From: Clostridia bacterium
GTDB taxonomy: Bacteria > Bacillota > Clostridia > TANB77 > CAG-508
DNA length: 46,098 bases
Direction of reading: 5' to 3'
Assembly (NCBI GenBank): GCA_022794615.1
Contig: JAAWFD010000032.1
Coordinates: forward strand, 1 to 46,098
In this document: positions 1-46,098 of the stretch, piece by piece
Layout of the letters: each line of letters starts with the position of its first letter
How positions within the stretch are numbered: position 1 is the first letter of the stretch
Translations under genes and position numbers: made by a program
Notes under the pieces: generated by a model
Database searches by the model: none
What the model saw: only the letters and a program-made list of their open reading frames with translations
What the model was told of the DNA's origin: nothing

Positions 1-95
1 TGTTGGAATATAATTTTATTTTTTTAATACATAATTCCATCTCTACTTTCAAACAGCTTAAATATAACTTTATTTTTTAGAACACCTTATTTCGC

Positions 96-119
96 AGGCA
101 ACGGTAATCACCGTTACCT
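96..119 (-). repeat. Dispersed hairpin family member A, 3' of ORF 317-4339
   Basis: Minus strand AGGTAACGGTGATTACCGTTGCCT flanked by AGCTATTTTTCT and GCGAAATA. Confidence 0.75.
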
Positions 120-240
120 AGAAAAATAGCTAAAATAAAAAAACATTAGTATTTGTTGCAAAATGCAAAGAAGTCTCATAACACTCTATTTAACAGGAAA
201 AGAGATAACAAACTCTTTTAGTTTATTACCTCTTTCTTTG

Positions 241-282
241 TTATAACCTTTTAGTTATAATCTTTTAGTTATAACCTTTCAG
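241..282. repeat. 14-bp tandem repeat, 3 copies
   Basis: ttataaccttttag ttataatcttttag ttataacctttcag. Confidence 0.85.
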
Positions 283-316
283 TTAGTATCTTTTTTTATA
301 TTTTTATAGTTAGATA

Positions 317-3300
317 TTAGACATTTTTATTAATAATCTTTTTTCTTATTAGTATAATTCCTACTATTAGTATTGATAATCCTACTATTGATATTCCTAC
401 ATATGTAATAATGTTCATATCACTACCTGTTGGTGGTGTAATTATTAATCTTACTGTATCATCATCAGATTCATTTGGACTTGCAGGATTTACAATTGGA
501 TTATAATTTCCTGGTATCGCATTTTCAAATGGTCTACTTCCTGCTATTTCAGACACTTCTATAAAATTCTCTATTGTAATTTCATCTTTACTTGCTAATA
601 ATTTACTTGCATACAATTTTACTGATTTTGCATTGTCTGCACCTATTTTTATATTTGCTAATTTGTTTTGTTCTATTGATTTTGGTTTTAATTGTGATAT
701 TACATATTTGCTTTCATTAGGTTTTATACTATTGTATACTTCTTCTGATATATATCCTAAATCTCTTAATTGATCAATTGTTGTTATATCCCAATCTTGA
801 TTATTCTTCTCTTTATCAAATACCATTTCTGAATCCATATAATCTGCTAAGTTATTAATTGTTATTGTCTTTATCTGTCCTTCTTTTACTCCATAGTAAT
901 AATATTCTTGACTATCATAATCTACTTCACTAGTATTCTTTACTGTTATTGTATATTCTAGTTCTAATGTTGCACCATGTAATAAATTCGTTTCAATCTC
1001 TACTGGTACTATTCCATCTAATCCTGAACGTACAAATTGTAGTTTAGAATTTATATCTGATGGATTTCCCTGTACTAGAACTTCTTGGTTTGAAGTCTTT
1101 ATTGTCATAAATGTTATGTCTTTTGATGTTTCTATACTATTTTTTGGTTTTTCTATAATTCCGAAATCCATGTTTGTATAATTATTTATAAATTCCTGAT
1201 GTACTAATTTTCCTTCATCATCATACCATGCTGATATTTGTGTATCTTTGGATGTATGTTCTACTCCTATATTTAACTTTGCTGTAAATGCTTCTGCAGT
1301 TGTTTTTGCATATACATTTTTAATTGTTGCATTATTTACTACATTTGGCATTCCTGCATTTCTTTGTGCCATATCGTCTATAGCATCTGAATATCTGCTA
1401 TTTTCTTGTATTACATACCACTTATCACTGCTATATGTTTTACCATTATATTCTAGTGTTTGGTTTGCTATTGCATTTTTAATTATTCCCGATGTTATTA
1501 TTGTAGATTTATATTCATTTACATCAGTTATTTCTCTTACTAGATTCCCTGATTTATCTAATATTTGGTTTCCTTTTTCATAGATATATTGAATCTTGTA
1601 TTCTCCTGGTAAAATTCCAACATATTTTTTAGTGTTTTCATCATAATAACCAAATTTATAGTTTCCATGTTCATCTGTTTTAGCTATTACTTGTTCTCCA
1701 TTTGAATATGTTGCTACTTTATAGTTTCCATCTACATCTCTTTGAATATTTCCATTTTCATCAAGTTGTACTAATCTTACTGTTACACCTTTTACTACAT
1801 TTTCATTTTCATCAAGAATACCATTTCCTAATCTTTCTTGTCCTTGTCCTACCATTTTGTCAGCATCAATATCTTCAAATACTGTTCCTGATAATGCCCT
1901 TTCTGTTGTTGCTTGTAGCTTAAATCCTGGTGCTACTTCTGTATCATCTTCCATTTTGCAATTATTGACTGGGTCTGTTGCACATAATATTGAATTAATA
2001 TCTACTTGTGCGTTATTTGGGCTTGAATTTACATCTATTGCTGCATATAATTCTCCTACTGCACATGTATCTCCTGGTGCTCTATATGTATTTAATCCAT
2101 AACTACTTACCCCATATCTTGTTTGATAACTTGTTATTTCTGTTATATTTCTTAATGGCTCTTTTTCCCCATTTAATAAGCTATATACAAAATCTTCGCT
2201 TACTTCATATCTTATATATGCTACGTCTCTTGTTTCTTGTGGTTTTAAAGTTACATTTATATTAATATCACATCTATTTAATACTGTTCCTATTTCTGTA
2301 GGTGATTCTGAATTTATACCTTGTAGACTTAATATTTTGTCTCGAGTATCTGCCCATCCTACTATTCTGTTATAGTTTGCATCATAATAGTTTGCTATAC
2401 TTCCAATATCCATCTGTAATGTTGTACTTGCATTTTGGACATTCACTTTGTAAACTACTTCTACACTTAACCTTGCTTTACCATCTATTGCTGCTTGTAT
2501 ATCTGATGCATATACAGCTCTTTCATATATATCTAAATATTTGTTTTGATATCTTACACCTATATTTATTCCTGAATTATTAGTATAATGTTTTTTTCTT
2601 GTTGCATAATCATATACATATTGATAATTATTTACTGTTACTATTACTGCTTCTATATCATTTGATAATTCCATATTTGGTAATTCTCTTGTTCTTATAC
2701 CAAAATTGATATCAGTATATTCAATATTTTTTATTATTTTTTCTACTTCTACACCTTGTATTACTTCAACTTCTTTTCTTTCACTTGATTCAGAATTCAT
2801 TCCTTTATATGCAGACATATTATCAGTTCTTGCTGTTATTAAATTGTTGAAATTGTTTGAGTTGACTTCACTAGTTATTGGGTTATATTGTGAGCTTAGC
2901 TGTCTTCTTTCATTCACATTTTCCGTTCCTTTTGAACCAGATTTTAATGTTTCTATTTTTTGTACAGCTGCATAGTCATATCCATTATATCTAATTCTTA
3001 CTGTATAATTGTCTACTTGGTCATAATCTAAGCCATCAAATGAATATGCTCCATTGGATGTAGTAGTTTCTTTTATTACATTTCCACTTCCATCTAATAA
3101 TTGTACCGTTATGCCACTTATTTTATTTTCATTACTATCATATATGTTGTTAAACTCATTTTCCTTTCCTGATGGTACATCTTGCCATACAAATCCTGAT
3201 ATTTTAGCACTACTCTCTCCTGATGATTGTGGTGGTGGAGGTGGTGGAGGCGGTGTAAGTGTTGTCCACTCTACTAATTTACTATCCTGTCCTCCTTCAG

Positions 3301-4339
3301 ATGCAAAGTATATTAATTGTTGCCCACTTGCTGCTGGATTTTTTAATAATATTATTCTTGCTTTGAATTCTGCATTTGTTACTGTTACTTTTACATTTAT
3401 ATTTTCAGATGTTATGTATTCATTTATTACTGCATAGAATTCTACATTGTTTGGTACATTGCCTGTTCCTATTTCAAATGTTCCATCTGCTTTCTTTCTT
3501 GCCCAACCTGCCGATTTTCCTTCTACTGTTACTACTGTTGCTGCTCCACTATAAGTCATCTTTAATGGTCCTATAAATGTGCTTGAGCCTTGATAAGTTA
3601 CACTTGGTCTATAATCTTCTGAATCAACTTTGTTTGCACTTGCTGCTCCTGTTGTTCCCGATGATGTTGCTATTGCTGTTGCTATATTTTTTTCTGTTTT
3701 ATTATAATTTGATGCTCCAAATGTATTTGCTGTTGAATTTCTATAGAAATCACTATCTAGTATTCCTGAACTGTCTATTAATTTTTTAAATCCCCAGTTA
3801 TGCCATACATTATATATTGTTGATTTTAATTGTCCTTCGTTTGTGCTTATTCCTGATTGTGTTCCATTTGCTTTATATATTAAGTATGCCATTTGTGTAG
3901 CAATTCTATCAGTATTGTCATTTATCTGTACATGTGTATTTCCTTTTCCATATATGTCTATTTTTCCATATCCTGATTTGTTTATATCTATTACATTTAC
4001 AATTTCTAAAGTTGCTCCTGCAATTGTACTTTGTCTGTGGTATAAACATGTTGCTGTATTATATCTTATATCTGCTACATTATTGTATCCTGCTGCTACT
4101 ATATTTTTTATATTAAATATATTTTCTACTGATTCGTTTACAAATCCTTGCTTATCATGTTCTATTGCATATGCAAGTGACCCTGTTGTATATTTGTTGT
4201 TTCTAACAGGTATATTATTAATAAATGTTGCATTTACATCTATTTGAGTCAAGAAGAATGCTATTGATATAATACTTACTATTATTGCTGATATTGTTAA
4301 TGAGATTTTTAATTTACTAGTTTTTAATTTATTATTCAT
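317..4339 (-). CDS. Large secreted cell-surface protein with SdrD-B/Cna-B-like repeats, polyproline linker, possible N-terminal thioester-like domain and C-terminal PPTG + TM + RKK sorting signal
   Basis: ORF of 1340 aa; N-terminal hydrophobic signal; repeats such as SGFVWQDVPSGKEN and SGTVFEDIDADKMVGQGQERLGNGILDENENVVKGVTVRL; C-terminus LIITPPTGSDMNIITYVGISIVGLSILIVGIILIRKK. Confidence 0.85.
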   Translation of the reverse strand: MNNKLKTSKLKISLTISAIIVSIISIAFFLTQIDVNATFINNIPVRNNKYTTGSLAYAIEHDKQGFVNESVENIFNIKNIVAAGYNNVADIRYNTATCLYHRQSTIAGATLEIVNVIDINKSGYGKIDIYGKGNTHVQINDNTDRIATQMAYLIYKANGTQSGISTNEGQLKSTIYNVWHNWGFKKLIDSSGILDSDFYRNSTANTFGASNYNKTEKNIATAIATSSGTTGAASANKVDSEDYRPSVTYQGSSTFIGPLKMTYSGAATVVTVEGKSAGWARKKADGTFEIGTGNVPNNVEFYAVINEYITSENINVKVTVTNAEFKARIILLKNPAASGQQLIYFASEGGQDSKLVEWTTLTPPPPPPPPQSSGESSAKISGFVWQDVPSGKENEFNNIYDSNENKISGITVQLLDGSGNVIKETTTSNGAYSFDGLDYDQVDNYTVRIRYNGYDYAAVQKIETLKSGSKGTENVNERRQLSSQYNPITSEVNSNNFNNLITARTDNMSAYKGMNSESSERKEVEVIQGVEVEKIIKNIEYTDINFGIRTRELPNMELSNDIEAVIVTVNNYQYVYDYATRKKHYTNNSGINIGVRYQNKYLDIYERAVYASDIQAAIDGKARLSVEVVYKVNVQNASTTLQMDIGSIANYYDANYNRIVGWADTRDKILSLQGINSESPTEIGTVLNRCDININVTLKPQETRDVAYIRYEVSEDFVYSLLNGEKEPLRNITEITSYQTRYGVSSYGLNTYRAPGDTCAVGELYAAIDVNSSPNNAQVDINSILCATDPVNNCKMEDDTEVAPGFKLQATTERALSGTVFEDIDADKMVGQGQERLGNGILDENENVVKGVTVRLVQLDENGNIQRDVDGNYKVATYSNGEQVIAKTDEHGNYKFGYYDENTKKYVGILPGEYKIQYIYEKGNQILDKSGNLVREITDVNEYKSTIITSGIIKNAIANQTLEYNGKTYSSDKWYVIQENSRYSDAIDDMAQRNAGMPNVVNNATIKNVYAKTTAEAFTAKLNIGVEHTSKDTQISAWYDDEGKLVHQEFINNYTNMDFGIIEKPKNSIETSKDITFMTIKTSNQEVLVQGNPSDINSKLQFVRSGLDGIVPVEIETNLLHGATLELEYTITVKNTSEVDYDSQEYYYYGVKEGQIKTITINNLADYMDSEMVFDKEKNNQDWDITTIDQLRDLGYISEEVYNSIKPNESKYVISQLKPKSIEQNKLANIKIGADNAKSVKLYASKLLASKDEITIENFIEVSEIAGSRPFENAIPGNYNPIVNPASPNESDDDTVRLIITPPTGSDMNIITYVGISIVGLSILIVGIILIRKKIINKNV

Positions 4340-4360
4340 TTTTTATTCTCCCTTCCTCTA

Positions 4361-7300
4361 TTATTTTATAACCTTTTTCTTGATTATATATATTCCTGTT
4401 AATATTATTATTACACTATTGAATACTACTAATATGTATGCAAATATTCCACCTGTTGCTGGGTTTATTAACATCTCTGCTGTACTTTCATTATTACTTA
4501 AATTTATATCTTTGTATTCTTTGCTATTTGTTGTTTTTGTTATTTTTGCTATATTTGTTATATCAAAGCTTTCTTCTGAATTATCTTTTACTAATGTTAA
4601 TGTTATATCTTTGCTTTCTCCTGGATTTATTACAATACTAGCTAAGCTATTATTGTATAAGTTTCCATCACTTGTAGAATACCATTGTGCATTTAATTCT
4701 GAATTAAATCTCATGTTGTCTGGTAAATAATCTATTATTTCTGTTGCATATCCTGGTAACTCTCCTACATTACTTATTCTTATTGTATATTCTACTAATA
4801 CTGTTGAACCTGCAATTTGTTTACTTGGGATTTCTTCTCTTACTAGTTTTTGGTCTTCATATTTTGTAGTCCTTGTTTCTTGTGAAGTTTTTACTATTAC
4901 TTTTGTGATGTATTTGTCTAATTGTAAGTCAAATTTCTTTAACTCTACTAATTGTAAGTCTATATCAGTTCTATTTTCTTTTAGGTTTATACTGTTTGTT
5001 ATTGCAACTTTTTCTTCACTTTCTGCATTACTTATTATATAGTCTTTTACATTTGAAGCTCCTGATAGTTCATATATATTTGTATCGTATTTAAATATTA
5101 TGTTATAGTTACCTTCTGATAATCCTGAAATTTTGTATTGCCCTTCATTATTTGTTTTTACTTCTATTTCTTTTCCTTCGCTATCTTTTACAAAACTATT
5201 TTGGTTATTTAAGTCTATTACTTTTACAGTAATATTACTTATTCCTTCATTATTGTCTTTTACTCCATTTTTATTTCTGTCTATCCATGCTGTTCCTGAT
5301 ATATTATAAGTTCCTTCAGGATTTCCTTGTCCTTCATCTATGTATTCACTCTCTATTTGTATATTTGCAACATTAGATTGAATCTTTTCTCCTCCATTTA
5401 ATGTTACTGTTACTGTGTTTTGTATTTGTTTACTTGGTATTTTAATTGCACTTACTTTTGTTTCTATTATGACTTTTATTGTCTCTCCTTTTTCTATTTC
5501 TGTCATAATGCTTATTATTCCGTTTTGACAAGTTCCTGTTTGGTCTTCATTTTGCCCTTTCTGTACAAGTGTTACTTTTTGTATTTCTAATCCTGATGGT
5601 AAATAATCTTCTATTGAAATTACAGAACTTATATTTCCTGTATTTCTTACTTCTGCTGTTATTATTACATTATCTCCATCTTTTACCTTTTGATTTTCTG
5701 ATATATTTAGAGTTTGTTTTACAGATACTTGTGTTTTGCCTTGTAATACTTTTACCTCTACTTTATTTGAAACATTATCATCAATTTTTATATATACACC
5801 TTCTGCACTTTCTAACTTGTCTATTGGCATATCTTTCGTATATATTGATGATTGTAATAATACTTGTTTACCTGCTTTTAAGTTTGTTATATTTAATTCT
5901 ACATAATTTTCGTTTGAGTTATATCTTATGTTGTTTATTAAATTGTCAATTTCCTCGTATATATCTGCTTGCACTTCTTCATCATAATATAAGCTGTATG
6001 CTTTTATTTCTGATAAATCTTTATTCCATTCTAATCCTTCTGATAAATATATTCTTACTTTTTTGTTTATTATATCTTTATCTGTTAGATTTTTTATTGT
6101 TGTTGATACTGGCATTATTGAGTCTGTATGTATTTCTACTTCTTCATTATATGCTAATTTGTTTGTTATTTTTATTTCTGCATCTTTTATTATATTTGTT
6201 ATTGTTTGTATTGTACTTTCTGCCATATTTGTTGATGATATTGTTATATTTGTTTTCGAACTATTATTTTCTGACATTTTTCTTGTTACTGCTCTATATA
6301 TTAGTTCTCTTGATTCATTTGGCTGTAAGTTCTGTATTGTAAATATTTTTGTATCTGTGTCTAATTCTCCATATGTATGTTCTATAAATTCTCCATCTTC
6401 TATCATAGGATTTGTTACTATTACTTCTTTTAGATCATACATCTTTCCATTTTCTTGTAGTGCTCTTACATTTAAACTTGTTACTGTTTCATCAGATATA
6501 TTTGTTATTCTTACTGTGTACTTTATTATTTGTTCATTATAAATTTCATCATTGTTATTTAGTACAGCCCCATCTCCTAATTGTGCTAATGTTTCTACCA
6601 TAAATTTGCCATCTATAATTTCTATATTTCCTATTGCCTCTTTTTCATCTGTTGCTAGTTTTACTTTGTTGTTTATACTATATTCTGTTCCTGAATATGT
6701 ATAGCTTGATACTGCTTCTATTTCTATCTTTTCATTGTAATATAAATTTGCTGGTACTTCGATTAATCCCTCTATTGTTTTTATTTCTCCTGGCTCTAGT
6801 ACTATGCTGTTTTCTGTCTTGCTCATTAATTGCGTTTCTTCTTGCTTATAGCTTGTTTGTTTTGCTACTATTGTATTATCTACTGTAATTGGCACTCCAT
6901 AGTTATTTATTATTGTATATTTTACTGGTACTTGTACTGCTCTTTTATTTAATATTGCTAACTCTCCTACTACTTCTATTGCAGTATCACTATATTTTTC
7001 TAAAACAGCTCCTTGACCATTGTAATTTTCTGTTTTTAGATTTGTTACTACTTTTTCATTTGATGATACAATGTTTATTCCTTTTGATTGTGCTTGATAT
7101 GTTGTTCCTTTGTTTGTATATGACATTTTTATTGTGTCTACCTTATTTGCCATCATTCTTTTTACTTCTACATTTGCATTTAATATTATTTGTGTATTTA
7201 TATCACTTGCTATATGATTTGACTGTTTTCCATTAAGTTCAATATATATTTCATTATTTTCAGTAATTGATACATGTTTAACAGTAAAGTTTCCACCTTC

Positions 7301-8650
7301 CGCTGATATTTTTATGTTTTTCTCTATTTCTTTTACCGTTACTCCTTCTGGCATTTTAATTGTAAATGTTGGGTTTTCAAATAACTGGTCTTTATCCATT
7401 GTATTTGTATTTAATGTTATTACTATTCCTATGTTTTGTGTCCCATTTATTGATGATATTGTTTCTATATCCTTTAGTCTGATTGTTGCATGTGCTGTTG
7501 GTTCTATTAAGTCTATCTCTGATTTTTCTTCTATACCATTTATCATTACTTTTTCTTCTATTTTTTCAAAGTTTGATATATTGTCATTATTTTTATCTGT
7601 TACTAATACTTTTTTGTTTTCTATTTTCAGTCCATATGATACCGTTTTTATATCAGATATACTCTGTATTGTAATTGCTACTGTTTTTTCTGGATATGAT
7701 ACTAATATGTATGTTGAGCCTTCTGCTTCTACCAATGTATCCTGATTTATTGTATTTTCTGTTGTTCTTCCTTGTTCGTCTACTGATGTTATTTTTAATT
7801 CATATCTTCCATATTCATCTGCAAACATTGATGATAAATAATTTTTGCTAATTCTACTAGTTTTATAATATGTTTTTGCTACTAACTTACTTCCATCTTT
7901 ATTTATTATTTGAGGAATTAATGTATCTAGTTTTACATTGTTGGATTGTGTTTTATTTAAGTATGATGTTTCTATTTCTATATTTTGTGTATACTCTGTT
8001 TGTTTTGTTCCTTCTGTAGCATACATGCTTCCTTTATATATTTCTGTTGGAACTTCTACTTTTGCACTTATAACACTTCCCATCTGAGATATTTTTGTTT
8101 TTGCTGTATCTTCTATTTGGTATTCTTTGCTGTCCACTTTTGCTTTTACTTTTGTTGCCCATGTTATATCTGCTTCTTCCCCATTGTCCCATACATCAGC
8201 AGAATATAAATAAACTATTTTGTGTCTTGTTTCCCCTTCTATTGTGTTTGGTGTTATTGTTAATATTCCACTTCCATAGTTTGATTTATAACCTGTTATT
8301 AAATTTACTATTTTTGTAGTTGATGGTAATTTTCCATTTATTTTTGGAACATCAATTTCAATTTTTCCATCTGTTATTTTTTGTTCTGCATCTTTTTGTA
8401 AATTGATATTTAATTCCACTTGTAGTAATACCACATCTTCTACTTTTATATATTTTTGTACTCTATTAGATATCTTAGTTGTAATTCCTTCTACGGGTAC
8501 TTGTGATGTCACATTCTCATTTACTAATATAGCATATGTTTCTTTGGCAATTAAAATAAAGTTAGCTATTGTCAATGTCATAACTAACATCATGGCTATC
8601 ATCTTGTTAATAATGCTTGTCTTTTGTTGTTTCTCTGTGTTTACTAGCAT
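4361..8650 (-). CDS. Large secreted DUF11/SdrD-B-like surface protein with NPATG-type sorting signal
   Basis: ORF of 1429 aa; signal peptide; conserved SGTAWIDRNKNGVKDNNEGISNITVKV domain; DUF11-like segment; C-terminus NPATGGIFAYILVVFNSVIIILTGIYIIKKK; 21 bp upstream of the next ORF. Confidence 0.85.
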   Translation of the reverse strand: MLVNTEKQQKTSIINKMIAMMLVMTLTIANFILIAKETYAILVNENVTSQVPVEGITTKISNRVQKYIKVEDVVLLQVELNINLQKDAEQKITDGKIEIDVPKINGKLPSTTKIVNLITGYKSNYGSGILTITPNTIEGETRHKIVYLYSADVWDNGEEADITWATKVKAKVDSKEYQIEDTAKTKISQMGSVISAKVEVPTEIYKGSMYATEGTKQTEYTQNIEIETSYLNKTQSNNVKLDTLIPQIINKDGSKLVAKTYYKTSRISKNYLSSMFADEYGRYELKITSVDEQGRTTENTINQDTLVEAEGSTYILVSYPEKTVAITIQSISDIKTVSYGLKIENKKVLVTDKNNDNISNFEKIEEKVMINGIEEKSEIDLIEPTAHATIRLKDIETISSINGTQNIGIVITLNTNTMDKDQLFENPTFTIKMPEGVTVKEIEKNIKISAEGGNFTVKHVSITENNEIYIELNGKQSNHIASDINTQIILNANVEVKRMMANKVDTIKMSYTNKGTTYQAQSKGINIVSSNEKVVTNLKTENYNGQGAVLEKYSDTAIEVVGELAILNKRAVQVPVKYTIINNYGVPITVDNTIVAKQTSYKQEETQLMSKTENSIVLEPGEIKTIEGLIEVPANLYYNEKIEIEAVSSYTYSGTEYSINNKVKLATDEKEAIGNIEIIDGKFMVETLAQLGDGAVLNNNDEIYNEQIIKYTVRITNISDETVTSLNVRALQENGKMYDLKEVIVTNPMIEDGEFIEHTYGELDTDTKIFTIQNLQPNESRELIYRAVTRKMSENNSSKTNITISSTNMAESTIQTITNIIKDAEIKITNKLAYNEEVEIHTDSIMPVSTTIKNLTDKDIINKKVRIYLSEGLEWNKDLSEIKAYSLYYDEEVQADIYEEIDNLINNIRYNSNENYVELNITNLKAGKQVLLQSSIYTKDMPIDKLESAEGVYIKIDDNVSNKVEVKVLQGKTQVSVKQTLNISENQKVKDGDNVIITAEVRNTGNISSVISIEDYLPSGLEIQKVTLVQKGQNEDQTGTCQNGIISIMTEIEKGETIKVIIETKVSAIKIPSKQIQNTVTVTLNGGEKIQSNVANIQIESEYIDEGQGNPEGTYNISGTAWIDRNKNGVKDNNEGISNITVKVIDLNNQNSFVKDSEGKEIEVKTNNEGQYKISGLSEGNYNIIFKYDTNIYELSGASNVKDYIISNAESEEKVAITNSINLKENRTDIDLQLVELKKFDLQLDKYITKVIVKTSQETRTTKYEDQKLVREEIPSKQIAGSTVLVEYTIRISNVGELPGYATEIIDYLPDNMRFNSELNAQWYSTSDGNLYNNSLASIVINPGESKDITLTLVKDNSEESFDITNIAKITKTTNSKEYKDINLSNNESTAEMLINPATGGIFAYILVVFNSVIIILTGIYIIKKKVIK

Positions 8651-8749
8651 TTTATTTCCTCCTTATTTATATATAACCTCTTGCCAATTTTACCATTTTT
8701 TTCTTATTATGTCAATCAATTTTCGCCTATTTTCAAGCTTTTTTGAGTA

Positions 8750-8776
8750 GTGTCATGGGGACGTTCTTTTTGACAC
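8750..8776 (+). repeat. 27-bp REP-like palindromic repeat, copy 1
   Basis: GTGTCATGGGGACGTTCTTTTTGACAC. Confidence 0.85.
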
Positions 8777-8930
8777 ATTTTCTCTTTGTTTAATATATAA
8801 GAAAAATGTGTGCTAACAAAAGCAAAGTCTTCGACATCCACATGTGCATTTTGCTTCGCTAATATGCACAGATTAATGAAACTTAACCTTATTGTATACG
8901 TAAAAATCTTCGATTTTTCCTATACATTAA

Positions 8931-8976
8931 AAAAACCCAAATTATTAAACTTATTTGTTTAATAATTTAGGTTTTT
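8931..8976. terminator. Terminator-like hairpin inside the REP-bounded interval
   Basis: AAAAACCCAAATTATTAAAC-TTATTT-GTTTAATAATTTAGGTTTTT. Confidence 0.65.
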
Positions 8977-9013
8977 AACTTATTGTAGATTTATATCTTT
9001 ATTTTAACTGTGT

Positions 9014-9040
9014 GTGTCAAAAAGGACGTCCCCATGACAC
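9014..9040 (-). repeat. 27-bp REP-like palindromic repeat, copy 2, inverted relative to copy 1
   Basis: Minus strand GTGTCATGGGGACGTCCTTTTTGACAC; one mismatch to copy 1. Confidence 0.85.
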
Positions 9041-12000
9041 TCTTTTCTTAATTAAGATTACCCCTACAATTATTAGTAATAATGATCCAATTCCTGTAAA
9101 TATATATACTAAGTGATTATTTGCTCCTGTTGGTGGCATAATTACTAATTTTACACTGTCTTCATCTTTTTCTACTGCTCTTTGTGGCATTAAGTTTCCT
9201 GGTGTTGCATCTAGTCCAGTTGTTCTTGCTATTGCATATATTTCTAAGATTTCTGCATCATTAGTAAATACTAACTCATCTTTTGCTCCTAATAGTTTAC
9301 TTGCATTGACTTTGACTGTTTTACTTGTTGCTCTATTTGGATTGCTACTTGTTTCTAATCCTTTATTGAATTCTGTTGTTACAAATATATTGTGTTTTTC
9401 TTCTATTAAAGCATCTCTTGTTTCTTTTGATATTCTTCCTTCATCATATAGTTGCCCAGCTGTCTTTATTTCCCAACCTTCTTCTAGTCCTTCATTCATT
9501 TCGTTTATGTCATATACTAATTCACCATCTAAATAGTCTCCTACAAGTTTTACATATTTGTCAATTTTTTCTGCTCCTGTGCTATCTCCAAAGTAATAAT
9601 ATCTTCTTCCTGCTATTGCTTTTGTGTCAGTTTCTGAAAGATTGGTGAATTTATAGTCTACTTCTGAATTATTTATTAGTTTTATTTCATATTGCATATT
9701 TAATGCTGCACCTTGTATTAAGTCAGCATCCATATCTACATATATATTGTCTTCTATTGCTCTTGTGTATGGTAAATTTTGTTCATATGGATTTCCATTT
9801 ACTAACATTTGCCCATTTGCTAATTGTATTGACATGTTTGTTAAATTTTTGTCAAGTACTAATTCTACTATTGGTCTTTGTATTATTCCAAAGTCAATGT
9901 TCTTGTTTTCTGAATAGAAATTAGGGTCTGGAATAGGGTCTCCATTTTCATCTACTACTATATTTCCATTAATATCTCTTAAATATACATTTGATACTGA
10001 ATTGATATTTTCAAACTCTACACCTACAATGAATGATGCTGTTATTGCTTTCATATCATGTGTGTCTGCTTCTATTGCATCGCGAATTGTACTATAATTT
10101 AATATTTCACCTTCTTGTTCTTGTTTCATTCTTTCTATGATTTCATCTACTGCATCTGAATATCTAATTATATTACCATCTGTGTATTTTTCTTGTATTG
10201 TATTCCAGCTAAAGTTTCCTCTTCCTTCTACTGTTGCTGTCGCTGGTTGAATATTTAATGCTTTTCTTATTTCAGTTGATGATATTATTGTTGATTTGTA
10301 GTCTCTTGTATCTATCTCTTTATAGTTCCCAGTTCCTTTTTCTTTAATTTTTGTTCCTTGCCCATAAGTATATCTTACAGCATATCCATCTGGTATAATT
10401 CCTACAAATTGATAATTTCCATTATCATCTGTATATGTAACAGCTTCAACTAATTGTTTTTCTATTTTTCCATTTTCTCCTGATATTGTTTGATATAGTG
10501 TTGCTATTGTTGGATTTCCTGAATTATCCTTTTTGATTGTTCCTTTTAAGTTTGGATTTGCTTTTACAGCTTCATCATTATCATCATATACTTCTAATAA
10601 CTCTACTTTTGCATTTACTACAACGTTTTCTGTATTTTCTTCATAAATTCCATTTCCTAATCTTTCATTTTTGTTTTTGCTTTCTTGTGTTTGTGAGTCT
10701 TCGAATACTGTTCCTGAAATTATATTGTTTTTATCTGCTTGTAATACTAATGATGGTGCCATATCTGTATCATCTTCAAATGTCGTTTTTATAAATCTGT
10801 TATTTTCATCTAATACAACTTCTGCATTTCCTGGTGCTGAGTTTTCATCTACACTCGCATAACGTTCTCTTAATGATGTATATGTTGAGAATGAAGATAT
10901 TTCTGTCATGTTATCTAATGTTGAATCTCCATTTAATAATCCTAATACTGTTTCATCATTTACTTTATATCTTATATAGATTTCTGACGTTTTTCCTCCC
11001 TGTACATATTCGTCTGCTAGATTTATTTGAAGTACATTAAGTCTTCCGTTATCATATGTCTGGCTTCCTATATTCCAACTATTTATTGGTGTTTTTGTTT
11101 CTCCTGACATGTAATATACCTCTTGTGGTATATATTTTCTGTCATAATAGTTGTTTATTTGATTAAATGTAGCTGTAAGTTGTTCGCTTGACTGATTTTT
11201 CATTGTGATTTTATATACAACATCTACTTCTATCTTATTGCTGTTTCTATTTTCTGCAAAATATGTTACTGATGATTGATATATTGTTCTTGTGTATCTG
11301 TTTAAGTATTTATCTCCGAACTTTACTCCTATATTAAATGCTCCATCATTTTTTAAGTATGCATTTCTTGTTGCATAATGATATGTATGTGTATATCCCT
11401 TTAGTCCTACATGTATATCTTCTATATCGCTTGATACTGCTAAATCTATGTGTTCTCTTTCATATACTCCTAGATTTATATTTCTTATTTCTTCATCATG
11501 AGCATTATATGTTGTTCTTAAATTGTAATTATTGTTAGCAGTTGTTGCACTTATATGATATTTGTTTACTGCATAATAGTCGTTTAGTTTTATTCCTTTA
11601 CTGCTATCTGCATATTCATTCCCTTCTGTGTATGTTATTTGTGATAGATAATCTGATGGTTGTGTATAATTAACTTCTGCTGTTCTATTTCCGTTAGCAT
11701 CTAACATATATCCTTGTGTTTCTCCATTACTTCCTTTTGTTGTATTTCCTACTACTGTTGCATATTTATTGTTAAATGTTGTTCTGTTATTTCCTTCAAT
11801 TGATTTTGAACCATTCTCTTTTGCTATGTTTGGTATTACATTTGTATATTTCATTCCGTTGTATATAAATTCTATATAGTAATTGTTAATGTCTCTTAAT
11901 AATATGTTATCTTCTGAGTATTTGTCTCCTGTTTTGCTTCCAAATAAGTATGCACCATTAGAATCTGTCCATCCCTCATAACTCTTTCCTGTTTTTGTAT

Positions 12001-15000
12001 TGTGTAATATAACTTTTACTCCTTCTACTAACTTGTCATTATTATCTTGATAGTTTATTGTTGTTTCTTGGCATAAGTCATTTCTTAAGTTGTCTTTTCC
12101 GTTTGGTCTATCTTCCCATACATATCCTGATATTCTTACATATTTTTGTTCATTTGCTACTGTTATATTTGTTGTGCCTTTGTCTGGTATGTTAATTGGC
12201 ATTTGTAGTCCTTTGTTTGTTGGATTTACTAGTGTTCCTCCTGTTACTTTCCATATTATATAGTCTGGATCTAGCTCATATCCATAATATGGATTAGATA
12301 TCTCTCTTACTATATATTGTGCTGTGTTATTAGTTTCTACATTGTTGTCCAATGACTGTAATTCCAAATTGTTTACTGATATAATTCCATTTGTATCAGT
12401 TATAAATGTAGTTGCTTCTGCTATATTTGTTGTATAGTCTTGCTTTGTTACTGTCGATGATCCTGTTACTTCTGTTTGATACCCTGATTTTCCTTGTATT
12501 TGTACTTTAACGTATTTATCTCCTGTGCTATTTAATATTAAGAATTTTACATTACTTAATTTTATTGCTGAATTTTCACTATTTACTTTTTCTATATTTA
12601 TATTTCCTACTAATTTTTTGTTTTTAGCTTTATATTTAATTAATGCATTTTCAATTTCAACTTGCCTTACACTATTTATGTTCTTATCATTATGATAACC
12701 ATGATATAATTCATCATGTGGAATTTCTTTTTCTACAAAAGTATAGTTTCCTGCTCTTAATCCTTCTACATATATGTATCCTTGCTCATCTGTTATGAAT
12801 ATTGTTGCATCTGCCTCATCTACTACATATGTTATTGATAGGTCTTCTTTATTTTGTTTTACATATCTTCCTAATGTATCATTTCTTATAACGAATTTTA
12901 TATTTGGTAATGGTATTGTTGTATCATCAGCATCTACTTTTTCTATTCTTAATGTTTTTGGTAATTCAGTTGTCCATTCTACTGTAGATGTTGCATTTGT
13001 AGAACCATTTTCTTGGTAAATTAATACATCTGGCTTAGTTGCCTTCATAGATTGTACTGGTTTGTTTTGACACCATTTACAATCACTTACCACAAATGTA
13101 TAATGTTTAATTATAGCTTGTGTAATTGTAGATGTATAACTTCCTGACACTGATGCTGAAATTTTTACTGATGTTAAAGCATATATATTTGAAGGTACAT
13201 TTATATATAGTTCTTTATCTGGACTTAATTGTGTTGGGTTTCCATATTTATCAACAATTTCATAAGAAGATATCTCTGATACTTCCCCTGTAATTAAATT
13301 AGTAATTCCTTGAACTGATATTATATAATTTGGATTATCTTTATTTGTTGAACAACTTATTGAAAATGGTCCATATTGCTTTTTATCTCCAAGTAATTTA
13401 TATTCTATCACATCTGTATTTTTATTCAGACTAATATGTACATCAGGTTGTGTGTTTGATCTTGTCTCCGCCAAAATTTCTCTTTTTTCTACATCTTCTT
13501 TATACATATGTGTTCCTTTACACATAGAATCTCCTGGAGCTGTACATAAAAATTCTCCAGCATTAAATTCTCCAGTAACAGGGTCTCTACTTATAGCAAT
13601 ATATTCATTTCCATCTTCATCCAAATATGAATCTGCTCCATCAGAAATTATTGGAATTATTGGTACTATTGCTACTATCATTACTATAAATATTAATAAT
13701 TTTATACCTTTATTTTTTAGTACTCCTTTAGCTGTAAGTAATATTATAATAAGCATTATAGCTATTATTAAAATAGTTAATAATATTGTTCCTATATATT
13801 CTCCAACTGTACCTGTTTGTATTGAAACAATGACTTCTACTTTATCACTATTATTTTCAATGTTCTTATCCGCAATATGTTTTGCATTATCACTTATCCC
13901 TATTTTTGCAATGTTTGTATATGTTTGTATTGTTTCATCTAATGTTTTAGTTAATACTAATGTTGTTTCAACACTTTCCCCTGGTTTAATTACTTGTACT
14001 GATAGATTTGTATTACTTAAATTGTTTCCTACTGTCTTATACCAATTAGAATTCAACTCTGAATTAAATTCTAGACCTGATGGCATTTCATCTATCAATT
14101 CATTAACTGTTCCTGCTAGCTCTCCAATATTTGTTATAACTATTTTATATTCTATTATAAGATTTGAACCAGATATTTGTTTTTCAGGTATCTCTACTTT
14201 TGCAATCTTTTTATTATAATAATCATATTCTTTTGTTCCTGCTTTATTTTGTACTGTTATTTTTTGTATATATTTATCAACTTTTAAATCAAATATTTTG
14301 TTTTTTATAAGTCCTATATCTATGTTTGATTTATTTGATGTTAAATCAATTATATCTGTTAGTCCTATAAATACAGTTTCTCCATTAAGAGTTGCTTCTT
14401 TTTTCATTGCATCCGAATTCATTGATGCACTTATTCCTGGTTTCTGATATGTTGTTATTTCATAGTCATTATTGTTGTATTTGAAAACCACATAGTATTT
14501 TCCTTCATTGATATTTTCAAATGAATATTGTCCATAAGTATTTGTAAATCTTGTTATTATGTTTCCTTTTGCATCTTGTACATATTTATTATTTGTTATA
14601 TCTAATAACATTACTTCTATTCCTGATAATTTTTGTTCTGTTTCTTCTCTTTGTCCATTTTCATTTTCATCTATCCAAGCTATTCCTGATATTGTATATT
14701 TCTTTGAGTCTGGATTGTCAGGGTCTATTGGTTTATCTGGCTCTTCTGGATCTACTGGTGGTTTTTGGTCATCTGCATCTCCTGTATCTACAACAAGTTT
14801 TTTAGCTTTTATAGTATTTTCTATTATATTTGATTGTTTTGTTTGTATATATTCTCCTGTAACTATTGAATAATTTGATATATCTGCATCGTCATATACT
14901 GTTCTTGCTTTTGCTTTTATTTTTATTATTGATTTTTCTTTAAGTGGTATATATAAATCTAAACTTACTCTTGCATCATCTGTATTATCTCTTCTATTAA

Positions 15001-17836
15001 TTTTTTCTATTTCAATTGAATCTAATTCTATGTTTTGATTTACAAAGCTATATTTTTGTTCTTCATCTTCTTCATTAATTGATATTACACTTGTATTATA
15101 TGTTATACTTGTTACTTCTAATTCATTTGGTATATAATCTCTGAAATTAACTTTAGTATAGTTATCCCATTCTGGTATTATCTTTCCAACATTTTCAACT
15201 TCAAATATATAGGTAATCTCATCATCTTTATTTAATGTCTCGCCTTCTTCAGCTGATGTTTGAGTAACTTTTATTGCCTCTATGTATCCTGATGCTCTAT
15301 TTTCATTTGATTTATATATATTACCATCTTGAGTAGACACTGTTGCTGCTATATTGATATTCCAAGAATAATTCTCATTTTCTTCTATATTTACAACATC
15401 AGCTACTATATATATCCCTACTTGATTTTCTTCAAGGTGGAATCCTATTCCTCCTTCTTCGTTCTTATCTAAATTGCTTAAATTTTCAAGCTTATTTATG
15501 TTGTTAAACTTAACAATAACACTATTATTGTTTGTTACTGTTTCATATTCACCCTCTTCTTTACCCCATATTGTTATATCTTTAACTTTTAGATTTTCTG
15601 TTAGTGGTATTGTTACAGTAACATTGTTTTGCTCTACATTAGATATATTTGATACTTGAGCAAAATACACTCTTTCATTTCTTTTATTTCTTCCTACAAG
15701 TCCTTTTAGCTCTACTGCTATACTAGCCTGATTTATCGTGTTTGATAATGTATATGCAGAAATATCATTTTCTCCTATATATACTTTTACTTCTGAGTTT
15801 ATTTCTTTTTCTGTTTCTGTATCTAATAAGTTATTTATCTTTACTTCATAATAATAAGTTTCTGTTTGTCCTGATTGTAAAGTTCCAACATATATTTCTT
15901 TTTGCTTTATTGTATCATTTGGAACAAAATCATAGTTATCATCATAGAATCCACCTACTACCAAGTCCACATATGTCATTCCATCTGGTATTTGTCCTAC
16001 TATTTTAATATCGTCAATATTACTATTTGTTGTATTTGTTAGTGTAACTTCATATTTTAAAATTTGTTCTTCATATATAGTTTCATTATTAGCTAGTATT
16101 TTGTCTCCAGCAATTACTTTTGTATCTATTTTTAGCCCATTAGAATTTACCACTGTACCTTCAACATTTTGTTTAGATGATGTTTCTAGCATAACTTGAT
16201 TTTTTTCTACTAATTTAATTGGTTGCTCATATATACTATCATTACATATCATCTTAATTGATGAATCTTTTGATACTATGTTTTGTTTTAACATTACTGT
16301 TGCTGAAATTAATATGTTTGTACCCTTTGATATATCTTCTGATTGTAAATATTGTGTTTGTTTACCTGAAAGTATTATTCTTATAACTTGTTTTCCTTCA
16401 GCATTTGTTTCTACTACTGCATCTTGTTTAGTTAATTCAGTATCATGCAATAGTCGTACATCATTTAATATTATTTTTTCTATTTCTTCTGGTAATTCTA
16501 TTAATACTGTTGGATTTTCGAATAATTTATTTGATTGATTGTTTCTTTCTAATGTTGCTGTAATTGTTAGTTGGTTTTGTGCATTATTTGTTAATTGTTG
16601 TTTACTAATGCTCATGCTTACTGTCTCTTTAGCTTCTTGAATAGCTATATCATTTTCTAAATTTTCTTCATATATTGTGTATGTCTCTTCTGATATCTGT
16701 TCTTGTGCTCCTCCATCTAATGGATTTACTTGATCTGTTTTTGTTCCTAATATATTTAGCTTATTTTTTACTGTATCTATGTTTTGTACTAAAGTTGATT
16801 TTATTACTTTTGTAGTATTAAATTCTATTATTCCTTCTTTTACTATATTGCTTATTTGTAATTTGATGTTCTCTACTGGCTCTGTAAATGTATATACATA
16901 GTTTCCATCTTTGTCAGTTTCCACTTCGTTGTTTATTAAATCTATTATTTCATTACTTTCATTTAATATTAATATTTCTCCTGTTGCTCCTAATATATTT
17001 TCTATTTTGCTTTTTTCTATTATTATATTTTTATATACTAAGTTATTGTTATTCAATATATCTGTTTCTTGGAAACTAAATGCATTATTTGATGTTAGTA
17101 TAAATGATTCAGCTATATTTTTGTTGCTTATCATTATTTTAGCTTTTTCTTTGTACTCTGTGTTATACGATGTACCATTTTGTATGTTAGAATTTATATA
17201 TCCATTGTATAGAGTTTCTGTTTCATAATCTACTGAAATGACTGTTCCAATATTTTCAGTTACCATTCCTTGTGCTGTTGTTTCTCCAGTTAATGTTACA
17301 CTTTCTCCTGATTTCGCTATCTTTACTGTTTGTGCAACTGATACTTTAACATTTAACAATCTTTCCTGATTTTCATTTGTATAACAGTGTGCTCCATAGA
17401 ATAATATTATAGTATATTCTTGTTTATCCTCGTATTTTAATTTCTCTTCATACTTCTCTTGAATTGTTATTATTCCATTTTCATAACTCGATTCTTTTCC
17501 TATTACTTCAACTCTTGTTGGTACTTTTCCTAAAATCTCTGGGCATTCAATAGATACTGTTGTTCCTTCTACATAAACTTCTTCGTTTTCATGTTTTTGT
17601 AATCCAACTCCTACTTTTAGTTGAACTATTGTCTCTGTATCTAGCTCATTTGCATAATTAATATACTTTTCTAACACTACTTCTTGTGTAGTCTGTATAC
17701 CTTCTTCTGCACCTAAAATCATTCCTGAAACCACTTCTACTGCTTCGCTTATTAATACCATTACTGAGCTATTTAGCAATAATACGATTAGAATTAAAAT
17801 ACTACAAATTTTCTTCATCTCTTCCATTCCTTTCAA
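9017..17836 (-). CDS. Giant (2939 aa) surface protein; apparent fusion of a paralog of the 8650-4361 protein with a paralog of the 4339-317 protein
   Basis: N-half resembles ORF 4361-8650 and C-half resembles ORF 317-4339; two internal hydrophobic segments at the junction; listed start at 17836 is TTG, and ATG at 17818 (MKKICSILILIV) with upstream AAAGGA is the likelier start. Confidence 0.85.
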   Translation of the reverse strand: MKGMEEMKKICSILILIVLLLNSSVMVLISEAVEVVSGMILGAEEGIQTTQEVVLEKYINYANELDTETIVQLKVGVGLQKHENEEVYVEGTTVSIECPEILGKVPTRVEVIGKESSYENGIITIQEKYEEKLKYEDKQEYTIILFYGAHCYTNENQERLLNVKVSVAQTVKIAKSGESVTLTGETTAQGMVTENIGTVISVDYETETLYNGYINSNIQNGTSYNTEYKEKAKIMISNKNIAESFILTSNNAFSFQETDILNNNNLVYKNIIIEKSKIENILGATGEILILNESNEIIDLINNEVETDKDGNYVYTFTEPVENIKLQISNIVKEGIIEFNTTKVIKSTLVQNIDTVKNKLNILGTKTDQVNPLDGGAQEQISEETYTIYEENLENDIAIQEAKETVSMSISKQQLTNNAQNQLTITATLERNNQSNKLFENPTVLIELPEEIEKIILNDVRLLHDTELTKQDAVVETNAEGKQVIRIILSGKQTQYLQSEDISKGTNILISATVMLKQNIVSKDSSIKMICNDSIYEQPIKLVEKNQVMLETSSKQNVEGTVVNSNGLKIDTKVIAGDKILANNETIYEEQILKYEVTLTNTTNSNIDDIKIVGQIPDGMTYVDLVVGGFYDDNYDFVPNDTIKQKEIYVGTLQSGQTETYYYEVKINNLLDTETEKEINSEVKVYIGENDISAYTLSNTINQASIAVELKGLVGRNKRNERVYFAQVSNISNVEQNNVTVTIPLTENLKVKDITIWGKEEGEYETVTNNNSVIVKFNNINKLENLSNLDKNEEGGIGFHLEENQVGIYIVADVVNIEENENYSWNINIAATVSTQDGNIYKSNENRASGYIEAIKVTQTSAEEGETLNKDDEITYIFEVENVGKIIPEWDNYTKVNFRDYIPNELEVTSITYNTSVISINEEDEEQKYSFVNQNIELDSIEIEKINRRDNTDDARVSLDLYIPLKEKSIIKIKAKARTVYDDADISNYSIVTGEYIQTKQSNIIENTIKAKKLVVDTGDADDQKPPVDPEEPDKPIDPDNPDSKKYTISGIAWIDENENGQREETEQKLSGIEVMLLDITNNKYVQDAKGNIITRFTNTYGQYSFENINEGKYYVVFKYNNNDYEITTYQKPGISASMNSDAMKKEATLNGETVFIGLTDIIDLTSNKSNIDIGLIKNKIFDLKVDKYIQKITVQNKAGTKEYDYYNKKIAKVEIPEKQISGSNLIIEYKIVITNIGELAGTVNELIDEMPSGLEFNSELNSNWYKTVGNNLSNTNLSVQVIKPGESVETTLVLTKTLDETIQTYTNIAKIGISDNAKHIADKNIENNSDKVEVIVSIQTGTVGEYIGTILLTILIIAIMLIIILLTAKGVLKNKGIKLLIFIVMIVAIVPIIPIISDGADSYLDEDGNEYIAISRDPVTGEFNAGEFLCTAPGDSMCKGTHMYKEDVEKREILAETRSNTQPDVHISLNKNTDVIEYKLLGDKKQYGPFSISCSTNKDNPNYIISVQGITNLITGEVSEISSYEIVDKYGNPTQLSPDKELYINVPSNIYALTSVKISASVSGSYTSTITQAIIKHYTFVVSDCKWCQNKPVQSMKATKPDVLIYQENGSTNATSTVEWTTELPKTLRIEKVDADDTTIPLPNIKFVIRNDTLGRYVKQNKEDLSITYVVDEADATIFITDEQGYIYVEGLRAGNYTFVEKEIPHDELYHGYHNDKNINSVRQVEIENALIKYKAKNKKLVGNINIEKVNSENSAIKLSNVKFLILNSTGDKYVKVQIQGKSGYQTEVTGSSTVTKQDYTTNIAEATTFITDTNGIISVNNLELQSLDNNVETNNTAQYIVREISNPYYGYELDPDYIIWKVTGGTLVNPTNKGLQMPINIPDKGTTNITVANEQKYVRISGYVWEDRPNGKDNLRNDLCQETTINYQDNNDKLVEGVKVILHNTKTGKSYEGWTDSNGAYLFGSKTGDKYSEDNILLRDINNYYIEFIYNGMKYTNVIPNIAKENGSKSIEGNNRTTFNNKYATVVGNTTKGSNGETQGYMLDANGNRTAEVNYTQPSDYLSQITYTEGNEYADSSKGIKLNDYYAVNKYHISATTANNNYNLRTTYNAHDEEIRNINLGVYEREHIDLAVSSDIEDIHVGLKGYTHTYHYATRNAYLKNDGAFNIGVKFGDKYLNRYTRTIYQSSVTYFAENRNSNKIEVDVVYKITMKNQSSEQLTATFNQINNYYDRKYIPQEVYYMSGETKTPINSWNIGSQTYDNGRLNVLQINLADEYVQGGKTSEIYIRYKVNDETVLGLLNGDSTLDNMTEISSFSTYTSLRERYASVDENSAPGNAEVVLDENNRFIKTTFEDDTDMAPSLVLQADKNNIISGTVFEDSQTQESKNKNERLGNGIYEENTENVVVNAKVELLEVYDDNDEAVKANPNLKGTIKKDNSGNPTIATLYQTISGENGKIEKQLVEAVTYTDDNGNYQFVGIIPDGYAVRYTYGQGTKIKEKGTGNYKEIDTRDYKSTIISSTEIRKALNIQPATATVEGRGNFSWNTIQEKYTDGNIIRYSDAVDEIIERMKQEQEGEILNYSTIRDAIEADTHDMKAITASFIVGVEFENINSVSNVYLRDINGNIVVDENGDPIPDPNFYSENKNIDFGIIQRPIVELVLDKNLTNMSIQLANGQMLVNGNPYEQNLPYTRAIEDNIYVDMDADLIQGAALNMQYEIKLINNSEVDYKFTNLSETDTKAIAGRRYYYFGDSTGAEKIDKYVKLVGDYLDGELVYDINEMNEGLEEGWEIKTAGQLYDEGRISKETRDALIEEKHNIFVTTEFNKGLETSSNPNRATSKTVKVNASKLLGAKDELVFTNDAEILEIYAIARTTGLDATPGNLMPQRAVEKDEDSVKLVIMPPTGANNHLVYIFTGIGSLLLIIVGVILIKKRVSWGRPF

Positions 17837-18145
17837 GCATATAAAATATTATTATTTATTTAATATATTTATACTGTATCTTTTGTTATATGTACTTGAT
17901 TTTATTATCGCTCGATTAAATTAAAAAATCAATATCTTAGTCTATAGCATATTTAGAGCAATTTAAAAGTCCCTTAAGGATGCTTTATATACGCACTTTA
18001 TTACATTTCTATTATTTTTATGTTACATTTTGTTGTTTCTTAGTTTCTTTCTTTTTTATTTACCTAGGGAATAGTGAATAAGGACTCAAAAAGAGCTATT
18101 CTAGTTTTTCAAACAATAAGTATGAGTTTTTTTACTATCCTTGCA

Positions 18146-18172
18146 ACTTTTTTTACATTTAATCATATAATA
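18146..18172 (+). promoter_or_regulatory. Candidate sigma-K (mother-cell) promoter
   Basis: AC (18146-7) N16 CATATAATA (18164-18172): exact match to the B. subtilis consensus AC-N16-CATANNNTA, 87 bp before ATG 18259. Confidence 0.5.
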
Positions 18173-18258
18173 AATAGAAATGAATAAATTAATTTTAGAG
18201 GTAATAGTCGTTTTACAGAACAGTTGAATGGAGGTAAAACGAAAGAATGGAGGTAAAT

Positions 18259-18816
18259 ATGGCAGATAATATGGATGAATTACTTGCTAATGTAAAAAAG
18301 ATGGTAGATAGTGGAAATATTCCAGTAGAGGTACAACAAATGATGAACAATTTACAAAATTCATCTAATAACACATCTAGTGGTAATCCAAATAATCATA
18401 ATAGTAACAATGGAAGGAATAACAGTAATACAAATAACAATAATAGTAATACTACTAGTAATGTAGACTTAAACGACATTTTGAGTCAAGTTTCTCCTGA
18501 AATGCTTAACAATCTTTCTTCAATGCTTCAGTCTAATGGTTCCAATTCAAATGGAAATTCCAATTTTAGCAATTCATCAGGAGATAATAACAATTCTGGT
18601 TTCAATATAGATATAAATACTATGTTAAAAATGAAAAACATACTTTCGTCTATGAATCAAAAAAATGACCCTAGAGCAAATCTTTTAAATTCTCTAAAGC
18701 CATATCTTCGTGATAGTAAAAAAGGAAAAGTAGACCAATATGTTAATCTAATGAATATGACAAAAATTGCTGATATAATGAAAAATGATAACAAGGAGAA
18801 CAATAATAATGTTTAG
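18259..18816 (+). CDS. Asn-rich low-complexity protein, possibly sporulation associated
   Basis: ATG at 18259 preceded by GGAGG; conserved-looking C-terminus LLNSLKPYLRDSKKGKVDQYVNLMNMTKIADIM; sigma-K-like promoter upstream. Confidence 0.7.
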   Translation: MADNMDELLANVKKMVDSGNIPVEVQQMMNNLQNSSNNTSSGNPNNHNSNNGRNNSNTNNNNSNTTSNVDLNDILSQVSPEMLNNLSSMLQSNGSNSNGNSNFSNSSGDNNNSGFNIDINTMLKMKNILSSMNQKNDPRANLLNSLKPYLRDSKKGKVDQYVNLMNMTKIADIMKNDNKENNNNV

Positions 18817-19138
18817 ATTTCCTTTCATGAACATGCCTTTTCCTTATTATAAGAATTACTCTAGATTGCCTAATCCATACAACTACTCGCCATATTACAA
18901 TCCACCCATTCACTCTTCAAATGGAAACGTAAATAATTACAACTTTGAAAAGAAACCTGAATATGAAAACCAAAAAAACAAATCAAACAGTAATGAAGAT
19001 GATTACTTGTTTGATTTATTTGGATTAAAACTATATTTTGATGATATATTAATTTTAAGTTTACTATATTTCCTTTATGATGAAGGTGTAAAAGATGAAA
19101 TGCTCTTCATATCTTTATTATTATTACTTATTAGCTAA
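18809..19138 (+). CDS. Small Tyr/Pro/Asn-rich protein with hydrophobic C-terminus
   Basis: ATG at 18809 overlaps the stop of the preceding gene (ATGTTTAG); C-terminus LFGLKLYFDDILILSLLYFLYDEGVKDEMLFISLLLLLIS. Confidence 0.65.
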   Translation: MFRFPFMNMPFPYYKNYSRLPNPYNYSPYYNPPIHSSNGNVNNYNFEKKPEYENQKNKSNSNEDDYLFDLFGLKLYFDDILILSLLYFLYDEGVKDEMLFISLLLLLIS

Positions 19139-19191
19139 TATTATTAAATTACTTTTATAGAAGCTACTAAATATATTTATATGAATGTAGA

Positions 19192-19806
19192 TTAATAATT
19201 ACCAATTTTAATCTTGTTATTGTCTACAGTTATATATACATGTTTCTTTACTGTGCTTTCGCTTCTAACAAGTTCTTTAATAATGTTAGCTATTCGTAAT
19301 TGTACTGTATCTAAAGTCTCAGCTACTATTGTTGCTTTAACATTTCCTCTAGCTCCTGCATGTGCTAAACCTCTTAGAGTCCCTAATATTACTATATTTT
19401 CTGTTGCCATTACTTCTGCTCCTGAATTTACATCTCCAAATATAATTATACTTCCTTCTACTTCTATTTTTTGTCCTGAGCGTAAAGAGCCTTTATAAAA
19501 TCTTGTTTCAGATATATCAGTTTCTTTACTAAATGGTTTTACTATGCTTGATAATCCTAATCCTTTTTGCATTTCGAAGCTTACCTCTACATCTATATAG
19601 TTTCTTATAATTTCTTGTAACTTAATTTTCTCTTCTTTGTTTAAAGTTTTTCCTATAACTCTTATAGGTGTTGTTTCATCTTGATATAATTTTTTTAATT
19701 CAACTAGTTTTATTTCTAATTCTGTTAAAATTTCGTCATATGGTGCACTTTCCTCTAATTTAATTACATTCTCGTTTTTTCTTAAATTTATACTTACCAT
19801 TCTCAT
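19192..19806 (-). CDS. minC: Septum site-determining protein MinC
   Basis: C-terminal beta-helix signature GSLRSGQKIEVEGSIIIFGDVNSGAEVMATENIVILGTLRGLAHAGARGN; located after mreBCD-pbp2. Confidence 0.93.
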   Translation of the reverse strand: MRMVSINLRKNENVIKLEESAPYDEILTELEIKLVELKKLYQDETTPIRVIGKTLNKEEKIKLQEIIRNYIDVEVSFEMQKGLGLSSIVKPFSKETDISETRFYKGSLRSGQKIEVEGSIIIFGDVNSGAEVMATENIVILGTLRGLAHAGARGNVKATIVAETLDTVQLRIANIIKELVRSESTVKKHVYITVDNNKIKIGNY

Positions 19807-19932
19807 TGTTACATCCTTTCTATCTTTATTTTTTCAATAATTACATTATTTGTTGTTTCTTTTAAATTTGTGCTTTATATTTGTATTTGTCATTTATCTT
19901 CATGTTCTATATTATGTTGTATATTTTTTAAT

Positions 19933-22041
19933 CTACCTTCTAGTTTGCTCTACATATGGTATTGCGGTTGTACTTTCATTAACATTTGTTGAATTCATTC
20001 CAAAGTATTCCTCCATTATCTCTCTTACAACTTCTGCTGAATAACTTCCATGTGAACCATTTTCTATCATTACTACTACTGCTATTTCGGGTTTATCAAA
20101 TGGTGCAAATCCCATAAACCATGCATGTACAACATCTTTTCCGTCTTTTTTACCTGCCTGTGCTGATCCTGTTTTTCCTCCTACTTCTATATCAAAGTCT
20201 TTGAATATTGAATATGCGGTTCCTCCCGTTTCATTTGTAACTGACCTCATTCCCTCTAAGATAACTGATAAATACTCTTGTTTGATACTGAATTCTCCAT
20301 TATTTTCTTCTACTATACCTAATTTTTGGTTTGTATACCTCCTTATCTCTTCTTTGTTTTCTTCTGTTAAATCACTATTGATTATTGATTTTATTATTGT
20401 AGGTTTAACTTCCTTTCCTCCATTTACAAATGTCGCTATATATTTTGCCATTTGTAATGGTGTAAAGCTATTGTAACTTTGACCTATTGCTGCTGATAAA
20501 GTCTCTCCTCCTTGCCATGACTCTTTTGCTATTTTGGCTTTTGCCTCTTTAGAGGCTAACACACCTGCTGTCTCACCTGTTAGCTCTATTCCTGTTTTTC
20601 TTCCAAGTCCAAAATATTTTGCATATTGTGCAAGTCTATCTATTCCTAACCTGTTTCCTACCTCATAAAAAAAGTAATTACATGATTTTTTAATCGCATC
20701 CATTACATTTATATATCCATGTCCACTTTTATACCAACATTCTGGCTGATAATCATTTGAATATTTGTACTTTCCTGTATCATATATTTTTTCATTTGTC
20801 GTTATAACCCCTGTTTCTAGTCCTGCTATTGCTGTTACCATTTTGAATATTGACCCAGGTGCATATGAAGATTGTATAGTCCTATTTATTAGTGGCTTTC
20901 TTTCATCATTTATATAATTGTTCCAATCTGCTGTACTTATTCCTCCTACAAATTTTTCTGGCTCATAGTTGGGGTAACTTGCCATTGCAAGTATCTCTCC
21001 TGTATCTACTTTCATTACTACTGCACTTCCACATTGTGTGTCTCTCTCTTCTGAAAACCCACCATTTGCAATTTTTTCTATATTGGCTTTTAGCGCTTCT
21101 TCTGTCTTCCTTTGTAAATTTGCATCTATAGTTAATACAACACTTGCTCCTGCTTTTGGCTCTTTTGTTACATATTCAGCAGTTATTGTTCCATCTACCG
21201 ACATTTCTATTTGCTTTTCTCCATCTTCACCTTTTAGGTATTTTTCAAATACACTTTCTATTCCAGTTCTTCCTATTACATCTGTTCTTCTATACCTGTC
21301 TTTTTTTTCTTCATATTCTTCTTCACTTATTTTTCCTATATATCCCATTATGTGTGATGCTAAGCTTCCTGATGGATATGTCCTTGTTGATTCAGTATTT
21401 ATTGTAATTCCTGCAAAACTATTATTTCTTTCACTTATTTCTGCTAATGTTTCATTTTTTATATTTGATGATATTAAAATTGATTTTGTATTACTATACC
21501 CTTCTGTTGTTATTCTATATCTTATTGTTATTATTTTCATTATATCTTCTACATTTTCATCGGATATTTTGTACTTTTCTTTAAAATAGTAAAAGGCTTC
21601 TTCTGCTGTTGCATCTTTGTCTATTTTATATTTTTCTTTCCACTTTTCTAATTGTTTATCTGCTATTGTGTATTCAAATGGATTTATTTTTATAGGGAAT
21701 GTTTTTGTGTATGTTTCTCCATTCTTATCTAATAAATTTATCAATTCTAGTATTGATTTATTTAAGTCCTCTGAATTTATATTTGTTTTGTATAATTCAA
21801 TACTATATGTTGTTTTTACTGTTGCTAATACATTTCCGCTTCTATCTAATATATCTCCTCTTGATGCACTTATTACAGAAGCCCTTGTAAGTCTTGTATT
21901 CGATTGTTCTCTATATTCTTTTCCATGTACTATTTGTAAATTGAATAATTGAATAATTAATACTGTTCCTATTAAATATATAAAAAGAGTTAATATATTG
22001 AATCTTAAGTTTATTTGCTCTTTACTTATTCTTTTACCCAA
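19933..22041 (-). CDS. mrdA: Penicillin-binding protein 2 / MrdA-type transpeptidase
   Basis: N-terminal TM, GRTGIESVFEKYL dimerisation-domain motif, SYAPGSIFKMVTAI (SxxK), VGGKTGSAQ (KTG). Confidence 0.93.
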   Translation of the reverse strand: MGKRISKEQINLRFNILTLFIYLIGTVLIIQLFNLQIVHGKEYREQSNTRLTRASVISASRGDILDRSGNVLATVKTTYSIELYKTNINSEDLNKSILELINLLDKNGETYTKTFPIKINPFEYTIADKQLEKWKEKYKIDKDATAEEAFYYFKEKYKISDENVEDIMKIITIRYRITTEGYSNTKSILISSNIKNETLAEISERNNSFAGITINTESTRTYPSGSLASHIMGYIGKISEEEYEEKKDRYRRTDVIGRTGIESVFEKYLKGEDGEKQIEMSVDGTITAEYVTKEPKAGASVVLTIDANLQRKTEEALKANIEKIANGGFSEERDTQCGSAVVMKVDTGEILAMASYPNYEPEKFVGGISTADWNNYINDERKPLINRTIQSSYAPGSIFKMVTAIAGLETGVITTNEKIYDTGKYKYSNDYQPECWYKSGHGYINVMDAIKKSCNYFFYEVGNRLGIDRLAQYAKYFGLGRKTGIELTGETAGVLASKEAKAKIAKESWQGGETLSAAIGQSYNSFTPLQMAKYIATFVNGGKEVKPTIIKSIINSDLTEENKEEIRRYTNQKLGIVEENNGEFSIKQEYLSVILEGMRSVTNETGGTAYSIFKDFDIEVGGKTGSAQAGKKDGKDVVHAWFMGFAPFDKPEIAVVVMIENGSHGSYSAEVVREIMEEYFGMNSTNVNESTTAIPYVEQTRR

Positions 22042-22096
22042 TTTTTCACCTTCTTTTTCTTTCTATCTACTATAAGTTCTTAATAAATTTGTATTC

Positions 22097-22630
22097 TTAA
22101 AAGTATTTTGTTAATATTTTATTTCCCTTAAACTCTTCTTCTATGTCGTATCCTACTAGTTGCATTAATGGATATATTATTATTGTTAGTATTATATTAT
22201 ATATTACTTCTATTAATAAAATTCTTATAAATGCAAGTAATTCAATATCTGTATTTATTATTAAATGGCTTAATATATATATTCCTATTTCATATATTAT
22301 TGTACTTATTGATACTATTATCATTATTGCAATTCTACTGTCTTTTGAAAAGTTCTTGTCAAATATTATTGCAATGACTCCTACTACTGCTAACATTATT
22401 GATGTTATTCCTAATGTTTTTCCTATAAATATATCTAATAGTAAACCGAATATTATTCCATAAACTATTCCTAAAGTTTTCCCCATAAACATTCCTATAA
22501 ATAATATTAGTATTACAAATAAATTTGGCATTATTCCTGCTATTCTAAAACCTGTAAAGAAATTTGCTTGTAAAAAATATATTATTAAAAATACAAATAT
22601 GATTGCTAAATTTATTAAAACTTTTTTCAT
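22097..22630 (-). CDS. mreD: Rod shape-determining protein MreD
   Basis: Polytopic 177-aa membrane protein in mreB-mreC-mreD order. Confidence 0.9.
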   Translation of the reverse strand: MKKVLINLAIIFVFLIIYFLQANFFTGFRIAGIMPNLFVILILFIGMFMGKTLGIVYGIIFGLLLDIFIGKTLGITSIMLAVVGVIAIIFDKNFSKDSRIAIMIIVSISTIIYEIGIYILSHLIINTDIELLAFIRILLIEVIYNIILTIIIYPLMQLVGYDIEEEFKGNKILTKYF

Positions 22631-22708
22631 TTTTTATGCAATTCCTTTCATCTCTGTTTTTAATTTTTATAATGTTCTGCCAATTTTTATTGCTATGTTT
22701 ATCACAAT

Positions 22709-23524
22709 CTATTTTGTAATTACTAATACTGTTTCTAGTTTATTGAAGTCAACTGCTACTTCTACTTTGACACTTATATCTGTTTTGTTTTTTCCATTTG
22801 TTACTTCTTTTATTGTTCCAATGTGTATTCCCTTTGGATATATTCCACCCATTCCTGATGTTTCTATACTGTCTCCTTCTATTATGTTTGCATCATTTGC
22901 TATATATGTTCCTTTTAGCACATTTGATTCTTCTATCGTTCCTTTGCATATCATATTATCTCTTGTTGAACTTGTTAAACTACTTGTACTGCTACTACTG
23001 TCTACTATTGTTTGTACTTTTGCAGTATTGTTTGTTACTGATATTACATATCCTACTAATCCGTCATTTCCTATTACTGGCATGTTTTCTGTTATTCCAT
23101 CATCTTTTCCTGCATTTATCACTATTGTTTTTGAGTAATTACTTATATCTTTATTTATTACATACGCTGGAACTGTTTTATAACTGCTATATTTCTCTGT
23201 TAATGCTAAATATGATTTTAATGTTTCATTTTCTGTTTTTATTACTTCATATTCTCTTTGTGCTTGTTCTAATTTGCTATTTTCTTCTTTTAATTTGTTA
23301 TTTTCTTCTCTTAATTGTTCTAAATCTGTAAAATATGTGTTATTTCCACTTATCTTATTTTTTAAATACGTTATCCCTTGTTGCACTGGTGATACTAATT
23401 TGTTTACAATGTTTCCTAATGTATACATTTGGTTGCTTTTTACATTTGTAAGCATTACTAGTAATATTAATATTACTATTGTTATAATAATTCCCAACTT
23501 TCCTGTTTTTTTATTATTATACAT
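22709..23524 (-). CDS. mreC: Rod shape-determining protein MreC
   Basis: TM + coiled coil (LREENNKLKEENSKLEQ) + MreC domain, next to mreB. Confidence 0.93.
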   Translation of the reverse strand: MYNNKKTGKLGIIITIVILILLVMLTNVKSNQMYTLGNIVNKLVSPVQQGITYLKNKISGNNTYFTDLEQLREENNKLKEENSKLEQAQREYEVIKTENETLKSYLALTEKYSSYKTVPAYVINKDISNYSKTIVINAGKDDGITENMPVIGNDGLVGYVISVTNNTAKVQTIVDSSSSTSSLTSSTRDNMICKGTIEESNVLKGTYIANDANIIEGDSIETSGMGGIYPKGIHIGTIKEVTNGKNKTDISVKVEVAVDFNKLETVLVITK

Positions 23525-23563
23525 ACTTTAACCTCTTCTTTTTTGTAAATTAGCTTTCTATAA

Positions 23564-24613
23564 CTAACTCCTTCTTTTTTGTGAGTTCACTAATATATTT
23601 CTTAGCTTTTCGATATTTTCTAAAGTTTTTTCAGCTCCTTTTACAACACATTCAAGTGGATTTTCTGCAACAAATACTGGCATTCCTGTTTCTATACTTA
23701 ATAACTTGTCTAGATTTTTTATTAGTGCTCCTCCCCCTGTCAATATTATACCCTTTTCCATTATATCTGATGATAATTCTGGTGGTGTTTTTTCTAATGC
23801 TGTTTTTATTGTATCTACGATTTTCCATATTGATTCTCTCATTGCTATCTCTGTTTGTGTTGATGATAGCACTTCTTCTCTTGGTAATCCTGTTGTTAAA
23901 TCTCTTCCTTTAATTTTTAATGTAATTTCAGACATTAATGGTAGTGCACATCCTATTTTAATTTTTAATTGTTCTGCTGTTTGCTCCCCTATAGCTAAAT
24001 TTAACTCTTTTCTTATATATTCTATAATGTCTTCTGTTAATTCATCTCCTGCTATTCTTATTGATTCACTTACTACAATTCCTCCTAATGATATTACAGC
24101 AACTTCTGTTGTTCCTCCGCCTATGTCTATAACTATATTTCCACTTGGCTCTGCTATGTCTATTGATGCCCCTATCGCTGCTGCCATTGGCTCTTCTATT
24201 AAATATACTTCTTTTGCTCCTGACCTTAATATTGCTTCTTCTACTGCCCTTTCTTCTACTTCTGTTATTCCTGAAGGTACTCCTACTACTACTCTTGGTC
24301 TTCCTATCGCATATTTCTTGCATACTTTTGTTAATATTTCTTTTAATAATAGTCCTGTTGCTGTATAATCTGCTATTACTCCATCTTTTAATGGTCTTAC
24401 TGCTTCTATTCCATCTGGTGTTTTGCCTATCATTTCTTTTGCTTCATCTCCTATTGCTATTACCTGTTCTTTTTTTCTGTTTATTGCTATCACTGATGGC
24501 TCATCATAAACTACTCCTTTTCCTTTTATTGCTACTAATATATTGGCTGTTCCTAAATCTATTCCTACATCTTTGAAACTTAATAAACCCATTGGCTTCT
24601 TTCTTCCCTTCAT
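23564..24613 (-). CDS. mreB: Rod shape-determining protein MreB
   Basis: DVGIDLGTANILVAIKGKGVVYDEPSVIAI, GNIVIDIGGGTTEVAVISLGGIVV. Confidence 0.97.
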   Translation of the reverse strand: MKGRKKPMGLLSFKDVGIDLGTANILVAIKGKGVVYDEPSVIAINRKKEQVIAIGDEAKEMIGKTPDGIEAVRPLKDGVIADYTATGLLLKEILTKVCKKYAIGRPRVVVGVPSGITEVEERAVEEAILRSGAKEVYLIEEPMAAAIGASIDIAEPSGNIVIDIGGGTTEVAVISLGGIVVSESIRIAGDELTEDIIEYIRKELNLAIGEQTAEQLKIKIGCALPLMSEITLKIKGRDLTTGLPREEVLSSTQTEIAMRESIWKIVDTIKTALEKTPPELSSDIMEKGIILTGGGALIKNLDKLLSIETGMPVFVAENPLECVVKGAEKTLENIEKLRNILVNSQKRRS

Positions 24614-24635
24614 TTTTGTTTTATTCCAAATATAT

Positions 24636-25352
24636 TTATCTTGTATTATCTTCTATTTTTCCATCTATATACGCAAATATACTTGTATAGCTATCTCCTG
24701 CTATTATTATATGGTCTAATAATTGTATTCCTAACAGTTTGCTTGCTCTTTCTATAGTCTTCGTATACTCAATGTCTTTTTGACTTGGTAATGAATTCCC
24801 ACTTGGATGGTTATGTACTAATATTATTTTGGGTGCTTGCATTTTTACAGCTTCTGATAATATATTTTTTGTTGATACTTCTATGAAGTTTGTTCCTCCT
24901 ACAAGCACTTCTTTTATCTTTAATATCTCATTACTTGAATTTAGTATTATTACTTTTAATACCTCATTTTTTAAGTATTTCATTTCTCCTTCTATTGTTT
25001 TTACTGCATCTTTTGGCTCTCTTATTTTCTTTTTTCTATAATATATTGGTTGGTTAATTCTCCTTGCTAATTCGCATACCGCTTTTAATTGTATTGCTTT
25101 TACTCTTCCTATTCCTTTTATTTGTTTTAATTCTTCTATACTTAAATCCATTAAAAAATTTAAATTTTGTGAATCTATATTTTCATTTAACTTTAGTATT
25201 CTTTTCGCTAATTCTACTGATGTATCATTCTTTGTTCCATTCTTTATTATTATTGCTAATAATTCTGCATTCGTTAATGCATTTTCTCCATATATTTCTA
25301 GTTTTTCATATGGTCTTTCTGATAGGGGTAATTCTTTGATTTTTATTGTCAA
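24636..25352 (-). CDS. radC: RadC family (JAB/MPN domain) protein
   Basis: HNHPSGN motif, LSERPYEKLEIYGENALTNAELLAIIIKNGT. Confidence 0.95.
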   Translation of the reverse strand: MTIKIKELPLSERPYEKLEIYGENALTNAELLAIIIKNGTKNDTSVELAKRILKLNENIDSQNLNFLMDLSIEELKQIKGIGRVKAIQLKAVCELARRINQPIYYRKKKIREPKDAVKTIEGEMKYLKNEVLKVIILNSSNEILKIKEVLVGGTNFIEVSTKNILSEAVKMQAPKIILVHNHPSGNSLPSQKDIEYTKTIERASKLLGIQLLDHIIIAGDSYTSIFAYIDGKIEDNTR

Positions 25353-25408
25353 TTTACTTTTTCCTTTCTTTTCCCCACTCCCTACGGATGTCCCATCTTA
25401 GTAGTGTT

Positions 25409-25437
25409 ATTATACATTGATTTTTGTTTTTTTTCAA
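25409..25437 (-). promoter_or_regulatory. Candidate sigma-A promoter for radC-mre operon
   Basis: Minus strand TTGAAA (25437-25432) N17 TATAAT (25414-25409), about 60 bp upstream of radC. Confidence 0.65.
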
Positions 25438-25561
25438 GTGTATTATAGATTTTTTTATTTTTATATGTTAATATCTATTTTGTATTACCAAATTTTGTGT
25501 CTTTAAATATAATATATTTAGTAGTATAATATAATTACAGTTATAAGGAGGAATACTTTTT

Positions 25562-26194
25562 ATGAAAATTGAAAAACTTACTGAAAATAAGATTCGTATT
25601 ATTTTAAGCACAGAAGATTTAAAGAAAAATAATGTAGATTTCAAATCTTTTGTTACTAATTCTTCTCAATCTCAGGATTTGTTACTTACTATTTTGAATA
25701 GGGCCGAACAGGAAATCGGCTTTTATACAAAAGATAGTAAAATTTTAATTGAAGCTTTTGCTTCTTCTGATGAACAGATTGTTTTTACTATTACAAAGTT
25801 TTCTCCTGAAAATGTTCAAACAATATCTCCTAAGAAAACTTTAACAGTTAAACGTAGAGATTTACCTTTAAATAATAAAATTGCAATTTATTCTTTTGCA
25901 AACTTCGATTCATTTTGTGACTTTTGCGATAATTTGACTATTAATCTTTTAAAGAATATGAAGAACTTTTGTAAAAATATTTCTTTGTATTTATATAATG
26001 ATACATATTATTTGATTTTATCTGATATTAATACTAATTGTGAATTCTTGAAGTGTTTTTATTCTAGCATTTCTGAATTTGCTACTTTCATTACAGATTC
26101 TAGTAATTTTAAACATAAATTGTTAGAGCATGGTAAGCCTATTTTTAAGAATAATGCTATTTTAAGCGGATATAGATTTTTTGGAACAATTTAA
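25562..26194 (+). CDS. mecA: MecA-like adaptor protein (ClpC adaptor)
   Basis: MKIEKLTENKIRIILSTEDLKKNNVDFKSF N-terminal domain; internal acidic/linker region and C-terminal domain typical of MecA. Confidence 0.85.
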   Translation: MKIEKLTENKIRIILSTEDLKKNNVDFKSFVTNSSQSQDLLLTILNRAEQEIGFYTKDSKILIEAFASSDEQIVFTITKFSPENVQTISPKKTLTVKRRDLPLNNKIAIYSFANFDSFCDFCDNLTINLLKNMKNFCKNISLYLYNDTYYLILSDINTNCEFLKCFYSSISEFATFITDSSNFKHKLLEHGKPIFKNNAILSGYRFFGTI

Positions 26195-26271
26195 ATAATT
26201 TAATTGTGCTAATTATATTGGGCAAGTAAACATTTTATTGAATATGTTATATATATTTTTTATAATTTTAA

Positions 26272-26327
26272 CTAATTTTGCAGGTAACGGTAATCACCGT
26301 TGCCTGCAAAATTAGCTATTTTTTTTA
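26272..26327 (+). terminator. Intrinsic terminator downstream of mecA; member B of the dispersed hairpin family
   Basis: CTAATTTTGCAGGTAACGGT-AATC-ACCGTTGCCTGCAAAATTAG followed by CTATTTTTTTT. Confidence 0.8.
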
Positions 26328-26422
26328 CAAAATATATTACACTAAAAATTTATTATCATCTTGAACTTTTATTTAGTATATATTTATATTTTGGGGAAAT
26401 AATGTATTTAGGTGGTGATATT

Positions 26423-26596
26423 ATGACTAATAAAGAGCTTTTATACATTGAAGATGCTTTAGGTCACGAATGTTTCATGAAATCATGTAGTAATAAAACA
26501 TCTGGCAAACTTCAAGATGTAAATCTTTCTAACTACATGAAGGAATTAGAACAAAAACATACAGAATTATTTAACAAATTCTTAAATTTATTATAG
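26423..26596 (+). CDS. CotF-like small spore coat protein
   Basis: Start at ATG 26423 after GGTGG; MTNKELLYIEDALGHECFMKSCSNKTSGKLQDVNLSNYMKELEQKHTELFNKFLNLL resembles the CotF N-terminal half; the listed upstream start (26300) lies inside the terminator hairpin. Confidence 0.65.
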   Translation: MTNKELLYIEDALGHECFMKSCSNKTSGKLQDVNLSNYMKELEQKHTELFNKFLNLL

Positions 26597-26667
26597 GTTG
26601 CGATTAGTCAAATTACTGAAACTTTAAATAAGATTTTTGACTATTATAATTTATGTAAGGAGGAAAT

Positions 26668-26913
26668 ATGGAAGACAAAGATTTAATGGAAAACGAATTA
26701 TTAGTTATTAAAGGTGTTTGTGATTTATACCTTCATGGTACTATAGAGTCAACTACAGCAGATGTTCATACTGCTTTTAAAGATGCTTTAAATGTTTCTT
26801 TAGATATTCAAAATAAACTATATAATTTGATGGCTGAAAAAGGCTGGTATAAAACAGAGACTGTAGACCAAACAAAAATAGATGCTACTAAGCAAAAATA
26901 CATTTCTAAATAA
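26668..26913 (+). CDS. CotF-like spore coat protein
   Basis: GGAGG then ATG; 81 aa; AEKGWYKTETVDQTKIDATKQKY typical of the CotF C-terminal part. Confidence 0.7.
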   Translation: MEDKDLMENELLVIKGVCDLYLHGTIESTTADVHTAFKDALNVSLDIQNKLYNLMAEKGWYKTETVDQTKIDATKQKYISK

Positions 26914-26936
26914 TTGTGTTATTTTATGCAAAAATA

Positions 26937-26974
26937 AGATATTTTAAGTGTTTATCTTAAAATATCTCTTTTCT
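26937..26974. terminator. Bidirectional terminator between convergent genes
   Basis: AGATATTTTAAG-TGTTTAT-CTTAAAATATCT followed by CTTTTCTTTT. Confidence 0.75.
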
Positions 26975-26975
26975 T

Positions 26976-27980
26976 TTAATATACATAATTTTGTGGATTG
27001 TATGCTACTCCATTTACTTTTATTTCTAAATGTAAATGAGGTCCTGTTGAATTTCCTGTTGACCCTACTGCTGCAATTACTTCTCCTTGTTCTACATATT
27101 GTCCAACTTTTGCGTATAATTTGCTACAATGTCCATAATATGTTTCTATTCCATTTCCATGTGATATTATTATTAGTTCACCTAATGCGCCTGAATCTCC
27201 TGAGAATATAACTGTTCCAGATGCTGCTGCTGCTATTTTTGTTCCTTTTGGTGCTGCTATATCTAATCCTTTGTGGGCTCCTGACCTTACCCTACTAATT
27301 GACCCAAATCTTGATGTAATTGTTCCTGATACTGGTCTTATGAAGGATATATTTATTGGCACATGTTGATATGACATTTTAGTTGATGTTGATTTTGTTC
27401 CTGTTGAAGTATTAGCTTTTTTAGTTGTTGCAACCATAACTGGTTTTGCCTCATATAATTGCAGTACTGCATCTTCTGCGTCTGCAAATTGTTCCATTTG
27501 TGTATTATATTTTTCTTTTATTGTAATTTTATCTATATTGTTTGTTTCTCTTTTCTTTAATGTTTCTACTATTTGTTCTGCTTCTGAGAAACTTCCTACA
27601 TATACTTTTTCTTCATTATCTAATAATATTGCATAATATCTATAATATGTAGTACTTTGGTTTGTTACTGCCGTATATATTTCTTCATCATTTGTTACTA
27701 TGTCCTTCTTTAATAGACACAACTTATACTCTGGCATTATTTCTACTTGAGCGAAAGCTATATTTTGATTGCTTTCATCTCCTTTTTCCATATATTGATT
27801 TATTCTTTTTTGTAAGCTACTTTTGTCCTTTGTATATCCTATAACTTGTCCATTAACGCTTACACTATATGTTGGTTTATAAAATATTGCGAATACAGCT
27901 ATAATTATTATTATTGCAAAAACTAGTAATGACATTAATTTGACTGATGTTCGTATTGTCATTAGTGCTTTCTTAATCAT
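26976..27980 (-). CDS. M23 family metallopeptidase with N-terminal TM anchor
   Basis: SGTITSRFGSISRVRSGAHKGLDIAAPKGTKI...GPHLHLEIKVNGVAYNPQNYVY. Confidence 0.92.
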   Translation of the reverse strand: MIKKALMTIRTSVKLMSLLVFAIIIIIAVFAIFYKPTYSVSVNGQVIGYTKDKSSLQKRINQYMEKGDESNQNIAFAQVEIMPEYKLCLLKKDIVTNDEEIYTAVTNQSTTYYRYYAILLDNEEKVYVGSFSEAEQIVETLKKRETNNIDKITIKEKYNTQMEQFADAEDAVLQLYEAKPVMVATTKKANTSTGTKSTSTKMSYQHVPINISFIRPVSGTITSRFGSISRVRSGAHKGLDIAAPKGTKIAAAASGTVIFSGDSGALGELIIISHGNGIETYYGHCSKLYAKVGQYVEQGEVIAAVGSTGNSTGPHLHLEIKVNGVAYNPQNYVY

Positions 27981-28264
27981 ATATATTTCCTCCTATTGTA
28001 TTTGGTTTATATTTTATATTATTTTGATATAATTTGGCAATTTCTCTATTTTTTTATTTTCTATAATTTTTTAGCCTTTATTTTTAATTTACTTCGTTTT
28101 ATTTACTTTTTCTTGCTTTTACTTGTTTATTTTATTTTTTTTGATAATCTCGCATATATGCTGTTCCCTAAGTATTTTATTTTTTATATTCTTATATATT
28201 TTAGTATATTATTTTAATTTTTGCAAATACTATTACAAGAATTTTTTGGAAAGGAATGGTTATT

Positions 28265-28453
28265 ATGGGAGATTTAACTCAAATAGAACTTCAAAATTTA
28301 AGGCATCTTATTGGTGCTCATGATACAGTTTATAAAAAACTTAATACTTATGCTAGTCAAGTTGTTGACCCTCAAATTAAGCAAATGTTTACTAAGTCAG
28401 CTCAAGATGCTTTAAATACTAAACAAAAATTAATGAGTTTTTTAAATAATTAG
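28265..28453 (+). CDS. CotF-like small spore coat protein
   Basis: MGDLTQIELQNLRHLIGAHDTVYKKLNTYASQVVDPQIKQMFTKSAQDALNTKQKLMSFLNN; GGAAAGGA ribosome-binding site 9 nt before ATG 28265. Confidence 0.65.
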   Translation: MGDLTQIELQNLRHLIGAHDTVYKKLNTYASQVVDPQIKQMFTKSAQDALNTKQKLMSFLNN

Positions 28454-28545
28454 TTGTATTCTTTATATTTAACTTGTTTTTATTTTATTATTATAAATTT
28501 AAACATAATTATTTTTTATTGTATTTTTTTGAAAGGAGTTTTCTT

Positions 28546-28791
28546 ATGGACGAAAAAGCTATGGTTAATGATATTTTATCAAATGTAAAAGCTGATTTAG
28601 GTGCTTATCAAAAAGCAATTACTGAGTCTTCTAATGCTCAGCTTAGACAAACCTTTCAGCAAATTAGAAATAGTGATGAATGTTTTCAATATGAATTATA
28701 TAAAGTTGCTGAAAATAAAGGATACTATATTCCAGCTGCTAAAGCTACTGTTACTGAAATTGAGACTGTAAAAAATGAAGTGCAGGGGTAA
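28546..28791 (+). CDS. CotF-like spore coat protein
   Basis: GAAAGGAG then ATG 28546; ENKGYYIPAAKATVTEIETVKNE similar to the 26668-26913 product. Confidence 0.7.
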   Translation: MDEKAMVNDILSNVKADLGAYQKAITESSNAQLRQTFQQIRNSDECFQYELYKVAENKGYYIPAAKATVTEIETVKNEVQG

Positions 28792-28845
28792 GTTTATAAT
28801 TATTTAGGCTGTAAAAATGAAGTGCAGATGTAAGTTTATAATTAT
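28766..28845 (+). repeat. 37/38-bp near-tandem direct duplication spanning the 3' end of the coat gene
   Basis: 28766-28803 and 28809-28845: ctgtaaaa(a)atgaagtgcag[gg/at]gtaagtttataattat. Confidence 0.85.
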
Positions 28846-28907
28846 AAAAACAGCTTTTTTTCTAGGCAACGGTGATTACCGTTACCTGGTAAATTAGCTG
28901 TTTTTAT
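28845..28907 (-). terminator. Terminator-like hairpin between convergent coat gene and pcrA; member C of the dispersed hairpin family
   Basis: Outer arms AAAAACAGCT / AGCTGTTTTT enclosing AGGTAACGGT-AATC-ACCGTTGCCT (minus strand). Confidence 0.7.
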
Positions 28908-28948
28908 AAAAAATATATATAATATAACCAATACACTTTTTAGAGTTT

Positions 28949-31300
28949 TTAAGATATTACCTCTAATCCTGCATATTTTGCCATCAATCTCTTATGCCCT
29001 ACTTTTTCAAAATCTATATCGACTTTTAAGTCATCACCTTCTGCTTCTACTGTGCTTATTATTCCTTCACCAAATTTCTTATGATATACTTTTACCCCTT
29101 CTTTATACTGTTCTAAATCTACATTATTGGTAGAATTGCTTTTGCTAAGTGAGTTTAAAAAGCTTTCTGCTGTTTTCTTAAACATATTTCCTGTACCTGT
29201 TGAATTATTATCTTTACCTATGCCTGATGCTGCAACTCCTTGTCGTATCGAATCTGTTACTTTATATGTCTTGATATTTCCATTATTTCTGCTTCCATAG
29301 CTCCATGTGTATTTTGAGTCTTCAAATGATGCTTTTTCAAATATGCTGTTATTTGCTTTTTTACTTCCAAATACTTCATCTGCTCCATCTAACATTTCTT
29401 CTGGTATCTCATTTAGAAATCTTGATACCATATTGCAACTTGTTGAGCCAAATACTGTACGTTGTCTTGCACATGTTAAAAATAGATTCTCTTTTGCTCT
29501 TGTTATTCCTACATAACATAGTCTTCTTTCTTCTTCAAGTTCTTTTGGGTCTTGCATTGATTGATATCCCGGGAATATTCCTTCTTCCATTCCTACTAAA
29601 AATACTGTTGGAAATTCTAATCCCTTTGCACTATGTAATGTCATAAGTGTTACTGATTCTACTTCTTCCTCGCTATTGTCTAAATCACTTGATAAAGTTA
29701 TTCCTTCTAAAAAGTCACTTAACTTATTGTCTGCTGATTCTCCCTCAAATTCCATTGCTACTGTTAAAAATTCCTCTAGGTTTGCTATCCTATTTTCTGC
29801 TTCTACACTATTTTCTGTTTCTAATGCTTTTGTATATCCTGTTTTATTTAGTGTTATTTCTATTAATTTTGATACTGGTACTTCATCTTTTTTTGATATT
29901 AATGATTCCATTGTGTCTATAAACTCTCTTGAGTTTAAATATACCCTGTTTAAACCATATTGGTTTGCATTTTTTATTACTTCATACATTGATACATTAT
30001 ACTGTGTTGCTATTTCTGCCACTTTGTCTAAACTTGTTTTTCCTATTCCTCTTTTGGGCTCATTTATTATTCTGTTTAAACTTAAATTGTCTGATGTATT
30101 TTGTATTAATCTTAAATATGCAATTGTGTCTTTTATTTCTTTTCTTTCATAGAATTTTAGCCCTCCTATGATTTTGTATGGTATATTTTCTCTTCTTAAT
30201 ATGTCTTCTATTGCTCTTGATTGTGTATTCATTCTATATAGTACAGCAAAGTCTGAATATTTATTATACTCTTCTCTTCTTAAATGTTCTATCTGTTCTA
30301 CTATATATGTTCCTTCATCATATTCGTTACTTGCTAAATATACTTTTGGTAATTTTCCTTCTTCGTTTTCTGTCCATAACTTTTTTTCGTATTTTACTTC
30401 ATTATTTTTTATTACTTCATTTGCTATTCTTAGTATGTTTCCTGTGCATCTATAGTTTTGTTCTAACTTTATTATTTGTGTTCCTGGGAAGTCTTTTTCG
30501 AAGTTTAATATGTTTGTTATATCTGCTCCTCTGAAACTATATACACTTTGGTCATTATCCCCTACTACTGTTATGTTTCCATGCATTGATGCAAATAGCG
30601 TTATTAGTGTGAATTGTGATTTATTTGTATCTTGATATTCGTCTACTAATACATACTGAAATTTGTTTGCATAATATTGTAATACATCTGGATTTTCCAT
30701 TAGTATCTTTATTGTGTAATTTATTATATCATCAAAATCTATCGCATTGTTCTCTTTTAATTTATTCTGGTATAATTCATATACTGTTGCTATTTTGCTT
30801 TTTCTGAAGTCATTTCCTGCTCTTATACTATATTGTTCTGGCTCTAACATCTCATTTTTTGCTCGACTTATTTCTGTTAATATTCCTTTGTCACTAAATG
30901 TTTTGTCATCTATTTGTAATTCCTTCATGCATTGTTTTACTAATGTCTTTTGGTCTGCTGTGTCAAATATTATAAATGATGAGTCGAATCCTATTCTGTC
31001 TATGAATTTTCTTAGTATTCGTACACATATTGAATGGAATGTTCCCATCCATAAATCTCTGGCTACATCTCCTACTAGCCCTGCTATTCTTTCTTTCATT
31101 TCATTAGCTGCTTTATTTGTGAAGGTTATCGCTATTATATTCCATGGTAATACGTTTTTTTCTGACATTAAATATGCTATTTTATATGTTAATACTTTTG
31201 TTTTTCCACTTCCAGCTCCTGCTATTACTAAGCATGGTCCTTCTGTTTTTACTACTGCTTCATATTGTCTTTCATTTAATTCTTTTAGTTTTTCTTGCAT
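28949..31300 (-). CDS. pcrA: ATP-dependent DNA helicase PcrA/UvrD
   Basis: LVIAGAGSGKTKVLTYKIAYL Walker A, VDEYQDTNKSQ, TLHSAKGLEFPTVFLVGMEEGIFP, ERRLCYVGITRAKENL. Confidence 0.97.
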   Translation of the reverse strand: MQEKLKELNERQYEAVVKTEGPCLVIAGAGSGKTKVLTYKIAYLMSEKNVLPWNIIAITFTNKAANEMKERIAGLVGDVARDLWMGTFHSICVRILRKFIDRIGFDSSFIIFDTADQKTLVKQCMKELQIDDKTFSDKGILTEISRAKNEMLEPEQYSIRAGNDFRKSKIATVYELYQNKLKENNAIDFDDIINYTIKILMENPDVLQYYANKFQYVLVDEYQDTNKSQFTLITLFASMHGNITVVGDNDQSVYSFRGADITNILNFEKDFPGTQIIKLEQNYRCTGNILRIANEVIKNNEVKYEKKLWTENEEGKLPKVYLASNEYDEGTYIVEQIEHLRREEYNKYSDFAVLYRMNTQSRAIEDILRRENIPYKIIGGLKFYERKEIKDTIAYLRLIQNTSDNLSLNRIINEPKRGIGKTSLDKVAEIATQYNVSMYEVIKNANQYGLNRVYLNSREFIDTMESLISKKDEVPVSKLIEITLNKTGYTKALETENSVEAENRIANLEEFLTVAMEFEGESADNKLSDFLEGITLSSDLDNSEEEVESVTLMTLHSAKGLEFPTVFLVGMEEGIFPGYQSMQDPKELEEERRLCYVGITRAKENLFLTCARQRTVFGSTSCNMVSRFLNEIPEEMLDGADEVFGSKKANNSIFEKASFEDSKYTWSYGSRNNGNIKTYKVTDSIRQGVAASGIGKDNNSTGTGNMFKKTAESFLNSLSKSNSTNNVDLEQYKEGVKVYHKKFGEGIISTVEAEGDDLKVDIDFEKVGHKRLMAKYAGLEVIS

Positions 31301-31397
31301 TTTTTTTCCTCTTTCTTTTAGTGTAATTATTGTGTTTTTTAATTATCTCTTTTCTATATTTTATTTACTTCAAATTTCTGTTCGTATTGTACTATAT

Positions 31398-31886
31398 TTA
31401 TTTTGTTTTTTCAAGTTCTTTTATTAATATTTCTAAACATTTTTCTATTTCTGCCGCACAGTACCTATATGTTGCTATGTTATATCCCCATGGGTCATTT
31501 ATATTAATTTGGTCATGGCCTTCTTCATTATACTTTGCATATTCCTTTATTGTGAATGTTTTTTCTTTCAATTCAGGATATCTTGATACTATTTGCATTT
31601 TGTGTATATTAGTAGCACATAATATTAAATCCATATTTTTAATATTTGATTCTGCCATATTTGTTGCTCTATGTTTTGTTAAATCCACTTCATATTCTTT
31701 CATTACTTCTATAGCTTCTTCTGTTGGAATATCTCCCGTAAATGCACTTGTTCCACTTGAATATACTTCTATTTCATTTGTAAAATTGGTATTTTCCTTT
31801 TTCGTTTCTTCTATCTTCTTTTTTAACATCCAATGTGCCATTGCACTTCTACATATGTTTCCTGAACATATAAACATTATTTTCAT
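31398..31886 (-). CDS. Low molecular weight protein tyrosine phosphatase family
   Basis: MFICSGNICRSAMAHWML (CX5R P-loop), NDPWGYN (DP motif). Confidence 0.9.
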   Translation of the reverse strand: MKIMFICSGNICRSAMAHWMLKKKIEETKKENTNFTNEIEVYSSGTSAFTGDIPTEEAIEVMKEYEVDLTKHRATNMAESNIKNMDLILCATNIHKMQIVSRYPELKEKTFTIKEYAKYNEEGHDQININDPWGYNIATYRYCAAEIEKCLEILIKELEKTK

Positions 31887-32181
31887 TTTGGTTCTCCTCC
31901 CAACTTTTATATGATACTATATTTTTCTACAAACTTCAATCTTTAATACATAGTATTTTAATTTTAAAATTATCTTTTTTAAATGTTACCAAAAGTAAGT
32001 TTCTTCGAAATTTTATATTTCTAAAAATATTATCTATATATGATACAACTATTAATAGAATATTTTCAAGTACTTTGTACACAATATATTAATAGATGTT
32101 AAATTTTACAAAAAACAATAAGTTGAATTTTTATTAATACATATATAATTAATTTTATTATATTAAGGTTTGGAGGTTTTT

Positions 32182-32892
32182 ATGGATATTATTTTAAAAA
32201 TTATAGCACTTACTACTGGCTCTGCTGTTACATTATATATTTTAACAAGGTTAATGGGAAATAAAGAAATGTCTCAACTTACTATGTTTGACTATATAAT
32301 TGGTATTACAATTGGCTCTATTGCTGCTGAGATGTCAACTGCTCTTGAAGATGACTTTATGCAACCTCTTGTTGCAATGATTATATATGCTATTATTTCT
32401 ATTGCAATTTCAGTGTTTTCATGCCATTCTTTAAGGTTTCGTAGATTTATATATGGTAATTCTCTAATCCTTTATGATAATGATGAAATTTATGTTAAAA
32501 ATTTAAAAAAAGCTAAAATTGATATAAATGAATTTTTAATGCAATGTAGGGTTAATGGATTTTTTAATCTGAATAACTTGAAAACAGCTATATTAGAAAT
32601 TAATGGAAAAATCAGCTTCCTTCCTAAAGAAAATCAAAGGCCAGTTACTCCTCTTGATTTAAACATTTCTCCATCTACAGAAAAAATTTGTATTACTGTA
32701 ATTTTAGATGGCGTACTTCTAAAGAAGAATTTGCAGTATTCTGGTAATGATGAAATTTGGCTACAGAAACAACTCGTTTCTCAAAATGTTAAAGATATGA
32801 AAGATGTCTTTTTAGCTATATGCGATGCTCAGAATAATTTAATTGTTTATTTAAAAAATGAAAAGGAAAATAAAAATGATTTTTTTCAATAA
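32182..32892 (+). CDS. DUF421 family membrane protein (YetF-like)
   Basis: TRLMGNKEMSQLTMFDYIIGITIGSIAAEMS; start ATG 32182 preceded by GGAGG. Confidence 0.9.
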   Translation: MDIILKIIALTTGSAVTLYILTRLMGNKEMSQLTMFDYIIGITIGSIAAEMSTALEDDFMQPLVAMIIYAIISIAISVFSCHSLRFRRFIYGNSLILYDNDEIYVKNLKKAKIDINEFLMQCRVNGFFNLNNLKTAILEINGKISFLPKENQRPVTPLDLNISPSTEKICITVILDGVLLKKNLQYSGNDEIWLQKQLVSQNVKDMKDVFLAICDAQNNLIVYLKNEKENKNDFFQ

Positions 32893-32929
32893 CTAAAGCT
32901 ATTCAAAAATATTTTTATATTTATTTCAA

Positions 32930-32962
32930 AAAGCATAGATTTATTTACAAAATCTATGCTTT
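32930..32962. terminator. Bidirectional terminator hairpin overlapping the 3' end of the SleB-like CDS
   Basis: AAAGCATAGATTT / AAATCTATGCTTT; minus-strand CDS stop lies at 32941-32943. Confidence 0.65.
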
Positions 32963-33624
32963 CCTATTGTTATAGTCATTGGTCTTGACCATATCCATGC
33001 ATTAGTTGCAGTATTTGGATTAAAATAATATATTGCACCATATGTTGGGTCCCAACCGTTCAAAGCATCTTGTGCTGCCTTTTTAGCTGTATTATCAGGA
33101 TTTAAATTTATTTGCCCATCTGAAACTGCATCAAATGCTCCCTTTTGGTATACAACACCTGCTATTGTATTTGGAAATTTACTGCTTTTTACTCTGTTCA
33201 TTATTACGGCTCCAACTGCTACTTGACCCACATAACTTTCTCCTCTTGCTTCACCATATATAGCTCTAGCAATTAAATTAACATCTGATGGTCTACTTGA
33301 TGATGACCCTGATGAAGATTGATTACTTGTTATTCCCATAGCTGTTAAGGTTTGGCTTCCTGCAATACCATCTACTGCAAGTCCATTTTTCTTTTGGAAT
33401 GCCTTTACAGCTGATGTTGTTTGTGAGCCATATATACCATCTACATTTCCATTATAGTATCCCCATCTTTTTAGTTTTTCTTGTATCTGTCTTACTTCCT
33501 CTCCTGATGATCCATATTTTGATAATGCTTCTACTTGTTGATTTTGGTATACAAAATATATTCCTATTAAAGTTGCTAGTATTAATAAAATTATTACTAT
33601 TGTTTTTATGCTTTGTTTTAACAT
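32941..33624 (-). CDS. sleB: Spore cortex-lytic-type cell wall hydrolase (SleB-like): TM + peptidoglycan-binding domain + hydrolase_2 domain
   Basis: SSGEEVRQIQEKLKRWGYYNGNVDGIYGSQTTSAVKAFQKKNGLAVDGIAGSQTLTAMG; LIARAIYGEARGESYVGQVAVGAVIMNRV; start MLKQS at 33624 after GAGGTGG. Confidence 0.88.
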   Translation of the reverse strand: MLKQSIKTIVIILLILATLIGIYFVYQNQQVEALSKYGSSGEEVRQIQEKLKRWGYYNGNVDGIYGSQTTSAVKAFQKKNGLAVDGIAGSQTLTAMGITSNQSSSGSSSSRPSDVNLIARAIYGEARGESYVGQVAVGAVIMNRVKSSKFPNTIAGVVYQKGAFDAVSDGQINLNPDNTAKKAAQDALNGWDPTYGAIYYFNPNTATNAWIWSRPMTITIGKHRFCK

Positions 33625-33625
33625 T

Positions 33626-33673
33626 AAAAAAACCACCTCTTTTTGTTTTATTTTTTCCAATGGTGGCTTTTTT
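33626..33673 (-). terminator. Terminator-like hairpin between fabI and sleB, overlapping the sleB ribosome-binding site
   Basis: Minus strand AAAAAAGCCACC ... GGTGGTTTTTTT immediately before the ATG. Confidence 0.5.
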
Positions 33674-33757
33674 ATACATTTTTTATTATTGCTTTAATTT
33701 AATAATATAATCTATATTTTAAATGTGTTTCAATTTTTGTATTATTTTACACTTTTA

Positions 33758-34528
33758 TTATACTGCTACACTTGAAAATCCTTTGTCTGCATGGATAACT
33801 TCTCCTGTTATTGCTTTTGCCATATCGCTAAATAAGAAAGCAGCAACACTTCCAATTTCATCTGTTGTAACATTTTCGTGTAATGGTGCTTTTTCTTCAA
33901 CTATGTCTAATATTGACCCAAAGTCTTTTATTCCTTTTGCTGATAGTGTTTTAATTGGTCCAGCTGATATTGCATTTATACGCATTCCTTTTTTTCCTAA
34001 ATCACATGCCAAATATCTGATAGATGCCTCTAATGCTGCTTTTGCCACACCCATTACATTATATCCTACAATTGATTTTTCTGAGCCATAATATGTTAAT
34101 GCTATTATGCTTGCTCCTTCATTTAGCATTTCTTTTTCTACAGCTATTCTTGATACTGCAATTAGTGAGTATGCACTTATATCTCCTGCATGTGCAAATC
34201 CTTCTCTTGATGTTAATATAAAGTCATTTCTTAAATCTTCTGTATTTGCATGTGCTATACTATGTAATATTCCATCTATTTTTCCATAATCTTTTTTGAT
34301 ATTTTCTAAGCAGTTTGATATATCCTCATCATTTTGTACATCGCATACATACGCTTTTGCCCCTGGTATTTCAGCTATTAATTCTTCTATTTTATCAGTT
34401 TTTTCCATGCTACTATATGTAAATATTAATTGTGCTCCATGTTCATATGCTTGTTTTGCTACTCCCCATGCAATACTCCATTTATTTCTTATTCCCATTA
34501 CTAATATTTTTTTATCTTTTAAAATCAT
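33758..34528 (-). CDS. fabI: Enoyl-[ACP] reductase FabI
   Basis: LVMGIRNKWSIAWGVAKQAYEHGAQL; YGSEKSIVGYNVMGVAKAALE; GPIKTLSAKGI. Confidence 0.95.
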   Translation of the reverse strand: MILKDKKILVMGIRNKWSIAWGVAKQAYEHGAQLIFTYSSMEKTDKIEELIAEIPGAKAYVCDVQNDEDISNCLENIKKDYGKIDGILHSIAHANTEDLRNDFILTSREGFAHAGDISAYSLIAVSRIAVEKEMLNEGASIIALTYYGSEKSIVGYNVMGVAKAALEASIRYLACDLGKKGMRINAISAGPIKTLSAKGIKDFGSILDIVEEKAPLHENVTTDEIGSVAAFLFSDMAKAITGEVIHADKGFSSVAV

Positions 34529-34545
34529 TTTATTTTCTTCCTTTC

Positions 34546-35328
34546 TTATTTATCCAAACTTCCTATAGTTCTATATTTTTCATATCTATTATTAATAAGC
34601 TCTTCTATAGTTTGACTTTGTAATAATTTTAAGTTTTTTAATATACTTTTTTTGGTGTTTTCAAAAATGTTATCTTCTTTTACAATTTCATCTATTATTT
34701 CTAAATCCTTTAAATCTTTAGCTGTTATTTTCATCTCTTTTGCTGCTCTTTCATATTGTGTCCCATCTTTGTATAGTATGCTTGCAAAACCCTCTGGAGA
34801 TAGTACAGAATATATTGAATTTTCTAGCATTATTATTTTATCTCCAACACCTATTGCTAATGCTCCCCCGCTTGAGCCTTCTCCTATTACTACACATATT
34901 ATTGGTACTTGTAATCTTGACATTTCTAATAAGTTTCTCGCAATTGCTTCTCCTTGTCCTCTTTCTTCTGCTCCTATTCCTGGATAAGCTCCTGGTGTGT
35001 CTATAAATGTTATTACGGGTCTCTTAAATTTTTCTGCTTGTTTCATTAATCTTAATGCTTTTCTATACCCTTCTGGATTAGGCATTCCAAAGTTTCTTTC
35101 CATGTTCTCTTTTGTTGTTTTTCCTTTTTGTTCTCCTATTATTGTTACAATATGGTTATCTACTTTTGCTATTCCTCCTACTATTGCTTTGTCATCACCA
35201 TATAATCTGTCTCCATGGAGCTCTATAAAGTCTTCAAATATATTATCTATATAATCCATAGTTCTTGGTCTATCTGGGCTTCTTGCTATTAATACTCTAT
35301 CCCATTCAGTAATCTGTTCTTTTTGCAT
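34546..35328 (-). CDS. accA: Acetyl-CoA carboxylase carboxyltransferase alpha subunit
   Basis: [62 protein letters not shown]. Confidence 0.97.
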
Positions 35329-36183
35329 TTAATTACCCCCTTTGTGCATTTTTAATATAGTTGCTAATTCTTTTTTCATATCTTTCCTTGGGACAATTCT
35401 ATCTATAAATCCATGCTCTAATAAAAATTCTGATTTTTGAAATCCTTCAGGTAATTTTTGTTTAATTGTTTGTTCTATTACTCTTGGGCCTGCGAATCCT
35501 ATTAAACTATTTGGCTCTGCTATTATTATATCTGCTGTACTCGCAAAGCTTGCTGTTACTCCTCCTGTCGTTGGATCTGTTAACACTGAAATGTAAAGTA
35601 GTCCTGCACTATCTAATTTTGCAAGTGCTGATGAAGTCTTTGCCATCTGCATTAATGATATCATTCCTTCTTGCATTCTTGCTCCTCCAGATACGCAAAA
35701 TATTATTACTGGTAGCCTTTGCTCTATTGCCTCTTCTATTAAATATGTTATTTTTTCTCCTACTACACTTCCCATACTTCCCATCATGAAGTTAGAATCC
35801 ATTACAGCTATTGCAACCTTTTCTCCTTCTATTTTTCCTATTCCTGTCTTCACAGCTTCTTTTATTCCTGTTTTTGTTTGCAATATTTCTAGCTTTTGCA
35901 TGTATCCATCAAATTTTAATGGGTCTGTTGTGTGCATATTTTCATTTATTTCTTCGAAAGTTCCTTCATCTATTATCTGTGATATTCTTCTTCTACTTGA
36001 AATTCTAAAATGATGCCCGCAGTTAGTGCATACACTTAAATTAGCTTTTACTTCTTCTTTATATAGTATTTCTCCACATTCTTCACATTTTATCCATTTT
36101 CCTATCATCTTGTCTGTTGCTTCTTTATTTTTTTCTTGTATCTTTTCTACTTGATTTACCTTTTTTATTTTATCTATAACCAT
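35329..36183 (-). CDS. accD: Acetyl-CoA carboxylase carboxyltransferase beta subunit
   Basis: Zn-ribbon [52 protein letters not shown]. Confidence 0.97.
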
Positions 36184-36205
36184 TTATTCCTCACCTATAT
36201 TTAGA

Positions 36206-37552
36206 TTACTTTTTTGATAGCATTTTACTTATGAATGATGTATCATAGTTGTTGTTTATAAAATCATCATTTTCTAATATCTTGTATAGAAAATCTATGT
36301 TTGTAGTTATTCCATCTACTACAAATTCTGAAATTGCACTTTTCATCTTGCTTATGGCTTCTTTTCTGTCTTTTCCATGTACTATTATTTTTGCTATCAT
36401 TGAATCATAATTGCTTGGCACTACATATCCTGAATAAATTGCTGTATCTACTCTTATTCCATTTCCTCCAGGTATATGTAACTCCTCTATCCTACCTGCC
36501 ATAGGCATGAAGTTTTTACTTGCATTCTCTGCATTTATTCTACATTCCATACTATGTCCTACTGGATTTAAGTTTCTTTCTGTTAATTCTAACTTTTCAC
36601 CAGATGCTATTCGTATTTGTTCTTTTACCAAATCTATTCCTGTTACCATCTCTGTTACAGGGTGTTCTACTTGTAACCTTGTATTCATCTCCATAAAATA
36701 GAAATTCATTTGCTTATCTACTAAAAATTCTATCGTTCCTACTCCTGTATATCCTATCTTTTTAATTGCATTTTCACATATCTTTTTCATCTTTTCTCTA
36801 GTTTTTTCATCTATTGCCTGTGATGGACTTTCTTCTATCATTTTTTGATTGTTCCTTTGTATACTGCAATCTCTATCTCCTAAGCATTTTACATTTCCAT
36901 AATTGTCTGCTATTATCTGTATTTCTACATGCCTTGGATTTTCTATGTATTTTTCTACATATATACAGTCATCTTTAAATGATAATTTTGCCTCTTGTTT
37001 TACTATTTCGTAATACTTAATTAATTCTTCTTCTGTATAGGCAATTCTTATTCCTTTTCCTCCGCCTCCCTTTGATGCTTTTATTATTACTGGATATCCT
37101 ATCTCGTTTGCTACTTTTAGTGCTTCTTTTACATTTTCTATGTCTCCATCTGAGCCACTTGGTACTGGCACTTCAGCTTTTTTCATTCTATCCTTTGCTC
37201 TTGTTTTGTTTCCCATTAAATCTATTAGCTCATAACTTGGTCCTATAAATGTTATATCTAATTCTTTGCACATTTTTGCAAAAGTCGCATTTTCTGATAA
37301 AAATCCATATCCTGGATGTATGCTATCCGCTCCTGTTAAACATGCTGCTTCTAATATACTTTTTACATCTAAATAGCTTTTATTTGATTGTGCTGGTCCT
37401 ATGCATACTGCTTCATCTGCTAGTTTTACATGAAGTGCTTGTTTGTCTGCTTCTGAATATACTGCTACGGTTGATATTCCCATTTCTCTACATGCTCTTA
37501 TTATTCTTACTGCAACTTCTCCACGATTTGCTATTAATACCTTTTTTAACAT
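36206..37552 (-). CDS. accC: Biotin carboxylase
   Basis: MLKKVLIANRGEVAVRIIRACREMGI; KASKGGGGKGIR; FYFMEMNTRLQVEHPVTEMVTGIDLV; start ATG 37552 with GAGAGG upstream. Confidence 0.97.
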   Translation of the reverse strand: MLKKVLIANRGEVAVRIIRACREMGISTVAVYSEADKQALHVKLADEAVCIGPAQSNKSYLDVKSILEAACLTGADSIHPGYGFLSENATFAKMCKELDITFIGPSYELIDLMGNKTRAKDRMKKAEVPVPSGSDGDIENVKEALKVANEIGYPVIIKASKGGGGKGIRIAYTEEELIKYYEIVKQEAKLSFKDDCIYVEKYIENPRHVEIQIIADNYGNVKCLGDRDCSIQRNNQKMIEESPSQAIDEKTREKMKKICENAIKKIGYTGVGTIEFLVDKQMNFYFMEMNTRLQVEHPVTEMVTGIDLVKEQIRIASGEKLELTERNLNPVGHSMECRINAENASKNFMPMAGRIEELHIPGGNGIRVDTAIYSGYVVPSNYDSMIAKIIVHGKDRKEAISKMKSAISEFVVDGITTNIDFLYKILENDDFINNNYDTSFISKMLSKK

Positions 37553-37635
37553 ATCTTTACCTCTCATATTATTTTGAATTTATTGTTTTGTTTCTGGTCA
37601 AAATATAACCCTTCTGTCTAAAAGTATTTTTGGGA

Positions 37636-38058
37636 TTATACAACTGCAAATGTAAGCTCTCCTTTTGCTACAATTTTTCCATCTACTGTTGCTATCGCTT
37701 CTCCTACTCCTATTGGTCCTTTTCTTTTTATGATTTTTACTTCTAGTTTTAATGTATCACCTGGAACTACCATTTTTTTGAATTTCATATTATCTATTCC
37801 TCCAAATAAGGCATTCTTTCCTTTGTTCTCTTCCATACTTAATATTGCTATCGCTCCTGTTTGTGCTAGTGCTTCTGTTATAAGCACTCCTGGCATTATT
37901 GGATTTCCTGGAAAATGTCCTTGAAAATACCATTCATTTATATTTACATTTTTATATGCTGTTGCACTTTCTCCTGGTATGTATTCTTCTACTTTGTCTA
38001 TCATTAAAAATGGTGCCCTTTGTGGTATTATTTCTTCAATTCCTCTTATATCTAGCAT
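37636..38058 (-). CDS. fabZ: 3-hydroxyacyl-[ACP] dehydratase FabZ
   Basis: [60 protein letters not shown]. Confidence 0.97.
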
Positions 38059-38132
38059 TTTAGTATCTCCTTTTTTTGGTTTTATAAAAATATACTTTTA
38101 CATAATAATTTCTATATTTTTTAATATGTTTT

Positions 38133-38591
38133 CTACTTTATTTTGAATAATGGCATTCCATATTCTACCATATCATCATTATTTACACATATTTCTACTA
38201 TTTCACCATCATATTCAGATTCTATCTCATTCATTAGTTTCATAGCTTCTATTATGCATAATATTTGACCTTTATGTACTTTATCTCCTAATTTTACAAA
38301 TGGCTCTTCTGTTGGTGACGAACTTTGGAAAAATGTTCCTACCATTGGAGATTTTACTATTTTGTAGTTTTCTGTTTCTTCTTTTTTTACTGTTGTTGTT
38401 GTATTTAATACTTGTGCTGTTGCTGTTTCCACTGATATTGTTTGATTTTGTAAATCTGCTGGTATTGTTATTTCTTTTTTTGCATTTTTTGTCATACTTA
38501 TTTTGGTTCCATCTGGAAATTCTATGTTTATTGTATCTAATTTTGAATTTCCCATATCTTCCATTAGCTGTTTTATTTCTTTGTATTCCAT
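38133..38591 (-). CDS. accB: Biotin carboxyl carrier protein of acetyl-CoA carboxylase
   Basis: KSPMVGTFFQSSSPTEEPFVKLGDKVHKGQILCIIEAMKLMNEIESEYDGEI (EAMKLM biotinylation site). Confidence 0.97.
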   Translation of the reverse strand: MEYKEIKQLMEDMGNSKLDTINIEFPDGTKISMTKNAKKEITIPADLQNQTISVETATAQVLNTTTTVKKEETENYKIVKSPMVGTFFQSSSPTEEPFVKLGDKVHKGQILCIIEAMKLMNEIESEYDGEIVEICVNNDDMVEYGMPLFKIK

Positions 38592-38685
38592 TGTTTATGC
38601 TCCTTCCTTGTTATTTAATTTTAAAAAGTTCTAATAGACTTTGATTAGCTTAGATGAGTATATTGTATATATATGTTTTAAATTT

Positions 38686-38739
38686 GAGCTTTTTTTCTAG
38701 TAAGCGGGAATTCCCGCTCACTGGAAAATTAGTACTTTT
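38686..38739 (-). repeat. Dispersed hairpin family member D (different core stem) between fabF and accB
   Basis: Flanks agctttttttctag and ctggaaaattag match member C; core AGTGAGCGGGAATTCCCGCTTACT (minus). Confidence 0.7.
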
Positions 38740-38825
38740 CTTAACATTAATAATATATATTATGTTGAAAAGTACATCCCATAGTCTTTATTAAAGCTAT
38801 TTTTTTATATTGTATAATATCTATT

Positions 38826-38852
38826 GTGTCAAAAAGAACGTCCCCATGACAC
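38826..38852 (-). repeat. 27-bp REP-like palindromic repeat, copy 3 (solo)
   Basis: Minus strand GTGTCATGGGGACGTTCTTTTTGACAC, identical to copy 1. Confidence 0.85.
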
Positions 38853-38856
38853 ACTT

Positions 38857-40092
38857 CTATTCATATTTTTTTAGTATTATCGTTGAGTTGTGTCCTCCAA
38901 ATCCTAACGAATTTGATGCTGCATATTTTATCTCTACTTTTCTTCCTTCATTTGGTACTATATCTAAATAGCATTCTTCATCTGGTACTTTGTAATTTAT
39001 TGTTGCTGGTACAAATCCTTCTTCTAATGCCTTTACACATGCAATTGCTTCTACTCCCCCTGCTGCTCCTAATAAATGTCCTGTATGTCCTTTTGTTGAG
39101 CTTACCATTACTTTCTTACTTGCATCTCCTAATGCTCTTTTTATTGCCATTGTTTCGCATGAATCATTTAAGTGTGTTGATGTTCCATGTGCATTGATAT
39201 AATCTATATCTTCTGGTTTTATTTTTGCATCTTCTATTGCATTTACTATTGCTCTTGCTCCTCCTTCACCTTCTGGTGCTGGTGATGTTATATGATATGC
39301 ATCTGATGATGCTCCATATCCTACTACTTCTGCATATATTTTTGCATTTCTTTTCTTTGCATGTTCTAATTCTTCTAATACTAAAATTCCTGCTCCTTCT
39401 CCCATTACAAATCCACTTCTTTCTTTATCAAATGGGATACTTGCTCTGTTTTTATCTAATGTTGTACTAAGTGCTTTTATATTTGCAAATCCTGATATTC
39501 CTGTTGGTGTTATACTTGCTTCTGTTCCTCCTGCAATAACCGCTTCTTGATATCCATGTTTTATCATTCTATATGCTTCTCCTATTGAGTGTGTTGCACT
39601 TGCACATGCTGTTACTATTGCAAATGATTCTCCTTTTGCTCCTATGTCTAATGCTACATTTCCTGTTGCCATATTTGCTATTACCATTGGTATATACATT
39701 GGTGATACCTTGTCTGGAGATTTTTGATAGCAGTTCTCTACTTGTTCTTCTATTGTTTCTAATCCTCCAATTCCTGAACTTACTATTACTCCTAATTTTT
39801 CCATATTCGTGTTTTCCGCTGTTATTCCACTATCTTTTATTGCTTCTCTTGATGCTATTACTGCAAATTGCGAATATCTATCCATTCTGTTTACTCTCTT
39901 TTTTTCAAAATAATCTTCTGGATTATATCCCTTTACTTCTGCTGCTAATTTTACTTTTTGATTATTTGTATCAAATAGTGTTATTTCATCTATTCCACAC
40001 TTTCCTTCTTTTATTCCTTTCCAAAATTCTTCTGCTGTATTTCCTAATGGTGTTATGGCTCCTAGCCCTGTTATTACAACTCTTCTTTCCAT
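38857..40092 (-). CDS. fabF: 3-oxoacyl-[ACP] synthase II FabF
   Basis: VITGLGAITPLGNTAEEFWKGI; VTACASATHSIGEAY; NAHGTSTHLND; STKGHTGHLLGAAG; start ATG 40092. Confidence 0.97.
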   Translation of the reverse strand: MERRVVITGLGAITPLGNTAEEFWKGIKEGKCGIDEITLFDTNNQKVKLAAEVKGYNPEDYFEKKRVNRMDRYSQFAVIASREAIKDSGITAENTNMEKLGVIVSSGIGGLETIEEQVENCYQKSPDKVSPMYIPMVIANMATGNVALDIGAKGESFAIVTACASATHSIGEAYRMIKHGYQEAVIAGGTEASITPTGISGFANIKALSTTLDKNRASIPFDKERSGFVMGEGAGILVLEELEHAKKRNAKIYAEVVGYGASSDAYHITSPAPEGEGGARAIVNAIEDAKIKPEDIDYINAHGTSTHLNDSCETMAIKRALGDASKKVMVSSTKGHTGHLLGAAGGVEAIACVKALEEGFVPATINYKVPDEECYLDIVPNEGRKVEIKYAASNSLGFGGHNSTIILKKYE

Positions 40093-40115
40093 CTTTTTCT
40101 TTCCTTTCAATATTT

Positions 40116-40859
40116 TTACATTAACATTCCGCCATCTACATTTAATACTTGACCTGTTATATATGTATTTTCTTCTCCTCCTAAAAAGTACACTGCATTT
40201 GCAACTTCTTCTGCTGTTCCCATCTTTTTAAGTGGTATTTGTATATTTATATTTTCCTTAACTGCATCTGTTAATACTGATGTCATATCTGTTTCGATAA
40301 ATCCTGGTGCTATTGCATTTGATAATATGTTTCTACTTGCTAATTCTTTTGCTATACTTTTTGTAAAACCGATTATTCCTGCTTTTGATGCTGAATAATT
40401 GCATTGTCCTGCATTACCTGATACTCCTACTACTGATGATATGTTTACTATTCTTCCTTTTCTTTGTTTCATCATGTATGGTATTACATTTTTTGTTACA
40501 TTAAATGTCCCTTTTAAATTAACTTCTATTACTCTATCAAAGTCTTCCTCACTCATTCTCATTAATAGATTGTCTTTTGTTATCCCTGCATTATTGACTA
40601 ATACATCTATCTTTCCATTTACTTCTATTGCCTTTTTTACCATGCTTTCGCAGTCTTGCATATTTGTTACATCTGTTTTTATGAATGTTATTTTTATATC
40701 TTTTCCCTGTTTTATTTCTTCTTCTACTTTCTTTAAATCTGTTTTGTCTGATACATAATTTATTACTAAATTATATCCTTCTCTTGCAAATCTTTGTGCT
40801 ATAGCTTTTCCTATTCCTCTTGTTCCTCCTGTTATTAGTGCTACATTATTTTCATTCAT
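40116..40859 (-). CDS. fabG: 3-oxoacyl-[ACP] reductase FabG
   Basis: ALITGGTRGIGKAIAQRFA; NNAGITKDNLLMRM; NYSASKAGIIGFTKS. Confidence 0.97.
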   Translation of the reverse strand: MNENNVALITGGTRGIGKAIAQRFAREGYNLVINYVSDKTDLKKVEEEIKQGKDIKITFIKTDVTNMQDCESMVKKAIEVNGKIDVLVNNAGITKDNLLMRMSEEDFDRVIEVNLKGTFNVTKNVIPYMMKQRKGRIVNISSVVGVSGNAGQCNYSASKAGIIGFTKSIAKELASRNILSNAIAPGFIETDMTSVLTDAVKENINIQIPLKKMGTAEEVANAVYFLGGEENTYITGQVLNVDGGMLM

Positions 40860-40923
40860 TTAACTATCATTCCTTTCTTTAATAGAATAATTTAGACAAA
40901 CACTTCTTAAGTTTTCAATATTA

Positions 40924-41874
40924 CTAATCCTTCTTTACTTCCTTAATCATTTCTTCTAATTGTTCTAAATTTTGTATTGCATAACATTTTATTTCTGTAT
41001 CTTTTAGCTCTTTTTTTATAAATCCTGTAATTGATTTTCCTGGTCCTATTTCTATAAATGTGTCTATTCCTCTCTCTTGCATTGCTTTTATTGTTTTATC
41101 AAATCTTACTGGACTTACTATATGTTTTGATAATATTTCTTGGAAGTTATCTCCTTTTTTATATGTTTCTCCATCTATATTTTTTATTACTTTAATTTCT
41201 GATTTTTGATCATCTATTTCCACTTTTTGTAATTCCTTTGTGTATAACTCTCTTGCTTTTTCTAATTTTTCTGTGTGGAATGGTCCGCTTGTTTTTAGTT
41301 TTACTATTTTGATTGCTCCTAACTCTTTTAGTTCTTTCATTGCTTCTTCTACTGCTTCTAAGTTTCCAGATATTACTGTTTGATTTGTATAGTTATAGTT
41401 TGCAGGTACTACAAATTTTCCTTGTTTTCTTTTTTCTTCACATACTTTTTCTATTTTTTCTGTTTCTATTCCCATTACTGCTGCCATTGAGTATTCTTCA
41501 TTTGGTATATAATTTCCCATATAATAACTTCTTTTTTGTAATAGCTTTAAGCATTTTTCTAAGTCTAAATATCCTGCATATGTTAATGCTACATATTCTC
41601 CTAGACTTAGCCCAGCTGTTACTTCTGCTTTTATCCCTTTTGATTTTATTACTTCTAATGTTGCTAGACTTGTTAATGCTATTGCTATTTGTGTGTTTTC
41701 TGTTTTTGATAGTTCTTCTTCACTTGATTCAAAACATAATCTTTCTGTATCTATTCCTAATATTTCATTCGCCTCTTTGTATATTTGCCTTGCTTCTTCA
41801 TATTTATCATATATGTCCTTTCCCATTCCTACAAATTGGCTTCCTTGCCCTGGAAATAAAAATGCTATTTTCAT
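40924..41874 (-). CDS. fabD: Malonyl-CoA:ACP transacylase FabD
   Basis: IAFLFPGQGSQFVGMGKDIYD; AGLSLGEYVALTYAG. Confidence 0.97.
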   Translation of the reverse strand: MKIAFLFPGQGSQFVGMGKDIYDKYEEARQIYKEANEILGIDTERLCFESSEEELSKTENTQIAIALTSLATLEVIKSKGIKAEVTAGLSLGEYVALTYAGYLDLEKCLKLLQKRSYYMGNYIPNEEYSMAAVMGIETEKIEKVCEEKRKQGKFVVPANYNYTNQTVISGNLEAVEEAMKELKELGAIKIVKLKTSGPFHTEKLEKARELYTKELQKVEIDDQKSEIKVIKNIDGETYKKGDNFQEILSKHIVSPVRFDKTIKAMQERGIDTFIEIGPGKSITGFIKKELKDTEIKCYAIQNLEQLEEMIKEVKKD

Positions 41875-41953
41875 TCTTTTTAACCATTCCTTCCATATAA
41901 TTATTGTAATAATTTAGTTTGTCTCTACTACGGATACTTATATTTCGTTTGTT

Positions 41954-41982
41954 ATTTTACCATTCATCTTGTTTGTTTTCAA
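41954..41982 (-). promoter_or_regulatory. Candidate sigma-A promoter of the fab/acc operon
   Basis: Minus strand TTGAAA (41982-41977) N17 TAAAAT (41959-41954), 72-100 bp upstream of fabD. Confidence 0.6.
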
Positions 41983-42173
41983 TTATATTGACCATACAGT
42001 TCAATTATTTCTTTGTATCTTTTTGTGACATTTTATATGATTTTTGTTTTGCATTTTTAATTTCTTACACTTTTCTTTAAAAAATAAAACTATATAATAC
42101 TATAAATTAGATAAAATAAAAAATAGCCAAGTCATACTTAACTATCTTTTTATTTACATTCAAATATAATTAT

Positions 42174-42986
42174 TTAATCTACTATTTTTTCCATTCCATT
42201 ATATACTAAATCGACCCATTTTGCTGTTTTAGGACAAAAATTAGTTCTTACTGCTTCTAAAGTTTTTCCTTCATAATACTTCCCATCTTCTGATAGATAA
42301 TTATCATGTAGCTTTTGTGCAGCTACTCTTAGCCCTTCTTCTACTGAACTGTATTTTATTAATTTTCCCTTTGACATTAAGCTTATATAATTATGTGTTT
42401 TTCTATGACTTTGTACAATATCCCATCCTGACTCGGCTGATATTAGTCCACAGAAAAATATTTCATTAATTTGATATTCTTCACATAAATCATATATTAT
42501 ATCACTATTATTATAAAAGAACTTTGTCTTATCTTGTTTTACTCTTGATATTAGTATTTTAAAATCTTCTTTTGATAATCCTGTTCTTTTTGTTAAATCC
42601 ATATCCTTAGATATTGTTACTTCTTCAATTGTTTTATATGTTGGCTCTGCTATTAGTACTTCTTCTAGTTCTATTTTTACTTCTTCTAGTTTTGCCTCAT
42701 CTTTTTGTCTTTGTGTAAGTGATTCTCTTCCTGTTACTTTGCTATATGTTATCTCCCTTTTTGCTAATGCTTGTATTTGCATTTCTGATTTTGTTTCTAT
42801 TCGTATTCTTTCTATTGGTTGTCTTCCTATGTTTTTTACCATTTGTGTTTCTGACTCCATATCTTTTGATATTTCTGTTGCTTTTGAATTTTTTAATTGA
42901 ATGTAAGTAGTTAATATTGCAATAATTATTATTGGTAATATTAATAGTTGTTTTATAGTCATTTGCATGACTTTTGTATTTTCCAT
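42174..42986 (-). CDS. Membrane-anchored protein with C-terminal glucosaminidase/lysozyme-like domain
   Basis: N-terminal TM; C-terminal INEIFFCGLISAESGWDIVQSHRKTHNYISLMSKGKLIKYSSVEEGLRVAAQKLHDNYLS. Confidence 0.6.
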   Translation of the reverse strand: MENTKVMQMTIKQLLILPIIIIAILTTYIQLKNSKATEISKDMESETQMVKNIGRQPIERIRIETKSEMQIQALAKREITYSKVTGRESLTQRQKDEAKLEEVKIELEEVLIAEPTYKTIEEVTISKDMDLTKRTGLSKEDFKILISRVKQDKTKFFYNNSDIIYDLCEEYQINEIFFCGLISAESGWDIVQSHRKTHNYISLMSKGKLIKYSSVEEGLRVAAQKLHDNYLSEDGKYYEGKTLEAVRTNFCPKTAKWVDLVYNGMEKIVD

Positions 42987-43108
42987 CTTATCTCCCTTTT
43001 TTCCTTTTTGTTAAATAACACTTTTGCATTTTAACATTGTTTTTATTTTCTGTCAAATCCGACTTTTTTGTACATACTATACCCTATAATTGCTAAATTT
43101 TCAAGGAT

Positions 43109-43672
43109 TTATATGATTTCTTCTAAATTTCTTATAATTCTAATAATTACTTCTTCTCTTGAAAATTCTCTATTATACTCTTTCTTCAATGATGTCACGA
43201 TATGTTCTAATTCTAACGGAAATTCTGTTTCATTCACATTAAATCCCATACTTATTAGTAAATAGTTTATTTTCTCCCCTATTGAATTTACTTCTGTTAG
43301 TATTCCACAAATTTTTTTTTCTTTTAGTAATAAATCGTTTGGCTCTTTTATTTTTAATTCAATATTATATAATTCTTGAATCGCTTTTTGGATTGCTTTT
43401 GCTATATCTACTGTTAAGTTTTCTAATTCTTCTACTTTCTTATCTGGCTTTAGAACTATTGTCATTGCTATATTGTTTTCTTTTCCTGTATACCATATTC
43501 TTCCTTTAGTTCCTATTCCTCCTGTTTGTGCTTCTGCTATTATTATACTTCCATTGTTTATATTATCTATATTTCTTTTTGCATATTTATGTGTAGAATC
43601 TATTGTTTCAAAATATTGGACTTTCTTTCCTATATATCTACTATTAGATTTTTCTATTTCATTTATTTTCAT
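43109..43672 (-). CDS. birA: Biotin-[acetyl-CoA-carboxylase] ligase, catalytic domain only
   Basis: YFETIDSTHKYAKRN; AEAQTGGIGTKGRIWYT; EPNDLLLKEKKICGILTE; no N-terminal HTH. Confidence 0.88.
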   Translation of the reverse strand: MKINEIEKSNSRYIGKKVQYFETIDSTHKYAKRNIDNINNGSIIIAEAQTGGIGTKGRIWYTGKENNIAMTIVLKPDKKVEELENLTVDIAKAIQKAIQELYNIELKIKEPNDLLLKEKKICGILTEVNSIGEKINYLLISMGFNVNETEFPLELEHIVTSLKKEYNREFSREEVIIRIIRNLEEII

Positions 43673-43715
43673 TTCATTTGCTCCATTTATATATTATATG
43701 TTACTCTCTTTCCTG

Positions 43716-44672
43716 TTATGCCTTTGTTATTATCATATTAGCCATATATAATATGTATATTACTAAAAATATTATTCCGTTTTCTCTTGTCATTTCATCT
43801 TTTTTGCCTATATATGGGAATAAAGTAAATAATACAGTTCCTAATATTAATACTAAGAAGTCCCAATTATATGCTGTTGAATATGATATTGGACTTAATA
43901 CTGATGATACACCTATGATTAATAATATATTAAATATTTGTGAACCTACTATATTTCCTATTGCCATGTCTACTTCACCTTTTCGTGTTGCTGTTATTGA
44001 TGTTATTAGTTCTGGTAAACTTGTACTAAATGCTACTACTGTTAAACTTATCATTTTTTCGGTTATTCCTATTGCTTTCGCAATACTTGATGCTCCATTT
44101 ACAACAAAGTCTCCTCCAAATTTTAATGCTACTATTCCTATTATTATTTTTATTGTTGCTTTTAGCATACTTTCTGTACTTTCATCTAACACTATCTCTT
44201 TGTCAAATTCATTTCCCTTTTTTGCCATTACTATGTTGTATATTATAAATATTGCGCATAAAGCTATTAATATAAATCCTTCTACTTTTGTTATTGTACT
44301 ATCTCCTCCATTTATACATAATAGGAAAAATAGTATTGTTATAAATACAGTAAATGGATTTTCTATTACTCTTGTCTCCCTTTTAAATACTAATGGTTTT
44401 ATTATTGAACATATTCCTAATATTAAAAATAAATTTGATATATTGCTTCCTACCACATTTCCTAATGCTAAATCTGAATGCCCCTCTAATGCTGATGTTA
44501 CACTTACCATTAATTCTGGCATAGATGTTCCTATTGCTACTATTGTTAGACCTATTATTATTGTTGGTATATTGAATCTCTTTGCTACATTACTTGCTCC
44601 ATCTACTAATATGTCTGACCCTTTTATTAATAGTGCAAATCCTAAAATTAGTAAAACTACACTTACTATCAT
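43716..44672 (-). CDS. CaCA-family calcium/sodium antiporter (YrbG-like)
   Basis: Two alpha-repeats: GSDILVDGASNVAKRFNIPTIIIGLTIVAIGTSMPEL...LGNVVGSNISNLFLILG and GGDFVVNGASSIAKAIGITEKMISLTVVAFSTSLPEL...IGNIVGSQIFNILLIIG. Confidence 0.93.
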   Translation of the reverse strand: MIVSVVLLILGFALLIKGSDILVDGASNVAKRFNIPTIIIGLTIVAIGTSMPELMVSVTSALEGHSDLALGNVVGSNISNLFLILGICSIIKPLVFKRETRVIENPFTVFITILFFLLCINGGDSTITKVEGFILIALCAIFIIYNIVMAKKGNEFDKEIVLDESTESMLKATIKIIIGIVALKFGGDFVVNGASSIAKAIGITEKMISLTVVAFSTSLPELITSITATRKGEVDMAIGNIVGSQIFNILLIIGVSSVLSPISYSTAYNWDFLVLILGTVLFTLFPYIGKKDEMTRENGIIFLVIYILYMANMIITKA

Positions 44673-44778
44673 TCTATTCCTACTTTCTTTTACGTCGTAT
44701 AATCCTTTTTTACGACTTGTTATACATTCATTCGCATATTATATTAACTTTTTTATTTTTTTTCAATAGTATTTATAT

Positions 44779-44815
44779 AAAAAGTCTTAAGATTTTACTC
44801 TTAAGACTTTTTGAT
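44779..44815. terminator. Terminator hairpin between antiporter and MucBP gene
   Basis: AAAAAGTCTTAAGA-TTTTAC-TCTTAAGACTTTTT. Confidence 0.75.
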
Positions 44816-44862
44816 TTTATGTGAAATATATTGCACTTCTTATGTATTTTTGTTTCACATTT

Positions 44863-46098
44863 TTAATTTTTAAACTTATTGTATATAATTGTACCTTTTA
44901 TAGCAAATACTGCTAATGTTACTGTTGTTATTGTTATAGCTACAAATGATATTATTGTGATTTGTTGTTTTGAAAGACCTGCAGATGGTAATTTTCCATC
45001 TGATATCGTTGTGTCAGTAGTTTCTCCATCACTTCCATTTGTTCCACCGTTTCCTCCTGTGTTTTCCCCTGTATTTCCTCCTGGTGTATTTACATCTTCT
45101 CCTGGTACTTTTTCTTTTTGATAATAATAGATTACTTCTTCATTTGTTGTCATCTTTCCTTCTCGTTTCCCTATTATCTCTACAAATTCATATCCTGATA
45201 TTTCTTTTTTCTCTGTCTTGTATTCTTTGCCTTCATATCCTTTTATTACTATATCTTCTGCTAGTACATCATTTGTGTCTTTGTCTATATATTTTACTGT
45301 TACTATAACAACTGCTTTCTTTTTGTAGTAGTATGATACTGTAATTACATCTTTTTCCATTGTCCCTTCATTATTTGTTGGTAATTTTTCTTGTACTACA
45401 TCATATCCTTCTATTTCTTTTGGCTCTATTTTGTATTCATCGCCTTCATTCCCTTCATGTATTGTATTGAATAATATTTCTCCTGTATCTATATCTATAT
45501 GCTTTTCTATTACTCCTTTTGTTACATGTTTATAATAATATTTTACTATTACTTCATCTTCTGTCATTGTTATATTCTTTTCCTCTGGTTCTTCTACCAA
45601 TACATATCCTTCTATGTTTTTTGATATAGTATTATACTCTTTTCCTACATATCCTTCTTCTACTATTTCTTCTATTAGTCTGTCTGTATCTTTTTCTATG
45701 TATTGTACTTTTATTTGTGCCTTTTTTGCATAATGTATTTCTATTACATTTTTTTCTTCTTTTGCTACTATTGTTAATGGTATTCCTTTTTCTTCTACCA
45801 ATACATATCCTTCTATTATTTTGTCTTCGTAGCTGTCTATTATTTCTTTGTATGTTGCTATACCTTTTACTGTTTTGCTTTCGTCTTTTTCTCCATTGTA
45901 GTAGTATTCTACCTTGTATTTTATGTCTGTTCTTTTTTCATAATAGATATTTATTACATTTTTTGTTTCATCTGCTTCTATTGTTATTTCTTCTTTGTCT
46001 GCTGTTGCATTCGTATATCCTGGTATGTCTATTTTTTCTGTTTCTGCCTTTATTATTCCTCCATATACTCCTTCTTCTTCTTTTGCTTCATGTATTAC
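44863..46098 (-). CDS. MucBP-domain repeat surface protein with LPSAG sorting signal; 5' end beyond the window
   Basis: Repeats of VTVKYIDKDTNDVLAEDIVIKGYEGKEYKTEKKEISGYEFVE type; C-terminus GKLPSAGLSKQQ + TM + KGTIIYNKFKN; the reading frame stays open to position 46098. Confidence 0.85.
   Translation of the reverse strand, partial: VIHEAKEEEGVYGGIIKAETEKIDIPGYTNATADKEEITIEADETKNVINIYYEKRTDIKYKVEYYYNGEKDESKTVKGIATYKEIIDSYEDKIIEGYVLVEEKGIPLTIVAKEEKNVIEIHYAKKAQIKVQYIEKDTDRLIEEIVEEGYVGKEYNTISKNIEGYVLVEEPEEKNITMTEDEVIVKYYYKHVTKGVIEKHIDIDTGEILFNTIHEGNEGDEYKIEPKEIEGYDVVQEKLPTNNEGTMEKDVITVSYYYKKKAVVIVTVKYIDKDTNDVLAEDIVIKGYEGKEYKTEKKEISGYEFVEIIGKREGKMTTNEEVIYYYQKEKVPGEDVNTPGGNTGENTGGNGGTNGSDGETTDTTISDGKLPSAGLSKQQITIISFVAITITTVTLAVFAIKGTIIYNKFKN

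Follow-up and report, generated by a model that had tools for sequence, protein, structure and literature searches.

The window, that is, the whole analysed stretch of 46,098 nucleotides from a Clostridia bacterium, carries on its reverse strand the fused gene P0001 and, next to it, a split pair of paralogues, P0002 and P0003 (Table 1). Although the open frame of P0001 can be counted from a TTG codon, the ATG at residue 7 (position 17818), located 9 nt after an AAAGGA, is the more likely start on sequence grounds. The hydrophobic N-terminus (MKKICSILILIVLLL...) has the character of the N-terminal signal peptide of sortase-anchored surface proteins, and the C-terminus (MPPTG, membrane segment and KKR) is LPXTG-like, with PPTG rather than a strict LPXTG; the C-termini of P0001 relatives read [IV]xPPTG and variants thereof. 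Pfam domains in the N-half were SdrD_B (residues 1049-1152) and DUF11 (residues 1227-1335). Searches of P0001 against Pfam and NCBIfam returned generic stalk domains and nothing else, and a PDB sequence search gave zero matches.

Table 1. Features of the fused gene P0001 and of the neighbouring split pair, in window coordinates.
Feature	Coordinates	Strand	Description or basis
Fused gene P0001	9017..17836	-	Open frame, 2939 aa counted from TTG
P0001 N-terminal signal peptide	17738..17818	-	Residues 7-33, MKKICSILILIVLLLNSSVMVLISEA; hydrophobicity
N-half stalk	13826..17737	-	DUF11-type repeats; Pfam, homology to P0002
Internal sorting-signal-like motif SIQTG	13811..13825	-	Residues 1338-1342; family consensus IIS[VI]xTG
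TM1	13730..13810	-	Residues 1343-1369; hydropathy
Positive loop KGVLKNKGIK	13700..13729	-	Between TM1 and TM2; net +4, predicted cytosolic
TM2	13646..13699	-	Residues 1380-1397; signal-peptide-like, from ancestral C-type protein
Candidate non-canonical signal peptidase site SDG|ADS	13628..13645	-	Residues 1398-1403; small-x-G only, putative
C-half head domain	13037..13630	-	Residues 1403-1600; thioester-domain-like, candidate bond Cys1431-Gln1595
SpaA prealbumin-like domain	12680..12955	-	Residues 1628-1719; Pfam
C-half stalk	9038..12139	-	Residues 1900-2933; homologous to P0003, BLASTP
C-terminal sorting motif MPPTG	9125..9139	-	Residues 2900-2904; sequence
C-terminal membrane segment of sorting signal	9050..9115	-	Residues 2908-2929, then KKR; hydropathy
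P0002, split N-type paralogue	4361..8650	-	1429 aa; ends NPATG-TM-KKKVIK-TAA
P0003, split C-type paralogue	317..4339	-	1340 aa; own signal peptide, ends TPPTG-TM

The original prediction that P0001 joins, head to tail, two types of protein that the adjacent genes encode separately was borne out by pairwise alignments, which were significant for both halves. BLASTP matched the last ~309 residues of the N-half to P0002 (39.8%, E 7.7e-53), and a profile-sequence comparison with hhalign covered the rest of the N-half as well (probability 99.7, 840 columns, 22% identity). The C-half matched P0003 at 30.6% over 1088 columns (E 7.5e-99), in an alignment that starts only at residue 1900 of P0001 and ends at residue 2933; P0003 has no counterpart of the ~500 residues with which the C-half begins. 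No cross matches of the N-half to P0003 or of the C-half to P0002 were reported. P0003 begins 21 nt past P0002, and the pair runs from N-type to C-type, the order also found in P0001. P0002 has a promoter-like site of its own (TTGACA-17-TAAAAT, 8715-8687). By its sequence, CLYHRQ...TQMAYLIY in P0003 might be guessed to be a thioester motif; no relatives of this candidate were found.

At the family level, 141 of 145 genomes and 38 of 39 genera had an N-type gene by profile search. Split N-type genes mostly end in IIS[VI]xTG, a membrane segment, two lysines and a stop codon, with a ribosome-binding site, and are directly followed by a C-type gene that codes for a signal peptide of its own. In the family as a whole the split pair is the norm, rather than a long-standing single protein lacking split versions (open reading frames in split pairs were called directly, while the open-frame lengths of the genome search ran through stops). 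Stop-free fusions were found only in the genus of the window, in 15 of 59 sampled genomes by our own count. A clade with the architecture of P0001 was recovered from related genomes: in a tree of fused and split N-type genes built without the junction columns, 55 fused genes, collected by similarity to P0001, formed one side of a single branch (support 98/90), which was present in 98% of 200 bootstrap trees. This pattern points to one origin of the fusion, in an ancestor inside the genus of the window. On the tree of the final ~590 residues, fused and split C-types were interspersed (13 changes), indicating that C modules have been exchanged, so that the single origin depends on the N-side tree. 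The fusion is an old one, common to many species of the genus, and P0002 branches apart from the fused clade, so that P0001 is not a fusion of P0002 and P0003; the proposed fusion thus stands for the two protein types and fails for these very neighbours. A fused gene assigned to another genus (G277) was discarded as probably mis-binned, since it and its flanks match a contig from the genus of the window with 100% identity over 11.5 kb. A contig scan with a single sequence gave 7 loci, among which two were remote matches in Saprospiraceae (24-34%).

The source assembly is a draft genome (41 contigs, 87% complete), in which an assembly or sequencing error might have deleted a stop codon. That explanation is already refuted by the relatives and its probability is negligible: a fused orthologue in CAMUDX010000006.1 (genome G095) is 91% identical and has the same in-frame junction, the junction in JAAWJM010000036.1 is in frame and identical in kind, and the whole clade shares it. 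It is also very unlikely that the fused genes are decaying, or are chance fusions without a selected function. Frameshifts do occur in the fused copies of several relatives, and the array is repetitive and recombining, yet dN/dS between the window and G095 was 0.17 for the N-half and 0.16 for the C-half, and the 55 divergent genes that make up the clade keep the frame through the junction.

The junction has the composition that had been described for it, namely SIQTG, a hydrophobic segment (TM1), AKGVLKNKGIK and a second hydrophobic segment (TM2), where TM1 corresponds to the stop-transfer segment of the N-type ancestor. AlphaFold models of the junction from 4 sequences were poor (pLDDT 46), with just two helices, at the expected places. 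The view of these signals as relics had to be abandoned, because conservation across the fused clade extends to the xTG motif, to the positively charged loop and to TM2 with its signal-peptide-like character. The T-G of the internal motif is invariant in 55/55 fused genes and in 46/47 split N-type genes. Its second position is V or I in every fused gene (55/55), so that the internal motif departs from a strict LPXTG by the absence of Pro (SIQTG; S[VI]xTG in the family). The Pro-less motif is common to split members of the family as well, and its recognition by sortase is uncertain for lack of that Pro. The loop between TM1 and TM2 has a net charge of +3 to +7 in all 55 fused genes. Moreover, a small-x-Ala motif follows TM2 in 42/55 genes and TM1 in only 10/55 (18%; Fisher p 1.1e-9). 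The same motif was found in 31/42 N-terminal signal peptides of fused proteins and in 33/41 signal peptides of split C genes, i.e. in 74-80% of genuine signal peptides, against a background of 27%. Features of an internal signal peptide (positive n-region, hydrophobic core, small-x-Ala) were present in 42/55 members of the clade; the window's own copy has small-x-Gly only, and Ala at -1 after TM2 is absent from its subclade (4/4 rows). The candidate signal peptidase site after TM2 is weak in this copy (S-x-G).

Two proteins could also arise from P0001 through translation, by a ribosome restarting at a leftover binding site in the junction. The loop DNA begins with AAAGGAG, resembling such a site at the place where split relatives carry theirs, but ATG, GTG and TTG are all absent between it and TM2 in the window, it is altered in G095, and an in-frame start with a Shine-Dalgarno core occurs at the junction in just 3/55 fused genes, which makes a restart highly improbable.

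The first domain of the C-half looks like the tip of a thioester adhesin. Class II thioester domains (TIE) form a bond between a Cys and a Gln (Gln266 in BaTIE; PMC6194298) and have a TQxx[hydrophobic]W motif. In the head domain of the C-half, Cys and Gln residues are invariant in 16/16 sequences (Cys1431 and Gln1595 in the window), the bond itself being a candidate. A Foldseek search with a model of the domain (pLDDT 77) gave the class II thioester proteins 6fwy and 6fwv as best matches (E 3e-4, probability 1.00, TM-score ~0.2), and the profile places the invariant Gln opposite the thioester Gln of 6fwv, which by our own position count is Gln266 of BaTIE (PMC6194298). The pattern xQxA[IVLF][WYF], related to the TIE motif, had no match in the C-heads of the fused relatives or of the window, and no Pfam match to a thioester domain was obtained for the P0001 head. 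Like the TIE proteins (BaTIE, 6fwv; EfmTIE86, 6fwy; PMC6194298), the C-half has a head with an invariant Cys and Gln, followed by prealbumin/Cna-like domains and a sortase signal; it differs in the Cys-Gln spacing, which is 136-177 here and 195 in BaTIE, and in the low TM-scores of the model (0.2), with the thioester bond here remaining a candidate. By this resemblance, the C-half would function as an adhesin.

Taken with the conserved junction, these features lead us to regard P0001 as probably a surface polyprotein that is conserved and restricted to the genus, with a predicted signal peptidase cut after TM2 that would yield two anchored proteins. The ancestor would have had an N-type wall protein with an xTG-TM-Lys end and, within tens of bases, a C-type protein bearing a separate signal peptide, and the stop between the two genes would have been lost once, inside the genus of the window. 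During export the N-half would cross first and halt at TM1, and the chain would turn in the cytosol at the short Lys-rich loop, after which TM2 would restart translocation, serving as an internal signal peptide. The expected topology, with both halves outside and joined by a two-TM hairpin, is supported by prediction, including a cytosolic loop of +4. The original prediction also held that a sortase cut at SIQTG could give two wall proteins; processing into two proteins is plausible, but that cut alone would not suffice, as it would free the N-half only and leave the C-half on TM2, so that a cut by signal peptidase after TM2 would be needed as well. Signal peptidase would most likely cleave there and release the C-half, which would then be anchored by sortase via its PPTG signal, while the N-half would stay on TM1 or go to the wall via its S[VI]xTG motif. 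The genome encodes signal peptidase I and one sortase (PF04203 match), for which the closest solved structure is 4d70.

A rather unlikely alternative is that P0001 stays whole, its halves exposed on an uncut two-TM hairpin and with the C-terminal PPTG as the sole target of sortase. The hairpin is geometrically possible with a +4 loop, the internal motif has no Pro, and the subclade of the window has no A-x-A type site after TM2. Nevertheless, the cleavage-like motif after TM2 is as common as in genuine signal peptides, the T-G of the internal motif is invariant, and in an uncut chain TM2 would hold the thioester-like tip domain at the membrane. A tip of this type is best understood if its N-terminus is free, which supports a cut freeing the C-half and hence the polyprotein reading. 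We put forward only tentatively its most complete version, in which the hairpin would be cut by signal peptidase at the internal signal peptide and by sortase at both the inner and the terminal motif, yielding two different wall proteins, including a thioester adhesin, in a constant 1:1 ratio; selection would have kept this arrangement since the single fusion.

P0001 resembles sortase-anchored proteins of Gram-positive bacteria with SdrD_B, SpaA and DUF11 domains in its signal peptide, long repeat stalk, C-terminal xxPTG-TM-Lys and genomic sortase, but it has two complete such proteins per chain, an inner xTG-TM-Lys directly followed by a signal-peptide-like segment, and non-LPXTG motifs. FbcH of Bradyrhizobium japonicum is a cytochrome b/c1 polyprotein cleaved at an internal signal peptide. 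It is similar in being one gene made from two adjoining ones, with an exported product cut at an internal signal sequence; FbcH, however, concerns respiratory proteins of a Gram-negative bacterium, while P0001 comprises two wall proteins whose cutting we infer. To our knowledge, cleavage of polyproteins at an internal signal peptide is typical of viruses and rarely seen in bacteria, and a literature search on bacterial polyproteins with internal signal peptides and on fused sortase substrates found no such case. The P0001 clade combines one inferred origin, split outgroups throughout the family and cutting signals as frequent as in true signal peptides. Inner TM pairs of this kind should not be dismissed as errors in gene calling and annotation. 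The clade makes testable whether Sec and signal peptidase can cope with two large wall proteins connected by a stop-transfer/restart hairpin, and whether it matters that two surface proteins are made at a fixed 1:1 ratio.

Pairwise alignment assigned each half of P0001, the fused 2939-aa surface protein, to a different neighbour. The C-half was homologous to P0003, the split C-type paralogue at 317-4339 (30.6% over 1088 columns, E 7.5e-99), and the N-half to P0002, the split N-type paralogue at 4361-8650 (39.8%, E 7.7e-53, for the final 309 residues); neither half matched the opposite neighbour. Using a profile of 35 fused N-halves as query, the N-half homology was widened to 840 P0002 columns at 22% identity (hhalign 99.7). 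Nothing in P0003 matched the initial ~500 residues of the C-half. P0002 and P0003 form an N-then-C pair in the order of P0001, separated by 21 nt (stop TAATAG, RBS, ATG), so that the N-C unit is present twice in the neighbourhood, once fused and once split. An extended promoter-like site (TTGACA-17-TAAAAT) was observed upstream of the split pair. Residues 30-380 of P0003 form a unique N-terminal domain (CLYHRQ...TQMAYLIY plus a proline run), for which no homologue was found among the fetched loci.

The P0001 frame is uninterrupted over 2939 codons. TTG is probably not its start; the ATG at 17818 is preceded by AAAGGA, 9 nt upstream, and the product then begins MKKICSILILIVLLL, a signal peptide. 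One copy of a REP-like palindrome encodes the final residues (VSWGRPF), and an inverted pair flanks the P0001-P0002 gap; the core of the palindrome occurs in 21 genome copies vs. 0 for the reversed control.

Positions of the features discussed in the text
Feature	Position	Strand	Remark
P0001, fused gene	9017-17836	-	
Promoter-like site	8687-8715		
REP-like palindrome GTGTCATGGGGACGTNCTTTTTGACAC, 27 bp	8750-8776	+	
REP-like palindrome GTGTCATGGGGACGTNCTTTTTGACAC, 27 bp	9014-9040	-	
REP-like palindrome GTGTCATGGGGACGTNCTTTTTGACAC, 27 bp	38826-38852	-	
Thioester-domain-like head, P0001 residues 1403-1600	13037-13630		no Pfam match

The P0001 query matched 192/195 genomes of the window's genus. 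ORFs called independently on 40 regions retrieved from relatives revealed the same architecture in dozens of cases (2300-3700 aa): signal peptide, N-type half, two adjacent hydrophobic segments (TM1 and TM2), C-type half and C-terminal TM. A less biased count, based on a profile of the junction, gave a stop-free TM1-TM2 junction in 15 of 59 genomes of the genus (by reading of rows) and an N-type gene in 141 of the 145 family genomes; among the matches listed, fusions were limited to the window's genus with one exception. This fused gene (L148) lies on a probably mis-binned contig, which matches a locus of the window's genus (L068) at 100% identity for 11.5 kb, flanking sequence included. Split N-type genes end IIS[VI]xTG-TM-KK-stop, the stop lying within or beside the RBS, and the C-type gene begins a few bases later with its own signal peptide. 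Frameshifts break many fused genes of relatives, often in the C-half (L035, L135, L137-L141, L143, L144, L154), which may reflect decay, phase variation or assembly indel errors.

In a phylogeny built from 102 N-type end domains, whose columns end at TG and leave out the junction, a single branch (ultrafast bootstrap 98, SH-aLRT 90) set all 55 fused genes apart from the split ones; of 200 bootstrap trees, 98% had a single fused/split change. Since the family's other genera carry split genes, the simplest reading is that the fused state is derived. P0002 fell outside the fused clade, and P0001 therefore did not arise by a recent joining of its neighbours; of the originally predicted fusion of two proteins encoded next door, the homology of the halves stands and the joining of these two genes does not. 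Fused and split C-types mix on a tree of the last ~590 residues (13 changes), as would be expected if C modules are exchanged among array copies, and a single origin is thus claimed for the N-side and junction only.

The junction segments had been regarded as relics; as judged from sequence conservation, however, the junction is maintained. T-G was invariant (55/55 fused genes), IIS[VI] before it was at least as conserved as in split genes, and position -1 had moved from Lys/Arg (split) to Ser/Gly (fused). The TM1-TM2 loop has 7-19 residues and a net charge of +3 to +7 in all 55, fitting the positive-inside rule, by which a cytosolic turn is expected to be positive. Small-x-Ala followed TM2 in 42/55 vs. 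10/55 after TM1 (Fisher p 1.1e-9, a guide only, as rows are related; background 27%), compared with 33/41 split C gene signal peptides and 31/42 N-terminal signal peptides of fused proteins. The loop codons of the window contain a leftover AAAGGAG with no start codon after it, altered in G095 (a relative with a 91% identical fused orthologue), and an in-frame start with an SD core persists in only 3/55 fused genes, indicating that the C-half relies on translation of the fusion. Between the window and G095, dN/dS was 0.17 for the N-half and 0.16 for the C-half.

The N-half forms a stalk of DUF11/SdrD_B type, and the C-half opens with a ~200-residue head, followed by SpaA and more stalk domains; other fused relatives have different heads. 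The head's Cys and Gln were invariant in 16/16 sequences (window plus 15 relatives; spacing 136-177 residues), and its model (pLDDT 77) had 6fwy and 6fwv, both class II thioester proteins, as top matches, though with low TM-scores. A profile placed the Gln opposite chain residue 235 of 6fwv, corresponding to Gln266, the thioester residue of BaTIE, by our count from the construct limits (PMC6194298). A scan of the head found no pattern near the TQxx[hydrophobic]W motif; the head is predicted to be thioester-like, short of a proven thioester domain.

Sortase-type adhesin parts are already known; in the literature searched, no description was found of a single polypeptide that combines two sets of them around an internal pair of stop-transfer and signal-peptide segments and has been retained since one fusion event. 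Most likely, the N-half would be exported by Sec and halted at TM1, the chain would turn at the Lys loop, and translocation would resume at TM2, after which signal peptidase would cleave behind TM2. In this scheme, the C-half would be anchored by sortase at PPTG, and the N-half at S[VI]xTG only if sortase takes a Pro-less motif. An adhesin tip, if the head is one, belongs at a free end, favouring a cut after TM2. The main rival, a hairpin left uncut, seems rather unlikely across the clade; it is rated higher for the window's own copy, whose subclade (four rows) has S-x-G at best after TM2. The window's genome (0.99 Mb, 87% complete) has a single detected sortase, vs. 4-11 in other genomes of the genus, and one signal peptidase I.
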